64,000 bases of DNA from Phormidesmis priestleyi BC1401 (GTDB taxonomy: Bacteria > Cyanobacteriota > Cyanobacteriia > Leptolyngbyales > Leptolyngbyaceae). Both the position numbers and the translations under genes were made by a program. The notes beneath the pieces are model-generated. The model had not been told where the DNA came from. It did not search any database and worked only from the letters and a program-made list of their open reading frames with translations. Location: contig NZ_LXYR01000023.1 of NCBI RefSeq assembly GCF_001650195.1, positions 1-64,000 of the forward strand. The letters run 5' to 3'. This document shows positions 1-64,000 of the stretch, piece after piece (within the stretch, counting starts at the first letter, position 1; each line of letters begins with the position of its first letter).

Positions 1-161
1 TCTAGCCGTTCCAGAAACGTCGCCTTGCCATATTCGGGGGTGGCTCCCATATAAATGGTGTGTTGTCGGTCTCCAAACGCGTCATACAGACTGATGGTGC
101 CGACCATGGCTTCTCTCCATCCGGTGTCGCACAACAGCATACAGGTGCCTCCCTTCTTGAC
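1..161 (-). pseudogene. ISKra4-like transposase fragment cut by window edge
   Basis: On the minus strand an open frame runs off the window edge. Its first methionine codon is at 140, and an in-frame TGA closes it upstream at 162-164. The readable part contains the segments TISLYDAFGDRQHTIY and PEYGKATFLERL, which I recognise as the pattern of ISKra4-family transposases of cyanobacteria. Complete members are several hundred residues long and would continue beyond base 1. No Shine-Dalgarno sequence precedes 140, and the frame starts in mid-domain, so this is more likely a relic or a frameshifted copy than an intact start. No terminal inverted repeat is visible in 160-310. The family call rests on memory of the motif only. 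Confidence 0.5.
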
Positions 162-311
162 TCAGCAATTGAGCGCTCATACTCACCACCTCTTGGTTGC
201 CTCACTCAGTGATATCATGCTTGACCTACTAAATCAAGTAGAGGTCGCACCCGTCAATGAACAGTAGGGGTAAGTGTCCCATAGCGTGGGAATCGATCAC
301 AGCCGATCGAG

Positions 312-1163
312 CTAACCCAGTTGGCGACAGGTGCCGCGTCCCCATTGACCATCGATGCTAAACGACATTTCACTAAAGGGTTTTTGGTAGCGAGGTGCAA
401 ACCCGACGACGACCACATCTGCGTCTTTTGCTGCCCCTCGATAAATCGTTTGCCCCTGCTCATTCTTGCCGCTAAACGCAACACTGCCTTTAGACATGAG
501 ACGATCGGTTCCATTCTGCCGCAGCTCAAAGGTGGTGAAGCCGCTCTCTTGGGTGTAGATAACGGTGAAATACATATTTCGGTTGTTGATGCCACCTGCG
601 CAGGTCAGCCGAAAATCTGTACTCGAATCTCCTTTAGGTGGGCGAGGAGCGACTCCAGGATTGGCGGTAATGATCGTTCCGATCGCGGGTTCTTGAAAGA
701 CTGACTGTCCGTTTTGCAGCACGGTTAGCCTGCCGCCTGACTGCGTGTTAATCACATAAGTCGTGTTGCCATTGATAGCTCGATAGCCGCGCTTGGTTAG
801 AGAAGCCGTCACCTGCACGTTGGTGTTGGGCTTGCCTTTTTCCTGCCCCGTATAGAAGATGCGTCCCTGAGCGCCTTTTTGACAGACATTCACGAAGTAG
901 CTTGCCGTCTCAAATGCGACCAGGCGACGATTTTCTTGGCTGATCGTGGCACATGCGTCTAACCTCTCTCCGGTCGGGGTAGGCGAAATGGCAACCGTAG
1001 GTTGAATAGGCTTTTGGGAAGGGGTGACGATCGGAGACTTTTGCACCGTTGGCGAGGCAGAATTAAACGTGCCAGGAAACACGATAGGGGTTTGATAGCG
1101 TCCGCTACACGCTTGTAGAAGTAGGGTTATCGAGAGAATCGTCCTAGAGAGCAAGATACGCAT
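312..1163 (-). CDS. Putative exported lipoprotein of unknown function
   Basis: This is a protein of about 283 residues. I prefer the ATG at 1163 over one 20 codons upstream because it places a classical lipoprotein signal peptide (MRILLSRTILSITLLLQAC) at the N-terminus, with the lipobox Cys as the lipidation site. A Pro/Thr-rich low-complexity stretch follows and would tether the globular part to the membrane. The C-terminal two thirds is beta-rich in character and has four spaced cysteines (segments ACATIS, VNVCQKG, LTCAGG, GTCRQLG) that could form two disulfides in the periplasm. I do not recognise a named family. It stands alone, with about 350 bp separating it from hisB, which is read in the same direction. 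Confidence 0.6.
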   Translation of the reverse strand: MRILLSRTILSITLLLQACSGRYQTPIVFPGTFNSASPTVQKSPIVTPSQKPIQPTVAISPTPTGERLDACATISQENRRLVAFETASYFVNVCQKGAQGRIFYTGQEKGKPNTNVQVTASLTKRGYRAINGNTTYVINTQSGGRLTVLQNGQSVFQEPAIGTIITANPGVAPRPPKGDSSTDFRLTCAGGINNRNMYFTVIYTQESGFTTFELRQNGTDRLMSKGSVAFSGKNEQGQTIYRGAAKDADVVVVGFAPRYQKPFSEMSFSIDGQWGRGTCRQLG

Positions 1164-1419
1164 AAGATTTCTTGGCAGATCAACCGTTCTGTATGCAAGA
1201 GCCTGAAGCCCTTTGTTAGACATCTTGTAGAAATGGTAACTCTGTTAAGCAGTCGTACAGAAATAAGCGAGCTACTAGGTTCAATCTATGTCCCAAATGT
1301 CAAATTACGCAGACAGTCGAACATAATGAGGGGCAGTGGTGCTCAAATCGTGGCAAGCTTGCAGTTCCTCCCACCTTGATTCATCATCGGCATCACAGCG
1401 AGACGATCGTCAGATCGAT

Positions 1420-1569
1420 CTAACCTGACGCGAGCAACCGCAGTTGACTCAGGCTATCAAAGACTCGAAACTCGCCTTGAGCACCAAAAAATAAAAGGGC
1501 GATCGCTGAATCAAACTGCTGGGTTTGGGTAAACAGATGTCGCTCAAAATCGCCGAAGAACTGCGGATG
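1420..1569 (-). pseudogene. Orphan C-terminal protein tail downstream of hisB
   Basis: Just after hisB, the minus strand holds an open frame of about 49 codons ending at TAG (1420-1422). It reads like real coding sequence: HPQFFGDFERHLFT, then FDSAIALLFFGAQGEF and FDSLSQLRLLASG. There is no ATG or GTG start, and a stop lies in frame a few codons upstream. It therefore looks like the tail of a lost gene rather than a functional peptide. The rest of the 1224-1574 gap shows nothing recognisable apart from one GCGATCGC (HIP1) octamer at 1499-1506. Confidence 0.3.
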
Positions 1570-1574
1570 TAGGT

Positions 1575-2219
1575 TTACAGCACACCCTTAGAACTGGGGA
1601 TTGTGTGGGCACGACGCGGATCGACTTCGGCTGCCATGCGGAGCGATCGCGCAAATGCCTTAAACGTCGCTTCGATGATGTGATGTGAGTTAATGCCGTC
1701 TAACTGACGAATGTGCAGCGTCATCTGAGAATGATTGACGATCGCCACAAAAAACTCTCTCACCAACTGCGTGTCATACGTCCCGACTCGCTGCGTCGGA
1801 ATCTCTAACCCATAGCTCAAATGGGGACGACCCGAAAAATCAAGAGTGACCTGCACGAGGGCTTCATCCAACGGGGCGACAAAATGACCAAAGCGCACGA
1901 TGCCTTTGCGATCGCCGAGTGCCTTCGCGAATGCCATGCCTAACGTGATGCCGACATCCTCGTTGGTGTGATGGTCATCGATTTCAATATCACCCGTCGC
2001 CTGCACCTCTAAATCGATCAAACCATGCGATGAGATTTGATGCAGCATATGATCGAGAAACGGAATCCCAGTTTTAGCGACGCAATAACCCGTCCCGTCT
2101 AAGTTAAGGCTGACTTGCACATCGGTTTCGCCTGTTTTGCGAGTCACCGAAGCGGTGCGATTGACAAGATAAGGGCTGGTCGCAACTTGAAGACGATCGC
2201 TGGTCTGCATAGGAGTCAT
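1575..2219 (-). CDS. hisB: Imidazoleglycerol-phosphate dehydratase
   Basis: HisB removes water from imidazole glycerol phosphate to give imidazole acetol phosphate, a mid-pathway step of histidine synthesis in the cytosol. The 214-residue length fits the monofunctional bacterial/plant enzyme, which lacks a fused phosphatase. The family's duplicated metal-binding motifs are clear: [12 protein letters not shown] in the middle and [18 protein letters not shown] near the C-terminus. Start ATG 2219 is followed by a second ATG three codons on; neither has a convincing Shine-Dalgarno sequence. It lies 87 bp downstream of the acyltransferase gene on the same strand and could share its transcript. hisD lies about 50 kb away, as expected for the dispersed his genes of cyanobacteria. 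Confidence 0.97.
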
Positions 2220-2306
2220 TGAGTCAAAAGAGATTCTTCTATTATCTGTGCAATCGCCGCGGTAAGAGCGAGTCGCCTAAAAGAAAGCGCGCAATGGTTG
2301 CGGGAG

Positions 2307-3236
2307 TTAACTTTCTTCTGCAATCCCATATTCGTTTAAAGCTTGAAGCGCTTTCTGTAAATCACCAGTCAACTGTCGGGCAGCAAGCTTAGAAGACCCC
2401 GAACTGTAATCAGCAACGTTAAGCGGAGCGCCAATGCAAATCTTAACGGCTGACCGCCAGGGCACTGAAGGGCAACTATAGGAAATACTAATGGGCACAA
2501 TCTGAACTCCTAGATTTGCCTGACTTGCTTCTGATTGCAGCGCGAGACGGGCAAGACCGGGCTGTAGCCGATTGAGTTGGCACGATCGATTTACCTGCAA
2601 ATCTCCCCCTTCAGGAAAGATCACCAACACCTCTCGGTTTTGCAGCAGCTCAACGCTGTGGCGCAGACTCGCGATCGCGGGATGTTGGGTGTCGATCGAA
2701 AACCCTCCTAACCGTCTGATAAACCAACCCTGAAGTCCCGTCATTTCGTCTGCGCTGACCATGAATCGCAGTATCCGTCCTGTGATATCTTGACCTGCGA
2801 TATAGGGAATCATGAAGGCATCCCACCGCGATCGATGAGTCGGGGCTAAAATCACGGGACCTGCTGTGGGTAGGTGCTCTCGACCCAATACCTCAATGCC
2901 TCGAAAATAGAATGGGAGCAAGCCATAGCGCCCGATCGGGTAGACCAGAGACGCTAGCCAGGGAGAGAGACGAGAATTCACAGAATCGGTCTTTGCGCTC
3001 ATTGTAGAAGCTGAAGCATCTCGATCTAGACTCCTATTTTGCTTGATCATCGGACGATATTCATCAGCCTGATGAGGGTCTGGTTGCGACACAAGGTCAG
3101 CAACCTCTGGATGGGCGACAGGACTGTCACAATCAGAAGAATTTGTCGGAGTCATGGAATTGATCGAAATCATAGTCGCAATAGGAAACAAAATAGAGGC
3201 TTCGTAAAGCGGGTGAATGCGTCCTTCAGTTTTCAA
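2307..3236 (-). CDS. PlsC-type 1-acyl-glycerol-3-phosphate acyltransferase
   Basis: This is probably a membrane-associated acyltransferase that makes phosphatidic acid from lysophosphatidic acid. The PlsC domain begins near residue 93 of the longest frame. It contains the catalytic HX4D box as HRSRWD (134-139) and the substrate box FPEGGD (207-212, usually FPEGT), followed by a positively charged NRS segment. The start is uncertain. The longest frame begins with TTG (3236), and ATG codons occur at 3173, 3155, 3050 and 3002, none with a good ribosome binding site. The first 80 or so residues are Ser/Asp-rich and look unstructured, so a shorter protein starting at one of the later ATGs is quite possible. 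Substrate specificity cannot be read from the sequence. Confidence 0.8.
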   Translation of the reverse strand: MKTEGRIHPLYEASILFPIATMISINSMTPTNSSDCDSPVAHPEVADLVSQPDPHQADEYRPMIKQNRSLDRDASASTMSAKTDSVNSRLSPWLASLVYPIGRYGLLPFYFRGIEVLGREHLPTAGPVILAPTHRSRWDAFMIPYIAGQDITGRILRFMVSADEMTGLQGWFIRRLGGFSIDTQHPAIASLRHSVELLQNREVLVIFPEGGDLQVNRSCQLNRLQPGLARLALQSEASQANLGVQIVPISISYSCPSVPWRSAVKICIGAPLNVADYSSGSSKLAARQLTGDLQKALQALNEYGIAEES

Positions 3237-3446
3237 CGTAATGGGTTTTGTAAGTCTTGGGCTTTCTCAAAGGACACTTCTGCGGGTGTCTGTTCTATAT
3301 TTTGACGATCGTTTCTCATTCCTCATGATCTGCGATCGATAGTATGTTATCAAAAGTGAACCACGCTCTGAGATTTTTTCTCACCCGTTCATAATTCCGG
3401 TCGTCTGTCGCGGCTTCCATGCCTCAAGATGCCTAAATCTATCAAA

Positions 3447-3966
3447 TTCTCTGCCTCTTTTTGTAAATCTACGTTTACGATAGATTGCGATCGTGAACGC
3501 GAAAATACCGCTTTTCTAGAATACGCTTAGCATATAAGCAGTTGCGACCCCTGTTCGTCTGAGCCGTTAAACCGTCAGAAGTTAAAGCAAGCGAGTGTGT
3601 TCTGACCTGATAACCCTAGCGATAGTTTAACGCTTGGTTCTTCTGGTGCTCCGCGTTCTACTTTTGATTCATCCAATGTGTTTGTTAACCGATTACAGGT
3701 GCGTTACCCTTACGATAAATTTCCTAAAGATTTGATGTTTCAAAAAACCTCGAATCTTGATTCATTTCAGGGGCGGTTTGTGTTGCATTATCCGTTTATG
3801 GGCAGATGAAAGGTTTGGCAAGAGACCGCTATCAGCGATCGCTGCGTTAGTGAGCGGACAACATGCCCAAACTCTCGTACGGCTGACAGGTTGGAAAATT
3901 CAAAACCTTCGTGAAAAGACTCCCCAGATTCAAGGTCAAACGCTTTGGGCGTTCTACCCATTCTGA
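3447..3966 (+). pseudogene. Decayed DUF2330 gene, C-terminal half
   Basis: Read in frame from about 3447, the plus strand gives FLEYA-stop-HISSCDPCSSEPLN, then a second stop followed by PDNPSD, VFVNRLQVRYPYDKFP and DLMFQKT. After a frameshift near 3802 it continues as QTLVRLTGWKIQNLREK and ends at 3966. As I recall the DUF2330 family, this matches its C-terminal half, in which the pattern FLEYAW..CDPC....VFW and a 'LHVRY..FPEDLMFQ' motif are typical. Both stop codons (TAG 3528-3530, TGA 3603-3605) fall where the family has Trp (TGG), so each is one substitution away. The N-terminal half is not recognisable. The remainder of the 3237-4076 gap shows nothing else that I can name. Confidence 0.65.
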
Positions 3967-4076
3967 AATGGTCTCAACTAAGGTTTTAATAGAGCAGCAT
4001 CGGCATTTTGTTATTATGCTGTGAGAGATTGGGCACTCTGAATTCAGTGTTCTTGATATTTTCTTAGAACAAATTT

Positions 4077-6971
4077 ATGCAGCACCCGCAAGATGGACAG
4101 GCAATTCTGACTCAGGAAGTCCTTTTGCATCGCATCACGACTCGAATTCGGCAATCGCTTGAGTTACAAGAGATTTTAAGCACAACCGTGGCAGAAGTCC
4201 GATCGTATTTAGGCGCCCATCGCGTCAAGATTTACCAGTTCAGCCCCGACGCTCATGGAATCGTCATTGCAGAATCTATCCAAGACGATCGCCTCCCATC
4301 TTTGCTGGGGTTAAACTTTCCCGCTGATGATATTCCCCCTTCTGCACGAGAGTTGTATGTACGGGCACGACAGCGATCGGTGGTTGATCTTACCTCGCAC
4401 GAGATTGGCATCAGCTCGCTCAACTGCCCAGAAACTGGGAATCTGCTCGAATCGCAAGATATTCGCTATCGTCCCGTTGATCCGTGCCATGTCGAATATC
4501 TGACGGCAATGGGCGTAAAGTCTTCAGTCGTAGTGCCGATCGTGCCAGAGATCCGCGAAACGGGCAGACATCAGCCCCCGTCTCTCGGCTCGTCGGCTCA
4601 GTTGTGGGGTTTGTTGGTGTCTCATCACGCCGATCCTCGCGTCGTCACCGAAGAAGAACTGCAATTCATTCAGGCAGTGGTCGATCAGGTGTCAGTGGCG
4701 ATCGCCCAATCGATCCTTCTTAAGCAGGTGCGTGAACAGGCGCAGCAACAGGCGCTTATTAACCAAGTCACTGCCCTACTTTACACCAGTCCTACGGTTC
4801 AACTGCAAGCCGCGCTAGAAGAAGCGGTGTCTGCGTTTCAGGGTGCGAGCGGTCGGCTCTATTTGCTGCCTGACAGCGATCAGATTAGCGAACTCTACAC
4901 CTGTGGAGAGCAACCGAGACACCTGGAAGGGAATCGTGCGATCGAAGAAAACCGCCTCTGGCATCAGTATTTGTTCTCAGTGATCAATCACCAACCTGAC
5001 GGCACCAAACCTTGGTCAGTTGAATGGATGCGATCGATCTACAATCTGAAAGAACCGCCGCAGGACTTCTCCTCAGACTTTAATGGGTGGGTCATTAATG
5101 ACCTTTATAAAGAACCTCTGCTGCGGACACTTGCCCCTTATTTTCAAAACACTCAAATTCGCGGCTTGATGATTATCCCGCTTCGCTATGGGGCAGAGGT
5201 GCTGGGCTGTTTGACCCTTTGCCGCAACGAAGTCAATACCGAAATTCTTTGGGCAGGCAGTCACGACCCCGATACCCGCCAACTGATGGCGCGTCAGTCA
5301 TTTGAGACCTGGCAACAGCTTAAAACGGGGCAAGCTCAACCCTGGACAGAGGGCGAAACAAAGTTAGCACAAGCGCTGGGGGAGCGATTCTCGAATGCAG
5401 TCAAGCAATATCGGCTAAATCAACAAGTGCAAGCGCTCAATAGCAATTTAGAGCAGCAGGTGCAAACCCGCACTCAAGAACTCCAGCAGTCAAACACGAA
5501 ACTGCACAAATCAACCGCAGAGTTACAACAGGCATTCGATCGACAGCAGACCCTATCAAAAATCATCACTAGGATTCGAGAATCACTGGAACTGGATATG
5601 ATTTTTAGAGCCATCGCAACCGAAGTTCGGCAGGTGCTTGATGCCGATCGAGTGGTCGTTTATCGCTTCTATTCGGAAACCGACTGTCAAGGAGGAGAAA
5701 CCGTTGCCGAAGATGTGCTGCCTGAGTTCTCAACCACTCTGAATGTCGAAATTGCCGATCGCTGCAATTCAGAAGGGTTCCTTCGCAACTATCGCCAGGG
5801 GATGATTCATGTGGTTCCTGATGTCTATAAATCTGGATGCGATGAGTGTTATCTTCAAATGCTGGAGCAGTTTCAGGTCAAAGCCAATCTTGTTTTGCCC
5901 TTATTTAGGCAAGACCATCTCTGGGGCTTGTTGTGCATTCACCAATGTCGAGAAAGCCGACACTGGCAACCCTCTGAAATAGAATTCATCGTTCAAATTA
6001 GCCAACAGTTAGGCATTGCATTGCAACATGCGACGTTGCTCAACCAATATCGGGATCAAGCCCAAAATTTGTCAACCGCCCTCGACTATCTCAAGCACAC
6101 TCAAAGCCTTCTCATTCAGAGCGAAAAGATGTCTAGCTTAGGACAGCTTGTGGCAGGCATTGCTCACGAGATTAATAATCCTGTGAATTTCATCTACGGC
6201 AATCTGACCTACATGGGTGAATACCTGAATAATGTATTGGAGTTGTTGTACCTCTATCAAGAAGACTATCCTGAGCCGCCCGAAGCGATTCGTCAACAAG
6301 CTGAAGCGACTGATTTAGACTTTGTAGTGAAGGATTTGCCGAGGCTATTTTCCTCCTTAAAGGTTGGTGCTGAGCGGATTCGCGAGATTGTCCTTTCGTT
6401 GCGAAATTTTTCTCGATTAGATCAGGCAGAAGTTAAGTTTGTCAACATCCATGAAGGAATTGACAGCACTTTGATGATCTTGCAGCACCGCACAAAAGCG
6501 AGTTCAGGACGTGGCGAAATTGAGATTTTGAAACACTATGGTGAGTTGCCGTTGGTCGAGTGCTTTGCAGGTCAACTAAACCAGGTGTTGATGAATCTCA
6601 TCGCTAACGCGATCGACACTATTCAAGACCAGCACGATCGTCAAATTGCATCGGGCTTAGCACCCACTCCCGGAGTGATTACGCTTGCAACTCAACAGAC
6701 TAACGATGATTGGATACAAATCTCCGTCAAAGACACGGGGTGCGGCATCTTAGATGACGTGAAGCCAAAAATCTTTGATCCATTCTTCACCACAAAACCC
6801 ATCGGAAGCGGTACAGGTTTGGGGTTGTCAATTAGCTACCAAATTATTGAAAAACACAGTGGCAAACTGTGGTGTCAATCTCAACTAGAGGAGGGTTCAG
6901 AGTTTGTAATTGAGATCCCGATTAAGCAAGTGATGCCAGATCAGACACTGAGCAAACCATCAACCGTTTGA
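4077..6971 (+). CDS. Multi-GAF (phytochrome-like) sensor histidine kinase
   Basis: This is a soluble hybrid-free sensor kinase of 964 residues. The first GAF domain (about 15-215) has the phytochrome-type FPADDIPPSARELY segment (81-94) and DPCHVEYL with Cys137-His138, the position of the bilin-binding Cys in phytochromes. A divergent GAF domain spans about 225-447, and a coiled coil 450-490. A third, cyanobacteriochrome-like GAF domain (493-655) carries Cys591-Tyr592 where Cys-His is usual. The kinase core has an H-box with His697 (GIAHEINNP), an N-box (NLIANAID, 840-847), DTGCGI (886-891) and the F/G2 boxes (FDPFFTTKPIGSGTGLGLS). There is no transmembrane segment and no adjacent response regulator, so its partner is unknown. 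Light sensing is an inference; the GAF domains could bind other ligands. Confidence 0.9.
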   Translation: MQHPQDGQAILTQEVLLHRITTRIRQSLELQEILSTTVAEVRSYLGAHRVKIYQFSPDAHGIVIAESIQDDRLPSLLGLNFPADDIPPSARELYVRARQRSVVDLTSHEIGISSLNCPETGNLLESQDIRYRPVDPCHVEYLTAMGVKSSVVVPIVPEIRETGRHQPPSLGSSAQLWGLLVSHHADPRVVTEEELQFIQAVVDQVSVAIAQSILLKQVREQAQQQALINQVTALLYTSPTVQLQAALEEAVSAFQGASGRLYLLPDSDQISELYTCGEQPRHLEGNRAIEENRLWHQYLFSVINHQPDGTKPWSVEWMRSIYNLKEPPQDFSSDFNGWVINDLYKEPLLRTLAPYFQNTQIRGLMIIPLRYGAEVLGCLTLCRNEVNTEILWAGSHDPDTRQLMARQSFETWQQLKTGQAQPWTEGETKLAQALGERFSNAVKQYRLNQQVQALNSNLEQQVQTRTQELQQSNTKLHKSTAELQQAFDRQQTLSKIITRIRESLELDMIFRAIATEVRQVLDADRVVVYRFYSETDCQGGETVAEDVLPEFSTTLNVEIADRCNSEGFLRNYRQGMIHVVPDVYKSGCDECYLQMLEQFQVKANLVLPLFRQDHLWGLLCIHQCRESRHWQPSEIEFIVQISQQLGIALQHATLLNQYRDQAQNLSTALDYLKHTQSLLIQSEKMSSLGQLVAGIAHEINNPVNFIYGNLTYMGEYLNNVLELLYLYQEDYPEPPEAIRQQAEATDLDFVVKDLPRLFSSLKVGAERIREIVLSLRNFSRLDQAEVKFVNIHEGIDSTLMILQHRTKASSGRGEIEILKHYGELPLVECFAGQLNQVLMNLIANAIDTIQDQHDRQIASGLAPTPGVITLATQQTNDDWIQISVKDTGCGILDDVKPKIFDPFFTTKPIGSGTGLGLSISYQIIEKHSGKLWCQSQLEEGSEFVIEIPIKQVMPDQTLSKPSTV

Positions 6972-7001
6972 CCGCGACCCAATGTTCACGATCGTGCGAA
7001 C

Positions 7002-7034
7002 CCGTAAAGACGTTTCGGTGAAACGTCTTTACGG
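7002..7034. repeat. Perfect palindrome between convergent genes
   Basis: A 15-bp inverted repeat with a GGT loop (core arm CGTAAAGACGTTTC) lies between the 3' ends of the histidine kinase and the DUF4327 gene. Its TAAAGACGTTTC/GAAACGTCTTTA core belongs to the common cyanobacterial dispersed palindrome family of the type 'GTAGAGACGTTCC...GGAACGTCTCTAC'. A related, less perfect copy occurs at 61265-61297. It may also act as a bidirectional terminator, although no T-run follows it. Confidence 0.75.
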
Positions 7035-7069
7035 CACCGGGTAGACCTGTCATCTAAACCTCACGGCGT

Positions 7070-7291
7070 TTAGTCATTGTCCCAAGTTTCGTGGCTCATC
7101 AGATCGCCGATGCGATCGCGCAGCAAAAAGTCGGCTTTTTCTAATTCACACTCCATACAAACCCATTCACGGGAGGGAATGTGCTTGCAGAGGCTGTAGA
7201 TTGGCTGCTGACGGTTGACCACTCCTTTGTCTACGAGTTGGCGAACCTCGTCTTGAATCATGGTTAGAGAGTATTGAGCTAGCTGAACCAT
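7070..7291 (-). CDS. DUF4327 family protein
   Basis: This is a 73-residue cyanobacterial conserved protein of unknown function. I chose ATG 7291 because GGAGAGA lies six bases upstream; a frame starting 12 codons earlier lacks such a site. Recognised family features are the N-terminal MVQLAQYSLTMIQDEVRQL helix, the QQPIYSLCKHIP segment, and WVCMECELEK followed by LLRDRIGDL. The Cys-His and Cys-x2-Cys residues could bind a metal or form a redox pair, but nothing in the sequence proves it. It is monocistronic, convergent with the histidine kinase, and about 200 bp downstream of the pdxA stop codon on the same strand. Confidence 0.85.
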   Translation of the reverse strand: MVQLAQYSLTMIQDEVRQLVDKGVVNRQQPIYSLCKHIPSREWVCMECELEKADFLLRDRIGDLMSHETWDND

Positions 7292-7492
7292 TATCTCTCC
7301 GGTAAATAATGAAGTGAACAGTGTCAAAACTTAAGCGCTGGTAAAAACTGTTTTCCCTATGTCTGCTACAACCGCGCTTTGTAGTGTCTTATACGGAAGA
7401 GCCTCTATTTTCAGGGCAAACACTCTTTGATTATATTAAGAAGTGTCACGGATGTCATCAAAGTCTGACTTTATAGGGCAAGTCGCAGACTT

Positions 7493-8530
7493 CTACAATT
7501 TAAACAACCGTCTTCGCGTTGCTAAGTCGATCGCGAGTTGAATAGCTGCCTTAAAACTGGTCGCGTCCGCCATTCCCTTTCCAGCGATGTCAAACGCTGT
7601 GCCGTGATCAGGAGATGTGCGAACAAACGGAAGCCCGATCGAGGTGTTGACCGCCCGATCAAATGCCATCAGTTTAACAGGAATTAGTCCTTGATCGTGG
7701 TAAAGCGCTAAATAACCATCGTGAGCGACCATAGGCGAATTTGCCCCATACCAAGCCTGTCCCGGCTTTACCCAGAGCGTGTCGGGTGGAATCAGTCCGT
7801 CGAGTTGAGCTTGAGGAAACCGATCGCGCATCTGCTCTAACCAGTCAAACAGCCAATCGTGTTCTTCGCGTCCGAGTTGCCCTTGTTCGCCACTGTGAGG
7901 ATTTAAACCTGCGATCGCGATTTGGGGCTGTTCGATCCCAAATTCTTGCTGCAACGTCTCAATCAGGAGTTCGAGCTTGAGCGTCATTAACTCTGGAGTC
8001 AGCGCATCCGCCACGTCTCGCAAAGGAATGTGCGTCGTTGCCAACAGAGTTCGCAATATCCAACCCGTGTAGGGCGATCGTGCCACAAACAACATCCCAA
8101 ATCGCTTGACCCCAGCTCTGTCTGCCAATAGCTCAGTTTGTCCTGGATAGGAATGTCCGGCTGCTTTCCAGGCAGATTTAGCGATCGGAGCCGTTACAAT
8201 TGCCTCAAATTTTCCAGCCAGCGTGTGAGCGATCGCGGCTTCTAAATACCGAAAACTTGCCTCTCCACTGGCGGCGTTGCCGACTCCTAAACAAATCTGC
8301 TGCTCCAAATCTGAATCTAGCTGGATGTCTAGAACATTGAGTTGACTCGGATTTACCAAATCGCAGATTGGAGACAGGCGACGATAAATCTGCTGAAGCT
8401 GAGACTGACTGCCGACGATCGTCACGTCTGCGCCTTCAGTCACCGTCGTATCAGACAACGCCTTCAAAATCACTTCTGCCCCAATTCCCGCCGGGTCTCC
8501 TATTGGGATCACCAAACGAACACGATTCAT
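7493..8530 (-). CDS. pdxA: 4-hydroxythreonine-4-phosphate dehydrogenase
   Basis: PdxA oxidises 4-phosphohydroxy-L-threonine with NAD in the DXP-dependent route to pyridoxal phosphate (vitamin B6). The 345-residue length is normal for the family. Typical segments are [13 protein letters not shown] at the N-terminus, [20 protein letters not shown] with the divalent-metal and substrate residues, [16 protein letters not shown], and [10 protein letters not shown] with [16 protein letters not shown] near the end. The Shine-Dalgarno sequence GGGAGG lies eight bases before ATG 8530, inside the terminal inverted repeat of a MITE-like element (8532-8658). The promoter must therefore lie within or beyond that insertion. 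Confidence 0.97.
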
Positions 8531-8531
8531 A

Positions 8532-8658
8532 GACTAGACCTCCCGCACGAATACTCTGCTCTCACCCTAGCCTTCTCCTCAAGGAGAGCGAACAAGAGGT
8601 TCCAGCTCTCTTCTCCCTGGGGATGAGGGCTGTCCAGATTCACGCAGGAGGTCTAGTC
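8532..8658. mobile_element. MITE-like element with 21-bp imperfect terminal repeats
   Basis: The left end 8532-8552 (starting GACTAGACCTCC) and the right end 8638-8658 (ending GGAGGTCTAGTC) are inverted copies agreeing at 18 of 21 positions, with the outer 12 bp perfect. The 85-bp interior carries a CTCACCCTAGCC-type core with two smaller hairpins, CCTTCTCCTCAAGGAGAG-like and CTTCTCCCTGGGGA-like. The same core recurs in opposite orientation at 19543-19716. It encodes no protein. It lies between petM and pdxA, abuts the pdxA start, and provides its Shine-Dalgarno sequence. No obvious target-site duplication was seen. Confidence 0.65.
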
Positions 8659-8805
8659 AAAAAGCTTTTTGCAAAAAACCCGCTACTGAATTGGTTTACA
8701 ATGCTCTGTGCAGGTTCACACAGACTCACTCAGTGAATGCGCCTGTTTACAACACTGGGGTCAGACCGATCGACCCACAAAATTCATGTTAGGAGGATTC
8801 GATCA

Positions 8806-8910
8806 ATGTCTGGAGAGATGTTCAACGCTGCTATTCTAGCGTTTACCCTGATTCCGGTAGGGTTAGCCTTGGGGTTCTTGCTGCTTAAAATTCAGGGCGG
8901 CGAAGAGTAA
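8806..8910 (+). CDS. petM: Cytochrome b6f complex subunit VII (PetM)
   Basis: PetM is a 34-residue, single-helix thylakoid membrane subunit at the edge of the cytochrome b6f complex, which links photosystem II to photosystem I. The sequence starts [13 protein letters not shown], has one hydrophobic helix through [13 protein letters not shown], and ends GGEE, which matches the family closely. AGGAGG lies about ten bases before ATG 8806. A TACAAT element at 8697-8702 may be the -10 box, but no well-spaced -35 box is seen. It is monocistronic. The reading frame is too short for default gene finding and is easily missed. Confidence 0.95.
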
Positions 8911-8969
8911 AAAATAACGACGTGAGGAAAAGGGGAAAGTTGAGAAATTCTGCTTTGACCCTTTATCCT

Positions 8970-9389
8970 TCAGTCTTCTGACTCGTCTAGATGGTCGGCA
9001 ACTTCTCGATAAAGATTGAACACATGGTTGTCTTTGAGCGAATAGAAAACGTTGCGTCCCTGTTTACGGTAGCCAACTAGACGCATGGCTCTCAGCGATC
9101 GCAACTGATGAGATACGGCTGACTCGCTCATTTTGACGACCGCAGCGAGGTCACATACACAGAGTTCTTGAGATGCCAACGCCGAGAGAATCCTCAGCCG
9201 ATTAGCATCTCCTAACAGCGCAAAAAACTCCGCCATTCGTTGCGATTTTTCAACGCTGATCAGATTCTGATGAAGCTGACGCACCTGACTCAGATCAACA
9301 GGATGCTGAACGGTGCAGTTTAACTCATCTGGAGTCTGAAGCCGATCGCCCTCAAGGGCGGCTGTGGAGACAGAATTTGGTTGACTCAT
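8970..9389 (-). CDS. smtB: ArsR/SmtB-family metal-sensing repressor (ZiaR/SmtB-like)
   Basis: This is a winged-helix DNA-binding repressor that releases its operator on binding metal, probably Zn(II). The 139 residues start at ATG 9389; a longer frame begins with TTG and is less likely. The helix-turn-helix segment [22 protein letters not shown] is followed by the wing QGRNVFYSL. The alpha-5 zinc site is complete: Asp120, His122, His133 and Glu136 have exactly the SmtB spacing. The alpha-3N site is also present, as Cys77-x-Cys79 (ELCVCDL) plus N-terminal Cys25 and His29. No metallothionein or P-type ATPase gene lies next to it, so its target is elsewhere or is itself. No clear 12-2-12 operator was found upstream. 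Confidence 0.88.
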
Positions 9390-9633
9390 AAAAGTTTGTA
9401 ACGCTAGATTCAATCAGTCAGCACAAAGACTGCTTTCAGGGTAGCTTATATAGATCCCAAAGCATCACATATTCTGGAGATTAGTGGGTACTTCAACCCA
9501 GTTTCTTTAAGGAGAGTATCATCCCCCACTTTCAATCGGTTACGATTGTAACGGCTCTTCTGAAAATCTCATCTGATTGGGGAAGTTTCTCCGTTTGGTC
9601 AAATCTTCTGATAGAATCTGACAAAAAGTTAAC

Positions 9634-9648
9634 AATTCGTCACGAATT
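9634..9648. promoter_or_regulatory. Perfect palindrome just before the ycf39 start
   Basis: AATTCGT-C-ACGAATT has two 7-bp arms around a single base and ends three bases before ATG 9652. It occupies the place of the Shine-Dalgarno sequence, and no purine-rich site is seen there. It could be an operator near the transcription start or a small hairpin affecting initiation. The palindrome itself is certain; its role is inferred. Confidence 0.4.
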
Positions 9649-9651
9649 CTC

Positions 9652-10644
9652 ATGAGCTTATTAATTGTGGGTGCCACTGGCACTTTAGGAAGACAGGTGA
9701 CTCGTCGCGCCTTAGATGAAGGGTACGAGGTGCGATGTTTGGTTCGGAGTCTCAAAAAAGCTGCCTTTTTGAAGGAGTGGGGCGCAGAGTTAGTAACGGG
9801 CGATATCTGTAAGCCTGAAACCCTTCCTTTTGTGCTAGAAGGGGTGACGGCGATTATCGATGCGGCAACCGCCCGCGCCACCGATTCTCTGAGCATTCGA
9901 CAAGTAGACTGGGACGGGAAAAATAATCTTATTCAGGCGGCAAAAACGGCTGGGGTCGATCGCTATATTTTCTTCTCTATTTTGGATGCTGAAAAGTTTC
10001 CCAAAGTCCCGCTGATGGAGATTAAAGCCTGTACTGAGAAACTCTTAGCCGAGTCGGGGCTAAACTACACGATTCTGCGTCCGTGTGGATTTTTGCAAGG
10101 CTTGATTGGTCAATATGCGATTCCGATTTTAGAGTCGCAGGCGGTTTGGGTGATGGGCGAAACGTCTGCGATCGCCTATATGGATACGCAAGATATTGCA
10201 AAGTTTGCCGTGCAGGCGCTCAAAGTGCCTGACACTGAGAAGCAGTCGTTTCCAGTCGTTGGGTCGAGAGCCTGGGGTGCTTATGAAATCATTCGCTTGT
10301 GTGAGCGGCTATCGGGTAAGCAATCTAGAGTGTCTCGCATTCCGCTCGGGCTATTGCGCGCCTTTGCTAGTGTTACCCGCTTCTTTCAGTGGACTTGGAA
10401 CATCGCCGATCGCTTAACTTTCACCGAAGTGGTGGCTACAGGCAAGCCTCTAGACGCTCCGATGGAGGATGTCTATAAAACGTTTGGGCTAGACCCAAAA
10501 GATATGACGACTCTAGAAGTTTATATGCAAGACTACTTCGGTCGAATTCTGAAGAAACTAAAAGAAGTCGAGGTCGCGCAAGCTCAAATCAAGAAGAAGA
10601 AAAAGCCGACTGCCAAAGATGGCAAAATCTACCCCCGGTTTTGA
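9652..10644 (+). CDS. ycf39: Ycf39/HCF244-type photosystem II assembly factor
   Basis: This is an NmrA-like atypical short-chain dehydrogenase. In cyanobacteria and plastids it helps deliver chlorophyll to nascent D1 during assembly of the photosystem II reaction centre. The 330-residue protein opens with the Rossmann motif LLIVGATGTLGRQVTRRAL (glycine-rich loop at about residues 6-13) and continues with LVRSLKKAAFLKEWGAELV. It has the conserved segments KACTEKLLAESGLNYTILRP and FLQGLIGQYAIPIL. The catalytic YxxxK motif of classical enzymes is absent, as usual in this group. The C-terminus is lysine-rich (KKKKKP). It is transcribed alone, 86 bp ahead of the TTG-initiated longer frame of nadK. 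Confidence 0.93.
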   Translation: MSLLIVGATGTLGRQVTRRALDEGYEVRCLVRSLKKAAFLKEWGAELVTGDICKPETLPFVLEGVTAIIDAATARATDSLSIRQVDWDGKNNLIQAAKTAGVDRYIFFSILDAEKFPKVPLMEIKACTEKLLAESGLNYTILRPCGFLQGLIGQYAIPILESQAVWVMGETSAIAYMDTQDIAKFAVQALKVPDTEKQSFPVVGSRAWGAYEIIRLCERLSGKQSRVSRIPLGLLRAFASVTRFFQWTWNIADRLTFTEVVATGKPLDAPMEDVYKTFGLDPKDMTTLEVYMQDYFGRILKKLKEVEVAQAQIKKKKKPTAKDGKIYPRF

Positions 10645-10736
10645 GGCGTTGAGATGAGGTTTGGAAGCAATCCAAATCTCATTGAATGCTATATTTCCAA
10701 CTATTCGGTTCCCTGCTGTGATACGGACTCTTGCGC

Positions 10737-11639
10737 GTGCCTAAAGCTGGCATCATTTATAACGACGACAAACCGATCGCGTGTCAAACGGCTGAGGAGC
10801 TAAAAGACACTCTGATTTCGCGTGGCTGGGAGGTAGCTCTTGCGACAGGAGCCGGAGGAATTTTGGGCTACTCCCGTCCGGGAAGCCCCGTTTGTCATAC
10901 GCCCATCGATCGCTTGTCTCCACCAGGGTTTGATGAAGCGATGAGCTTTGCTGTAGTTTTGGGAGGCGATGGCACTGTTTTATCTGCATTTCGGCAGGTG
11001 GCTCCCTGCAACGTGCCGCTTTTGGCAGTCAACACGGGGCACATGGGTTTTCTCACCGAGACCTTATTAGAGCAGTTGCCGTCGGCGATCGACGCTGTTT
11101 TAGCAGGGCATTATAAAGTCGAAGAGCGCACCATGCTTCAGGTGCAGGTCTTTCGAGAAGAGACCGTTTTGTGGGAAGCGCTCTGTCTAAACGAGATGGT
11201 GCTGCATCGAGAACCGCTTACCAGCATGTGCCACTTTGAAGTTGAGATTGGCAAACACACGCGTGTAGACATTGCAGCAGACGGCATTATTTTATCTACC
11301 CCAACTGGCTCGACCGCCTATTCGCTCTCGGCTGGAGGACCGGTGATCACGCCCGGAGTTCCGGTGATGATTTTGGTGCCGATTTGTCCTCACTCTCTCG
11401 CATCTCGGGCGCTGGTATTTGCCAACAGTGAGCCTGTGACGATTTTTCCGGCGAATCCAAACCGTTTGGTGATGACCGCCGACGGCAATGCAGGCTGCTA
11501 TGTGTCTCAAGATGATTGTGTGCGCGTGCAGCGATCGCCCTATCTAGCTCGTTTTGTGCGCCTCCGTCCCCCAGAGTTTTTTCACCTACTGCGCGAAAAG
11601 CTGGGATGGGGCTTGCCTCACGTTGCAAAACCGACTTAA
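10737..11639 (+). CDS. nadK: NAD(+) kinase
   Basis: NadK phosphorylates NAD to NADP using ATP or polyphosphate. The family's GGDGTVL nucleotide-binding motif appears in the first third. The second signature, [20 protein letters not shown], lies near residues 183-202, and NTGHMGFL lies between them. I prefer GTG 10737 ([15 protein letters not shown]), which matches the usual N-terminus of this clade; a TTG two codons earlier would also be in frame. About 300 residues is normal. Cyanobacteria usually have two NAD kinases; this resembles the 'KAGIIYND' form. The next gene (NblR-like) follows after 65 bp on the same strand, so co-transcription is possible. Confidence 0.95.
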
Positions 11640-11704
11640 GCCACCAACTATCGCCAGACGTGCTACAACAGTGCTGAGGTCAAAATCCTTCATTCCCAGG
11701 TTTT

Positions 11705-12400
11705 ATGAGTATTGCGACCTTTGATCACAGCCCTTGCGTTCTGATTGTCGAAACCGACGAAACCCTTGCTCACAGCGTGAGTTTAGACCTGCAAGAGTCT
11801 GGATATGACACGATCGTGGCTCACGATGCAGTGAGTGGCTTACGTCAAGCAGCCGAGCGACACCCGGCTTTAATTGTGGTCGATCGCATGATGCCTGGAG
11901 AATCAGGGCTGTCATTCTGCAACCATTTGCGCGGAGCGGGGATGCGAACGCCTGTTTTGCTGTTGATGGCACGAGATGCAGTGGACGATCGGGTTGCTTG
12001 CTTAGAAGCGGGAGCCGATGACTATTTTCTCAAGCCCTATCGCAGCGACGACTTTCTAAAGCTAGTCAAGCTCTATCTCAAAGTTGACGCTCCGAGCGCA
12101 GAGCAGTTGAGATTTGGAGATTTAGTGTTAGATCTTTCGACCCGCCAAGCGCTGCGAAATGGACGGGCGATCGATCTGACGATGAAAGAATTCGAGTTGC
12201 TCAAATGCTTAATGGAGCATCCGCGTGAGGTGCTAACTCGTGAGCAAATTTTAGAGAACGTTTGGGGCTATGATTTTATTGGCGAATCCAATGTGATTGA
12301 AGTCTACATTCGCTATTTGCGTTTGAAGATTGAAGATGAGGGCGAGAAGCGATTGATTCAGACGGTGCGGGGTGTCGGGTATGTGATGCGTGAAGCGTAA
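11705..12400 (+). CDS. nblR: OmpR-family response regulator with atypical receiver (NblR-like)
   Basis: This is a two-domain DNA-binding regulator of 231 residues: receiver 10-125 and winged-helix Trans_reg_C 133-230 (LTMKEFELLKCLMEHPREVL, VRGVGYV). The receiver keeps the phosphoacceptor Asp60 (VVDRMMPG) and Lys110. The acidic Mg-binding pair is replaced by Glu16-Thr17 (IVETDE), and the switch Thr/Ser is Met88 (LLLMARD), which argues against normal phosphorelay control. NblR, the regulator of phycobilisome degradation and stress survival, is known for phosphorylation-independent action, and the length and composition fit it. The family-level call is certain; the nblR symbol is likely but not proven. 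It overlaps the next gene by 11 bp. Confidence 0.75.
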   Translation: MSIATFDHSPCVLIVETDETLAHSVSLDLQESGYDTIVAHDAVSGLRQAAERHPALIVVDRMMPGESGLSFCNHLRGAGMRTPVLLLMARDAVDDRVACLEAGADDYFLKPYRSDDFLKLVKLYLKVDAPSAEQLRFGDLVLDLSTRQALRNGRAIDLTMKEFELLKCLMEHPREVLTREQILENVWGYDFIGESNVIEVYIRYLRLKIEDEGEKRLIQTVRGVGYVMREA

Positions 12401-12971
12401 AGGATCGACCAGAGTGTTAGATAGCCTCGCTAAATCTTTTTCAAGTCGTCGCGGTCGATGGATGGGTCTAGGACTAGGGCTTTTGCTGATGGGCTGTTCT
12501 CCTTCACCTAGCTCTCAGGCTGCGTCTCAGTCGTTGCCCACGATTCAAGCCAGCACCGATTTGGGACAGAGTTTGCCAATCACGGCTCAAGCCACGATCT
12601 CAGGGCGGATCATTCAGTTAGAGGTCGCCAAAACTCCGCAAGAGCAGGAAGTTGGCTTGATGGGTCGCACGAGTTTAGGTGACGATCGGGGGATGCTGTT
12701 TGTCTTTAGCCCCGCGAGACCGACCCAGTTTTGGATGAAAAACACGCTGATCAGCCTGGATATGGTTTTTCTCAACAAGGGAGTTGTTAAGTCGATCGCT
12801 GTGAATGTGCCGCCCTGCACGGCTGATCCCTGTCCGACCTATGGTTCGACTCGCGATACGATCGACCAGGTAATTGAGCTACGCGGCGGTCGGTCAGCAG
12901 ATTTAGGCTTAAAGGTGGGCGATCGAGTTTCCGTTCAGTTTCTCAAGCCAAACAGAGCGACGCAGAATTGA
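12390..12971 (+). CDS. DUF192 lipoprotein
   Basis: This is an exported lipoprotein of about 193 residues with a DUF192 domain of unknown biochemical role. A long charged N-region leads to the lipobox LGLLLMGC and a Ser/Gln-rich linker. The domain follows from about residue 73, with its typical EVAKTPQEQEVGLMGRTSL, GMLFVF and FWMKNTLISLDMVF segments. The start is GTG 12390, which overlaps the upstream regulator by 11 bp and so suggests translational coupling. A second GTG at 12414 would give a more typical signal peptide length and is a reasonable alternative. Confidence 0.82.
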   Translation: MKRKGSTRVLDSLAKSFSSRRGRWMGLGLGLLLMGCSPSPSSQAASQSLPTIQASTDLGQSLPITAQATISGRIIQLEVAKTPQEQEVGLMGRTSLGDDRGMLFVFSPARPTQFWMKNTLISLDMVFLNKGVVKSIAVNVPPCTADPCPTYGSTRDTIDQVIELRGGRSADLGLKVGDRVSVQFLKPNRATQN

Positions 12972-13031
12972 TCGCTGAAGGTGTGTTTTCTTTTGCCCTC
13001 GGCTACGTCGAGTCAATATTGATATTTATCA

Positions 13032-13139
13032 GTGGTGTGTCTTTGGGTAGATTCGCTATTTTTTAAGCTTCCATACGGGCTAGTGACGTTGCAGCAATTC
13101 GACCAAATTGATGATTGGCTAGAATCTGCCAAAGGTTAG
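13032..13139 (+). other. Possible short coding remnant ahead of the glycosyltransferase cluster
   Basis: A frame from GTG 13032 to TAG 13139 encodes about 35 residues with a protein-like tail (VTLQQFDQIDDWLESAKG). It has no clear ribosome binding site and no family that I recognise. It may be the end of a lost gene, or chance. The rest of the 12972-13197 gap is unremarkable. Confidence 0.2.
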
Positions 13140-13197
13140 ACCCTATTAGCGCTGCATTCAGAGTTTAATCAGACGGAGGTTTTGTTGAGTTGCGATC

Positions 13198-14364
13198 GTG
13201 AACATTTTATTCCTCGATCAGAGTGGCAAACTGGGAGGAGCAGAGCTAGCGTTACTCGACGTTGTAAAAGACTATCCAAACGCTTTACTCGGTCTCTTTG
13301 AAGAGGGTCGATTTAGAGAATTAGCAGAACAAAATCACGTTTCTGTTAAAGTCTTGAGTCATCAAGCGATCGCGGTTCGCAAAGAAAGTGGTTGGCTCGC
13401 GGGGTTAAGCAGTTTGGGGCAACTGATTCCATTAGTTGCAAAGGTGACTCGCCTCAGCCATGACTATGACTTAATCTATGCCAACACTCCAAAGGCTTTA
13501 GTAGTGGGGGCGATAGCAAGTTTAATGAGTCGTCGCCCTCTCGTCTTTCACCTTCACGACATTCTTTCTCTTGACCACTTTAGCTCCGCCAATCGTCGGC
13601 TGCTTGTGGGGCTATCTAATCAGTTTGCGTCGTTGGTGATTGCGGTCTCTCAAGCCAGCCTAAAGTCATTTATCGAGGCGGGAGGTCGTGCTGAACTTGG
13701 AGCGATGGTCTACGGTGGCTTTCAGCCTGAAGACTATTGCGACGATCGCTCCAGTCAAACCTTTCAAACCAAGGCGCACCAGCTCCGGGCTAGTTTAGGA
13801 CTTCAAAATCGCTTCATAATTGGGCACTTCAGTCGCCTCTCTCCCTGGAAAGGTCAGCACATTCTCATTGATGCGCTGGCTCAATGTTTGCCTGACACGA
13901 TCGCCGTTTTTGTCGGGGATGCCTTGTTTGGTGAACAGGCTTACGAGCAAGAACTGCACGCGCAGGTCGATCGCTTGGGCTTGAACGATCGGGTTCACTT
14001 TTTGGGGTTTCGATCGGACGTGGTGCCGTTGATGACGATGTGTGATGTGATTGCTCACACGTCTACTGCCGCCGAGCCATTTGGACGAGTGATTGTCGAA
14101 GCGATGCTGTGTGAGAAGCCAGTCATTGCGGCTCAAGAAGGGGGGGCTCTAGAGATTGTTGAATCGGGTGTGAGTGGCTGGTTGGTGCCTCCGGGCGACG
14201 CTGATCAACTGGCAAAGACGATTCATCACTGTCGAGATCACTGGGAGGAAGCGCTGGCGATCGCGAAACGGGGACAAGAGCAAGCAAAGCGGCGGTTTGA
14301 TCTCACAGCGACTCGGCAACAGATTCATCAACTCTTAGAACAAGTGATTAGAGCGCGATCCTAG
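13198..14364 (+). CDS. Glycosyltransferase family 4 (exopolysaccharide cluster)
   Basis: This is a 388-residue GT-B fold retaining glycosyltransferase. The N-terminal half begins NILFLDQSGKLGGAELALLD, with the donor/acceptor loop GGAE. The C-terminal GT4 nucleotide-sugar domain has HFSRLSPWKGQHILIDAL, then EPFGRVIVEAMLCEKPVIA and GGALEIVESGVSGWLVPPGD. These contain the E-x7-E pair (Glu in EPFGRVIVE) that binds the sugar nucleotide. The start is GTG 13198 with GGAGGT about 20 bases upstream, which is rather far. It is the first of three GT4 genes ahead of a Wza-like exporter, so it probably assembles a surface polysaccharide. Donor and acceptor are unknown. Confidence 0.88.
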   Translation: MNILFLDQSGKLGGAELALLDVVKDYPNALLGLFEEGRFRELAEQNHVSVKVLSHQAIAVRKESGWLAGLSSLGQLIPLVAKVTRLSHDYDLIYANTPKALVVGAIASLMSRRPLVFHLHDILSLDHFSSANRRLLVGLSNQFASLVIAVSQASLKSFIEAGGRAELGAMVYGGFQPEDYCDDRSSQTFQTKAHQLRASLGLQNRFIIGHFSRLSPWKGQHILIDALAQCLPDTIAVFVGDALFGEQAYEQELHAQVDRLGLNDRVHFLGFRSDVVPLMTMCDVIAHTSTAAEPFGRVIVEAMLCEKPVIAAQEGGALEIVESGVSGWLVPPGDADQLAKTIHHCRDHWEEALAIAKRGQEQAKRRFDLTATRQQIHQLLEQVIRARS

Positions 14365-14510
14365 CAACTAAATCGACCGAGCAAACCGAAGCCATAGCCT
14401 AATAGATAGGTGCCGCGATCGCAGAAACTCTAATAGCACTCTCACTTCAGAGGGAGGTAAATTCCTCTATCTCAGGCGATTCTCATTAGATTGGCGTAAC
14501 TCATCGGTAT

Positions 14511-15638
14511 ATGATCCCGAACAACACTTCTGTAAGCATATTTTTGCCCGCTTTGGCTGGAGGCGGTGCTGAAAGAGCCATGTTACATCTAGCACAAGGA
14601 TTTGCCGATCGGGGTCTCAAAACAGACTTGGTGCTCGCAGAAGCCGAAGGAGACTATCTCAATCAGGTTCCAGCAAATATCAGAATTGTAGATTTGCAGT
14701 CTAAATTTCCGGTAGTGTTGTCAAAAACAATGGCATTGCAGCGCCATTTGCAGCGAGAACAACCCACTGTTTTATTTTCAGCGTTAGACATCGCTGGCTC
14801 TTCTTTGTGGGCAAAGTGGAGTGCACGAGTGCCTACGCGGGTCGTGATGTGCATCCAAACTTATTTATCTGGACAGTTTCAGGAGCATCAACCCAACACA
14901 ATGGGAAAACTCCGACCCAAGTTAGTCAAGTGGCTTTATCCCAAATCAGATGAACTGGTGGCTGCGTCACGGGGCACTGCTGAAGATTTGGCATCTATCA
15001 CATCCCTTCCCTTAGAGCGGATTCGGGTGATTTATAATCCGGTGGTTACGCCTGAAGTTTTAGCAAAAAGCCGAGAGCCGATCGAGCATCCCTGGTTTTT
15101 GACAGGAGAACCTCCGGTAGTTTTAGGGGTGGGGCGGTTAGTGGGTCAAAAAGATTTTTTCACGCTGATCAAAGCGTTTGCACAGGTGCGGCAACAGCGT
15201 CCGGCTCGATTGATGATTTTAGGCGAAGGTGAGCAACGGTCTCAGTTAGAGACGCTGATTCGTGAACTGAACTTAGACGCGGATGTATCACTGCCAGGGT
15301 TTGTAGAAAACCCCTACGCGTATATGGCGAACGCCTCGGTGTTTGCGCTTTCGTCTAAGTTTGAGGGATTTGGCAACGTGGTGGCTGAAGCGATGGCAAC
15401 CGGAACCCCGATCGTCTCGACTGATTGCCCTAGCGGACCTGCAGAAATTCTCGACAACGGCGCTTATGGCAAATTAGTTCCGATCGCTGACCCCTCTGCT
15501 CTCGCGAACGCCATTCTAGAAACGCTCAACAATTCCGTTAGTCAGGATGTTTTGAGGCGGCGATCGTTAGAATTTTCGACCGATCGAGTCGTCGATCAGT
15601 ATATGGACGTTTTAGAGAGAATGACCCAACTCAACTAA
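14511..15638 (+). CDS. Glycosyltransferase family 4
   Basis: This is a second GT4 enzyme, of 375 residues. The N-terminal loop is LPALAGGGAERAMLHLA. The C-terminal donor domain carries VGRLVGQKDFFTLIKAF, then KFEGFGNVVAEAMATGTPIV and DCPSGPAEIL, where the Glu pair of the E-x7-E motif and the phosphate-contacting Pro-Ser-Gly are visible. This PSGPAEIL version resembles GalNAc/glucose-type transferases such as PglJ-like enzymes, but the sugar cannot be assigned. The stop codon overlaps the ATG of the next gene (TAATG), so translation is coupled. Confidence 0.9.
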   Translation: MIPNNTSVSIFLPALAGGGAERAMLHLAQGFADRGLKTDLVLAEAEGDYLNQVPANIRIVDLQSKFPVVLSKTMALQRHLQREQPTVLFSALDIAGSSLWAKWSARVPTRVVMCIQTYLSGQFQEHQPNTMGKLRPKLVKWLYPKSDELVAASRGTAEDLASITSLPLERIRVIYNPVVTPEVLAKSREPIEHPWFLTGEPPVVLGVGRLVGQKDFFTLIKAFAQVRQQRPARLMILGEGEQRSQLETLIRELNLDADVSLPGFVENPYAYMANASVFALSSKFEGFGNVVAEAMATGTPIVSTDCPSGPAEILDNGAYGKLVPIADPSALANAILETLNNSVSQDVLRRRSLEFSTDRVVDQYMDVLERMTQLN

Positions 15639-16738
15639 TGCGAATCCTTCACGTTCTCAACCACATTCAAAAGATTGGCAATGGCATCGTCAATGTGGCG
15701 ATCGATTTAGCGTGTCTACAGGCTCAAGCGGGTCACGATGTCGCGGTCGCGTCGGGCGGCGGCGAATTTGAGGCGTTGCTGGCTGACTATGATGTCAGGC
15801 ATTTTGAATTTGATCAGAGCCGTAAACCGATCGCTTTGATCAAAGCCATTGGACGATTTCAGGCGATCGTCCAGTCTTTTCAGCCGGACATCGTGCATAC
15901 TCACATGATGACCGGGGTGGTTTTGGCAAAACTTCTCAAAGGCAACGCTGACTATACGATCGTGTCTACCGTTCACAATGAGTTTCAGCGCAGCGCAATC
16001 TTGATGGGAGTCGCCGATCGGGTCATTGCTATCAGCCAAGCTGTCGCGGTGTCAATGCAGCAGCGAGGAGTTCCGTCTGACAAACTGCGAGTCGTTTCTA
16101 ATGGCACGTTAGGCAGTCCTCGCAGTCGCCCTTTGGCAGAGGTTGAGCCGCTCCCGCTCCATCGTCCAGCGATCACCACTGTTGCCGGAATGTTTCACCG
16201 CAAGGGCATTATGACGCTGATCGATGCGTTCACCGAGTTGTCTAACCATCTGACTCCGCCTGTTCACCTTTATTTAGTAGGCGATGGCGACGATCGAGCA
16301 GAATTTGAGCGATATGCCCAAAAAAGTCCGGTGAGCGATCGCATTCATTTTGAAGGCTTTCAGCCAGAGCCGCAGCGCTACTTGTTGGCGACAGATATCT
16401 TTGTGCTAGCATCCGAGCGAGAACCATTTGGGCTGGTGCTATCAGAAGCGCGAGAAGCCGGATGCGCGATCGTTGCCACCCAGGTAGACGGCATTCCTGA
16501 AGTGTTGGAGAACGGAAAAGTCGGGCTTTTAGTGCCACCCAAAGACGCGGCTGCTTTGGCAAACGCCTTGACGCAATTGCTGTCTGACCCAGCGCAACTG
16601 CAAATCTGGAAAGAACGGGCAACTGACAATTTAGGGTGGTTAGCCGTGAAGCGAGTGCATCAGGAAACTGTCGAAGTTTATCACGATGCAACTCAGGCGA
16701 ATTTGCGAGGCGAATCGCTGACAGTGCCCGAACGGTAG
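15638..16738 (+). CDS. Glycosyltransferase family 4
   Basis: This is the third GT4 enzyme, of 366 residues, sharing the A of TAATG with the preceding stop codon. Its N-terminal domain begins ILHVLNHIQKIGNGIVNVAI and has the acceptor-side HTHMMTGVVLAKLL segment. The donor domain has VAGMFHRKGIMTLIDAF, SEREPFGLVLSEAREAGCAI and VDGIPEVLENGKVGLLVPP. Following two similar enzymes and preceding an outer-membrane exporter, it most likely adds a residue to the same repeat unit. The TAG is followed after 13 bp by the exporter start, and the exporter's Shine-Dalgarno sequence overlaps the end of this gene. Confidence 0.9.
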   Translation: MRILHVLNHIQKIGNGIVNVAIDLACLQAQAGHDVAVASGGGEFEALLADYDVRHFEFDQSRKPIALIKAIGRFQAIVQSFQPDIVHTHMMTGVVLAKLLKGNADYTIVSTVHNEFQRSAILMGVADRVIAISQAVAVSMQQRGVPSDKLRVVSNGTLGSPRSRPLAEVEPLPLHRPAITTVAGMFHRKGIMTLIDAFTELSNHLTPPVHLYLVGDGDDRAEFERYAQKSPVSDRIHFEGFQPEPQRYLLATDIFVLASEREPFGLVLSEAREAGCAIVATQVDGIPEVLENGKVGLLVPPKDAAALANALTQLLSDPAQLQIWKERATDNLGWLAVKRVHQETVEVYHDATQANLRGESLTVPER

Positions 16739-16751
16739 GAGGATTTCAAGA

Positions 16752-18191
16752 ATGAATCGTCAACTTTCTAAACCCATGAATCGGTGGACTCGATCGAGCT
16801 TCTTAATCGCATTGTCTAGCGTGATGGCATTTCCAGCGATCGCTCAGACTCTGCGAGCGAATCCTGCGGTTTTGCGTCCTGCTGCAAGTCCCATATCGGT
16901 AGACCAAGGCTATCTGCTGGGAGCGGGCGATAAAATCAAGCTCGATATTTTTAGCGTGCCAGAATATAGCGGCGATTATCAGGTGCTTGCCGACGGGACG
17001 CTCAATTTGCCGCTTGCAGGCAGCGTCACCGTGCAGGATCTGAGCCTGAAAGATGCATCGGCAGCAATTTCTAGAAAGTTGAGCGAATGGTTGACGCGCC
17101 CGATCGTCACCGTCAGCCTACTCGCCTCTCGCCCGATTAATGTCGCCGTGTCAGGTGAAGTGACGCGTCCCGGCTCCTACACAACCACGCTGACTGAGGG
17201 AGGCATTCCCACGTTGACCAAAATGCTGCAATTCGCAGGGGGCATCAGCCAATCAGCCGATTTGCAGCGAGTGCAGGTCGTGCGTCGATCGGGCAGAGGC
17301 GGCACCCAAACGCGCACCGTCGATTTACGGCAACTGCTTCGCACCGGAGATATCAGTCAAGATCTCCCCTTGCGCGACGGAGATAGCATTGTTGTCCCCG
17401 CAGCCACCGCTGTGAATGTGGATGATGCAAACCTGATTGCCTCGTCGAGCCTTGCAGTTAGCACCGATCAGCCCTTGAGAATTATTGTGGCAGGTGAGGT
17501 CAATCGTCCCGGACCTCACAGCATTCAAAGTGAAGCGGTTCCTCAAGCCCAAATCGGCGGCACGGCTCCAACCGTGGGGAACAAAGTGCAGGTGCCCACA
17601 GTGACACGAGCATTGCAGATCGCGGGAGGAATCACCCAATCTGCTAACATTCGAGACATTGAAGTGCGACGAAGAACCAACGCTGGGTCAGAGCAGGTGT
17701 TAAAAGTCAACTTGTTTGAACTGCTTCAGGCGGGTGATTCGCGTCAAGATGTGCCGTTGCAGGAGGGCGATCGCGTCATCGTTCCAACCGCCACCACGCT
17801 TTCTCCAGCCGATGCTGCCATTCTTGCTCGCGCCAGTTTCTCACCCGACTCGATCGCGGTGAATGTTGTCGGAGAAGTCGCCAAACCCGGACTCGTGCAG
17901 CTTCCGCCGAACACAACGCTCAATCAGGCACTATTAGCGGCAGGCGGGTTTAATGCTCGTGCGAAAAAGCGGGAGGTGAGCTTCCTGCGTCTCAACCCTA
18001 ATGGGACGGTCGATCGTCGCGATATCGCGATTAACTTTAATCAAGGCATCAACGAGCAGAGCAATCCGCCGCTGCGAAACAACGATACGATCGTCGTGGG
18101 CAAGTCAGGGCTTGCGGGCATTGGAGATACATTAGGAACCATCTTCGCGCCTCTATCAGGCTTCTTAGGAATCTTCAACATTTTCCGTTAG
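16752..18191 (+). CDS. Wza-like polysaccharide export protein (SLBB repeats)
   Basis: This is a 479-residue periplasmic/outer-membrane protein for exopolysaccharide export. A signal peptide (residues 1-32, hydrophobic core FLIALSSVMAF, cleavage near AIAQ) is followed by the Poly_export domain. That domain starts at GYLLGAGDKIKLDIFSVPEY and contains DGTLNLPLAGSVTV. At least three SLBB domains follow, each opening with a 'V.GEV..PG' motif: NVAVSGEVTRPGSY, IIVAGEVNRPGPH and VNVVGEVAKPGLV. The signal at the start is TAGGAGG, seven bases before ATG 16752. No Wzc tyrosine kinase, Wzx or Wzy gene lies in the window, so the rest of the pathway is elsewhere. No lipobox Cys is evident, unlike E. coli Wza. 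Confidence 0.9.
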   Translation: MNRQLSKPMNRWTRSSFLIALSSVMAFPAIAQTLRANPAVLRPAASPISVDQGYLLGAGDKIKLDIFSVPEYSGDYQVLADGTLNLPLAGSVTVQDLSLKDASAAISRKLSEWLTRPIVTVSLLASRPINVAVSGEVTRPGSYTTTLTEGGIPTLTKMLQFAGGISQSADLQRVQVVRRSGRGGTQTRTVDLRQLLRTGDISQDLPLRDGDSIVVPAATAVNVDDANLIASSSLAVSTDQPLRIIVAGEVNRPGPHSIQSEAVPQAQIGGTAPTVGNKVQVPTVTRALQIAGGITQSANIRDIEVRRRTNAGSEQVLKVNLFELLQAGDSRQDVPLQEGDRVIVPTATTLSPADAAILARASFSPDSIAVNVVGEVAKPGLVQLPPNTTLNQALLAAGGFNARAKKREVSFLRLNPNGTVDRRDIAINFNQGINEQSNPPLRNNDTIVVGKSGLAGIGDTLGTIFAPLSGFLGIFNIFR

Positions 18192-18518
18192 TCACTGGCT
18201 CAAATCTTGGATGCATTTAGCGCAGATCTCTTGCTGAATCGGTGATAAGGGGGATGTCTGCGCTACGATCTTTCTAGACACTGAGCCGATCGTTGAGCGC
18301 CCAAACCCTAACATTGATAAACAAAACTTATATCAACCATTTGTCTATTCTGTTAAATCAGTCTTTACGTCCTGACCCTTTTACCCAGTTCCGACTACAC
18401 TCTGTAAAATTGAGGAAACCTCTACTTCACTAGGGAGAGTGGGTACAGTGTGCGGTTTCGCGAGAAACCTGCTTCGCAAACGCATCTTTATAGATGACTA
18501 GCCATCATGGTGAAGTAG
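18192..18518. other. Intergenic leader region of the DnaJ-pentapeptide gene
   Basis: There is no gene here. Two features stand out. A hairpin-forming GGTTTC-GCGA-GAAACC lies near 18454-18469. Two 9-bp inverted arms, CTACTTCAC (about 18422-18430) and GTGAAGTAG (18510-18518), are also present. The second arm ends immediately before ATG 18519 and overlaps the expected ribosome binding position, so pairing of the arms could hide the start. Confidence 0.35.
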
Positions 18519-19475
18519 ATGAGTGAGTTAGACCGTTGCTATGGAATTTTGGGACTCGAACCCGATGCCTCGCTAGAAGACATCAACCAGGCATATAAAG
18601 ATCTGGTGTTTGTCTGGCATCCCGATCGTGTGCCCAAAGACAATCCTCGTTTGCTGCAGAAAGCAGAAGACAAGATTAAAGAAATCAATCACGCACGAGA
18701 CACTTTGCGGACGCATGGGCGCGATCAGAAAGCTCCAAAAGCCCAGCCCGCACAGCCTCAAAAGCAAGCCTCGACCTATTATCAGTCTTACTATTACCGT
18801 CCGCCTCAGCCCAGTTCACAGACTCATCAGAGTGCAAATCATTCTCAAACCAACGGGCATTCCCAAAAAGATCGTGCTCAAACTGGGCATCAGACAACTA
18901 ATAGTGGGCAGAACCACGCGCAGTCAAAAGACCAAAACTACTATACGCAGTCTCACTATCGGGCAGAATATCACCGATCGCCTGACGCTCCGACGCAACA
19001 AGCACACACCCAAAATCATCGCCCTCAGCCGACTCCGCCTGCGAGTTCTTATCCTCACTCGGCTTATTCTCCGCCGCATCAGCGCGCTCATACGCCGCCT
19101 AGACCGCAGACTCCCGATTTAAGCGGAGCCGATTTGAGTGGTCAAAACCTCCAAGAGAAAGATCTATCGGGTCGCAATCTCAGCCACGCAAATTTGAGTA
19201 ATGCCAATCTGAGCGATACGTTTTTGCACAGGATTAACTTAGACGGGGCAAATTTGCACAAAGCAAACCTGTTTAGAGCCAACCTGCTTCAGGCGAGTTT
19301 GAACAAGGCAGATCTGCGGGAAGCAAATCTGATTGGTGCAGATCTAAGTGGTGCAGATCTACGCGGAGCAGATTTGCGTGGGGCGAAGATTGGGTTTGAC
19401 GATCGCATCATGGTCAAACTCACAGGGGCACTGCTAACCGGAGCCATCATGCCTAATGGTCGAGTCCACGAGTAA
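18519..19475 (+). CDS. DnaJ-domain protein with Gln/His-rich linker and pentapeptide repeats
   Basis: This protein has 318 residues in three parts. Residues 1-65 are a J domain, with HPD at 34-36 (VWHPDRVPKD), so it should stimulate an Hsp70 (DnaK) ATPase. Residues 67-200 are a low-complexity, disordered-looking linker rich in Gln, His, Ser, Asn and Pro. Residues from about 203 to 305 form pentapeptide repeats of the A(D/N)LSG type (LSGADLSGQNLQEKDLSG, ADLSGADLRGADLRGA), expected to fold as a right-handed beta helix that presents a client-binding surface. The zinc-finger and C-terminal domains of classical DnaJ are missing. It is monocistronic. The Hsp70 partner and client are unknown. Confidence 0.88.
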   Translation: MSELDRCYGILGLEPDASLEDINQAYKDLVFVWHPDRVPKDNPRLLQKAEDKIKEINHARDTLRTHGRDQKAPKAQPAQPQKQASTYYQSYYYRPPQPSSQTHQSANHSQTNGHSQKDRAQTGHQTTNSGQNHAQSKDQNYYTQSHYRAEYHRSPDAPTQQAHTQNHRPQPTPPASSYPHSAYSPPHQRAHTPPRPQTPDLSGADLSGQNLQEKDLSGRNLSHANLSNANLSDTFLHRINLDGANLHKANLFRANLLQASLNKADLREANLIGADLSGADLRGADLRGAKIGFDDRIMVKLTGALLTGAIMPNGRVHE

Positions 19476-19542
19476 TTTGGATCGTTCTAGACAGACATTA
19501 CTGCTGAATCTTCACCATCATTTTCTGGCAAACACAAGCAAA

Positions 19543-19716
19543 TGCGGCGTTGCTGAATGCAGATATGAGATGCCCTCCTCATGAAGTGGGGCAAGCCCTC
19601 GCCAACCCTTCTCCCCAGGGGAGAAGGGAGCCAGAAATCTTGTTCCCTCTCCTTTTGGGAGAGGGCTAGGGTGAGGGTAAAATCTGTGCTTCATAGCTCA
19701 ATTCAGCAACGCCGCA
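19543..19716. mobile_element. MITE-like element with 16-bp perfect terminal repeats
   Basis: The ends TGCGGCGTTGCTGAAT (19543-19558) and ATTCAGCAACGCCGCA (19701-19716) are exact inverted copies. The interior holds two GC-rich hairpins, CCTTCTCCCCAGGGGAGAAGG and CTCTCCTTTTGGGAGAG, and the CCCTAGCC/GGCTAGGG core also present in the element at 8532-8658. No transposase is encoded, so movement would depend on a transposase elsewhere. It sits directly upstream of a coding relic, which suggests it was involved in that gene's disruption. Confidence 0.7.
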
Positions 19717-19729
19717 AATGCTGCTCTAA

Positions 19730-19846
19730 CTGCCTATCATTGAAGAAAATGCGCGACTTCGAGAAGAGTCACTTCGGCAAAGAGCAGAAGAGGAACACCG
19801 AACACGACGGAAGATCGAGGATGAAGATAATCGCCGTTCCGAATAA
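19730..19846 (+). pseudogene. Tail of a lost coiled-coil protein
   Basis: After an in-frame TAA at 19727-19729, 38 codons run to TAA 19844-19846. They encode a highly charged, heptad-like sequence (IIEENARLREESLRQRAEEE and HRTRRKIEDEDNRRSE). There is no start codon, and the MITE-like element ends 13 bases upstream. It is probably the C-terminus of a gene broken by the element and then eroded. The parent family is not recognised. Confidence 0.35.
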
Positions 19847-19929
19847 GGCAAATCTCTCCTGTGTTGGATAGAAAGTGTCACAATAGGCAAGTTAATTGAA
19901 CTGTTAAAGCTTAGTCAGGAGTTCCGATC

Positions 19930-22485
19930 GTGGAGTCTCGTTATACCCCCGCCGATATTGAACCCAAGTGGCAGCAAGTGTGGATGCAGCAAGGACTGAA
20001 CCAGACTTCAGAAGATAGCAGCAAAGAGAAGTTTTACGCGCTGTCGATGTTTCCCTATCCGTCTGGCGACCTTCATATGGGGCATGTTCGGAACTATACG
20101 ATCGTGGATGTGATTGCCCGACTCAAACGGATGCAGGGCTATCGCGTGTTGAATCCGATGGGTTGGGATGCGTTTGGGTTGCCTGCCGAGAATGCGGCGA
20201 TCGAGCGAAATATTCATCCGGCAAAATGGACTCAACAAAACATTTCTCAGATGCGAGATCAGTTCAATCAATTGGGAATTTCCTTTGATTGGGAGCGAGA
20301 AATTGCAACGTGTTCGCCCGATTATTATCGCTGGACGCAGTGGATTTTTCTGGAATTCTTCAAAGCAGGATTGGCGTATCAGAAAGATGCCACGGTGAAT
20401 TGGGACCCGATCGACCAAACCGTTTTAGCCAACGAGCAAGTCGATGCTGATGGAAAATCTTGGCGATCGGGGGCGATCGTTGAACGCAAACAACTGCGTC
20501 AGTGGTTCTTGAAAATCACCGATTATGCCGAACAGTTATTAACCGATCTCGACCAATTGACGGGATGGCCCGAACGAGTCAAGCTGATGCAGGCTAACTG
20601 GATTGGAAAATCAGTTGGGGCTTATTTAGAGTTTCCGATCGTCGGCATGGCTGAAAACGTTGCCGTGTTTACGACCCGTCCCGATACGGTTTATGGGGTG
20701 ACGTATGTGGTATTGGCTCCCGACCATCCACTCACGCAACGGGTAACAACGCCCGATCGTCAAGCAGCCGTTGACGCATTTGCTCAAGAAGTCTCGACCC
20801 AAACCGAGCTAGAACGAACGGCGGAAGACAAGCCCAAACGAGGCATTCCTACAGGCGGAACGGCGATCAATCCGTTTACGGGCGAAGAGATTCCGATTTG
20901 GATTGCCAACTATGTGCTGGTTGAGTATGGAACAGGCGCGGTGATGGGCGTTCCGGCTCATGACGTGCGAGATTTTGTGTTTGCCCAGCAGAATGAGTTA
21001 GCGATCGTCCCCGTGATCATTCCTGAAGACGGCGATGCGGCGGCTCCTTTGACGGCTGCTTACACCGAGTCAGGGGTGCTGGTCAACTCGGCTGAATTTG
21101 ATGGAATGCCGTCTCCTGCTGCAAAACAGGCAGTGATTCAAAAAGCTGAAAAAGCAGGCTGGGGCAACGCTCGGATTCAATATCGCCTGCGGGATTGGCT
21201 GATTTCGCGACAGCGCTATTGGGGGGCACCGATTCCGATCGTGCATTGCCCCAACTGTGGTGCGGTTGCGGTGCCGGATGCTGAGTTGCCCGTCAAGTTG
21301 CCCGAAGATGTTGAGTTTTCGGGTCGAGGTGCGTCACCGTTGGCGAAGTTAGACGCTTGGGTAAATGTGCTGTGTCCGACCTGCGGAACCCCAGCAAAAC
21401 GAGAAACCGACACGATGGATACCTTTATGGATTCGTCGTGGTACTTCTTGCGCTACCCCGATGCTAAAAATGATCACGCAGCATTCGATCGCACGAAGAT
21501 CAATGATTGGATGCCCGTCGATCAATACGTTGGTGGAATTGAACACGCGATCTTGCATTTACTGTATTCGCGGTTTTTTACAAAAGTGTTGCGTGATCGC
21601 AATTTACTGAATGTCAGTGAACCTTTCCAACGGTTGTTAACTCAGGGCATGGTGCAGGGCAAAACCTATAAAAATTCGCGCACCGGAAAGTATGTGATTG
21701 CGACCCAAATTAAGGATCTGACGACTCCGATCGATCCAGAAACGGGCGACCAACTAGAAGTCGTCTACGAGAAAATGTCGAAATCTAAATACAACGGCGT
21801 GGCTCCGGGAGACGTGATCAAAAAATATGGGGCTGACACCGCTCGAATGTTCATTTTGTTTAAAGCGCCGCCCGAAAAAGATCTGGAGTGGGAAGACGCA
21901 GACGTTGAAGGACAGTTTAGATTCTTAAATCGAGTCTGGCGTTTGGTCACCGAATTTGCTCCAGGATCAGGAGCGAGAAGCCAGGGTTCATTGAGTAAGC
22001 CTGAGAAAGAACTGCGGCGATCGATTCACATTGCAATTAAAGAAGTCACCGAAGATTTACAGGGTGATTATCAGTTCAACACCGCCGTTTCAGAAATGAT
22101 GAAGCTGAGTAACGCACTGAGCGATGCAACGCTAAAAGATTCTCCGGTGTATGCCGAAGGAATCGAGACGCTGCTGCGGCTGCTGGCTCCGTTTGCACCT
22201 CACATTGCTGAAGAGTTGTGGCATCAGTTAGGGCACACCGATTCGATTCATACGCAGCCGTTTCCGATTCTCGACTCGTCGGCTTTGGTGGCAGATGAGA
22301 TGACGATCGTGATTCAAGTCATGGGCAAAACGAGAGGGACGATTCAAGTTCCGGCTCAGGCAGATAAAGACGCGATCGAGCAAGCAGCCCGCAATTCAGA
22401 CGCGGCTCGTCGGCACATTGACGGCAAAGCGATTAAAAAGGTGATCGTCGTGCCTGGAAAACTGGTGAACTTCGTCGTCGGTTAG
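19930..22485 (+). CDS. leuS: Leucyl-tRNA synthetase
   Basis: LeuRS is a class I aminoacyl-tRNA synthetase that charges tRNA-Leu. The 851 residues include the HIGH motif as HMGH ([16 protein letters not shown], near residue 50) and the CP1 editing domain, with [20 protein letters not shown] and the catalytic-site Asp segment [17 protein letters not shown] is present as [11 protein letters not shown] near 620, and the anticodon-binding and C-terminal domains follow. The start is GTG 19930, preceded by CAGGAG. It is preceded by the relic region and followed by 136 bp of regulatory DNA before cpdA. Confidence 0.98.
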
Positions 22486-22498
22486 CCCACGTTCAAAA

Positions 22499-22512
22499 GT
22501 GATTTAAATCAC
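22499..22512. promoter_or_regulatory. CRP/SyCRP1-type palindrome upstream of cpdA
   Basis: GTGATTTAAATCAC is a perfect 14-bp palindrome of the form GTGA-N6-TCAC, the conserved core recognised by cAMP receptor proteins, including cyanobacterial SyCRP1. It lies 14 bases after the leuS stop and about 110 bp before the cpdA start. The flanking bases (AA-left, GA-right) do not extend the wider TGTGA...TCACA symmetry. Binding is an inference from the consensus and from the function of the downstream gene. Confidence 0.5.
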
Positions 22513-22563
22513 GAAAATAGTCGAGACGGATCGCACAGTTTGAATCGTTCCGGTAGTACCCTT

Positions 22564-22599
22564 TAGGGTGAGAGATTGATTACCTGCTCTCTTACCCTA
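22564..22599 (+). promoter_or_regulatory. Hairpin in the cpdA leader
   Basis: TAGGGTGAGAG (22564-22574) pairs with CTCTCTTACCCTA (22587-22599), giving an 11-bp stem with one bulged T and a 12-base loop. It ends 22 bases before the cpdA ATG. No T-run follows it, so it may be either the leuS 3' end or a structured 5' leader. Confidence 0.35.
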
Positions 22600-22621
22600 T
22601 TGATGACGCTCGGCAGCAGCT

Positions 22622-23422
22622 ATGATTCAAGTCTCCCCGTTACTCGTTGCTCAGGTTACTGATATTCATCTGTTTGCCGATTCCTACCAAGAATTGTTGG
22701 GGATGCCAACAACAGATTCTTTTCAGGCGTTGCTTGAGCAATTGGCTCGACTCTCTCCTCAACCTGATCTGGTGCTGTTGACTGGGGATCTGTCTCAAGA
22801 CGGCACCCCAAAATCCTATCGTCGTTTGCAAGAGATGCTTGCTCCACTAGGCATTCCAGTTTGTTGGCTACCGGGCAATCACGATGCTAACCGAGACGAG
22901 ATGGAGCGATCGCTGACTCACCCACTTTTCTCTTCAGATCAATCCTTTCAGTCGGGAGGGTGGCGATTTGTGTTGCTTGATTCTCAAGAATCGGGCTGTG
23001 TGCATGGATCGCTTTCGGCAAGCAGTTTGACTGAATTAGATCGAGAACTCACTCAATATTCACAGCAGCCGACGATCGTTGCGCTACATCATCCTCCCTT
23101 TCAGATGCACTCCGATTGGCTAGATACGAGCATTTTGCAAAACCCTGAAGAATTATTTGCGGTGCTCGATCGTCATGCTCAAATCAAGCTGGTTTTGTTT
23201 GGTCACGTTCATCAAGAGGTGGAGCGCCAAAGACGCGACGTGACTTATTTAGGAACGCCTTCAACGTGCATTCAGTTTGAGCCGAGAAGCTGCACGTTCT
23301 CGATCGACTCCCAAAAGCCTGGGTTCCGGCTCCTCAATCTCTATCCCAACGGCGTTTGGACTACTCAAGTCAAACGAATCTCTTATTCTCATCAGCTTGA
23401 TTTGGCGGCGGCTGGCTATTAG
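22622..23422 (+). CDS. cpdA: CpdA-type 3',5'-cyclic AMP phosphodiesterase
   Basis: This is a calcineurin-like metallophosphoesterase of 266 residues, most similar in layout to class III cyclic-nucleotide phosphodiesterases (CpdA/Icc). The dinuclear metal site is complete: TDIHLF (Asp-x-His), TGDLSQDG, LPGNHDANRDE, ALHHPPF and FGHVHQE. The insertion LGTPSTCIQFEP after the GHxH motif is also typical of CpdA. It hydrolyses cAMP in the cytosol and so lowers CRP activity; activity on other substrates cannot be excluded. Its promoter region holds a CRP-type palindrome and a leader hairpin. It converges with the 2Fe-2S gene, and the two stop codons overlap by four bases. Confidence 0.85.
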   Translation: MIQVSPLLVAQVTDIHLFADSYQELLGMPTTDSFQALLEQLARLSPQPDLVLLTGDLSQDGTPKSYRRLQEMLAPLGIPVCWLPGNHDANRDEMERSLTHPLFSSDQSFQSGGWRFVLLDSQESGCVHGSLSASSLTELDRELTQYSQQPTIVALHHPPFQMHSDWLDTSILQNPEELFAVLDRHAQIKLVLFGHVHQEVERQRRDVTYLGTPSTCIQFEPRSCTFSIDSQKPGFRLLNLYPNGVWTTQVKRISYSHQLDLAAAGY

Positions 23423-23700
23423 TGAAATCGAGGATGCAACAGAGCTTTCACGGGTTCACCTTGTTTGAGGTGTTGCTCGACAATCGCCTCGACATTTTCA
23501 GGTTTGACTCGACAATACCAAATCTCATCGGGCAAAACTCGCACGGTTGCCCCCATATTGCACTGTCCTTGACATTCACTGCCCACGATCGTCACGCTAG
23601 GAAGTGGATGCGCCAAAAATTGAGCCAGCACCTCGGCTGACCCACGTGCGAGGCAGCTTTGATACTGGCAAACTAAAACCTCTGTGGGGCTATTTTCCAA
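23419..23700 (-). CDS. Thioredoxin-like [2Fe-2S] ferredoxin-domain protein
   Basis: This is a small protein of about 93 residues with the shethna-type/thioredoxin-like ferredoxin pattern. Cys ligands lie in LVCQYQSCLARGS and then in SECQGQCNMG, which would hold one [2Fe-2S] cluster. The C-terminus is VKPENVEAIVEQHL. The frame is open further upstream to an ATG at 23763, but that would overlap the CobW gene by 74 bp. TTG 23700 gives an 11-bp overlap and places the family core at the right distance, so I chose it with reservations. Overlap with cobW implies translational coupling and a role alongside the metallochaperone. The substrate is unknown. Confidence 0.75.
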   Translation of the reverse strand: MENSPTEVLVCQYQSCLARGSAEVLAQFLAHPLPSVTIVGSECQGQCNMGATVRVLPDEIWYCRVKPENVEAIVEQHLKQGEPVKALLHPRFH

Positions 23701-24793
23701 ATCCTTTGCCGCGACTGACCGAAGGGACGGTGAGACAGTTTTCGACCTGCGATCGCAGCGCATCGTGATCTAAACCCTGCCCAATTAGAACCAGTTGATT
23801 TTTGGGCGTGCCCACCCACTGATCGTCATCGAGTGAGAACCGTTTGCCACTGAGATGAAAAATATGCCGCTTCGGGCTTTCATCAAACCAGAGAATGCCT
23901 TTGGCACGAAACACATTCGTCGGTATCTGGTTGTCTAAAAAGTGTTGAAACTTACGAATGTTAAACGGACGATCGCTCTCAAACGAGACGGATGTAAAGC
24001 CATCATTCTCTAAGTGATTGGAGTGATGATGGTGTTCATGATCGTGATCGCATTTGCCGTGATCGTGATCGCAAGCCGCATGGTCTTCGTGAGCGTCATG
24101 GTCATGATGATCAGGTTCCTTCGCCTCTTCGGCAAAGTATTTGTCAGACTCAAACAATCCCACGCTGAGAAGGGCTGCAAGCGGTGCCTGACCTTTCACG
24201 GTTCGCAAAATTCGTGCCCCTTCTTTGATGTCTCGAATCCGCACTTCGAGCGCATCAAGATTCGCTTCATCGACCAAATCGGCTTTATTGAGGAGAATAA
24301 TATCTCCGTAGGCAATTTGACTATAAGCCGCTTCGCTGTTAAACAAATCGAGACTGAAGTTTTCAGAATCCACGACGGTAATGATCGAGTCGAGTCGAGT
24401 CATGTCGCGCAGTTCTGTGCCCAAAAACGTCATCGCAACGGGCAGCGGATCGGCGAGTCCAGTCGTTTCGACGACGAGATAATCGATCGAGTCTTTCCGC
24501 TCTAACACTTTATAAACGGCTTCTACCAAGTCATTATTGATGGTGCAGCAAATACAGCCGTTGCTGAGTTCGACCATGTTATCGTCGTCAGTTTTGATAA
24601 TGAGTTCGTTATCGATGCCAATTTCGCCAAACTCATTCACCAACACGGCAGTCTTCACCCCCTGCTGATTGGTCAAAATGTGGTTTAAGAGCGTGGTTTT
24701 GCCGCTGCCCAAAAAGCCTGTAATGATGGTAACGGGAAGCCCATGTTTAGGGACATCCATTGCTGGTGCGGAAGAGGTGGCTGCTGTTTGCAT
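23690..24793 (-). CDS. CobW/P47K-family GTPase metallochaperone with His-rich loop
   Basis: This is a G3E GTPase of 367 residues. The Walker A motif is GFLGSGKT (26-33), the metal-binding CxCC motif is Cys80-x-Cys82-Cys83 (NGCICC), Walker B includes VVETTGLADP, and the base-recognition motif is NKAD (169-172). Between about 227 and 260 there is a His/Asp-rich loop (DHHDHDAHEDH... DHEHHHHSNH) suited to Zn, Co or Ni binding. The CobW C-terminal domain follows, with FNIRKFQHFLDNQIPTNVFR. In cyanobacteria such proteins deliver zinc or cobalt to client metalloproteins; the metal here cannot be decided. It overlaps the 2Fe-2S gene and is divergent from cysS. No Zur box was identified upstream. Confidence 0.92.
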   Translation of the reverse strand: MQTAATSSAPAMDVPKHGLPVTIITGFLGSGKTTLLNHILTNQQGVKTAVLVNEFGEIGIDNELIIKTDDDNMVELSNGCICCTINNDLVEAVYKVLERKDSIDYLVVETTGLADPLPVAMTFLGTELRDMTRLDSIITVVDSENFSLDLFNSEAAYSQIAYGDIILLNKADLVDEANLDALEVRIRDIKEGARILRTVKGQAPLAALLSVGLFESDKYFAEEAKEPDHHDHDAHEDHAACDHDHGKCDHDHEHHHHSNHLENDGFTSVSFESDRPFNIRKFQHFLDNQIPTNVFRAKGILWFDESPKRHIFHLSGKRFSLDDDQWVGTPKNQLVLIGQGLDHDALRSQVENCLTVPSVSRGKGFGK

Positions 24794-24942
24794 AACGCGT
24801 TTGCTAGAAACATCAAAATATGGTGACCGTCAGGAGTCAGATGATTTCTGATCAAATTCCCGATCGCCCTTTCCAATTATCGCTGATCTACGATTGTATG
24901 ATGAGCACTCAGAGATAATCGACTGTTTCATCCCTAATTCCC

Positions 24943-26385
24943 ATGCCCTTAACGCTTTATAACACCCTGACTCGCCGCAAAGAAGTCTTTGACCCGATCG
25001 AAGCCAATCACGTCAAGATGTATTACTGCGGGGTGACGGTCTATGACTATTGCCATTTGGGGCACGCCAGAGCTTGCATTGTGTGGGATACGGTGCGTCG
25101 CTATCTCAAGTGGCGCGGCTATGAGGTGCGCTATGTGCAAAACTTTACCGACATTGATGACAAGATTCTCAATCGGGCGCGACAAGAAGGCAAATCAATG
25201 GAAGCTGTGGCTGAGTTTTATATTCAGGCATATTTTGAGGATATGGCGCGGCTCAACGTCACGGAAGCAGATGAATATCCACGGGCGACTCACACGATCG
25301 ACGGCATCAAACGCCTCGTTCACGAATTAGAGCAGAAGGGAAACGCCTACCCCAGTGCAGGAGATGTCTATTACTCAGTTCGCAGTTTTCCCGATTATGG
25401 CAAGTTGTCTGGACAAAAGCTAGACGAGATGCAGACGGGCGCAAGTGGACGGGTTGAAACCTTCGATCAAGAGAATTTGCCGCAAAAACGAGATCCGGCT
25501 GATTTTGCACTTTGGAAGTCAGCCAAACCTGGAGAACCCGCGTGGGAATCACCTTGGGGGGCAGGTCGTCCCGGTTGGCATATTGAATGCTCGGCAATGG
25601 TGCGCGATCGTTTGGGTGACACGATCGACATTCACGCTGGAGGCAACGATTTAATATTTCCTCACCATGAAAACGAGATTGCTCAATCAGAAGCCGTGAC
25701 GGGCAAACCGCTTTCTCGCTATTGGATGCACAACGGTATGGTCAACGTAGGCGGCGAGAAGATGTCAAAATCTCTCGGCAACTTCACCACGATTCGCGAT
25801 TTGCTGGACGATCGAGGTATTGATCCGATGGTGATTCGGCTATTGGTGCTCGGAGCCAGCTATCGTAAACCGATCGACTTCACCGATGAAAGTCTTGCAT
25901 CGGCTCAAAACGGCTGGAACACCCTCAAAGAAGGGCTGCTCTTTGGGTATGAGCATGGGGATGCCGATCTATCCGAATCCATTAACCCATCGGTCTCGGA
26001 TGCGTTTCAAACCGCAATGGATGACGACTTCAACACATCTGGCGGATTGGCAGTCTTATTTGAAATTGCTAAAGAACTGCGACGAGAAGGAAATCTCCTC
26101 GTTCATCAGGGTAAAACCGATGCCCCGCCAGACACTTTAAATCAGCAGTGGCGAACCCTAGTGACTTTGGCAAATATTCTTGGTTTAGAAGCCACACCAG
26201 AAGCGGAGACGACCTCAACAGATGGATTAACAGACGCTCAAATCGAAGCCAAAATTCAGCAAAGACGAGACGAGAAGACCGTCAAGAACTTTGCGGAAGC
26301 CGATCGGATTCGCAACGAGCTTCAAGATCAAGGAATCATGTTGATTGACAAACCGGGGGGTGAAACCCTTTGGCATCGCAGTTAG
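24943..26385 (+). CDS. cysS: Cysteinyl-tRNA synthetase
   Basis: CysRS is a class I synthetase that charges tRNA-Cys. The 480 residues include the zinc and signature segment CGVTVYDYCHLGHAR (HIGH as HLGH), the zinc-site region GWHIECSAM, HAGGNDLIFPHHENE, and KMSKS as GEKMSKSLGNF. The DALR-type helical domain lies near 335-400 (SVSDAFQTAMDDDFNT). A stretch of about 30 residues near 395-425, rich in Ala/Thr/Glu, is a normal variable linker. The ATG at 24943 has no strong ribosome binding site. It is followed by 92 bp before tldD. Confidence 0.98.
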   Translation: MPLTLYNTLTRRKEVFDPIEANHVKMYYCGVTVYDYCHLGHARACIVWDTVRRYLKWRGYEVRYVQNFTDIDDKILNRARQEGKSMEAVAEFYIQAYFEDMARLNVTEADEYPRATHTIDGIKRLVHELEQKGNAYPSAGDVYYSVRSFPDYGKLSGQKLDEMQTGASGRVETFDQENLPQKRDPADFALWKSAKPGEPAWESPWGAGRPGWHIECSAMVRDRLGDTIDIHAGGNDLIFPHHENEIAQSEAVTGKPLSRYWMHNGMVNVGGEKMSKSLGNFTTIRDLLDDRGIDPMVIRLLVLGASYRKPIDFTDESLASAQNGWNTLKEGLLFGYEHGDADLSESINPSVSDAFQTAMDDDFNTSGGLAVLFEIAKELRREGNLLVHQGKTDAPPDTLNQQWRTLVTLANILGLEATPEAETTSTDGLTDAQIEAKIQQRRDEKTVKNFAEADRIRNELQDQGIMLIDKPGGETLWHRS

Positions 26386-26477
26386 ACTAGAAAATACCTA
26401 AATCGTTCCTCGTTCCTCTCTTTGGTGAACCCTATTCATAGAGAGAAACCTACTCACGAGTTGGTTAGACTGTAATA

Positions 26478-27917
26478 ATGATTGATGAATTATCAAAACT
26501 GCTCTCATCCCTCACAGTCTCAGCAGACTGGGTTGGGCTAAGAGCCACTCAGGAAGCCTCTACCCATCGCACCGTTCGGGATGGCATTCCCGAATATAAC
26601 AGCACTAGCACGACTCAGGGCATCATGGTCGAAGTGTTGGTGAATGGTCAAATCGGTTATGCCGCAACCAATTCGCTGACATTAGAGAGCGTCCAAGCCG
26701 CAGCACTGACGGCGCAACGCCACGCGATCGTTGCCAGCAAATGGGCAATTTATCCGACTGCGATCGCGGCTCGTCCCAAAGTTGTTGAAGACTATACCTC
26801 ACCGATTCTCAAACCATTTGATGCGCTGACTCCGGGCGAGATTAGCGAGATTCTGATCAAGATTTGTCACACTTTAAAAGTGTCTGATCAAATCGTTCAA
26901 ACCAGTGCCACGGCGATCACAACCGAAACTGAAACCTGGTTTGTCAGCAGCAATGGCTCTGAGGCACATCAAAAGTTTTGGATGATTAGCACCGATTATT
27001 CTGCCACGGCTCAAGAGGGCGCGATCGTGCAACGGCGATCGAACAATGGCGGAGTCGCACACTGCTATCAAGGCGGCATGGAGTATCTTGTCACGCCTGA
27101 TTTATGGGAGCGAGTCCAGCAAATTGGAACTCAAGCGATCGAGCTACTTACCGCTGAGGAATGCCCCACAGAAACCACGACACTCATGTTAGCCCCAGAT
27201 CAGATGCTGCTACAAATTCACGAAAGTGTGGGGCATCCGTTAGAACTCGATCGGATTTTGGGCGATGAGCGAAACTATGCGGGCGGCAGTTTTGTCAAGC
27301 TAGAAGACTTTGGCAAGCGCGTTTATGGGTCGCCCTTGATGAATATCACCTTCGACCCGACAGTATCGGGAGAGTTTGCCAGCTATCGCTTTGACGACAC
27401 AGGCACTCCAGCTACTCGTGAATATCTGATCAAAGAAGGCACTTTAATGCGCGGGTTAGGCAGTCTCGAAAGTCAAGCCAGAGCTGGAGTTCCGGGAGTT
27501 GCCAGTACCAGGGCATCGTCGTGGAACCGTCCACCGATCGACCGCATGGGCAACCTCAATCTCGAACCCGGAAACGGCAACTTTCAGGAGACGATCGCCA
27601 GCATCGATCGCGGCGTTTTTATGGAAGCCAATCGATCGTGGTCGATCGACGATCAGCGACACAAATTTCAGTTCAGTTGTGAATATGGCAAATTGATTGA
27701 AAACGGCAAACTCACCAAAACGGTGCGAAATCCCAACTATCGCGGCATCACGCCTACGTTTTGGGGCAGTTTGGTTAACGTTGGCGATCGCTCCACCTGG
27801 CAAATGTATGGCACTCCATTTTGCGGCAAAGGAGAACCCAATCAGGCAATTCGAGTTGGGCATGGATCGCCGATCGCCGTATTCGCCAATGTCGAAGTCT
27901 TTGGAGGCGGATCATGA
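26478..27917 (+). CDS. tldD: TldD-type metalloprotease subunit
   Basis: This is the catalytic half of the TldD/TldE heterodimer, which cleaves unfolded or leader-containing peptides (for example in antitoxin CcdA and microcin maturation in E. coli). The 479 residues contain the zinc motif HESVGHPLELDR (HExxxH) near residue 250, followed by GTPATREYLIKEGTLMRGLG and the C-terminal GKGEPNQAIRVGHGSP, typical of the family. It is directly coupled to the next gene through ATGA overlap. No natural-product cluster lies nearby, so its substrate here is probably a general cellular peptide pool. Confidence 0.92.
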   Translation: MIDELSKLLSSLTVSADWVGLRATQEASTHRTVRDGIPEYNSTSTTQGIMVEVLVNGQIGYAATNSLTLESVQAAALTAQRHAIVASKWAIYPTAIAARPKVVEDYTSPILKPFDALTPGEISEILIKICHTLKVSDQIVQTSATAITTETETWFVSSNGSEAHQKFWMISTDYSATAQEGAIVQRRSNNGGVAHCYQGGMEYLVTPDLWERVQQIGTQAIELLTAEECPTETTTLMLAPDQMLLQIHESVGHPLELDRILGDERNYAGGSFVKLEDFGKRVYGSPLMNITFDPTVSGEFASYRFDDTGTPATREYLIKEGTLMRGLGSLESQARAGVPGVASTRASSWNRPPIDRMGNLNLEPGNGNFQETIASIDRGVFMEANRSWSIDDQRHKFQFSCEYGKLIENGKLTKTVRNPNYRGITPTFWGSLVNVGDRSTWQMYGTPFCGKGEPNQAIRVGHGSPIAVFANVEVFGGGS

Positions 27918-29257
27918 GCCAAACCGTAAGTTTCTTAGAAAGCAGCTTTGATCAATTGGTTGCAGCGATCGGGAATTCTCTCAAACCTGACGAGCACTTT
28001 ACGCTGAGTCTCACCAGTGAGCAGAGCCAGTTTACGCGATTTAATCACGCCAAAGTGCGCCAAACCGGATCGGTAAACGATGGCACGTTGGCTCTAACCC
28101 TGATGCGAGATCAGCGCAGTAGCTATCACGAGTTTCCCTTCACGGGAGATGTGGAGGTCGATCGATCGCGAGCTAAAACCGCTCTAGAGGCACTGCGGAA
28201 AGAAGTCTCTCAGATTCCAATCAATCCCTATTTGGTGTTTCCGTCTGGCACTGCGACGAGTCGAGAAATTTATACTGGAGAACTTCTGACGATCGAAGAA
28301 GTCGTACCGACGCTGTTGCCTGTTGTCGCTGATCTAGATTTTACAGGCATTTATGCAGCGGGTTTGATGATTCGCGCCTATGCCGATTCAGTCGGGCAAA
28401 AGCACTGGTTCGCTACCGATTCATTTTCACTCGACTACTCGCTGTTTACGCCTGACGGGCAAGCGGTTAAAGGAACCTTTGCGGGCGATCTCTGGAATCA
28501 GGCTGCCTACGCCGCCAAAATTCAGGAGTCGAGAACGCAGATCAGTCTCCTCAGCCAAACTCCCAAATCGATCGATCGCGGACACTATCGCACTTATTTG
28601 GCACCCGCCGCGATCGCAGAAATGATCGAGATATTATCTTGGGGCGGGGTCAGCGAGGCATCTTATCAGCAGGGCGGCAGTTGTTTTGCAGCTCTACGCC
28701 GGGGGGAAAAGAAACTCTCGCCCAAGTTCACACTGAGAGAGAATTTCCGGCATGGGTTGGTGCCTCGATTTAACGAATTAGGCGAAGTTGCGCCGCTAGA
28801 GTTGCCGATTATTGAGACTGGCGAGATGGTCAATATGCTCATCTCGTCTAAAACGGCAAAGGAATACAAATTAGCTGCCAACGGTGCAGATCAACAAGAA
28901 GGGCTACGATCGCCCGAAATTGCTCCCGGTGACTTGCCCAGCGATCAGATTCTGGCGGCGTTAGGAACCGGGCTATATCTCTCAAATCTGCACTATTTGA
29001 ACTGGAGCGATCGCCCCACTGGACGTATTACGGGCATGACTCGCTATGCGTGTTTTTGGGTTGAAAATGGCGAAATCGTGGCTCCGATCGAGAACCTGCG
29101 ATTTGATGACAGCCTCTACCAGTTTTGGGGCGAGAACCTCGTAGCGCTGACCAACGTTCAGGAGTTTATTCCTGATGTGGGCACTTACGAACATCGCAAT
29201 CTGGGCGGAACTTGGGTTCCTGGCATGATCGTGAATGACTTCACTTATACGCTGTAG
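27914..29257 (+). CDS. TldE/PmbA-type protease partner subunit
   Basis: This is the non-catalytic partner of TldD, about 447 residues. I place the start at ATG 27914, whose last two bases overlap the tldD stop (ATGA), with GGAGGCGG upstream; the frame remains open 31 codons earlier but that part lies inside tldD. The protein lacks an HExxxH motif, as expected for TldE. It has the family's N-terminal AIGNSLKPDEHFTLSLTSEQ and the C-terminal LEPIENLRFDDSLY-like region (here APIENLRFDDSLYQFWGENL), followed by GTWVPGMIVNDFTYTL. The pair probably forms a cytosolic heterodimer. It converges with dapF, leaving 18 bp. Confidence 0.88.
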   Translation: MSQTVSFLESSFDQLVAAIGNSLKPDEHFTLSLTSEQSQFTRFNHAKVRQTGSVNDGTLALTLMRDQRSSYHEFPFTGDVEVDRSRAKTALEALRKEVSQIPINPYLVFPSGTATSREIYTGELLTIEEVVPTLLPVVADLDFTGIYAAGLMIRAYADSVGQKHWFATDSFSLDYSLFTPDGQAVKGTFAGDLWNQAAYAAKIQESRTQISLLSQTPKSIDRGHYRTYLAPAAIAEMIEILSWGGVSEASYQQGGSCFAALRRGEKKLSPKFTLRENFRHGLVPRFNELGEVAPLELPIIETGEMVNMLISSKTAKEYKLAANGADQQEGLRSPEIAPGDLPSDQILAALGTGLYLSNLHYLNWSDRPTGRITGMTRYACFWVENGEIVAPIENLRFDDSLYQFWGENLVALTNVQEFIPDVGTYEHRNLGGTWVPGMIVNDFTYTL

Positions 29258-29275
29258 TTCTTTCACGCCGCGAGT

Positions 29276-30118
29276 TTAGAACGTGCCTGAAAAAACTCTC
29301 GTCGCCGGACCTGTCATATAAATCCGATTGTCGATCGTCCACTCGATTTCTAGACAGCCGCCCGGTAGCTCGATCGTGGCGCGGCGATCGCATCTCCCTG
29401 TCAGCACACCCGCGACGAGCGAGGCACACGCCCCCGTCCCACACGCCAAGGTGATGCCAGCCCCGCGTTCCCACACGCGCATTTTGAGATAGTCCGATCG
29501 CACCACTTGAATAAACTCGGTGTTAATGCGCTGCGGGAAGACAGCATGATGCTCAAACTGAGGACCAATTTGCTCTAAAGGAATCGCTGCCACATCGTCT
29601 ACAAAGGTGATGCAGTGAGGATTTCCCATACTCACACACGTCACCTGCCAGGTTCGATCAACAACTTCTAAAGGCTGGTCAATCACCCGTTGATCCCCTG
29701 CCGCTAACGTGGTCAGAATCTCTGCGGCTAACAGGTGAGGCATTCCCATATCGACCGTAACTTGACCATTTGCTTCGAGCTTTGGAGTCATTACTCCTGC
29801 CAGAGTGTGAATGAGATATTTCTGCTTGGCGACTCCTGTATCAGCGGTTTCGAGATCGGCTAAAAATCGACCTAGGCAGCGAATTCCGTTGCCACACATC
29901 TCTGGCTCTGACCCATCTGAGTTAAAAATCCGCATCGTGTAATCGGTGCCATCACGTCCCGGTAGAGCGAAAATCACACCATCTGCGCCAATGCCAAAAT
30001 GACGATCGCACAGCTCGATCGCCTGATCAGGAGTCAAACAAGGCTCCGACGACGCACGATTATCGACCAAAATAAAGTCATTGCCTAACCCGTGATATTT
30101 GACAAATTCGACGCTCAT
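29276..30118 (-). CDS. dapF: Diaminopimelate epimerase
   Basis: DapF interconverts LL- and meso-diaminopimelate for lysine and peptidoglycan synthesis, by a cofactor-independent two-base mechanism. Both catalytic cysteines are visible: [14 protein letters not shown] near residue 78 and [14 protein letters not shown] near residue 224. The N-terminal [15 protein letters not shown] is the family signature. The 280-residue length is normal. ATG 30118 is divergent from hfq with about 105 bp between. The dapF-hfq neighbourhood is a known arrangement in cyanobacteria, so the context supports both calls. Confidence 0.97.
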
Positions 30119-30222
30119 AGATTGGTTAGTGTGTAAAGTTGCAATTGAGGAACAATAAAGTAAGAGATCAGCAGAATAATCCGCTCACCGCTAACCCGAT
30201 CATTTTAAGCAAGGAACCCAGC

Positions 30223-30438
30223 ATGGCTATCGAACTTGATACAGGACTGCCGAGTATCCGTCAAATTCAAACGATTATTCGCGAAGAGACCGAAATTGAG
30301 ATGAAACTGGTTACAGGCGACTTGCTGACCGGAAAAATGCGCTGGCAAGATCAACATTGTATCTGCGTGTTGGATCAGTATGACCAACCCGCGATCGTCT
30401 GGCGGCAAGCGATCGTCTACGTCAAACCAAAAGCTTAA
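30223..30438 (+). CDS. hfq: Hfq (cyanobacterial Sm-like protein)
   Basis: This is a 71-residue Sm-fold protein, divergent from the RNA chaperone of enterobacteria. In cyanobacteria Hfq is needed for type IV pilus-dependent motility and binds the pilus ATPase rather than acting clearly as an sRNA chaperone. The Sm1 region is EIEMKLVTGDLLTGKMRWQD and Sm2 is AIVWRQAIVYVKP; the enterobacterial YKHA motif is absent, as usual in this clade. I chose ATG 30223 (AAGGA about 8 bases upstream, MAIELDTGLPSIRQIQ). The longer frame from 30139 has no support. Its stop overlaps by four bases the stop of the convergent antiporter gene. Confidence 0.9.
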   Translation: MAIELDTGLPSIRQIQTIIREETEIEMKLVTGDLLTGKMRWQDQHCICVLDQYDQPAIVWRQAIVYVKPKA

Positions 30439-32756
30439 CGGTCTCCCGGCTCCTCTAACGCACTGCTTCCATTCAGTGACGGCATCGAAATCGGCAGGAC
30501 GGAAAGGTCAAGTTTGGGAGAAATCGAGGTAGTTGCCTGATTGAGCGAGTGAAAACTGCCGCACAGCAGCAAGCGATCGCCTGCCTGCACATCCATATCA
30601 TCGTCAGGAAACCGCAAAAATTTGTTCTCTCGTCGAATCGCCTGAATCTGGATGCCATACTGCCGTCGCCAATCAATCTCAGACAGAGTTTTGCGGACGA
30701 TCGTGCTATCTTCAACGACCTGTATCCACTGGCACGACGAATTGGGCGCAGGCACCGCCGCTTCTCCTTTGGCTAACTCATAAAACGCGGCTAACTCATT
30801 CGACTCGCCCACAATTAACAAGCGATCGCCCTGTTCTAAGGTGGTCATCGCGTCAGGATAGTCTAACTCAGCCCCACCCGCTCGACGAATTGCCATCAAC
30901 GTCACGCCCGTCAACTGGCGAATATCCGCTTCTTCTAACGTCATTCCGGTCAGCGGCGACTCTTCAGGAAGCGGATACCACTTGCTGTTCATCTCCTCGG
31001 CGGCGGCTTTCAGTTCACGAGAAATCTCAGACGAAGGGCGCTCTGGACGCAATTCTGAGTAGTGAGAGTTGCGAATCTGCTGAACTTCTCGCTGAATCGC
31101 AGGCAGCGACAGCCCAACCCCATTTAATAAGTGGGCTGACAGTTCTAAACTGGCTTCAAATTCGGGCTGAACGACTTCTCGTGCGCCCAACTGATAAAGC
31201 AGCTCAATGTCTTTACCCTGGTTAGCGCGAACGACGATATCGAGATCGGGGGCAACTTCTAGGGCGCGTTTGAGGCAGAGACGTGTGCTCATCGGGTCAG
31301 GAAGCGCGATCGCCATTCCCTTTGCATGAGCCACACCTGCCTTTTCTAGAACGTGTAGACTTGCCGCGTTTCCATAAATATAAGGAAGTCCCGCGTCTCT
31401 AGCCTGCTGAATCCGACTTTCTGATTGGTCGATCACCACGACTGGATAGCCACGATCCTGCAACAATCGCACAATGTTTCGTCCAATCTGCCCATAGCCA
31501 CACACGACAACATGATTAGTCGGTAGATCATCCGAGATTGCTAGCGGCACGTCACTTTCTTCTAAATACTTTTTGAGAAGTGGCAGAGATTCTGCCCACG
31601 TAAACAGCTTGGGCACTAATCGCAGCACAAAAGGCGTTAATACCAACGTTACAGCCGTCGTCCCTAAAATCAGCAGATAGACGCGACGCGACACCAGCCC
31701 CAGGGATTGCCCCTCACTGGCAAGCACAAAGGAAAACTCTCCGATCTGGGCAAGTCCTAACCCAGCAATCAGCGCGGTTTTAAGCGGATAGCGAAACAGT
31801 CGAACCAGCGGCGTGATGATCAGAAACTTGCCGACAAATACGATCGCGACTAAGCCCAAAATCAACTCTAGATTGTTCCAAAGAAAGAACGGATCAATGA
31901 GCATTCCGATCGACGCAAAAAACAGCGCCGCGAAAATATCTCGAAGCGGCTCTACATAAGTCAGCGTCTGATCGGCATATTCTACTTCTGAGATCATCAG
32001 CCCAGCGACGAAGGCACCCATCTCGATCGAGAGTCCTAAATGCTCGGTCAGCAGAGCAATTCCCAAACAGATCGCTACTACTCCCAGCAAAAACAATTCG
32101 CGGCTCTCAGTTTTTGCCAACAGTCGCAGTAGAGGGGGAATCACCCAGATTCCAGCCGCGACGGCTCCGAGGGCAAAAAGTCCCGTTTGCAGCAGTGCCC
32201 AGCCGACTGCTAGCCCAATCTCTTCGACAGGTTTATCGAGTGCCGGAAGCACCGCTAGCATCAGACCGAGCGCCAAATCTTGCACGACTAGAATGCCCAG
32301 CATCACCTGTCCATGCGGCGTGCCCGTCTCGTTGCGCTCCATCAAGCACTTCAGCACAACCGCTGTCGATGACAGAGACAGAATCGCCCCTAAAAAAACG
32401 CCCTGCGCTGGAGATGTGACCCAGCCTAGCCCCAAAGATGCCAGAGTCGTCACCGAAATCGTCAGCGCGATCTGTAACCCGCCGCCGCCTAAACTGATGG
32501 CTTTAACTTTCTTTAGCTCAGAAAAAGAAAACTCAACGCCCAGTGCAAATAACAGAAAGGCGACTCCAAACTGAGCCAGTGTTTCTACCTGCACGATTTC
32601 TTTAATCAACCCCAGCCCTGTCGGACCGACCACCACGCCTGCGATCAAATATCCTAGCAAGACAGGTTGTTTGAGCAGTGCAGCGAATAATCCTCCTGCG
32701 GCAGCGGCAGCCAAAACCGAGACGAGATCGACGATTAACCGAAAGTCTTCTTGCAC
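30435..32756 (-). CDS. CPA2 cation:proton antiporter with RCK (TrkA) domains
   Basis: This is a KefB/KefC-like monovalent cation antiporter of 773 residues in the cytoplasmic or thylakoid membrane. About 12 membrane helices occupy residues 5-385 (for example GVAFLLFALGVEFSFSELK and LSSTAVVLKCLMER), including the EMGAFVAGLMISE conserved helix. A TrkA_N/RCK domain follows near 408-525, with the NAD-binding motif VVVCGYGQIGRNIVRLL. Two TrkA_C domains follow near 610-680 and 690-755. K+(Na+)/H+ exchange gated by nucleotide or ligand binding is the likely role; the ion cannot be read from the sequence. The double TrkA_C tail is longer than in E. coli KefC. Confidence 0.92.
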   Translation of the reverse strand: MQEDFRLIVDLVSVLAAAAAGGLFAALLKQPVLLGYLIAGVVVGPTGLGLIKEIVQVETLAQFGVAFLLFALGVEFSFSELKKVKAISLGGGGLQIALTISVTTLASLGLGWVTSPAQGVFLGAILSLSSTAVVLKCLMERNETGTPHGQVMLGILVVQDLALGLMLAVLPALDKPVEEIGLAVGWALLQTGLFALGAVAAGIWVIPPLLRLLAKTESRELFLLGVVAICLGIALLTEHLGLSIEMGAFVAGLMISEVEYADQTLTYVEPLRDIFAALFFASIGMLIDPFFLWNNLELILGLVAIVFVGKFLIITPLVRLFRYPLKTALIAGLGLAQIGEFSFVLASEGQSLGLVSRRVYLLILGTTAVTLVLTPFVLRLVPKLFTWAESLPLLKKYLEESDVPLAISDDLPTNHVVVCGYGQIGRNIVRLLQDRGYPVVVIDQSESRIQQARDAGLPYIYGNAASLHVLEKAGVAHAKGMAIALPDPMSTRLCLKRALEVAPDLDIVVRANQGKDIELLYQLGAREVVQPEFEASLELSAHLLNGVGLSLPAIQREVQQIRNSHYSELRPERPSSEISRELKAAAEEMNSKWYPLPEESPLTGMTLEEADIRQLTGVTLMAIRRAGGAELDYPDAMTTLEQGDRLLIVGESNELAAFYELAKGEAAVPAPNSSCQWIQVVEDSTIVRKTLSEIDWRRQYGIQIQAIRRENKFLRFPDDDMDVQAGDRLLLCGSFHSLNQATTSISPKLDLSVLPISMPSLNGSSALEEPGDR

Positions 32757-33002
32757 GGGTCCCCTAAATATTAGAAGAAATATTACAGTTCATAAACTTT
32801 AGAATACTAAGTTTTCAGGGAATTTGCTGAGGGAATTCTAAATGAGAGCCGTTAACGTTCAGGACGATCGCGCAATCCTAACTGCAAAAACCGCATAACT
32901 TTTTGTGATCCTGCGTAATCGAAGTGTTGATCGACACAAAATCTAGGGCAAAATGAGCGGGGTTATCTATTCAAACTGCTGCTTGGAGTTTACAAAAGCG
33001 CT

Positions 33003-33554
33003 ATGAGTATGAGTATCGAAAAGATTGTTGTACAAGCTTTACAAGACGGCTATTTGACACCAGCAATGGAAGCTGAAGTGGGGCGCATTTGCGACACTGC
33101 CGCAGAACTGTCGATCGAAGAATATATGGCTTTAGATCGGCTGATGGGGGCATTGCTAACTGGCGATGTGGTGGCAGTTCCCCGAAAGCAGTTTATCAAT
33201 GTGATGGAAGAATTAGTGTTGACAGAAGCGATCGCACGAGTAGCGGAAATCGAAGCGACGAGCGATCGCACCTTAGATCTCGGCGATATCGCAGCCTATG
33301 CGCTTAACCGCTTGCTGCCTCTCTACGCCACGACCGAGGAAGGTGCATCTTACCAACGGCTGCGAGCTAAAGAAGAACTGCAAGGACTCATTGCTCAACA
33401 GGTGGGCGAAGCGATCGCTCGCAGCCTCGATCGTCCTGAGTTCTTTCCTGAACGGCAAGCCCTCGGCAAAAGCTCGAAGGACGAAATCTTGTCTCAAGTC
33501 AGCACGTTGCTTCAGGTGTATGCGCCAAGCTTTGAGTCAGAGCCAAGCCGATAA
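33003..33554 (+). CDS. ComFB-domain protein, possible cyclic-dinucleotide receptor
   Basis: This is a 183-residue cytosolic protein. The C-terminal two thirds carries the ComFB signature: FINVMEELVLTEAI, LDLGDIAAYALNRLLPLYATTEEG and then EELQGLIAQQVGEAIARS. The N-terminal 55 residues (EKIVVQALQDGYLTPAMEAEV) are the usual cyanobacterial extension. ComFB-type proteins of cyanobacteria have recently been shown to bind c-di-GMP or c-di-AMP and to affect cell size or competence, so a signalling role is likely here, though unproven for this protein. ATG 33003 has no strong ribosome binding site. A strong rho-independent terminator follows 28 bp after the stop. Confidence 0.85.
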   Translation: MSMSIEKIVVQALQDGYLTPAMEAEVGRICDTAAELSIEEYMALDRLMGALLTGDVVAVPRKQFINVMEELVLTEAIARVAEIEATSDRTLDLGDIAAYALNRLLPLYATTEEGASYQRLRAKEELQGLIAQQVGEAIARSLDRPEFFPERQALGKSSKDEILSQVSTLLQVYAPSFESEPSR

Positions 33555-33582
33555 GTCAAAGATTCAGGTCAAACATTTCGTG

Positions 33583-33610
33583 AACAAGGGGCTTAAGCCC
33601 CTTGTTTTTT
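33583..33610 (+). terminator. Rho-independent terminator after the ComFB gene
   Basis: AACAAGGGGCTTAAGCCCC forms the left part of a perfect self-complementary stem (33583-33606), followed directly by six or more Ts. The stem is at least 10 bp and GC-rich, and it sits 28 bp after the ComFB stop. Confidence 0.9.
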
Positions 33611-33751
33611 GTTTCCGACACTCTCCAAAAGACTCGTATAAAACCCCTACTGCCGCTGTCCGTGGGTTTCGGGTGCGCTCACCCTACCGATCGGAGGTTG
33701 AGGGCTAAACAAAGCCGAAGGTCGGCTCGTTATCAATTAAACTGAAATTCT

Positions 33752-34339
33752 TTAAGGTCTCACCGTGACCACTGTTCCTGCCGATGTTTGCTGATAAAGC
33801 TTACCGATGTCTGAGTTTCTCATTCTCAAGCAACCATGAGAAACGGGCTGTCCTACCAGCGTTTCGTCATTGGTTCCGTGAAAGCCAATCAGCAGGTCTC
33901 CGACTGACCCAAATCCAATCCACCACTTTCCGAGCGGATTTTTTTTACCAGGCAGCACTTTCTCTCCAGTAATCGGGTGTTGCCAAACAGGATTCTGATA
34001 CTTCTGAGACACTTTGAAGGTTCCGATCGGAGTCTCCCAGCCAGGTTGCCCAACCGCTACTGGATAACTGATTTTTACGAGCGTGTTCTCATAAACATAG
34101 ACGCGACGATCGCTGAGATCGACTACGAGCTTCAACGATTTGGCAGTTGCCACTTTTGAAGATAGTTTCGTTAAAGTTGGCTCTGGTTTAACCCAGCTAG
34201 AAGTCTGGATTTTAGACAGAACCGCACCCGGAAGCGCTGTCATTTGCCGCCATTGAGACGCGATTAATAGAATGCCAGTTCCCATACACAACAGCATCAA
34301 ATTGCGCGAGACAGCACTATCCTGAGTTTTTTCTGCCAT
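33752..34339 (-). CDS. L,D-transpeptidase (YkuD family), membrane-anchored
   Basis: This enzyme of about 195 residues forms 3-3 peptidoglycan cross-links or attaches proteins to the wall. An N-terminal membrane anchor (NLMLLCMGTGILLIASQW) is followed by a Ser/Thr-rich spacer. The YkuD domain begins at LKLVVDLSDRRVYVYE. The catalytic core GFHGTNDETLVGQPVSHGCLRM contains the His and Cys of the HxxxxxxSHGCxR motif. I start at ATG 34339; a frame ten codons longer would start with TTG. It is alone on the minus strand, between the ComFB terminator and a long regulatory gap. Confidence 0.9.
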   Translation of the reverse strand: MAEKTQDSAVSRNLMLLCMGTGILLIASQWRQMTALPGAVLSKIQTSSWVKPEPTLTKLSSKVATAKSLKLVVDLSDRRVYVYENTLVKISYPVAVGQPGWETPIGTFKVSQKYQNPVWQHPITGEKVLPGKKNPLGKWWIGFGSVGDLLIGFHGTNDETLVGQPVSHGCLRMRNSDIGKLYQQTSAGTVVTVRP

Positions 34340-34729
34340 TCTACTGAGTCTAGGCACGGCTCTGCTCAAATTTATAGGTTTTTAATCTGATTCTGTGAAA
34401 CTACGGTCGTCATAAGTTGAGTCACGATCGTACTGTATGACTATCTTTCCGGAAGCGATCGCGATAGACGGGAAGGTCAAGGTGACAGCTTCATCGGTCA
34501 AAGTAGAACGAGCAAAGATCTCAGAACCTCATAAAACCTTCTTCAAAAAAGGCAAAAACTTCAACACTCCTTGATGTTTAGTCTGGCTCCTTTTCAGAAT
34601 ATAGGGCACTTTATAGGTGCAGGGACGTTCTTAAGGTTGAAAGCGGCGATCGAGACCGATTCAAAGCGATTTCTTGAATTTATAATCTCATCTGCTTAGC
34701 GGTGTGTGGGTCTTGGAGGAAAAACAACG
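34340..34729. other. 390-bp gap before a small secreted peptide
   Basis: No gene is seen. A TATAAT at 34681-34686 matches a -10 box and lies about 45 bp before the small ORF that follows, but no good -35 box is 16-18 bp upstream. The rest, including an A-rich stretch near 34540-34560, shows nothing that I can name. Confidence 0.3.
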
Positions 34730-34891
34730 ATGGCTGAGAAATTACTGCTTGCAATCACAATTACATTCTCGCTCAACTGTCTTTTAGGATTCTCGGCAAC
34801 CTCAGCGACAGAGATAGCAGAGACACAGCCGTTTCAGGCAATTCAACATCAGGTGACGGTGTTAGCGAGTTCGGCACTGCACAATAAATAG
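34730..34891 (+). CDS. Small exported peptide of unknown function
   Basis: The predicted product has 53 residues and no family that I recognise. GGAGG lies ten bases before ATG 34730, a strong ribosome binding site, and a TATAAT element lies about 45 bp upstream. The N-terminus is a signal peptide: AEKLLLAITITFSLNCLLGF, then SATSATEIAET with a likely cleavage near SAT. The mature part (QPFQAIQHQVTVLASSALHNK-like) is only about 25-30 residues. It lies 177 bp ahead of the ECF sigma factor gene on the same strand. The good translation signals argue that it is real, but no homologue check was possible. Confidence 0.5.
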   Translation: MAEKLLLAITITFSLNCLLGFSATSATEIAETQPFQAIQHQVTVLASSALHNK

Positions 34892-35068
34892 CTTGAAGAA
34901 CCTACCGTTAGGCAGATTTTGGCTGAAAGCGGTAACAGATGTTTTACGTCTCCTGCAGGATATGCTGGTGAGACGACCAAAAAGATTGGGAGATAAGCAG
35001 GGAACTTCTGAAACAGAATTTGTGTCATGGGAGAAAGAATGTAGGAATGTTTAGAGCGAATTCCGCCC

Positions 35069-35728
35069 ATGAGTCAATCCCTTCCTGTATCCTGGTCTTC
35101 GGTTGAGGCAACCGCTTCTCAAACGCCAGTGCAAGCAGAAAAACTCTCTAACTACGACTTAGTTTTGCAGTGTCAGACCGAGCACCGCCCAGAGAAATCG
35201 GCGTTTGCCGAACTCATGCGGCGATATCAGTCTCACGTTGACAAAGTTCTCTATCACTTGGCTCCTGATTGGCAAGACCGCGCTGACCTCGCTCAAGAAG
35301 TGTGGATTCGTGTCTACCGCAACGTCAAACGACTCAATGACCCAATTAAGTTTCGTGGTTGGCTGAGTCGAATCGCCACCAATTTGTTTTATGACGAGTT
35401 GCGAAAGCGAAAGCGCAATTCCAGTCCGCTTTCTTTAGATGCGCCTCTGACGTTAGCTGATGGTGAGCTAGACTGGGAAATTGCATCGGCAACTCCCGGT
35501 CCTGAAGAAGATTTGACGACTCGCGAGTTTTATGATCAGCTTAATGAAGCGATCGCTGACCTACCTGAAGTGTTTCGCACCACGATCGTGCTCCGTGAAA
35601 TCGAGGGCATGGCATATGAGGAAATTGCTGAACTGACGGGCGTTTCGCTCGGAACAGTCAAATCTCGAATTGCAAGAGCGAGACATCGGTTGCAGACTCA
35701 GCTACAGCGATATTTAGACGGAGGCTAA
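35069..35728 (+). CDS. sigG: ECF (group 3) RNA polymerase sigma factor, SigG-like
   Basis: This is a 219-residue alternative sigma factor with regions 2 and 4 only. Region 2 contains FAELMRRYQSHVDKVLYHLA, ADLAQEVWIRVYRN and KFRGWLSRIATNLFYDELRK. Region 4 has LPEVFRTTIVLREIEGMAYE and a helix-turn-helix, EEIAELTGVSLGTVKSRIAR. A Pro/Glu-rich linker (near 125-150) joins them. The composition is that of the cyanobacterial SigG type, linked in studied species to envelope or general stress, but the symbol is an inference. The adjacent gene encodes a transmembrane protein with an anti-sigma-like N-terminus, which supports regulation by sequestration. Confidence 0.85.
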   Translation: MSQSLPVSWSSVEATASQTPVQAEKLSNYDLVLQCQTEHRPEKSAFAELMRRYQSHVDKVLYHLAPDWQDRADLAQEVWIRVYRNVKRLNDPIKFRGWLSRIATNLFYDELRKRKRNSSPLSLDAPLTLADGELDWEIASATPGPEEDLTTREFYDQLNEAIADLPEVFRTTIVLREIEGMAYEEIAELTGVSLGTVKSRIARARHRLQTQLQRYLDGG

Positions 35729-35825
35729 CGTTATGATCAGTCTCCGTATCGTTACGAGTCATTTCTGCTAAGATTTCTCTCGGTTGCAGCAATGATTACA
35801 ACTTGCGTCGACTGAATTTCTCAGA

Positions 35826-35854
35826 TTGACTTCGTTACACTAGCTCTCATAAAT
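35826..35854 (+). promoter_or_regulatory. Sigma-70-like promoter ahead of the anti-sigma gene
   Basis: TTGACT (35826-35831) and ATAAAT (35849-35854), 17 bp apart, resemble a housekeeping promoter. If used, transcription would begin near 35861. This excludes the ATG at 35853 and favours the ATG at 35892 as the start of the next gene. Confidence 0.45.
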
Positions 35855-35891
35855 GACTGGGTATTCTCATCCTAAGAGAAGTGATTTCACG

Positions 35892-36458
35892 ATGAACCCC
35901 AACTTAGATCCGCTTAATAATTTCATGCAACCATCTCCGATCGATCCGGCTTCTCCTGACCCTAAAGGTTCGTTTGAGTCAACTAATTCGCAGCGCGATC
36001 GCTTCGAGTTACTGAGTGCCTATTTAGATGGCGAAGTCACTGCCACCGAGCGCAAACAGGTCGAGGAGTGGCTCGTCAATGATGCCACGGTGCAAAAACT
36101 CCACGCCCGTTTGTTGATGTTGCGTCAAGGGTTCCGTTCTTTGCCTGCGCCGCAATCGAGTCAGCCTGTTGAACAGACGGTTGAAAAAGTCTTTGCCAAA
36201 ATTGAGCGTAGACCTAAGCTCTCTCTGGTCTGGGGTGGAACTGCGATCGCGGCTCTATTGGTAGGAGCGGTCACGATGTTTTCCCCGATCGGCAGACCTC
36301 CAGTTTCTCAGGTGGCGTTCAAGCCTTCGCAGCCTGCGGTCACTACTCCGCAATCTAGTGCTGACGGTGATGGATTATTAGTGGCACTCGATCAGCCAGT
36401 GTTAGCGATTCCTAACGAGGCGATCAACTCTAAAACCCCAGCGGCAATTAAGCGATAA
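35892..36458 (+). CDS. Putative transmembrane anti-sigma factor
   Basis: A protein of about 188 residues follows sigG by 163 bp. It has an Asp/Pro/Ser-rich N-terminus, then an anti-sigma-like helical segment (RFELLSAYLDGEVTATERKQ, VEEWLVNDATVQKLHARLL). A single membrane helix follows (SLVWGGTAIAALLVGAVTMF), then a Pro/Gln-rich tail expected outside the cytoplasm. The zinc-binding HxxxCxxC motif of ZAS anti-sigma factors is absent. The role follows from position and topology; the binding partner is most likely the SigG-like protein. A longer frame starts at 35853, but the promoter and an AGAGAAG purine stretch before 35892 support the shorter one. Confidence 0.75.
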   Translation: MNPNLDPLNNFMQPSPIDPASPDPKGSFESTNSQRDRFELLSAYLDGEVTATERKQVEEWLVNDATVQKLHARLLMLRQGFRSLPAPQSSQPVEQTVEKVFAKIERRPKLSLVWGGTAIAALLVGAVTMFSPIGRPPVSQVAFKPSQPAVTTPQSSADGDGLLVALDQPVLAIPNEAINSKTPAAIKR

Positions 36459-36482
36459 CAACTCTGCCCATTAAAATTTGAC

Positions 36483-36977
36483 CTATCTTTGCTGATAGTC
36501 CGCAGTTAGTAGGTCTGGCTGCGGATTATTTCTTGCATCCCATTTGCCACTTGTAACGGGAATTCCTTCGAGACGCTGGATCTGTTGGAGTGTCATCAGA
36601 TAAACCCAAGCTAACCCAAATGAGTCTTGAGTCAAACTAAAAACCTCAATTTGCTGACGTTGATAGTCATTTTCACCGAGTTTTTGGGATGGAAAAAAGC
36701 GGTTTAGCATTTCCGGCTCGTGCTTCTCATAATCATCTAGCACGTCTAGAATTTTGGGATCTGTGAATGAGAGCAAGGAGCCATAAATCTGATTGGCTCC
36801 GATCGTCATAGCAGGGTAGCCGAGAGGCAGATGGTAGAAACATCCAACGGCGATCGCGTGATGCGCTCTGATCATTTTCCCTGCACAAAATCGCTGTTCA
36901 GGAGTTGCGCCCGGTTTGAGAATTTCTTCGGGCTGAAGGGTGCCGTAGGTGAAAATTTGAATCAGAGGTTGACTCAT
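36483..36977 (-). CDS. Gamma-glutamylcyclotransferase-fold protein
   Basis: This protein of about 164 residues belongs to the GGCT-like (AIG2/BtrG) superfamily. The N-terminal signature FTYGTLQPEE (YGTL) is followed by GCFYHLPLGYPAM and, in the middle, FTDPKILDVLDDYEKHEPEM. There the Glu of DDYEKHE corresponds to the catalytic acid that removes a proton from the gamma-glutamyl amine. Members cleave gamma-glutamyl peptides to 5-oxoproline or act on unknown amines; the substrate is not defined here. I prefer ATG 36977 (MSQPLIQIFTYG) over an in-frame TTG seven codons upstream. It converges with the anti-sigma gene, leaving 24 bp. Confidence 0.85.
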   Translation of the reverse strand: MSQPLIQIFTYGTLQPEEILKPGATPEQRFCAGKMIRAHHAIAVGCFYHLPLGYPAMTIGANQIYGSLLSFTDPKILDVLDDYEKHEPEMLNRFFPSQKLGENDYQRQQIEVFSLTQDSFGLAWVYLMTLQQIQRLEGIPVTSGKWDARNNPQPDLLTADYQQR

Positions 36978-37044
36978 CTGAAGTTTCTCGACGCGCAAAT
37001 CTAACTATTTTTAGCTTAGAACACGTCCGGTTAAAAGTAGGGTG

Positions 37045-37063
37045 CGTTACTGGAAGCGTAACG
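37045..37063. repeat. Short inverted repeat, REP-like
   Basis: CGTTAC and GTAACG flank a 7-base loop within GGTGCGTTAC...GTAACGGC, the form of the short 'GTGCGTTAC' palindromes dispersed in cyanobacterial genomes. It lies between the gamma-glutamylcyclotransferase gene and the substrate-binding protein gene and may be an eroded copy. Confidence 0.4.
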
Positions 37064-37079
37064 GCTTACAAGAACGACG

Positions 37080-37964
37080 CTATTTCGACTGCAAAAATTC
37101 TCGAACCACCTGCTTCACATCTTCTTTCTTGCCGTCAACTCTGTAGTTTAGTTCCTGCATCTTTTTCTCAGAGATTGTGTTGCCCAACTGATCCAGCACT
37201 TGCTTTAGTTCGGGGTGTTTGCGAAGCGTGTCTTGACGCACGATCGGAGCCGCTTCGTAAGGAGGAAAATATTGGCGATCGTCTTTCAGCACCACCAGAT
37301 CTAAAGTCGGAATTAAGCCATCGGTCGTGTTGCCTGCCACCAAATCTACCTGCTTGTCAGTCAGTGCCCGATAGAGCAATCCTAGATCCATCACTTTAGG
37401 AGCGTCTGCAAATTTGAGATTATAAGTCTTAGATAATCCTGGAAAGCCATCTTCACGATTTAGAAACTCAAATCCAAATCCGGCGCGCCATTGAGGAGTA
37501 TATTTTGCCGCCTGTGAAAGGGTTTGCACGTTATATTTTCGGGCATCGTCACCGCGAATCACCATTGCAAACGAGTTGTTAAATCCGAAAGGTGCCGTCC
37601 ATTCTAGTTTGAAGCGCCGGGGATATTCTTGCTTCAGTTGCTCAGTCACTTTTTTAGCATCTCCGATCGCCGGAAACTTCAAAATCGTCGTATAAGCGGT
37701 GCCTGTATATTCTGGATAAATATCGAGATCTCCAGAAAGCATTCCTTGTTGGCAGATAATCGTCCCGCCTAAGTTGAAGCGGCGATCGACCTTCAAACTC
37801 GTTTTATTTTCAATTTGCTGCGCGAGAATTTCTCCTAAAATCACTTGCTCGGTGAAGTTTTTAGTGCCAATGACGATGCGATCTCCACCCGAATTGCAGG
37901 CAGAAACCCCAGCAATCATTGCAACGGTTAGCAGAAAGAAGACAAAAAATCGTTTCAGGTTCAT
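37080..37964 (-). CDS. Glycine betaine/choline-type ABC transporter, substrate-binding lipoprotein
   Basis: This 294-residue type II periplasmic binding protein is of the OpuAC/OsmF class. The signal peptide ends in the lipobox IAGVSAC (Cys23), so it is membrane-tethered. The domain begins IVIGTKNFTEQVILGEILAQ and contains LDIYPEYTGTAYTTIL with aromatic residues that would cage a quaternary amine, and later YFPPYEAAPIVRQDTL. It is the third gene of a three-gene operon, and its start overlaps the permease stop by four bases (ATGA-type). The likely substrates are glycine betaine, choline or a related osmolyte; sequence alone does not distinguish them. Confidence 0.9.
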   Translation of the reverse strand: MNLKRFFVFFLLTVAMIAGVSACNSGGDRIVIGTKNFTEQVILGEILAQQIENKTSLKVDRRFNLGGTIICQQGMLSGDLDIYPEYTGTAYTTILKFPAIGDAKKVTEQLKQEYPRRFKLEWTAPFGFNNSFAMVIRGDDARKYNVQTLSQAAKYTPQWRAGFGFEFLNREDGFPGLSKTYNLKFADAPKVMDLGLLYRALTDKQVDLVAGNTTDGLIPTLDLVVLKDDRQYFPPYEAAPIVRQDTLRKHPELKQVLDQLGNTISEKKMQELNYRVDGKKEDVKQVVREFLQSK

Positions 37965-38587
37965 TTCTTTACGGTAAGGCGACGCTCAATCCAACCCAGG
38001 AAAAAATCTGCGGTTAGAGCCATTATTGCAGCCGGAATCGCACCCGCCAAAATTAACTGACTATCGACCACCGCAACTCCCCGAAAAATGAATTCTCCTA
38101 AACCCCCTGCCCCGATCGCGGCTGCAATGGTCGCTAATCCCACTCCGATCACCGTCGCTAATCGGACTCCTCCCAAAATCACCCCCAACGCAAGTGGAAT
38201 CTCGACCTGAACTAAAAGCTGTCGATCGGTCATGCCCATTCCCTTTCCTGCCTCTCTGACAGCCGGATCGACTCCCATAATTCCGATATAGGTATTGCGG
38301 ATAATCGGCAAAAGCGAGTAGAGAATTAGCGCCACGATCGCCGTTCTTGCCCCAATGCCTCCAATTAGCGGCACCGGAATCAGAAACCCAAAAATCGCCA
38401 AACTTGGCATCGTTTGCACCGCATTGGCAAAGCCGAGCACGGGTCTACTCAACTTGGGTTTGCGCGTGATCAAAATTCCGAGGGGAATGCCGATCAGAAT
38501 GGCGATCGAGATTGCCGTCACGACTAGAAATAAATGCTGTCCACTGCGCTGTAAGATCTCTTCGCCATAGCGATTTAAGAATTCCAT
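37961..38587 (-). CDS. Glycine betaine-type ABC transporter, permease
   Basis: This 208-residue integral membrane subunit has about five or six helices. The N-terminal FLVVTAISIAILIGIPLGIL helix is followed by ANAVQTMPSLAIFGFLIPVP and LYSLLPIIRNTYIGIMGVDP. The EAA-type coupling loop is EAGKGMGMTDRQLLVQVEIP, which contacts the ATPase. Only one permease gene is present, whereas OpuC and Yeh/Osm systems often have two, so it may act as a homodimer. Its start lies within the last 13 bases of the ATPase gene, which indicates tight translational coupling. Confidence 0.93.
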   Translation of the reverse strand: MEFLNRYGEEILQRSGQHLFLVVTAISIAILIGIPLGILITRKPKLSRPVLGFANAVQTMPSLAIFGFLIPVPLIGGIGARTAIVALILYSLLPIIRNTYIGIMGVDPAVREAGKGMGMTDRQLLVQVEIPLALGVILGGVRLATVIGVGLATIAAAIGAGGLGEFIFRGVAVVDSQLILAGAIPAAIMALTADFFLGWIERRLTVKK

Positions 38588-39330
38588 TCTCCTCTTGCCC
38601 TCAAAAATGCTTGCGCTTCTGGATGCGTCGATCGCTTAAATTCCTCTGGGGTTGCCAGCACCACTAACTCTCCGGCTTGCATTAAGCCAATTCGAGAGCC
38701 GAGGGTGAAGGCTTCCTGAATATCGTGAGTCACGAACACGATCGTTTTGCCAAGACGCTGCTGCAACTGCCGAAATTCTTGCTGAAGCTCGACGCGAGTG
38801 ATCGGATCAAGTGCCCCAAACGGCTCATCCATCAATAAAATTGGCGGATCGGCAGCTAACGCTCTCGCCACTCCGACTCGTTGCCGTTGCCCTCCAGAAA
38901 GTTGGTGAGGATATCGGTCAGCAAAGCGATCGGGTTCTAATCCCACGAGTTCTAATAGCTCAACGACGCGCTTTTGAATGCGCGACGGCTCCCAGTTTTG
39001 TAGCGACGGCACGACTCCAATATTTCGCTCGATGGTGAAGTGAGGAAACAGCCCGACTTCCTGAATCACATAGCCAATTTGCCGCCGCAGTTGAATCGGA
39101 TTCCACTCGCGAGTCGAGACCCCTTCGACTTGTACATCTCCGATCGTCGGAGTCAGCAGGCGATTGATCAGCCGGAGCGTCGTCGTTTTACCGCAGCCAC
39201 TCCGACCTAGCAAGACCAGGGTTTCTCCTGCCTCGATTTTAAAGTTGAGGTTAAGCACGAGTGGACGCTGACCCAACTGATACGTGACGTTGTGAAACTC
39301 GACTGCGATCGCCTTTGATGTGCTCTGCAT
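38575..39330 (-). CDS. Glycine betaine-type ABC transporter, ATP-binding subunit
   Basis: This is a 251-residue ATPase. Walker A is LLGRSGCGKTTTLRL, the Q-loop is in IGYVIQEVGLFPHF, the signature is LSGGQRQRVGVARALA, Walker B is ILLMDEPFGALDP, and the H-loop is FVTHD. A regulatory CBS domain, common in OpuA-type ATPases, is absent. I start at ATG 39330, since the two-codon longer frame begins with TTG; GAGGCGG upstream could serve as the ribosome binding site. It is the first gene of the transporter operon. No clear promoter was found in the 112 bp before it. Confidence 0.94.
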   Translation of the reverse strand: MQSTSKAIAVEFHNVTYQLGQRPLVLNLNFKIEAGETLVLLGRSGCGKTTTLRLINRLLTPTIGDVQVEGVSTREWNPIQLRRQIGYVIQEVGLFPHFTIERNIGVVPSLQNWEPSRIQKRVVELLELVGLEPDRFADRYPHQLSGGQRQRVGVARALAADPPILLMDEPFGALDPITRVELQQEFRQLQQRLGKTIVFVTHDIQEAFTLGSRIGLMQAGELVVLATPEEFKRSTHPEAQAFLRARGEWNS

Positions 39331-39442
39331 TCTCAAACCGCCTCAATGGAGCAAATTCTGATTGACACATCAAAAACCATTTTCGAGTGGTTCTGAAGAG
39401 AGATTCTCCGAATGCTTCACCCCTACGATCTTTGAGTTGATG

Positions 39443-41179
39443 TTAGTAACCGTTGCGATCGTAGTCTCCTCCCATCACATCAACGTGATAGCGTTCGGGT
39501 GCTAACAACACCTGCATTCCTCTGCCTCCACATAGGCGTGAAAAAATTTGCAGTGAAGCCAGCCTTTCTTGCTGAAGGGTTGTCAAATTTGGATGCAAGG
39601 CTGTGATTTCAATGAGCGATAGCTCAAATAAAGGATCTGCTTTTAAGGTTGCTAGAAAGCCATCAAATCCAAGGCAGCTTAATCCATAAATCAGTCGTTT
39701 GCTAAGTTCTGGCTGGGGACGATTTTTAGAACCAAAAATGTAACCGCCGTGGGTGTCAATCTTGCCTGTAAAAAAGTCCAAACTTAGGGAAACGTAATCG
39801 CGAAAACTTAGAAATGGTTTATTTAAAGCTTGACTGACAATCCCAATATTTTTCTCTTGACCTGTTTTAGGATCACGATATTTCTCCTGATAGTTTGTGC
39901 AGTCAAAATAGGTAAAAAGTTCAGCGATCGATTTCTGATTTTCCTCCAGCCCGATTTGCAGTTGTCGCTCTGACAAAGGCTTTTGTTCACGAATAAACAA
40001 GTAGTCTAGAAAGCCTAATCCAACAGCATCAATTAGCTGACCGTCTTCAGATTGATTCACGATACCAAGCTGGTTTGCTTGCCGCGTTTTTTTGCTTCCT
40101 CCTAATAAGTTTCTGACCATCACATTACCCAATCGATAGCCACCATCGCGAGTTTTTGCGGGAAAGCTAAAGTAGTTTGCCGACGTAGAAGCTAACTTAA
40201 GTGCCATGTCTCCTTCATTGCAAAATAAGTAGGCTTCTTGAAAGCGACGCAGCGACGATCGTAAAGTGTTTGCTCGACCTGACACGATCGCTTCTGCTGG
40301 GATATCGGGCGCGACTAAAACAAGTTTTCCTAAACTAAACACATTACCAATGTCAGAAGAAGGGCGTTTGTTTCGATTATTCACATCCAAACTGCCGATC
40401 GAGGCGGGATCAAATACATCAGACAAGATTCGGACAGCATTCGTAACTACAAATGCGCCCATACTATGACCAATGAAAGAGAGCCGAATTCGTCGTTGAT
40501 TCCAAGGCAACAGCGCTTGATCTAACTGTCGAATAAACTCGACCAAATCAGCTACGCCATAGTTAGAAGCTCGAAAGGTGTCTCGAAAATAGTTAGTCAG
40601 TCTGAGGGCGACGATCGTTAAAATCGGCGAGACAGCCACTAATGAAAGAATTAAAAGAATCACAGACGCTAGGAGAACTTCTAAACCAGAAGTCCGAGAT
40701 AACGCTACGAAAATGCCAGCGATCGTTCCAATTAAACCAACTGCAATCCCAACAATTCCCAACTTTGAAATCAGGCTCATTGACCTAGGTAATGCCTGTT
40801 CAGTAAATTTAATTTTGTCTTTAAAACTTCCAGATTCATCTTCAGAAATTTTCTCTGAAGACCATCGATAGCCAATGACTAACAGCCCTTTGGGAGCTTG
40901 CTGATAATGTTGAGAAATGTATTCACAGGTTGTTTGATACCACCATTCTGCACCAGATTGTCCTGTGTTGTATCCATGAATCATCACTAAAATTTCTGCA
41001 TCTTCCTGATGGTCTTTGAGATGTTGAGTGATGTCTTGAATAAATGTTTCTGGGTCAGTTTGATCTTTAACTTGTGATTGATCCTCAATATTAATGGGAG
41101 CCGTACTAATGACCAAATAACCTGGAACTTGGCAATTCTCTAGCTTTAACTTTTGAATCGTGAGTAAATGATTGCTCAT
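39443..41179 (-). CDS. Membrane-anchored alpha/beta hydrolase of unknown substrate
   Basis: This is a 578-residue protein. The start is ATG 41179, with GGAGG eight bases upstream; the 68-codon longer frame lacks support. The alpha/beta-hydrolase core has an oxyanion-type segment, VMIHGYNTGQSG (65-76), and the nucleophile elbow GHSMG (237-241, Ser239). Two membrane helices (about 140-162 and 167-193) interrupt it. The C-terminal 330 residues contain a Ser/Asp region (LVLVAPDIPAEAIVSGRANT) resembling DUF900-type hydrolases, then a long domain that I do not recognise, ending VMGGDYDRNGY. It sits about 200 bp downstream of rpoC2... in transcriptional order it precedes nothing. Substrate, topology and partner are unknown. 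Confidence 0.7.
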   Translation of the reverse strand: MSNHLLTIQKLKLENCQVPGYLVISTAPINIEDQSQVKDQTDPETFIQDITQHLKDHQEDAEILVMIHGYNTGQSGAEWWYQTTCEYISQHYQQAPKGLLVIGYRWSSEKISEDESGSFKDKIKFTEQALPRSMSLISKLGIVGIAVGLIGTIAGIFVALSRTSGLEVLLASVILLILSLVAVSPILTIVALRLTNYFRDTFRASNYGVADLVEFIRQLDQALLPWNQRRIRLSFIGHSMGAFVVTNAVRILSDVFDPASIGSLDVNNRNKRPSSDIGNVFSLGKLVLVAPDIPAEAIVSGRANTLRSSLRRFQEAYLFCNEGDMALKLASTSANYFSFPAKTRDGGYRLGNVMVRNLLGGSKKTRQANQLGIVNQSEDGQLIDAVGLGFLDYLFIREQKPLSERQLQIGLEENQKSIAELFTYFDCTNYQEKYRDPKTGQEKNIGIVSQALNKPFLSFRDYVSLSLDFFTGKIDTHGGYIFGSKNRPQPELSKRLIYGLSCLGFDGFLATLKADPLFELSLIEITALHPNLTTLQQERLASLQIFSRLCGGRGMQVLLAPERYHVDVMGGDYDRNGY

Positions 41180-41386
41180 ACATCTAACCTCCGATGATAG
41201 ATAGTTTGGAGATGCAACTGCGATCGCATCATGATAGCGTGTCCTGCCACACTCATGAATCGAGTTGCCATCGCGTTTGGGTGAACTACACAAAAAATCC
41301 CCCCCACTTCGTAATAATGGAGAGGAAATTAAAATTGATTTGTAGAGACAATTCGACGAAATATCTCTATAAATGATGGACATTAG

Positions 41387-44300
41387 TTAGAGTTCGTCAT
41401 CCACCTCAATGTCGTCATCGTCATCTACGTCATCTGCGTCATCGACTCCATCATCAATCAGATCGTCATCCTCCAAAATAGGAGAGAAGACATCGGATTC
41501 TACGGCATCAGGAGCATCAGGAGCATCAGGAGCATCAGGAGCATCAGGAACTACGCCGCCAAAGCTCTCAAAACTGAAACTTGGACGCTCATCAAAGCTA
41601 TCCAAACCATAGCTGCGGGCAGTGCGATCGTCAAGCACAACCTCGTTGAGATCGGCATCGTCATCAAACACCGGAGAGCCATCATACGCGATGTCCATGT
41701 CAGGCGTTCCCGTCTCCTCATAGGCATTGAAGCCCGTCCCCGCAGGAATCAAACGACCGATAATCACGTTCTCTTTGAGACCGCGTAACCAGTCAGACTT
41801 GCCCTCGATCGCTGCCTCAGTCAAGACACGAGTCGTCTCTTGGAAACTCGCCGCCGAGATGAAACTGTCGGTGTTGAGCGACGCTTTAGTGATACCCAAC
41901 AGCACCGGAGTGTATTCCGCCGGGGCACCTCCCGTAATCGACATTGCCTCATTGACTTGATCGATTTGATAGAGTTCGACCAATTCACCGGGCAGCATCG
42001 TCGTGTCTCCGCCATCATCGACGCGACCTTTAGAGGTCATCTGTCTCACCACGACTTCGATATGTTTGTCAGAAATATCAACGCCTTGAGACTGATAAAC
42101 TGACTGAACCTCGTTCACCAAGAAGGTTTGCACCTCTCGCAAACTAAGCATCGAAGCATCGTGAATTCCGAGGGTTTCTTTGTTTGCCCGGAACAACACC
42201 TCAAGCAGTTCATGAGGGTTGGCGGGTCCATCGGTCAGCCGTTCTCCAGATAGCACATCTTGACCATCCGAGATGATTAGGTTTTGACCTGGACCGATCG
42301 GATATTCGGTAATCAGTCCTTCTTTATCCACGACCTTAACTTCTACTGAGTCATCTTCGCCGTAGACCACTTGAGCGCTGCCCGATCGTTCAGCCAAGAT
42401 GCAAGATTCTTTGGGTTTCCGGGCTTCTAGAAGTTCCTCAATTCTCGGCAAACCTTGAATGATGTCTCCGGTCTTAGTCCGCTCAAAAATCAGCAGTACT
42501 AAGTTATCGCCCCGTTGCACCAAGTCACCGTCATCAACGTGAAGCACGGCGCCTGGAGACACTCGATAAGGGCGCGCAATTCGCATCGTCACCTGAGCAT
42601 CGCCAACCTCAAGCACCTGCCCCGAATCTTCTAACTTGATGCCCGATGCCAGATCAGAACCTGCCACCATCAAGTCACCAGAATTAACAGCAGGCTTCTT
42701 GTTTTTTGTCTCAATGACAACTTTGTCTGCGTCTCGGACAATCAGAATCCGACGAATCGACTCAGATCCGCCGCGAATTCCCTGAATCTCACCCGCTTCT
42801 TTACACTGAATCTCAGTTCGAGCAACGACCGCGCCAGGAGTAATTTGGTCGCCGTCTTTCACTAAAACGTGGGTGTGGGTGCTGCCTTGAGTCGTATCCG
42901 CCGAAATATCGCGACGAATCACCAAGGATTCTAGAATCACCAGTTGCAGGCGCATCACTTCAGGATCGGTTTCATCGGGAATTAACTCAATGTCAGCGGC
43001 TAACTGAGCATCTTTGTCGATTTCCAGAAGTAGCTGAGTCCGCAGGAGGTCTACCCCTTCGACAGATCGCACCCGCTCACCATCCTTGTAAGGCAAACGC
43101 TGAATGGCTCGTAGGCGAATTGCACGCCCAGAATCTTCGCTCACTGACTCCTGGCTAGGAACAGACGGCTCATTGGGAACCTTAAATTCTGTCACCGGAC
43201 GCAGCAAAATCGCTGGACCTTCGGGCGTTTCGATATACTCCGCATAGCGCAGTTCATCCACGGTCAATCCAGGCATCACCTGCTGACCAGGATTGACCAA
43301 CGCCGCTTCCTTCGTCACAACCGTATCGAGGTTGTCGATCATGTGGAGATCACCGGGTTTCACCACAATCTCTCGCAGAATGTCGTTCTTTTGAGTCACC
43401 TCAATCACGCCATTGCTTTGACAGAAAATGTCTTTGACCACTTCGGTGCCAGCCTCGACATATTGACCGTCTTCCACAAGCAACAGAGAAATATCTTTGT
43501 TGACTTCATGGGCTTCTTCGGCAATCCACAAAAGGGTGCCGCCCTGAATGACTTCATAGCCCTGCTTAGCTTTGCCGCGTTTAGCGATTTCGACTCCCGA
43601 ATATTTGATGATGCCACCCGTTTGAGTGCGGTAGCGATCGTCAACCAATTCAGCAACGGTTTGACCGTTTGTGACCTGAGTGCCAGGAGTCGCCTTCAGC
43701 AAGAAGGTCTGATTGCTGTTGGTCTCCAGCATATACTGGTCGCCGCCGCGCCCTTGGTGAGTTTCGACTCGGACACGAGCTTGATCAAGCATCACCGAAG
43801 CGGTAATAATCTCGATCTCACGTCCGCCTTTACCTTCAGCTTGATCTGGTAAACGAACCACCCCACCGTTTTCAGTAACGAGCTTCGTTTCCGCTATCAC
43901 ACCGTTGGCTTGAATCTGGTCGCCGTTTTTGACGACAGGCTCAGCACCCGGCGGTAGGTTGTAAACTTCACCAGAGAGAATCCAGATTAAGCCGCCTCTT
44001 TGAGCAATTCGAGTCGTGTTGCCCTGACGGTCTTTCTTCTCTTCAGGCACCAGGTCTTCAAACTTGACTTCACCTGCTAAGTCAGAAGCTACGTCTTTGG
44101 CGGCTTTCTCAGTGGTTTTGCGCCCTCGACCAGTCAGGGGAACTTCTGCCATGATCTGCCCAGCTTTCACCTGCTGTTTATCGCGGACTAATAGAGTCGA
44201 TCCCTGCAAGACCGAGAAGGGTTGCTTCCGCCCATCTTTGTTTTCTAAGAGAACATTGGTGTCAGCTCCGGTAGATTCAACGATCAGAGCGTCTTCCCCG

Positions 44301-45436
44301 TGGCGAGTTCGCAAGGGGCGAGTCCGCATGAGCTTGGGCAGACGAATCGTGCCGTCAAAGTTGGCTTTTTCTTGACGCGCCATCTCACCCGTAAACACGC
44401 CACCCGTGTGGAAAGTTCGCATCGTCAGTTGAGTGCCGGGTTCTCCGATCGACTGTGCTGCGATAATGCCGACTGCTTCCCCGATGTCTACCAGGTGCGC
44501 GTGTGCCAAACTCCAGCCATAGCACTGCTGACAGACCGATCGTGCCGCCTCACAGGTGAGGGGCGATCGAGCGATCACTTGTTCAACCTTTGCTCTGCCA
44601 ATTCGTCGAGTATCTTCGTTATTGATTGCCTGATTGCGTTGAATCAGCACTTCACCCGTTTCAGGATCAACCACATCGGCGGCAGCAACTCGACCCAAAA
44701 GACGGTCTTTGAGGGGGATGAGGACGCGATCGCCGTCCATCATTGGCAAGACCACGATGCCTTTCTCAGTTCCGCAATCGAGTTCTCGAACGATTACGTC
44801 TTGCGACACGTCCACTAAACGACGAGTGAGATAGCCAGAGTCAGCCGTTCGGAGGGCGGTATCCACAAGTCCTTTCCGGGCACCGTAAGACGAGATGATA
44901 TACTCGGTGACGGTCAGCCCTTCTCGGAAGTTGGTTTTGATCGGCAAGTCAATGATTTCCCCTTGCGGGTTCGCCATTAGACCGCGCATTCCGACCAACT
45001 GACGCACCTGGGAGATATTTCCTCTTGCTCCAGAGAACGCCATCATATAGACAGAGTTGAGCGGGTCGTTGGCGCGGAAGTGCTTCACCACCTCGTCTTT
45101 GAGTTCTTCACTGGTTCCGTTCCAGGTGTCAATCACCTTTTGGAATCGCTCAACCTCGGTGATTTCTCCACGAGTGTAGCGCTCTTCAGTGTCTCGAATG
45201 GTTTCTTCCGCCGCTTCTAACAACTGACGCTTGATTGGTGGAATCTGCAAATCGTCCACGCTGATGGATACGCCAGCTTTCGTGGCATAGCGGAAACCCA
45301 GATCCTTGATCATGTCCGCGACTTGAGCCGTGCGGGCAGTGCCGTAGTTTGTAAATGCCCAAGCGATCAGGTTGGTCAACTGCTTTTTGTTGACCACCTG
45401 ATTGCGAAAAAGTTGCTTTTCTAAATTCTGTGCCAT
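41387..45436 (-). CDS. rpoC2: RNA polymerase subunit beta' (C-terminal part, RpoC2)
   Basis: This is the C-terminal half of the split cyanobacterial beta' subunit, about 1349 residues, carrying part of the active-centre trigger loop and the large SI3 insertion. Landmarks are [20 protein letters not shown] near the N-terminus, [62 protein letters not shown] (trigger loop region) and [11 protein letters not shown] near the C-terminus. I chose ATG 45436 ([10 protein letters not shown]); the 32-codon longer frame is unlikely. The tail is strongly acidic and includes a tandem APD repeat (41505-41549). It is the last gene of the rpoB-rpoC1-rpoC2 operon. Confidence 0.98.
41505..41549 (-). repeat. 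Nine-bp tandem repeat inside the rpoC2 tail
   Basis: Five perfect copies of GCATCAGGA (plus-strand reading) encode Ala-Pro-Asp units in the acidic C-terminal tail of RpoC2. Being in frame and a multiple of three, copy-number change would not break the protein, so this is a candidate variable-number repeat. Confidence 0.95.
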
Positions 45437-45555
45437 CGTGTGCCCCACCTGTGCTGATGTTGAATTTTGGAGCTGGAGTTTGGATCTGACGAGCAATCCA
45501 AACTCCAAAGTCTCACATGCTCTAGCCTGCAATCTTGCGTTTCGAAGAATGAATC

Positions 45556-47430
45556 CTAAATCGCCAACGCTTCCTGAATGGTTTTGTTGTAGATAATCCG
45601 ACCCGGAGTTGTCTTGATGTATTGGGAGATGAGAGCGCCATCTTGGTCTTCTCGCGTCCGCCGATAGTTGTAGGTCTTAGTCACGATGCCGTCAGGCGAT
45701 CGATTCTCGTCAACTAACTCTTCTTCTACATCTGGCATATCTACATCACCGTCAAAGCGCACCCACACATAAGCATGTAGATCCACTTGCTTCTGTTCAT
45801 AGGCGTTGATCGCATCCTCCAGATTGGCATAGTAGCCACCTGCCCCTTCTTGAGCCGCCGGATTGTCTGCCGTCAGGTAATAGCAGCCCAACACCATATC
45901 TTGACTCGGCGTAATGATCGGGCGACCCGTAGCCGGAGACAAAATGTTATTCGATGCCAGCATCAGCAGCCGCGCTTCTGCTTGAGCTTCTAGGGATAGA
46001 GGGACGTGAACCGCCATTTGGTCGCCGTCAAAGTCAGCGTTAAACGCAGGACAGACTAGAGGGTGAAGTTGAATAGCGCGACCTTCTACAAGAATCGGCT
46101 CAAACGCTTGAATGCCCAAACGGTGAAGCGTCGGTGCCCGGTTCAGGAAAACGGGGTGTCCTTCGATTACCTCTTCCAGCACTTCCCAAACGGTGGGGTC
46201 GTTGCGTTGAATCAGCTTCTTCGCCGCTTTGATGTTGTTGACCAATCCTTGACGAATCAGGCGGTGAATCACAAAAGGCTGAAATAGCTCGATCGCCATT
46301 TCTCTCGGCAGTCCACACTGGTGAATCTTGAGATCGGGACCGACAACAATCACAGAACGACCGGAGTAGTCCACCCGCTTACCCAAAAGGTTTTGACGGA
46401 AGCGACCCTGTTTCCCTTCGATGATGTCAGACAGAGACTTGAGGGGACGGTTATTGGCACCCACTACCGTTCGACCTCGACGACCGTTGTCGATGAGGGC
46501 ATCGACCGCTTCTTGAAGCATCCGCTTCTCGTTGCGAACGATAATTTCAGGAGCGAGAATTTCTTGAAGTCGAGCGAGACGGTTGTTGCGGTTAATAACT
46601 CGACGATAAAGATCGTTTAAGTCAGAAGTCGCAAAGCGTCCACCGTCTAGCTGCACCATCGGGCGCAAGTCGGGAGGAATGACTGGGATCACGTCCAGCA
46701 CCATCCAGTCAGGACTGGAACCCGTCGCGATAAAGTTGTCCATTACCCGCAGGCGCTTGATCAACTTGGCTCGCTTTTGACCTTTAGAAGTCGCGATATC
46801 TTCCCGCAGTTGCTCGGCTTCAGTGTCGAGTTGAATATCTTGCAAGAGACGTTGGAGTGCTTCTGCACCAATACCAACTTCAATCCCTGACAGCTTCGAG
46901 TCTTCGCTGTAGAGTTCGTCTTCAATCTCAATCCACTGATCTTCAGTCAGCAGTTGCTTATAAGTCAAATTCTCTGCATTGCCCGCGTTGAGAACGACGT
47001 AGGCGTTAAAGTAGACAATTTGCTCCACATCTCGTAGAGGCATGTCTAGCAAAATTGCCATGTAACTCGGAATCCCTTTAAGATACCAAACGTGGGCGAC
47101 CGGAGCCGCTAGCTTGATATAGCCCATACGGTGACGACGCACGCGAGATTCCGTTACTTCTACGCCACAGCGCTCACAGACAATTCCACGGTGACGCACC
47201 CGCTTGTATTTGCCGCAGTGGCATTCCCAATCTTTCGCAGGTCCAAAAATTCGTTCGCAGAACAAGCCGTCCATTTCAGGCTTGAGCGTACGGTAGTTGA
47301 TGGTTTCCGGCTTAGTGACTTCACCCACAACCTGTCCGTTGGGTAAGGTCCGTTCTCCCCACTGACGAATACGATCCGGAGATGCCAGACCGATTTTAAC
47401 GTAGTCAAATCGCTGTTCTAGCTTTGGCAT
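45556..47430 (-). CDS. rpoC1: RNA polymerase subunit gamma (N-terminal part of beta', RpoC1)
   Basis: This is the N-terminal part of the split beta' subunit, 624 residues. It contains the zinc ribbon ([20 protein letters not shown]), the lid/rudder region, and the catalytic Mg-binding NADFDGD motif ([20 protein letters not shown]), whose three Asp residues hold the active-site magnesium. The N-terminus [20 protein letters not shown] is typical. ATG 47430 follows rpoB after about 100 bp. The split from rpoC2 (119 bp between the genes) is diagnostic of cyanobacteria and plastids. Confidence 0.99.
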
Positions 47431-47529
47431 CGCTTAGTTAGTTCCTTATATTCTGTTGGCGCTTGAATGGTGAGAGAAGAACGTTGAGGCTTGAGCTATG
47501 AAGATTGAACTCAAACCTCAACCATTCCT

Positions 47530-50500
47530 TTAGTCTTCGTCGTCCATCGCTTCTCTAGAGATGGATTCGTAAGTCGGTCTAGATGGAGCACGGCGACTGT
47601 TCACGTCTGCCATCAAATCAACTTCCATATCCTTGCTGCTTCCGTCTTCCTTGGTTTCGACCTTGTGGACTGCAACATCAAGGCAAAGTGACTGAAGCTC
47701 ACGCATCAACACCTTGAAAGACTCTGGTGTGCCAGGACGAGGGATGGCTTTGCCCTTGACGATCGCGTTCAAGGCTTCGTTTCGTCCCTGCATATCGTCT
47801 GACTTGACGGTCAGCAATTCTTGCAGAGTATACGCTGCACCAAACGCCTCCAGTGCCCACACCTCCATCTCTCCAAATCGCTGACCACCCTGTTGGGCTT
47901 TTCCACCCAGAGGCTGCTGTGTGACGAGAGAGTAAGGTCCAGTAGACCGAGCGTGAATCTTATCGTCAACTAAGTGAACCAGCTTCAGCATATAGGCTTT
48001 GCCAACTGTAACGGGACGATCGAAGGGTTCGCCTGTCCGCCCGTCATAAACCTGAATTTTTCCAGGGTTGTCAGGGTTAAACAGCCAATAGCCATCTTGT
48101 CCACCCGTCGCTTTAATCCGCTTGTCCTGAGCTTCACTAATTTTTGCGTGAACGGTTTCTCTAGACTTTTCTTCCCCGTGCATTTCATCAAATGGCACGA
48201 CTTTGAAGCGAACGTTCAGATTCTCAGCCGCCCAAGCCAGCAGACACTCATAGACTTGACCCACGTTCATCCGACTCGGCACCCCTAGCGGATTCAGCAC
48301 GATGTCAACGGGTTTTCCGTCAGGTAGGTAAGGCATGTCTTCGATCGGCAAAATCCGAGAAACAATCCCTTTATTGCCGTGGCGACCTGCCATCTTGTCC
48401 CCGACCTGAATTTTGCGCTTTTGAGCCACATAAACGCGGACAACCATGTTAGCGCCCGGAGGTAGCTCGTCGCCTTGTTCACGGGTAAAGACTCGCACAT
48501 CGACAATCCGACCTTTCTCCCCGTTGGGCACTCGCAAAGAGTTATCCCGTACGTCTCTCGCTTTCTCACCAAAGATGGCACGAAGAAGCTTTTCTTCAGG
48601 GGGCTGATCGGATTCCCCTTTCGGAGTCACTTTGCCGACCAGGATGTCACCCGACTCAACCCAAGCTCCGATGCGAATGATGCCTGTTTCGTCTAGCTGA
48701 CGTAGGGCATCTTCACCGACGTTGGGAATTTCACGAGTGATTTCTTCTGGACCGAGCTTGGTCTGACGTGCCTCAATCTCAAATTTTTCGACGTGGATTG
48801 AGGTGTAAACATCTTCCTGAACTAGACGTTCGCTGATCAGAATCGCGTCCTCGTAGTTGTATCCTTCCCAAGGCATGTAAGCTACGAGAATGTTTTGACC
48901 GAGGGCGAGTTCACCTTTCTCAGTTGCCGAGCCATCCGCCAGAATTTGACCTGCAATTACCTTGTCGCCTACAAAGACGATCGGGCGTTGGTTTAAACAG
49001 GTGTCCTGGTTCGATCGCTGATATTTCTGCAACGCGTAGGTGATGTCTTTACCGCTCTGAGGATCACGCACTCGGATGCGATCTGCATCCACAAATGTGA
49101 CCTCCCCATCAGTGCGACTGACAACCACCATCCCAGAGTCACGGGCTGCTTGCCCTTCTAAGCCCGTTCCAACCAGGGGACGCTCAGGACGCAACAGAGG
49201 CACCGCTTGCCGCTGCATGTTTGAACCCATCAACGCCCGGTTCGCGTCGTCATGCTCTAGAAAAGGAATCAGTGAGGTCGCCACTGAGATGATCTGCACG
49301 GGAGAAATCGCGACATAATCCACCTCTTGAGGAGTGGCAGTGGTGAAGTCTTGCCGATAACGGACAGCAACCTCTTCACTAATGATGTAGCCATTCTCAT
49401 CCATCGTGATGTCACCTGCCGCAACCCGCAGATCGTCTTCCTCATCGGCGGTCATATAGACAGGAGCGTTCTCCTTGACGACACGACCGTTTTCGACCGG
49501 ATAGTAGGGAGTCTCGATAAATCCATAAGCATTTACGCGAGCGTGAGTCGCCAATGAACCGATCAAACCTGCATTCGGACCTTCAGGAGTCTCAATCGGG
49601 CAGATTCGCCCATAGTGAGACGGGTGAATATCTCGAACCGCAAAGCCTGCTCGTTCTCGCGTCAAGCCACCTGGACCGAGAGCACTGATTCGACGTTTGT
49701 GAGTCAACTCCGCCAGAGGGTTAGTCTGATCCATAAACTGCGATAGCTGAGAGGAGCCAAAGAATTCCTTAATCGCAGCAACCAAAGGTTTCGGGTTAAC
49801 TAAAGAAGCCGGAGTCAGAGAGTCAGCATCCGAAACAGTCATCCGCTCTCGAATGATTCGCTCTAGGCGGTTTAGACCGACGCGCACCTGGTTTTGTAGA
49901 AGTTCACCCACCGATCGCACACGACGGTTACCCAAGTGGTCAATATCGTCGATGCTGCCAGTGTCAAACTCTAGGTTAATCAGGTAGTCGATCGCAGACA
50001 AGATATCCTGCGGAGTCAGCACCCGCACCCCTTCAGGCACTGTGAGACGGAGCTTTTTGTTTAGCTTATAGCGACCCACCTTGCCCAAGTCGTAGCGTTT
50101 GGGATCAAAGAACCGGGATTCTAAAAGCTGGGCACCACCAGAGACGGTCGGAGGCTCACCTGGACGCAGCTTACGGTAAAGCTCCATCAGCGCTTCCTCT
50201 TCGCTAAACTGACCTTCTTTCTCGATCGTTTTCTGGAAGTATTCAGGGTGACGTAGAGCATCAAAAATTTCGCCATCGCTCAGCCCCAGCGCTTTTAACA
50301 GCACTTGAGCCGAAAGCTTGCGGGTCTTGTCGATGCGAACCCAAACCAGATCATTCTTATCTGTCTCAAACTTGAGCCACGCACCCCGGTTAGGAATCAA
50401 ACTTGCGTTATAGGTACGTCGTCCGTTTTTGTCTGTTTCTGACTTGTAGTAAACGCCAGGACTGCGAACGATCTGGTTCACGATCACGCGCTCGGCACCG

Positions 50501-50850
50501 TTAATAATGAAGGTGCCCCGATCAGTCATCAAAGGCAAGTCGCCAATGAAGACTTCTTGCTCTTTAATCTCACCCGTCTCTTTATTAATCAGACGAGTTG
50601 GAACGTACATTTGTACGGCATAGGTGCTATCGCGACGTTTTGCCTCATCAACATCGTATTTGGGGCGCTTTAGCTTGAAGTCTTTTCCTAAAAAGTGAAG
50701 TTCAAGCTTGCCTGTATAGTCAGTAATCGGCGAAAAGCTGTCGAGTTCTTCGATCAAGCCTTCTTCGAGAAACCAGCGAAAGCTAGCCCTCTGAATCTCG
50801 ACCAAATCTGGCAAAACAAAGGCGGGAGTGGTGTAGGTCTGCTCAGTCAT
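47530..50850 (-). CDS. rpoB: RNA polymerase subunit beta
   Basis: RpoB forms one jaw of the transcription core enzyme; it has about 1106 residues, normal for cyanobacteria. The N-terminus is [20 protein letters not shown]. The rifampicin-region segment [20 protein letters not shown] and [20 protein letters not shown] are present, as are [15 protein letters not shown] and [20 protein letters not shown] near the end. I place the start at ATG 50850 because GAGGAG lies four bases upstream; an earlier in-frame start is not supported. It is the first gene of the rpoB-rpoC1-rpoC2 unit, with a good promoter just upstream (50890-50918). Confidence 0.99.
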
Positions 50851-50889
50851 GCGTCTCCTCAGAAGGGTCACGCCCAGCGCGAACCCCAA

Positions 50890-50918
50890 ATTTTATACTA
50901 TTTGCACAAATAGGTCAA
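50890..50918 (-). promoter_or_regulatory. Sigma-70-type promoter of rpoB with palindromic spacer
   Basis: On the minus strand TTGACC (50913-50918) and TAAAAT (50890-50895) are 17 bp apart; TATAAA with 15 bp spacing is an alternative -10. Transcription would begin near 50883, giving a leader of about 33 bases. The spacer contains TATTTG-TG-CAAATA (50899-50912), two perfect 6-bp inverted arms between the boxes. The rest of the 50851-51162 gap shows nothing else that I can name. Confidence 0.65.
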
Positions 50919-51162
50919 TGCAAAAAAGTTTGGAACCCGACAGGGAATCCAAAAAAGTTAGATATTTAGTTGTAGGCTGTTGGTCGTTCGTTTCGTTTCC
51001 AATTCTTCCAACAATCGATGGGTGATCTAGTTGAGCATCCGACAAATTCAAGCCTTACTGAGGAATAAAACCCGGTAGAAGCTCTCGTTCACAAGCCAGG
51101 ATCTGTACTCTCTACTATTATGGCGTAGCAAATCGGTTTTGTGGGTTGACGAATCAACAAAT

Positions 51163-51996
51163 TTATGAGATCGAAGCCTCTGGTTGGATCGATAGAGAAA
51201 GATGCGGCTGAAGAATCGTCAAACCAAAGAGTTGACAAGCGTTTTGAGTCGTTTGTGCAGCTACCTGCTCAACGGGAGTGTCTCTTAAACGAGCCACCTG
51301 TTGAACCACATACTGCACATAAGACGGCTCATTGCGCTTTTCACCTCGCTTGGGAACGGGAGATAGAAACGGGCAGTCGGTTTCAATAAGGAGACGATCG
51401 CTGGGCACCATTTTGGCAGATTCTTGAATCTGAAGCGCCTTTTTAAACGTCACCGTACCACTGAAGCTGATGTAAAACCCCAAATCTAAAAACCACTGCG
51501 TTTCTTCAGGAGTGCCGCCCCAGCAGTGCATCACGCCTCGCACAGAACCGTGCTGCTGCCAGAATCGACGTAGCAGCTCAGCCATCGTCTCTGCTGCATC
51601 TCTACAGTGAATAATCACGGGTAGACTGAGGCTTTGAGCGATCGCGAGTTGCGCCTCAAACGCTTCGATCTGCTGCTCCCGATTCTCCGCTTTGAAGAAA
51701 TCTAACCCCATCTCCCCGATCGCCACGACACGCCGATCTGACTTTGCTAAATCAAGAATTTGCTGAGAAGAGTTCACCGTCCACTTTTCTTCAACGTCTA
51801 GGGGATGTAACCCTACAGCAAAGGAAAGCTCGGGAAATCGGTCAGCGAGTGCTTGAATTTCAGCAAACTCGGCTGGCTCGACGCATGAATGAACCAGATG
51901 AACCAGTCCAGCTTCTCGCCATCGAGCCGCGATCGCATCCAAGTCTGGCTTAAATGCGTCGAAGTTGATGTGAACGTGGGTGTCGATTAGTTGCAT
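51163..51996 (-). CDS. tatD: TatD-family metal-dependent deoxyribonuclease
   Basis: This is a 277-residue TIM-barrel metal-dependent hydrolase that trims 3' ends of DNA and is used in DNA repair or RNA quality control. Metal ligands are visible: [29 protein letters not shown] and ETDCPFLSP. Start ATG 51996 lies two bases downstream of the rpsT stop (51999-52001), so the two are coupled. rpsT-tatD-rpoB is a conserved cyanobacterial order. A separate promoter lies before rpoB, so tatD need not be transcribed with it. Confidence 0.95.
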
Positions 51997-51998
51997 TC

Positions 51999-52340
<342 letters not shown>

Positions 52341-52509
52341 CTAGACAAATTACTATAGCATTAACATCCGAACGATCGCAGACACCCCTTAAAATCCAGG
52401 TTAAGCTAGAGTAACGATTATTGGGTTTGTCTAGCATTAGCAAGGTCGCTAGAACTTTTCAAGCCCTTTTTCTAGACGGGTTATCTCAAGTCTGACACTC
52501 CTACACTCC

Positions 52510-53823
52510 ATGCTGCGAATCATTACTCAGTGGACTGAGGCTAAAACTGAACTGCGACGAATTTGCGATCGCACTCACGACGACCAAGTTGTTCATAAAG
52601 AAGCGACGGTTCGGGAGGTACTGCAAGCGGTTAAGCGGCAGGGAGATCGAGCGGTGCTAGATTATACCCTGGAGTTTGATCACCAAAAAATCAAGCCAGA
52701 GGAGCTGCGGGTCAGCGGCTCTGAGCTAGATGCTGCTTATCAGCAAGTCTCTAAAGAGCTTCTCACAGCCATTCAGCAAGCTCGCCAGCAGATTGAGTCG
52801 TTTCATCGCCAGCGCGTGCCCAAAAGCTGGGTGCATTTTGGAGAAGACGAAATTGTGTTGGGCAAACGCTACACGCCTGTCGATCGCGCAGGTTTATATG
52901 TCCCTGGTGGTTTAGCGTGTTATCCCAGCACGGTGTTGATGAATGCGGTGCCCGCGAAAGTCGCGCAAGTGCCTCGCATTGTCATGGTGACTCCTCCTGG
53001 AAAAGACAAAGCAATCAATGCGGCGGTTTTGGTGGCAGCTCAGGAAGCGGGAGTCCACGAGATCTACCGAGTTGGTGGAGCACAAGCGATCGCCGCTCTA
53101 GCTTATGGAACGGAAACCATTCCTAAAGTAGATGTGATCACAGGTCCAGGCAATATTTATGTGACGCTGGCGAAAAAGCTGGTCTATGGGACAGTCGGAA
53201 TCGACTCCTTGGCGGGTCCTTCTGAGGTCTTGATCATTGCGGACGAAACGGCAAATCCAGTTTACCTTGCAGCAGATTTGCTGGCTCAGGCAGAACATGA
53301 TTCGATGGCAGCGGCTATTCTGCTGACTACAGATGCTACTTTGGCGCGGAAAGTGGTGGATGAAGTTGAGCGACAACTAATGGATCACTCTCGCAGAGTC
53401 TTGACTGAGAAAGCGATCGCCCATTATGGTCTAGTAGCGATCGTAGATTCTCTAGAAGCTGCCGCCGAACTTTCAAACGACTTTGCCCCCGAACACTTAG
53501 AACTTGAAGTGGATGATCCGTGGGCGTTGCTGCAAAACATCCGTCACGCTGGAGCGATTTTCTTAGGAAGCTCGACTCCTGAAGCTGTCGGCGACTATTT
53601 GGCAGGACCAAACCACACGCTGCCTACTTCTGGATCGGCTCGATACGCGTCACCTCTAGGAGTTGAGACATTCCTGAAGCACTCTAGCTTGGTGCAATAT
53701 TCGCCGATCGCGCTGCAAAAAGCGGCAAATGCGATCGATATTTTGGCGAAGGCGGAAGGGTTGCCTTCTCACGCTAACTCCGTTCTGTTTCGAGTGCGTG
53801 ATAACTTGAATCCAGAAACGTAG
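52510..53823 (+). CDS. hisD: Histidinol dehydrogenase
   Basis: HisD catalyses the last two steps of histidine synthesis, oxidising L-histidinol twice with NAD. The 437 residues contain the zinc-site and catalytic segments GPSEVLIIADETANP, DLLAQAEHDSMAAAILLT (Gln/His ligands), DFAPEHLEL and GPNHTLPTSGSARYASPLGV with its conserved His. The N-terminal helix SVRR-like region is replaced by DQVVHKEATVREVLQAVKRQ, which is normal for cyanobacteria. ATG 52510 has no strong Shine-Dalgarno sequence. aroE follows after 26 bp on the same strand, probably co-transcribed. Confidence 0.98.
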   Translation: MLRIITQWTEAKTELRRICDRTHDDQVVHKEATVREVLQAVKRQGDRAVLDYTLEFDHQKIKPEELRVSGSELDAAYQQVSKELLTAIQQARQQIESFHRQRVPKSWVHFGEDEIVLGKRYTPVDRAGLYVPGGLACYPSTVLMNAVPAKVAQVPRIVMVTPPGKDKAINAAVLVAAQEAGVHEIYRVGGAQAIAALAYGTETIPKVDVITGPGNIYVTLAKKLVYGTVGIDSLAGPSEVLIIADETANPVYLAADLLAQAEHDSMAAAILLTTDATLARKVVDEVERQLMDHSRRVLTEKAIAHYGLVAIVDSLEAAAELSNDFAPEHLELEVDDPWALLQNIRHAGAIFLGSSTPEAVGDYLAGPNHTLPTSGSARYASPLGVETFLKHSSLVQYSPIALQKAANAIDILAKAEGLPSHANSVLFRVRDNLNPET

Positions 53824-53849
53824 ACGATGGGGAGCTAGCGAGAGAAACG

Positions 53850-54710
53850 ATGAGATTAATCACGGGAAAGGCTAAACTGCTCGGCGTGATTGGGTATCCG
53901 ATCGAGCATTCTCTCTCGCCGATCATGCACAACGCGGCTCTTGCTGAAATGGGCGCAGATTTGGTCTATCTGCCTTTTGAGATCGCGCCCGAAAATTTAG
54001 AGCAGGCGATTCAGGGATTTGCAGCGATCGGGATTCAAGGCTTTAGCGTCACGATTCCTCACAAGCAGACGATCATGCCGCTATTGAGTGAGATCTCTGA
54101 TGTGGCTGAAGCGATCGGGGCGGTCAATACTATTTGGCGAACTGAAAAAGGCTGGAGCGGCACCAACACCGACGCAGAAGGATTTTTAGCCCCCTTGAGA
54201 TCGAGGCAAAAAGATTGGAGCCAGTCTGTTGCCGTCATTTTAGGAAATGGTGGAGCCGCGAGAGCTGTTGTTGCTGGATGTGTGGAACTAGGCTGTGCTG
54301 AAATTCATATCGTCGGGCGAGATGCTCAAAAATTAGACGCGTTTTCGCAAAGTTGGAACGGTTTGCTGAGACTGAAAGTCCGCTCTTGGGAGACGTTGCC
54401 TGAGTTATTGCCTCGTGCGGACTTGTTGGTGAATGCGACTCCGATCGGCATGTCTCCTCACGTTGACAAATCTCCGCTCACGTTAAAAGAAGCCGACCAA
54501 TTAAAGGCTGAAGTCGTTGCTTATGACTTGATTTATACGCCCAATCCGACGATGTTTTTGCAGCAGGTTCGCGATCGAGGAGGGGTGACGATCGATGGTT
54601 TAGAAATGCTGATTCAACAAGGAGCCGCCGCCCTTCAAATCTGGACTCAGCAATCTGTCCCCGTTGATACGATGCGCCAATCTCTACGCGAGTATTTGGG
54701 ACTGAACTAG
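53850..54710 (+). CDS. aroE: Shikimate dehydrogenase
   Basis: AroE reduces 3-dehydroshikimate to shikimate with NADPH in aromatic amino-acid synthesis. The 286 residues carry the substrate motif GYPIEHSLSPIMHNAAL and VTIPHKQTI with its catalytic Lys. The Asp partner is in NTDAEGFLAPL, the NADP loop is LGNGGAARAVVAG, and the C-terminal helix is DGLEMLIQQGAAALQIWT. The ATG follows hisD by 26 bp, with GAGAGA nearby. It converges with hemB; an inverted repeat between them may end both transcripts. Confidence 0.97.
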   Translation: MRLITGKAKLLGVIGYPIEHSLSPIMHNAALAEMGADLVYLPFEIAPENLEQAIQGFAAIGIQGFSVTIPHKQTIMPLLSEISDVAEAIGAVNTIWRTEKGWSGTNTDAEGFLAPLRSRQKDWSQSVAVILGNGGAARAVVAGCVELGCAEIHIVGRDAQKLDAFSQSWNGLLRLKVRSWETLPELLPRADLLVNATPIGMSPHVDKSPLTLKEADQLKAEVVAYDLIYTPNPTMFLQQVRDRGGVTIDGLEMLIQQGAAALQIWTQQSVPVDTMRQSLREYLGLN

Positions 54711-54732
54711 AAAGCTGGGTTTGAACCGACAT

Positions 54733-54778
54733 GGAATCTGAACCTTCAACAAACTTTTTTGCTAGAGGTTTAGATTCC
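54733..54778. terminator. Inverted repeat between convergent aroE and hemB
   Basis: GGAATCT-G-AACCT (54733-54745) pairs with AGGTT-T-AGATTCC (54766-54778), a 12-bp stem with one mismatch. The loop includes a T6 run on the plus strand. Its position between convergent stops at 54710 and 54789 suggests a bidirectional terminator, though there is no T-run directly after either arm. Confidence 0.45.
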
Positions 54779-54788
54779 GCAAATTCAG

Positions 54789-55778
54789 CTAAGACTGGGC
54801 AGCTAACCAACGAGCCGCATCTTTGGCATGGTAAGTGAGAATCAGATCGGCACCCGCCCGTTTAAAGCTGGTGAGCGTCTCCATCACGACGCGCTCCTCA
54901 TCGATCCAGCCATTGAGGGCTGCTGCTTTCACCATCGCGTATTCGCCCGACACGTTGTAGGCAGCGACAGGCAAATTGGTCGCTTCCTTGACGCGATAAA
55001 TCACATCCATGTAAGACAGGGCAGGCTTGACCATCAGCATATCTGCCCCTTCTGCGATGTCGAGTTCGATTTCCTTGATCGCCTCACGAGCGTTGCCAGG
55101 GTCCATTTGATAGGTGCGCCGATCGCCAAACTGAGGAGCCGATTCTGCCGCATCTCGAAAGGGTCCGTAGTAGGCAGACGCATATTTTGCTGCATAAGAC
55201 ATGATCGGCGTGTCGTGAAACCCTGCTTCATCTAAACCTTGTCGAACGGCTTGGACAAAGCCATCCATCATGCCCGAAGGGGCAATAATATCGGCTCCTG
55301 CTTTTGCTTGAGAAACCGCCGTTTTTTTGAGCAATTCTAGCGTCGGATCGTTGAGAACTCGTCCCGACAAATCGCCGACTTCGAGATAGCCACAGTGACC
55401 GTGAGGCGTGTATTCACAGAGGCAAGTATCCGCAATCACAATCAGATCGGGAACCGCTTCCTTAACCGCCGTTGCCGCTTTTTGAATCATGCCGCAATCG
55501 TGCCATGCACCCGTCGCATCGGTGTCTTTATCGGCGGGAATGCCAAACAAAATAATCGACGGAATGCCTAAGTCGTAGACTTCTTTGGCTTCTTCGACAA
55601 TTTTGTCGATCGACAACTGAAACACCCCCGGCATTGAGCGAACTTCTTTGGCGATCTCGTTACCTGGAACCGCAAACAACGGATAGATCAAATCACTGGT
55701 GGTCAACACAGTCTCACAAACCATCCGACGCAGTTGAGGGTGGGCGCGCAGACGGCGAGGGCGGTGAGTTGGAAACAT
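54789..55778 (-). CDS. hemB: Delta-aminolevulinic acid dehydratase (porphobilinogen synthase)
   Basis: HemB condenses two 5-aminolevulinate molecules to porphobilinogen, feeding heme, chlorophyll and bilin synthesis. I place the start at ATG 55778 ([20 protein letters not shown]), which matches the family; the frame remains open another 49 codons without support. About 329 residues. The metal-site segment is [15 protein letters not shown]. The catalytic lysines lie in [19 protein letters not shown] and [10 protein letters not shown]. The [20 protein letters not shown] segment is the allosteric Mg region. It is monocistronic. Confidence 0.97.
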
Positions 55779-55957
55779 AGGGCTGATATAGCTGGCTAAC
55801 GTTGGCGATATTAAAAGTCTAAAACTTTCAGGTGTGCCATCGCTCAAGAAGTTGATACGAACTGTAAAGGGTGATGGGAGACGCGATCGAGAATTCGTCA
55901 TTCTCGAAACAAAAAAGCTGCCCATCTGAGCAGCCCATCAATCAACTAAGAAGTCAG

Positions 55958-56245
55958 TTAAACCGTCTGAGCCGCCTCAACGACAGCTTCGACTTTTGCA
56001 TAAACACTGACTTTCTTTCTGCCTCTAGCCATCGGTTCAAAGGTGACGACACCGGGGATGAGCGCAAACAACGTATCATCGCTGCCGCGACCGACATTGT
56101 TACCGGGGTGAATTTTGGTACCGCGTTGACGTACCAAGATATTGCCTGCGAGAACGACTTGCCCGCCGTAGCGCTTAACCCCTAGACGCTGAGCGTTAGA
56201 GTCGCGACCGTTGCGAGTGCTGCCTGTACCTTTCTTGTGAGCCAT
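55958..56245 (-). CDS. rpmA: 50S ribosomal protein L27
   Basis: L27 reaches the peptidyl-transferase centre with its N-terminus. The 95 residues start [20 protein letters not shown] and continue [20 protein letters not shown]. No N-terminal cleavage prosequence (as in Firmicutes) is present, as expected. It lies 42 bp downstream of rplU on the same strand, the usual rplU-rpmA pair. The following gene on this strand is hemB. Confidence 0.98.
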
Positions 56246-56287
56246 AATTTCCTCAACAGTTTTTGTAGGTCTAAGTTAGAAACCGTT

Positions 56288-56644
56288 CTAGCCTGTGGGC
56301 TGCTCTCTAGAATCAACCACTTCGCCATTGAGGCTGATGGAGTCAATCATAATGCGCGTCAGCTCTTGACGGTGCCCTTGCTTTTTGCGGGTCTTCTTCT
56401 TGGGCTGCATCTTGTAGACGATGATCTTGCGACCCCGGAGATGTCTCAGCACCGTTGCCTGAACCGTCGCACCTGCCACCAGAGGTTGACCAACGCTGAT
56501 GTCTCCTTCATTTTTGACAAACAGAACTTTGTCGATCGTGAATTGAGCATCGACTTCATCTACGAGACGATTGATGTCATAGAACCGACCTGGCTCTACC
56601 CGCATCTGGGTTCCACCCGCTTCGATAATTGCGTATGCAGTCAT
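56288..56644 (-). CDS. rplU: 50S ribosomal protein L21
   Basis: L21 binds 23S rRNA. The 118 residues start [20 protein letters not shown], with the family signature near [20 protein letters not shown] and [22 protein letters not shown] 56644 is preceded by a short purine stretch. It is first in the rplU-rpmA operon, with about 200 bp between it and the divergent PRC-barrel gene, room for promoters in both directions. Confidence 0.98.
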
Positions 56645-56846
56645 GAAATTGTCCTTAAAAAGTTGCCGTACAGGTAGCGGAAAGCCGCTTTATGAATGTC
56701 CGACCTGGTCCGAGCAGGGATTAGACAGCCAGTTAACCAGTATGCCAAACAAGAAGAAGTGATGTCAACTACTCTGAAAGTCAGGTCTTGATCAAATGAG
56801 TGACGAGATACACTAGAGATTAAGACTTTACGGTGTCTGAGTTTCT

Positions 56847-57827
56847 ATGACGCAGCAACCAGAGGTTGTTAAACAGAGTGAATTGCTAAATCAGTTTGTC
56901 CTCGATCGCTCCACAATGGCGGAGTTAGGACAGGTCGAAGTGCTGTGGATGTATCCCAAAGTGCATCGAGTGCTGGGGTTTATCTGCAAGTCGGGCTGGC
57001 TGGGACAGAAAAAAACGGCGTTTAACTTGGATCAGTTGGATACGATCGGCAACAATGGCATTCTTGTTAACTCTAGACCTGTTGATACAGATGTTGAAAA
57101 AGTCCGGCAACTCGAAACTTTGGTGAATTGGGAAGTTTGGACAGATGCGGGTAACAAAGCGGGAAAAATTATCGATTATCTGTTCAATTTGAGAACAGGT
57201 GTAATTGAGCATTATTTGTTTACAGCTAGCGATTGGAGTGGAATCACTGGAAGCGCTTATTTATTGCCATCTAACTATGTTTTGAAGATTGGAAATAGAC
57301 GAGTGTTAGTGTCTGAAGAAGCGATACGATCGTTCACTCTTTATCGAGAAGGTATTCAAGAAAAGCTCACAAAAATGACAGGCTTTCTTCAAGACGAAAA
57401 AAGTCAGGTGACTCAAGAGTTGCGATCGCTGTTTAATCAAGCCAAAACTGCGACTGGGACAGCTAGAGAACGCGCGCAAGTTCTAGCAGAACAGGCAAGA
57501 GAAAAAGCACAAATTTTGGCGGAACGCGTTAAAGAAAAAACCTACGATGTAGTTGAGCAATGGGATGGATTGGAAGTGACGATCGTGCCTTCTGATATCT
57601 TTGAACCTGATCCTTTAGAAGATTGGGATGACGAAGATTTTATTCAGCCAACGGTGAACGTCCAGGCTCAACCTGTTGTGGATGAAATTGTGGATAAACC
57701 TCCAACAAATAAAGCTGATGTTCTAGACGATTGGGATGATGAAAAGTGTGTTGAACCCTCTGCTAAGCGTCAAATCGAATCCTCAAATAATGAAGATCTA
57801 GAAGACGATGATGACCCTTGGATTTGA
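56847..57827 (+). CDS. PRC-barrel domain protein with acidic repeat tail
   Basis: This is a 326-residue soluble protein of unknown function. Two PRC-barrel-like domains fill residues 12-160 (VLGFICKSGWLGQKKTAFNL, VEVLWMYPK; then VNWEVWTDAGNKAGKIIDYL and YLLPSNYVLKIGNRRVLVSE). A helical, coiled-coil-like segment follows near 170-240 (ARERAQVLAEQAREKAQILA). The tail has repeated acidic Trp motifs: PLEDWDDEDF, VLDDWDDEKC and LEDDDDPWI. PRC barrels often bind photosynthetic or RNA-processing partners (as in RimM), but the role here cannot be assigned. It overlaps the downstream pseudouridine synthase gene by 20 bp, so the two are translated together. Confidence 0.75.
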   Translation: MTQQPEVVKQSELLNQFVLDRSTMAELGQVEVLWMYPKVHRVLGFICKSGWLGQKKTAFNLDQLDTIGNNGILVNSRPVDTDVEKVRQLETLVNWEVWTDAGNKAGKIIDYLFNLRTGVIEHYLFTASDWSGITGSAYLLPSNYVLKIGNRRVLVSEEAIRSFTLYREGIQEKLTKMTGFLQDEKSQVTQELRSLFNQAKTATGTARERAQVLAEQAREKAQILAERVKEKTYDVVEQWDGLEVTIVPSDIFEPDPLEDWDDEDFIQPTVNVQAQPVVDEIVDKPPTNKADVLDDWDDEKCVEPSAKRQIESSNNEDLEDDDDPWI

Positions 57828-59463
57828 CGAGATGGGTCTTCACGTCCCTTCAGATTTTGTTGAATGGGATGGTTCAATCTGTGATTCAATCACTGATTGG
57901 TATGAAGGTGTCTGTCCTCAAAGTGGAGAGCGCTTGAGACTGCCCCGCACCTTGTTTGTAGAAGCGATCGCCAAAGGTTTAATGCAAGCTCTGAATGGGT
58001 CTCAAGAAGGCAAAATGTATGGAGTCTTGCTCGTAGAAACTCCCTTGGGTGAGCAGCGAGTTCTCAAAGCATTTTCTGGGCTGCTAAATGGCAATGGGAT
58101 TGTTGAAGGATGGGTGCCGCCAATTCCGGGGCGCGATCGAGTCGCTTTCGAAGAGGCTCATGCTCTGGCGATTTTAGAATCGATTAAGCAGGAATTGATT
58201 ACTTTACAGAATCTACCAGAGCGATCGCACTATGAATCGCTATTACAAGAGTCTCAAATTCGATGGAAGCAAATGACGCTTCAGCAGAATCAACGTAAAG
58301 GCGAACGGCAAAATCAACGCCAAAGGCTTTCTGAATCTCTGATAGGAGAAACTCTAAAAATAGAGCTTGAGAAACTCGATGAGCAAAGCCGTCAAGATGG
58401 TCTCGATCGACGACATTTCAAACGTCAACGAGATGATGAATTACAGCCCATTAAATCTTTAATCGAGCAAGCAGACAATCAAATTCATCAATTAAAACAA
58501 CAGCGTAAAAAAGTGTCTAGACAGCTTCAGACACAGATGTACGCTCATTACTCGCTGACCAATTTTGCTGGAGAGTCTTTGTCACTTCAACAGTTAATGC
58601 CTGACGGTTTGATGCCGACTGGAACCGGGGATTGTTGCGCCCCAAAACTATTGCATTATGCGGCGACTCATCATCTCAGATCGTTAGCGATGGCTGAGTT
58701 TTGGTATGGAGCATCTTCAATTAGTGAGCAGAAAATCCAGGGAGAATTTTATGGCGCTTGTGTGGAACGCTGTCAGCCATTGATGGGATTTTTGCTATCG
58801 GGATTGCCGCGGAGAAACACGATCGTAGACCTCACTCAAACGCTGCTCATTCTCTACGAAGATCAGGGGCTGATTGTGGTCAATAAACCAGCCGGATTGC
58901 TCTCGGTTCCGGGTCGTTATCGGGATGGTCAAGACAGCGTTTTGAGTCGGCTCCGTCATTTGTTGCCAGACGGTAACGCTTTAATGGCAGTGCATAGGCT
59001 CGATCGAGATACGTCTGGAGTTTTGGTATTGGCGCGCGATCGACCTACTTATCGTCACCTCAGTCAGCAGTTTCAGCAGCGTCAGGTTCACAAGGTTTAT
59101 GAGGCAATGCTGAATGGATTAGTAACTAGAGAACAGGGAGTCATTGACCTGCCGCTGTGGGGCGATCCGCACGATCGACCTGTTCAAAAAGTTGATTATC
59201 AGCGCGGTAAACCTAGCGTGACTCATTTTAAGAGACTGGCGATAGAAGGGAATTTAACGCGAATCGAATTCTCTCCGGTGACGGGACGAACGCACCAAAT
59301 TCGAGTCCATGCCGCCGATTTGCAAGGATTGGGAGTGGCGATTTTGGGCGATCGGCTTTATGGTGATGCTGGCGATCGCTTACATCTCCACGCGAGAGAA
59401 CTGAGCTTTGAACATCCGCAATCTAAGCAGATGCTCCATCTAAAAGTAGAAACACCATTTTAA
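57808..59463 (+). CDS. RluA-family pseudouridine synthase with long N-terminal extension
   Basis: This is a 551-residue enzyme that converts uridine to pseudouridine in RNA. The catalytic domain occupies about 345-551. It includes LLILYEDQGLIVVNKPAGLL, HRLDRDTSGVLVLARDRPTY with the catalytic Asp399, KVDYQRGKPSVTHFK and TGRTHQIRVHAADLQGLGVA. The N-terminal 340 residues are unusual for RluA: a segment GVCPQSGERLRLPRTLFVEA, then a long charged coiled coil (about 135-250), then a Cys-containing linker. The start overlaps the PRC gene by 20 bp; ATG 57832, five bases after that gene's stop, is an alternative. The target RNA is unknown. Confidence 0.88.
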   Translation: MMTLGFDEMGLHVPSDFVEWDGSICDSITDWYEGVCPQSGERLRLPRTLFVEAIAKGLMQALNGSQEGKMYGVLLVETPLGEQRVLKAFSGLLNGNGIVEGWVPPIPGRDRVAFEEAHALAILESIKQELITLQNLPERSHYESLLQESQIRWKQMTLQQNQRKGERQNQRQRLSESLIGETLKIELEKLDEQSRQDGLDRRHFKRQRDDELQPIKSLIEQADNQIHQLKQQRKKVSRQLQTQMYAHYSLTNFAGESLSLQQLMPDGLMPTGTGDCCAPKLLHYAATHHLRSLAMAEFWYGASSISEQKIQGEFYGACVERCQPLMGFLLSGLPRRNTIVDLTQTLLILYEDQGLIVVNKPAGLLSVPGRYRDGQDSVLSRLRHLLPDGNALMAVHRLDRDTSGVLVLARDRPTYRHLSQQFQQRQVHKVYEAMLNGLVTREQGVIDLPLWGDPHDRPVQKVDYQRGKPSVTHFKRLAIEGNLTRIEFSPVTGRTHQIRVHAADLQGLGVAILGDRLYGDAGDRLHLHARELSFEHPQSKQMLHLKVETPF

Positions 59464-59488
59464 AAGTCATAAATTTCTTCTCAGAAGA

Positions 59489-61168
59489 TTACTCGTTGAG
59501 AACTCGAATTTGATAACTGTAGCCTTGCTCGGCTAGAAATAGCTGACGGTGGCGCGCAAATTCTTCTTCACACGTTCGGAGTGAAACCAATGTATAGAAC
59601 TGAGCCACACGACCATCCGATTTAGGACGCAACACCCGCCCCAAACGCTGCGCTTCTTCTTGACGAGACCCATATTTCCCAGACACTTGAATCAGCACAT
59701 CAGCATCTGGCAAGTCTAATGCAAAGTTGCCGACCCGCGATAAGATTAGCCCATCGATCTGCTGATGTCGAAACTGTTCATAGCGACGATCTCGCTCCCG
59801 TTGTGGAGTTTTACCTGTGATTAGTGGCAATCCCGTTAAATGAGCGATTTTCTCTAATTGCTCAATGTATTCACCAATGATTAGAATCCGATGTCCGGCT
59901 TCTTTTTCTAGCAGTTCTTTGATCGTCGCCAATTTACGAGGATTTTCGGCAGCGATGCGAAACTGTTGACGTTTGGGCGCGATCGCGTAAGTCATCTGCT
60001 CGTCTGCATCCTGCGGGACGCGAATCTCGGTGCATTCGGCGGCGGCGATGAAGCCCTGTCCTTCTAATTCTCGCCAGGGCACATCGTAGCGTTTAGGTCC
60101 GATCAGGGCAAACACATCTCCCTCTCGCCCGTCTTCACGAATCAACGTGGCAGTCAATCCCAAACGACGACGGGCTTGTAGCTCGGCAGTGACGCGGAAT
60201 ACGGGAGCAGGCAACAGGTGAACTTCATCGTAGATAATTAAGCCCCACGATCGAGCGTTAAATAGTTCAAAATGCGGCTGCTGCTGATCTTTTTGAGACC
60301 GATAGGTCAAGATTTGGTAGGTCGCTAAAGTGACAGGTGCCGTGTTTTTGGTTTCACCGCTATATTCGGCGATCGAGTCTTCTGAGAGCGAGGTTTTGTC
60401 AAGCAGTTCTCGTCGCCATTGTCGAACCGAGGTAAGACTACTCGTCAGCACAAGCGTGTTTTCTTGCACAGCAATCATCGCCGCCATGCCAACCATTGTC
60501 TTTCCAGCCCCACATGGCAGCACAATCACACCGCTTCCACCTTGCACCCGTCCGGCTTGGTGAAATGCGTCTGCGGCGGCTTCTTGATAGTCGCGGAGGT
60601 CAAACGGTTCGCCAGCGCGACTGATGCGACGAAGCTCGATCGTCAAAGCATCCCCCGTGACATAGCCTGCAAGATCCTCAGCGGGATATCCTGCGGCTAA
60701 AAGGGCTTGTTTCAACACTCCGCGAAAGGCAGCATCGACTTGAAAGAGGCAATCGTTAAGCCGTTCACCCAAGAGAGGAGCGACCTGATCATTGCGAGAC
60801 AAAAGTTCGGCAAGGGGAAGATCGGCAGCTCTAAGCAAAAGGTGAATCTCGTCATCCGATCGTTCAATCACCGTCAAGCCATATCGTTTGCCCAACGCAT
60901 CAATTTCTTGCGCGACTGCATCGGGCATCGGATATTTAGCGTGATCCTGCAGTGCCGCCAACATATCATCAACGGGCATTCCAGCCGCTCGTGCATTCCA
61001 CACGCTCAGGGGCGTGATTTTGTAGGTGTGAATGTGTTCGGGACTTTTGACGAGTTCGGTAAAAGGGGCGATCGCTTCTCGTGCGGCAGTCGCTCTCGGT
61101 GAGTGAACTTCTAAGAGAACAGAGCGATCGCTTTGAATGATTAAGGCATTCTCAGGGAAGTAAGACAT
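59489..61168 (-). CDS. XPB/ERCC3-like DNA repair helicase
   Basis: This is a 559-residue superfamily 2 DNA helicase related to archaeal/eukaryotic XPB. An N-terminal domain of about 195 residues (SVLLEVHSPRATAAREAIAP, HIHTYKITPLSVWNARAAG) precedes the helicase core. That core has LRDYQEAAADAFHQ (Q-like), PCGAGKTMVGMAAM (motif I), YDEVHLLPAP (DEVH, motif II), GLTATLIREDG (motif III) and SRVGNFALDLPDAD with QRLGRVLRPKSDGR (motif VI). It probably acts in nucleotide-excision repair or stalled-fork processing. The bacterial branch often pairs with a Bax1-type nuclease, but no such gene is next to it here. Confidence 0.87.
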   Translation of the reverse strand: MSYFPENALIIQSDRSVLLEVHSPRATAAREAIAPFTELVKSPEHIHTYKITPLSVWNARAAGMPVDDMLAALQDHAKYPMPDAVAQEIDALGKRYGLTVIERSDDEIHLLLRAADLPLAELLSRNDQVAPLLGERLNDCLFQVDAAFRGVLKQALLAAGYPAEDLAGYVTGDALTIELRRISRAGEPFDLRDYQEAAADAFHQAGRVQGGSGVIVLPCGAGKTMVGMAAMIAVQENTLVLTSSLTSVRQWRRELLDKTSLSEDSIAEYSGETKNTAPVTLATYQILTYRSQKDQQQPHFELFNARSWGLIIYDEVHLLPAPVFRVTAELQARRRLGLTATLIREDGREGDVFALIGPKRYDVPWRELEGQGFIAAAECTEIRVPQDADEQMTYAIAPKRQQFRIAAENPRKLATIKELLEKEAGHRILIIGEYIEQLEKIAHLTGLPLITGKTPQRERDRRYEQFRHQQIDGLILSRVGNFALDLPDADVLIQVSGKYGSRQEEAQRLGRVLRPKSDGRVAQFYTLVSLRTCEEEFARHRQLFLAEQGYSYQIRVLNE

Positions 61169-61264
61169 TGCAGATTTGGATTGGTTTAAAGATCGATCCT
61201 AGATCAAGGCTTTTATTTTAAGACCGATTTTATGAATGCGACCGATCGCACGTTTACCCGATGG

Positions 61265-61297
61265 CGTGGAGACGTTCCACCGAAACGTCTCTACACG
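61265..61297. repeat. Imperfect dispersed palindrome between helicase and agrE
   Basis: CGTGGAGACGTTCC...GAAACGTCTCTACACG forms an imperfect hairpin with a two-base bulge. It belongs to the same 'GAGACGTTTC' cyanobacterial dispersed-repeat family as the copy at 7002-7034. It lies 13 bases after the agrE stop and may serve as its transcriptional end. Confidence 0.6.
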
Positions 61298-61309
61298 TAA
61301 TCTCCTTCG

Positions 61310-63418
61310 TTACACCGTTTGTACTAATGGGTAGGGATGCGTTAACTTATCCAACTGCTGCACCAACAAACTGAGGAATAAACCTACGTCTGTGACGACT
61401 CCGACTGATTCGACTGAGCCGCGATCGCTGAGTTTTGTCACCACCGCCGGGTTGATATCCACACACACCATCTTCACCCCAGCGGGAGTCATATTGCCGA
61501 CTCCGATCGAGTGCAGCATTGATGACAGCATTAAAATCATGTCTGCTCCTTCGATCAAGCGGCTGTAGTCCTCTTGAGCTTTGACGAGATCCATTTGCGT
61601 ATCCGGCAATGGACCGTCATCTCGAATCGAGCCAGCCAGCGAGAACGGTACATTATGCTTCACACATTCATAAATAATGCCACTCGTCAGCACACCACTC
61701 TTCACCGTTTCAGCAATGCTGCCATACCTGCGAACCATGTTGATCACTTTTAGGTGATGGCGATGCCCCCCGCGCACTGATACGCCCCGCTTCATATCCA
61801 CGCCCAGAGACGTGCCCATTAAAGACTGCTCCATGTCGTGAACCGCGATCGCATTTCCGCCCAGTAACGCTTGCACATAGCCTTCTCGAATCAGGTGCGC
61901 CAGATGTTCGCCGCCGCCCGTATGGATCACCACCGGACCCGCCGTTACCACAACCTTGCCCCCACGATCGCGAATCTTCCGCAATTCCCAGGCAATTTGC
62001 TCAACCACCAATTCAACCCGACGCTCACTCGAAACCCCCGCACCCATAAAGCTAAATTCTTGGGTGTTGCGCTGTTCACGCGATTCAGTTTTACGGACGG
62101 TGCGAATGCCATCTACGCCAACGACGACCCGATCGCCCATCTGCACATCTCGGAGTAGCTTACAGACGGGAACGCTTTCCTGACTCGACAGCACGATCGC
62201 GGCATCCATGCGCTGTTTCTGCACTTTGAGCCACTGCCCATTCACCCGTACCTCAGTCGGATAAATGGTGGTCACATAAAAGTCATCGGGCGCAACTCCT
62301 GTCTGAGTTACAGTTTCTAGCTCACAGTCACAAATCTCCTGCGGCGGCGGCAACGCTCCCAGGTCAATCCACTGACTCATAATCGTTTCCATTATCGCGT
62401 GAGAAGGAGCCGTGACTCTCACTTCTGCCGAAGAGGTGCTCTGCCGTTGTTCTCCTAAGTTGAAGTTGAGAACCTGGAAACTGCCGCCTGCTTCGACAAC
62501 GATATCCAATGCCTGATTGATCAATCCTGAATCGAGCAGATGCCCTTCTAATCGCATGACACGACTCTCGATCGCCGCACTCGCATGAAGCTCTACCCGC
62601 ACAGGTTCCGTTACGCGCAGCGTCAAACACTTAGACGCACCGCCTGCCTTAAGGAACTCCGTCAAAGGAGTCTCAATCACCCGAAATCCTGCCTTAGAAA
62701 GCTTTTGTCTCAAGTCATCGCTGGCTTTGTTAAGAATGACAATTTCTTCAATGTTGACCGCATTACATGCAAAGGTCACAGCGTCTGGTTCAGTAATCGG
62801 GATGCGCTTCGCTTCGGGCACCCGCATCTCAATCAGTCGATTTGAGTAAGCATCAAACGCAGGCGGATAGTAGAGCAAATAGCCATTGCTCAGAGGGCAA
62901 AAGCACGTATCAAGGTGATAAAAACGCTCATCCATCAGCCGCAGAGACAGCACTTCAATATCTAACCACTTTGCCAAATAAGGGTGCGAATCTAATTCTG
63001 ATCGAAAGCCATACCCTGCCCAAAGCCAGCGCCCTTCTCGATCGAGCAGTGCATCTCCTGCGCCTTCAAAGGGCAAATCTTTCGGCAGTTCATGCACCGT
63101 GTAGCCATTCTCTTCAAACCACTCTTTAAAGAACGGTTCTTCTCCCTGTCGTTCTTTGTGAAAGAAACGGCTCAAAACGACCGTCTTACCCAACACTAAA
63201 CCCGCATTTGCAGTGAACACCATGTCGGGAATGCCCTTTTGAGGCTTCACCAGGTTCACCGTTGCGTGCTGTTGAATGACATTATGCAGCTTTTGCCATT
63301 GTTCAACCGCCCGATCGCGCGACGACTTGTGGATGTTGCCCTCCATCCAAGGATTGATCACATAATCTACGTCGTAGTGATCGGGGGAACACATGAGAAA
63401 CCGAAGCGAGGAAATCAT
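61310..63418 (-). CDS. agrE: Arginine dihydrolase / ornithine cyclodeaminase (AgrE/ArgZ)
   Basis: This is a 702-residue bifunctional enzyme known in cyanobacteria. The N-terminal domain (about 1-285) turns arginine into ornithine, CO2 and ammonia, and the C-terminal LOR/SDH-like domain (from about 290) converts ornithine to proline. The catalytic Cys264 (GGASKCLTLRV) and His168-x-Asp170 (YHLDTCF) match the dihydrolase site known from ArgZ. Other dihydrolase segments are MVFTANAGLVLGKTVVLSRF and FEGAGDALLD. The C-terminal half has VVVTAGPVVIHTGGGEHLAH and GVSVRGGHRHHLKVI. It returns nitrogen from arginine, including cyanophycin-derived arginine, to central metabolism. An NtcA-type site lies upstream. 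Confidence 0.95.
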   Translation of the reverse strand: MISSLRFLMCSPDHYDVDYVINPWMEGNIHKSSRDRAVEQWQKLHNVIQQHATVNLVKPQKGIPDMVFTANAGLVLGKTVVLSRFFHKERQGEEPFFKEWFEENGYTVHELPKDLPFEGAGDALLDREGRWLWAGYGFRSELDSHPYLAKWLDIEVLSLRLMDERFYHLDTCFCPLSNGYLLYYPPAFDAYSNRLIEMRVPEAKRIPITEPDAVTFACNAVNIEEIVILNKASDDLRQKLSKAGFRVIETPLTEFLKAGGASKCLTLRVTEPVRVELHASAAIESRVMRLEGHLLDSGLINQALDIVVEAGGSFQVLNFNLGEQRQSTSSAEVRVTAPSHAIMETIMSQWIDLGALPPPQEICDCELETVTQTGVAPDDFYVTTIYPTEVRVNGQWLKVQKQRMDAAIVLSSQESVPVCKLLRDVQMGDRVVVGVDGIRTVRKTESREQRNTQEFSFMGAGVSSERRVELVVEQIAWELRKIRDRGGKVVVTAGPVVIHTGGGEHLAHLIREGYVQALLGGNAIAVHDMEQSLMGTSLGVDMKRGVSVRGGHRHHLKVINMVRRYGSIAETVKSGVLTSGIIYECVKHNVPFSLAGSIRDDGPLPDTQMDLVKAQEDYSRLIEGADMILMLSSMLHSIGVGNMTPAGVKMVCVDINPAVVTKLSDRGSVESVGVVTDVGLFLSLLVQQLDKLTHPYPLVQTV

Positions 63419-63490
63419 AGAAAAATTAGGGGGTGTGGGGAATTAGACGCGACAATCAGCCTAGTGAATAAGAAATTCACGCGAGTCGTT

Positions 63491-63504
63491 GTAGTTTCAA
63501 CTAC
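63491..63504 (-). promoter_or_regulatory. NtcA-type palindrome upstream of agrE
   Basis: GTAGTTTCAACTAC is a GTA-N8-TAC palindrome that matches the NtcA consensus exactly and is itself symmetric over 12 of its 14 bases (arms GTAGTT and AACTAC). It lies 73 bp upstream of the agrE ATG. On the minus strand, 20 bases after the site, comes TATTCA, a weak -10 at about the spacing of NtcA-activated promoters (consensus 22 bases to TAN3T). The rest of the 63419-63744 gap holds one further imperfect palindrome (63691-63723). Confidence 0.65.
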
Positions 63505-63690
63505 GAAAGTGTATCTCTGTGGAAAGATCCAAGCCGCGCAACAGACATAGATTATCAAATACTGCCTCTGAATATTCTAGAGAGGAAAGGGGGACGATCG
63601 TGCATCTCTCTCATCAGCAATTCCTGACAATCTAAAATCGTTCCTCTGATAGAGGGATTAATTTTGATTTGAGTTTAAAGTTTTCCCCAG

Positions 63691-63723
63691 GTTCACGTTA
63701 CGTTCAAATCGTAAGTGACGAAC
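63691..63723. promoter_or_regulatory. Imperfect palindrome upstream of the partial exported protein gene
   Basis: GTTCACGTTACG and CGTAAGTGACGAAC face each other across a 7-base centre, with TTACG/CGTAA and TCAC/GTGA blocks displaced by one-base bulges. It lies about 20 bp before ATG 63745, at the place of a promoter or operator. It could also be a leader hairpin. Confidence 0.3.
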
Positions 63724-63744
63724 ATTCGTAGAGAGGAAATTCTT

Positions 63745-64000
63745 ATGGGACAGGTTTTTTTAACTCTGAAACAAGCGCTTCACAAAACTGTTGTGCTGAT
63801 TGGTTTAGTGAGCCTTATCTATACAACTGGGTTCTTTTTAGTCGAGCAGTCTAGCTACGCAGATACTACAAAGCAAGCTGTAAAGGAACAACCCTTCATT
63901 CTTGACGAACCTCAAACCGCAACCAACCGCGAAGCCGCTTATCAGGAAGCGATCGAGGAGGTCAAAAAATCAGATGGCTTAGAGAAAGAATATGAGAAAG
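63745..64000 (+). CDS. Exported protein of unknown function, truncated by window edge
   Basis: The first 85 codons are present; the rest is beyond base 64000. GAGAGG lies about eight bases before ATG 63745. The N-terminus has a basic stretch and one hydrophobic helix (VVLIGLVSLIYTTGFFLVEQ), then a likely cleavage near SSYADT. The mature part begins with a Lys/Glu/Ala-rich helical sequence (NREAAYQEAIEEVKKSDGLE). This layout resembles small lumenal or periplasmic low-temperature/stress-induced proteins of cyanobacteria, but I cannot name a family. The gene is divergent from agrE. Confidence 0.65.
   Translation, partial: MGQVFLTLKQALHKTVVLIGLVSLIYTTGFFLVEQSSYADTTKQAVKEQPFILDEPQTATNREAAYQEAIEEVKKSDGLEKEYEK

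Follow-up and report, generated by a model that had tools for sequence, protein, structure and literature searches.

Does the palindrome in front of agrE in Phormidesmis priestleyi BC1401 serve as a binding site for NtcA, and, if so, would NtcA activate or repress the gene? Cyanobacteria degrade arginine mainly through AgrE/ArgZ, which frees the nitrogen stored in cyanophycin. In the analyzed window (the first 64,000 nucleotides of contig NZ_LXYR01000023.1), the gene occupies positions 61310..63418 on the minus strand and encodes a bifunctional arginine dihydrolase/ornithine cyclodeaminase of 702 aa (NF052231, 1385.9 bits against a cut-off of 1025). In converting arginine to proline, AgrE releases one CO2 and three ammonium (PMC8262935), and under nitrogen limitation ArgZ helps to mobilize cyanophycin (PMC10504260). 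The genome also encodes cyanophycin synthetase (cphA), cyanophycinase (cphB), and NtcA itself (TIGR03697, 387 bits, above the cut-off). The open literature searched yielded nothing on control of agrE/argZ by NtcA, and the Anabaena NtcA ChIP study (PMC3898017) does not name alr4995 in its main text.

Palindromic site upstream of agrE

The palindrome GTAGTTTCAACTAC was found at exactly the position, 63491-63504, where the sequence-only reading had placed it. Two perfect arms of 6 bp flank a centre of 2 bp, giving a 14-base palindrome that reads GTAGTTGAAACTAC on the agrE coding strand (63491..63504, minus strand), and 72 bases separate it from the agrE start codon (ATG at 63418, minus strand). 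A search of Rfam revealed no match in the region 63000-64000, and thus no RNA element was found there.

The full 14-base sequence occurs once in the 5.55-Mb genome, and its core, GTAN8TAC, is frequent: the window contains 4 occurrences, compared with 3.58 +/- 1.97 in shuffled sequences, and the whole genome contains 348. The core is therefore neither rarer nor commoner in the window than expected by chance, and motif density was dropped as evidence. The credibility of the agrE site comes instead from its position and its conservation. The chance density of GTAN8TAC in the window and its abundance in the genome would fit a palindrome that has arisen by chance, or one that serves only the divergently transcribed neighbour of agrE, but the comparative data described below make both explanations very improbable.

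Conservation of the site and its assignment to agrE

Upstream regions of agrE were gathered from family, class, and named genome contigs, yielding 170 distinct sequences, and those of the relatives were aligned. The comparison set of site-bearing regions comprises 10 genomes: 2 Phormidesmis-like genomes (this genus) and 8 of g12, a Leptolyngbya-type genus whose members include FACHB-63, LEGE 13415, and Phormidium tanganyikae. Both GTA and TAC are invariant in all 10 sampled regions of these two genera, at positions from -80 to -94 relative to agrE, whereas the N8 spacer and the flanks vary. The second genome of the genus, G030, has GTAGCTTCAGCTAC at -88; its spacer differs from that of BC1401 at 4 of 8 positions, and the 6-bp palindrome is nevertheless perfect in both. 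In g12, GTAN8TAC is present at -80 to -94 in 8/8 genomes.

To describe this pattern by counts, changes were mapped on the AgrE tree for 61 aligned columns. Columns with zero changes are confined to GTA, TAC, and the AAC that directly follows the site (63488..63490, minus strand; invariant in 10/10 genomes and outside the NtcA core), whereas the remaining 52 columns have a mean of 2.9 changes, with none unchanged. Both triplets are fixed in no register other than that of the site. The Poisson probability of no change in the six GTA and TAC columns is approximately 3e-8, a rough value for columns that were chosen after the site had been seen and that represent two genera only. The spacing between the half-sites points in the same direction: in the last 200 bp of the 170 agrE upstream regions, GTA-N8-TAC occurs 28 times, compared with 15 times for N5 and between 1 and 8 times for any other spacing from N4 to N12, all of these counts being inflated by related sequences. 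The conservation of the half-sites in 10/10 genomes despite the varying N8 argues against a chance palindrome.

The divergent gene, located at 63745-64092 on the plus strand and extending beyond the end of the window, encodes a protein of 115 aa whose N-terminus is hydrophobic. It was found upstream of agrE only in G000 and G030 (this genus) and in G009. The g12 genomes have another upstream neighbour, which differs among members, and the site still stays with agrE; G009, conversely, has kept the divergent 115-aa gene and lacks the site. On this synteny, we reject the 115-aa gene as the one that the site serves and assign the site to agrE, since the upstream neighbour differs between the genera and G009 has the gene without the site.

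Predicted structure of the agrE promoter

Alignment of the site-bearing regions points to a -10 element located exactly 22 bp past the site. The hexamer TTCACT (63463..63468, minus strand) occupies this position in 8/10 genomes, and the broader pattern T-N4-T is found at exactly N22 in 9/10. A deletion of 5 bp in one of the site-bearing regions (L014) has brought TAGGTT, a proper TAN3T hexamer, to N22. The exception is L019, in which an insertion of 11 bp (roughly a turn of the helix) shifts TTCATT to approximately N33, leaving no hexamer at N22. No TTGACA-like -35 box was seen ahead of TTCACT in the aligned upstream regions. If TTCACT is taken as positions -12 to -7, the centre of the site lies at -41.5, because the hexamer begins 22 bp after it, and transcription would start at the A at 63456 (minus strand), a prediction from spacing that gives a leader of 38 nt.

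Other candidates for the -10 element and its surroundings were rejected. The sequence-only reading had pointed to a -10-like TATTCA, which is indeed present 20 bases downstream of the site (63465-63470, minus strand) but is not the conserved hexamer: its first two bases vary, and N20 in other genomes reads CATTCA, CGTTCA, ACTTCA, etc. The agrE -10 is thus probably TTCACT at N22. The inverted repeat GTGAAT-N5-ATTCAC, located between the site and the -10 (63464-63480), is not retained in the same-genus genome. The sequence TACAAC, formed by the right half-site and the following AAC, was also discarded as a sigma-A -10, having no -35 box at 16-18 bp in three genomes inspected by eye.

Farther upstream, a second -10 of the sigma-A type, TAGAAT (63574..63579, minus strand), marks a possible constitutive promoter, P1. 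TANAAT is conserved in this place in 10/10 genomes, and the same type of element occurs in relatives without the site, many of which have a canonical TACAAT or TATAAT -10 nearer the ATG. The site-bearing genomes appear to have two promoters, the NtcA site being accompanied by a TANAAT element that is retained farther upstream.

The leader contains the heptamer GCGTCTA (63444..63450, minus strand), an element common to many cyanobacterial agrE genes. G[CT][AG]TCTA was found in 54 of the 170 leaders, far above the 2.4 obtained for shuffled leaders, and heptamers of this GCRTCTA type mostly lie about 30 bases ahead of the agrE start codon.

Comparison with known NtcA promoters

According to PMC3898017, the canonical NtcA promoter combines GTAN8TAC at approximately -41.5 with a TAN3T -10, and in other cyanobacteria the promoters of glnA, nirA, and urtA are well-established NtcA targets; the activator position at -41.5 is also given in PMC8092223. 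The agrE promoter resembles these class II NtcA-activated promoters in its GTAN8TAC core, in the N22 distance to the -10 (in class II promoters, the -10 follows the site by roughly 20-24 bp), in the computed centre at -41.5, and in the nitrogen-metabolism gene that follows, and the cognate regulator is encoded in the genome. It differs from them in its -10, which is TTCACT in 8/10 genomes, including BC1401, and conforms to TAN3T only in L014 (TAGGTT). The variants TTN3T and TGN3T, at N21-N23, have been proposed as -10 elements (PMC9430850). As TTCACT departs from TAN3T and these variants are proposed, we describe the agrE promoter as one that would work like class II rather than as a strict canonical member.

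Parallels within the genome were searched with the pattern GTAN8TAC-N22-T-N4-T. It matched at 56 places and is overall not enriched; the surroundings of 30 of the 56 matches were read, and most of these lie at unrelated genes. Among the 56, there are matches in the upstream regions of glnA, nirA, urtA, amt, and xdhA. The upstream region of glnA reads GTAGTTTCAGATAC-N22-TACCAT, and its core is identical to the plus-strand reading of the agrE site at 12/14 positions. Five more, weaker CRP/FNR-type matches are encoded in the genome, all below the NtcA cut-off, and one of these regulators might bind the site in place of NtcA; we consider this quite improbable, given that GTAN8TAC is the NtcA consensus (PMC3898017) and that the site at the genome's own glnA is nearly identical.

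Conservation, promoter geometry, in-genome parallels, and gene function together suggest that the palindrome is very probably a genuine NtcA site and that NtcA probably controls agrE, in agreement with the probable NtcA control proposed by the sequence-only reading, and they make agrE a sensible and probable new target of this well-known regulator.

The same reading held that activation and repression could not be told apart from the sequence. Activation is favoured by the exact N22 spacing, the lack of a -35 box, and the computed centre at -41.5, and it suits the part that ArgZ plays in cyanophycin use under nitrogen limitation. The conserved upstream TANAAT (10/10) leaves some room for repression: NtcA bound at the site could block polymerase coming from TAGAAT, or cover TACAAC, a degenerate -10 overlapping with the right half-site. 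The invariant AAC after the site and the use of TACAAT near the same place by relatives without the site would fit repression; AAC may be either an extended contact or a leftover of a TACAAT -10. Some genes are repressed by NtcA through GTAN8TAC downstream of the -35 (PMC3898017), and the agrE locus shares with repressed promoters (gor and rbcL; gifA, gifB, and pirA of Synechocystis) a GTAN8TAC-type site near the promoter of a nitrogen or carbon gene. However, the sites in those promoters overlap or follow the -35 or -10 of the promoter that is blocked, whereas the spacing at agrE suits activation; TACAAC has no conserved -35 at 16-18 bp, and repression would not need an exact N22 distance to a conserved hexamer. 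In Synechocystis, argZ expression reportedly increases early in resuscitation after nitrogen starvation (PMC9952445), an observation that speaks for repression and against simple activation. On balance, repression of agrE by bound NtcA seems unlikely.

We therefore regard a class II NtcA-activated agrE promoter with TTCACT as its -10, and possibly a basal promoter upstream, as the likely arrangement, in which NtcA binding, the transcription start, and the direction of control are predicted. Under this activation model, an NtcA dimer on the palindrome would replace the -35 box; when nitrogen becomes limiting, NtcA carrying 2-oxoglutarate, together with PipX, would bring RNA polymerase to the promoter and raise agrE transcription, and arginine, including that derived from cyanophycin, would be broken down to ammonium and proline. 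The upstream TAGAAT promoter may provide basal expression. Several features weigh against the model: TTCACT, without the A of TAN3T, is a weak -10, the insertion in L019 takes away the N22 hexamer, the site is missing from the sister genera and from other members of the family, the GTAN8TAC-N22-T-N4-T pattern shows no overall enrichment in the genome, and the 10 site-bearing genomes represent two genera and have limited independence. A direct NtcA promoter, if true, would tie the release of cyanophycin nitrogen to the 2-oxoglutarate signal.

Two further candidate sites were noted in the genome. The gene xdhA, encoding the small subunit of xanthine dehydrogenase, has GTAN8TAC-N22-TACAGT 77 bp upstream (L199, C1:147167-147208), which suggests nitrogen control of purine breakdown. 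Between cphB and cphA, 263 bp before cphA (L228), the sequence GTAGATAGATTTAC lacks a fitting hexamer at N22 and is a possible further NtcA site ahead of cyanophycin synthetase.

Distribution of the site among cyanobacteria

On the AgrE tree, G009, this genus, Myxacorys (g14), and g12 form one clade with support of 100/99. Within the clade, the site is present in this genus and in g12 and absent from G009 and Myxacorys, and hence it has been either gained and then lost or gained twice. The sister genera (L004; L005 and L007) lack it, as do the remaining members of the family; NtcA-type control of agrE would thus be lineage-restricted in the family. This patchy distribution offers natural pairs with and without the site.

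A conserved element of related layout was observed in Nostocales and their neighbours. GTAN8KAC followed by TATNNN at N22 or N23 occurs in 17 of the 170 upstream regions, the second half being mostly GAC. The conserved form is GTAGCANNTTTKAC-AGA with TATNNN at N22/23, located at about -60 to -105 from agrE and mostly one base off the NtcA consensus; its carriers include L070, L079, L082, L087, L088, L091, L100, L102, L108, L113, L116, L124, and L126, among others. This element is a possible NtcA site with the same layout.

We tentatively propose, with somewhat more doubt than confidence, that nitrogen control of agrE has been repeatedly gained and lost in cyanobacteria, with a dual promoter (basal TANAAT plus the NtcA site) in some lineages, among them Nostocales with a GTAN8KAC-N22/23-TAT form, as opposed to a plain sigma-A promoter in the sister genera. 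Were this so, the release of nitrogen from cyanophycin would be wired differently across lineages.
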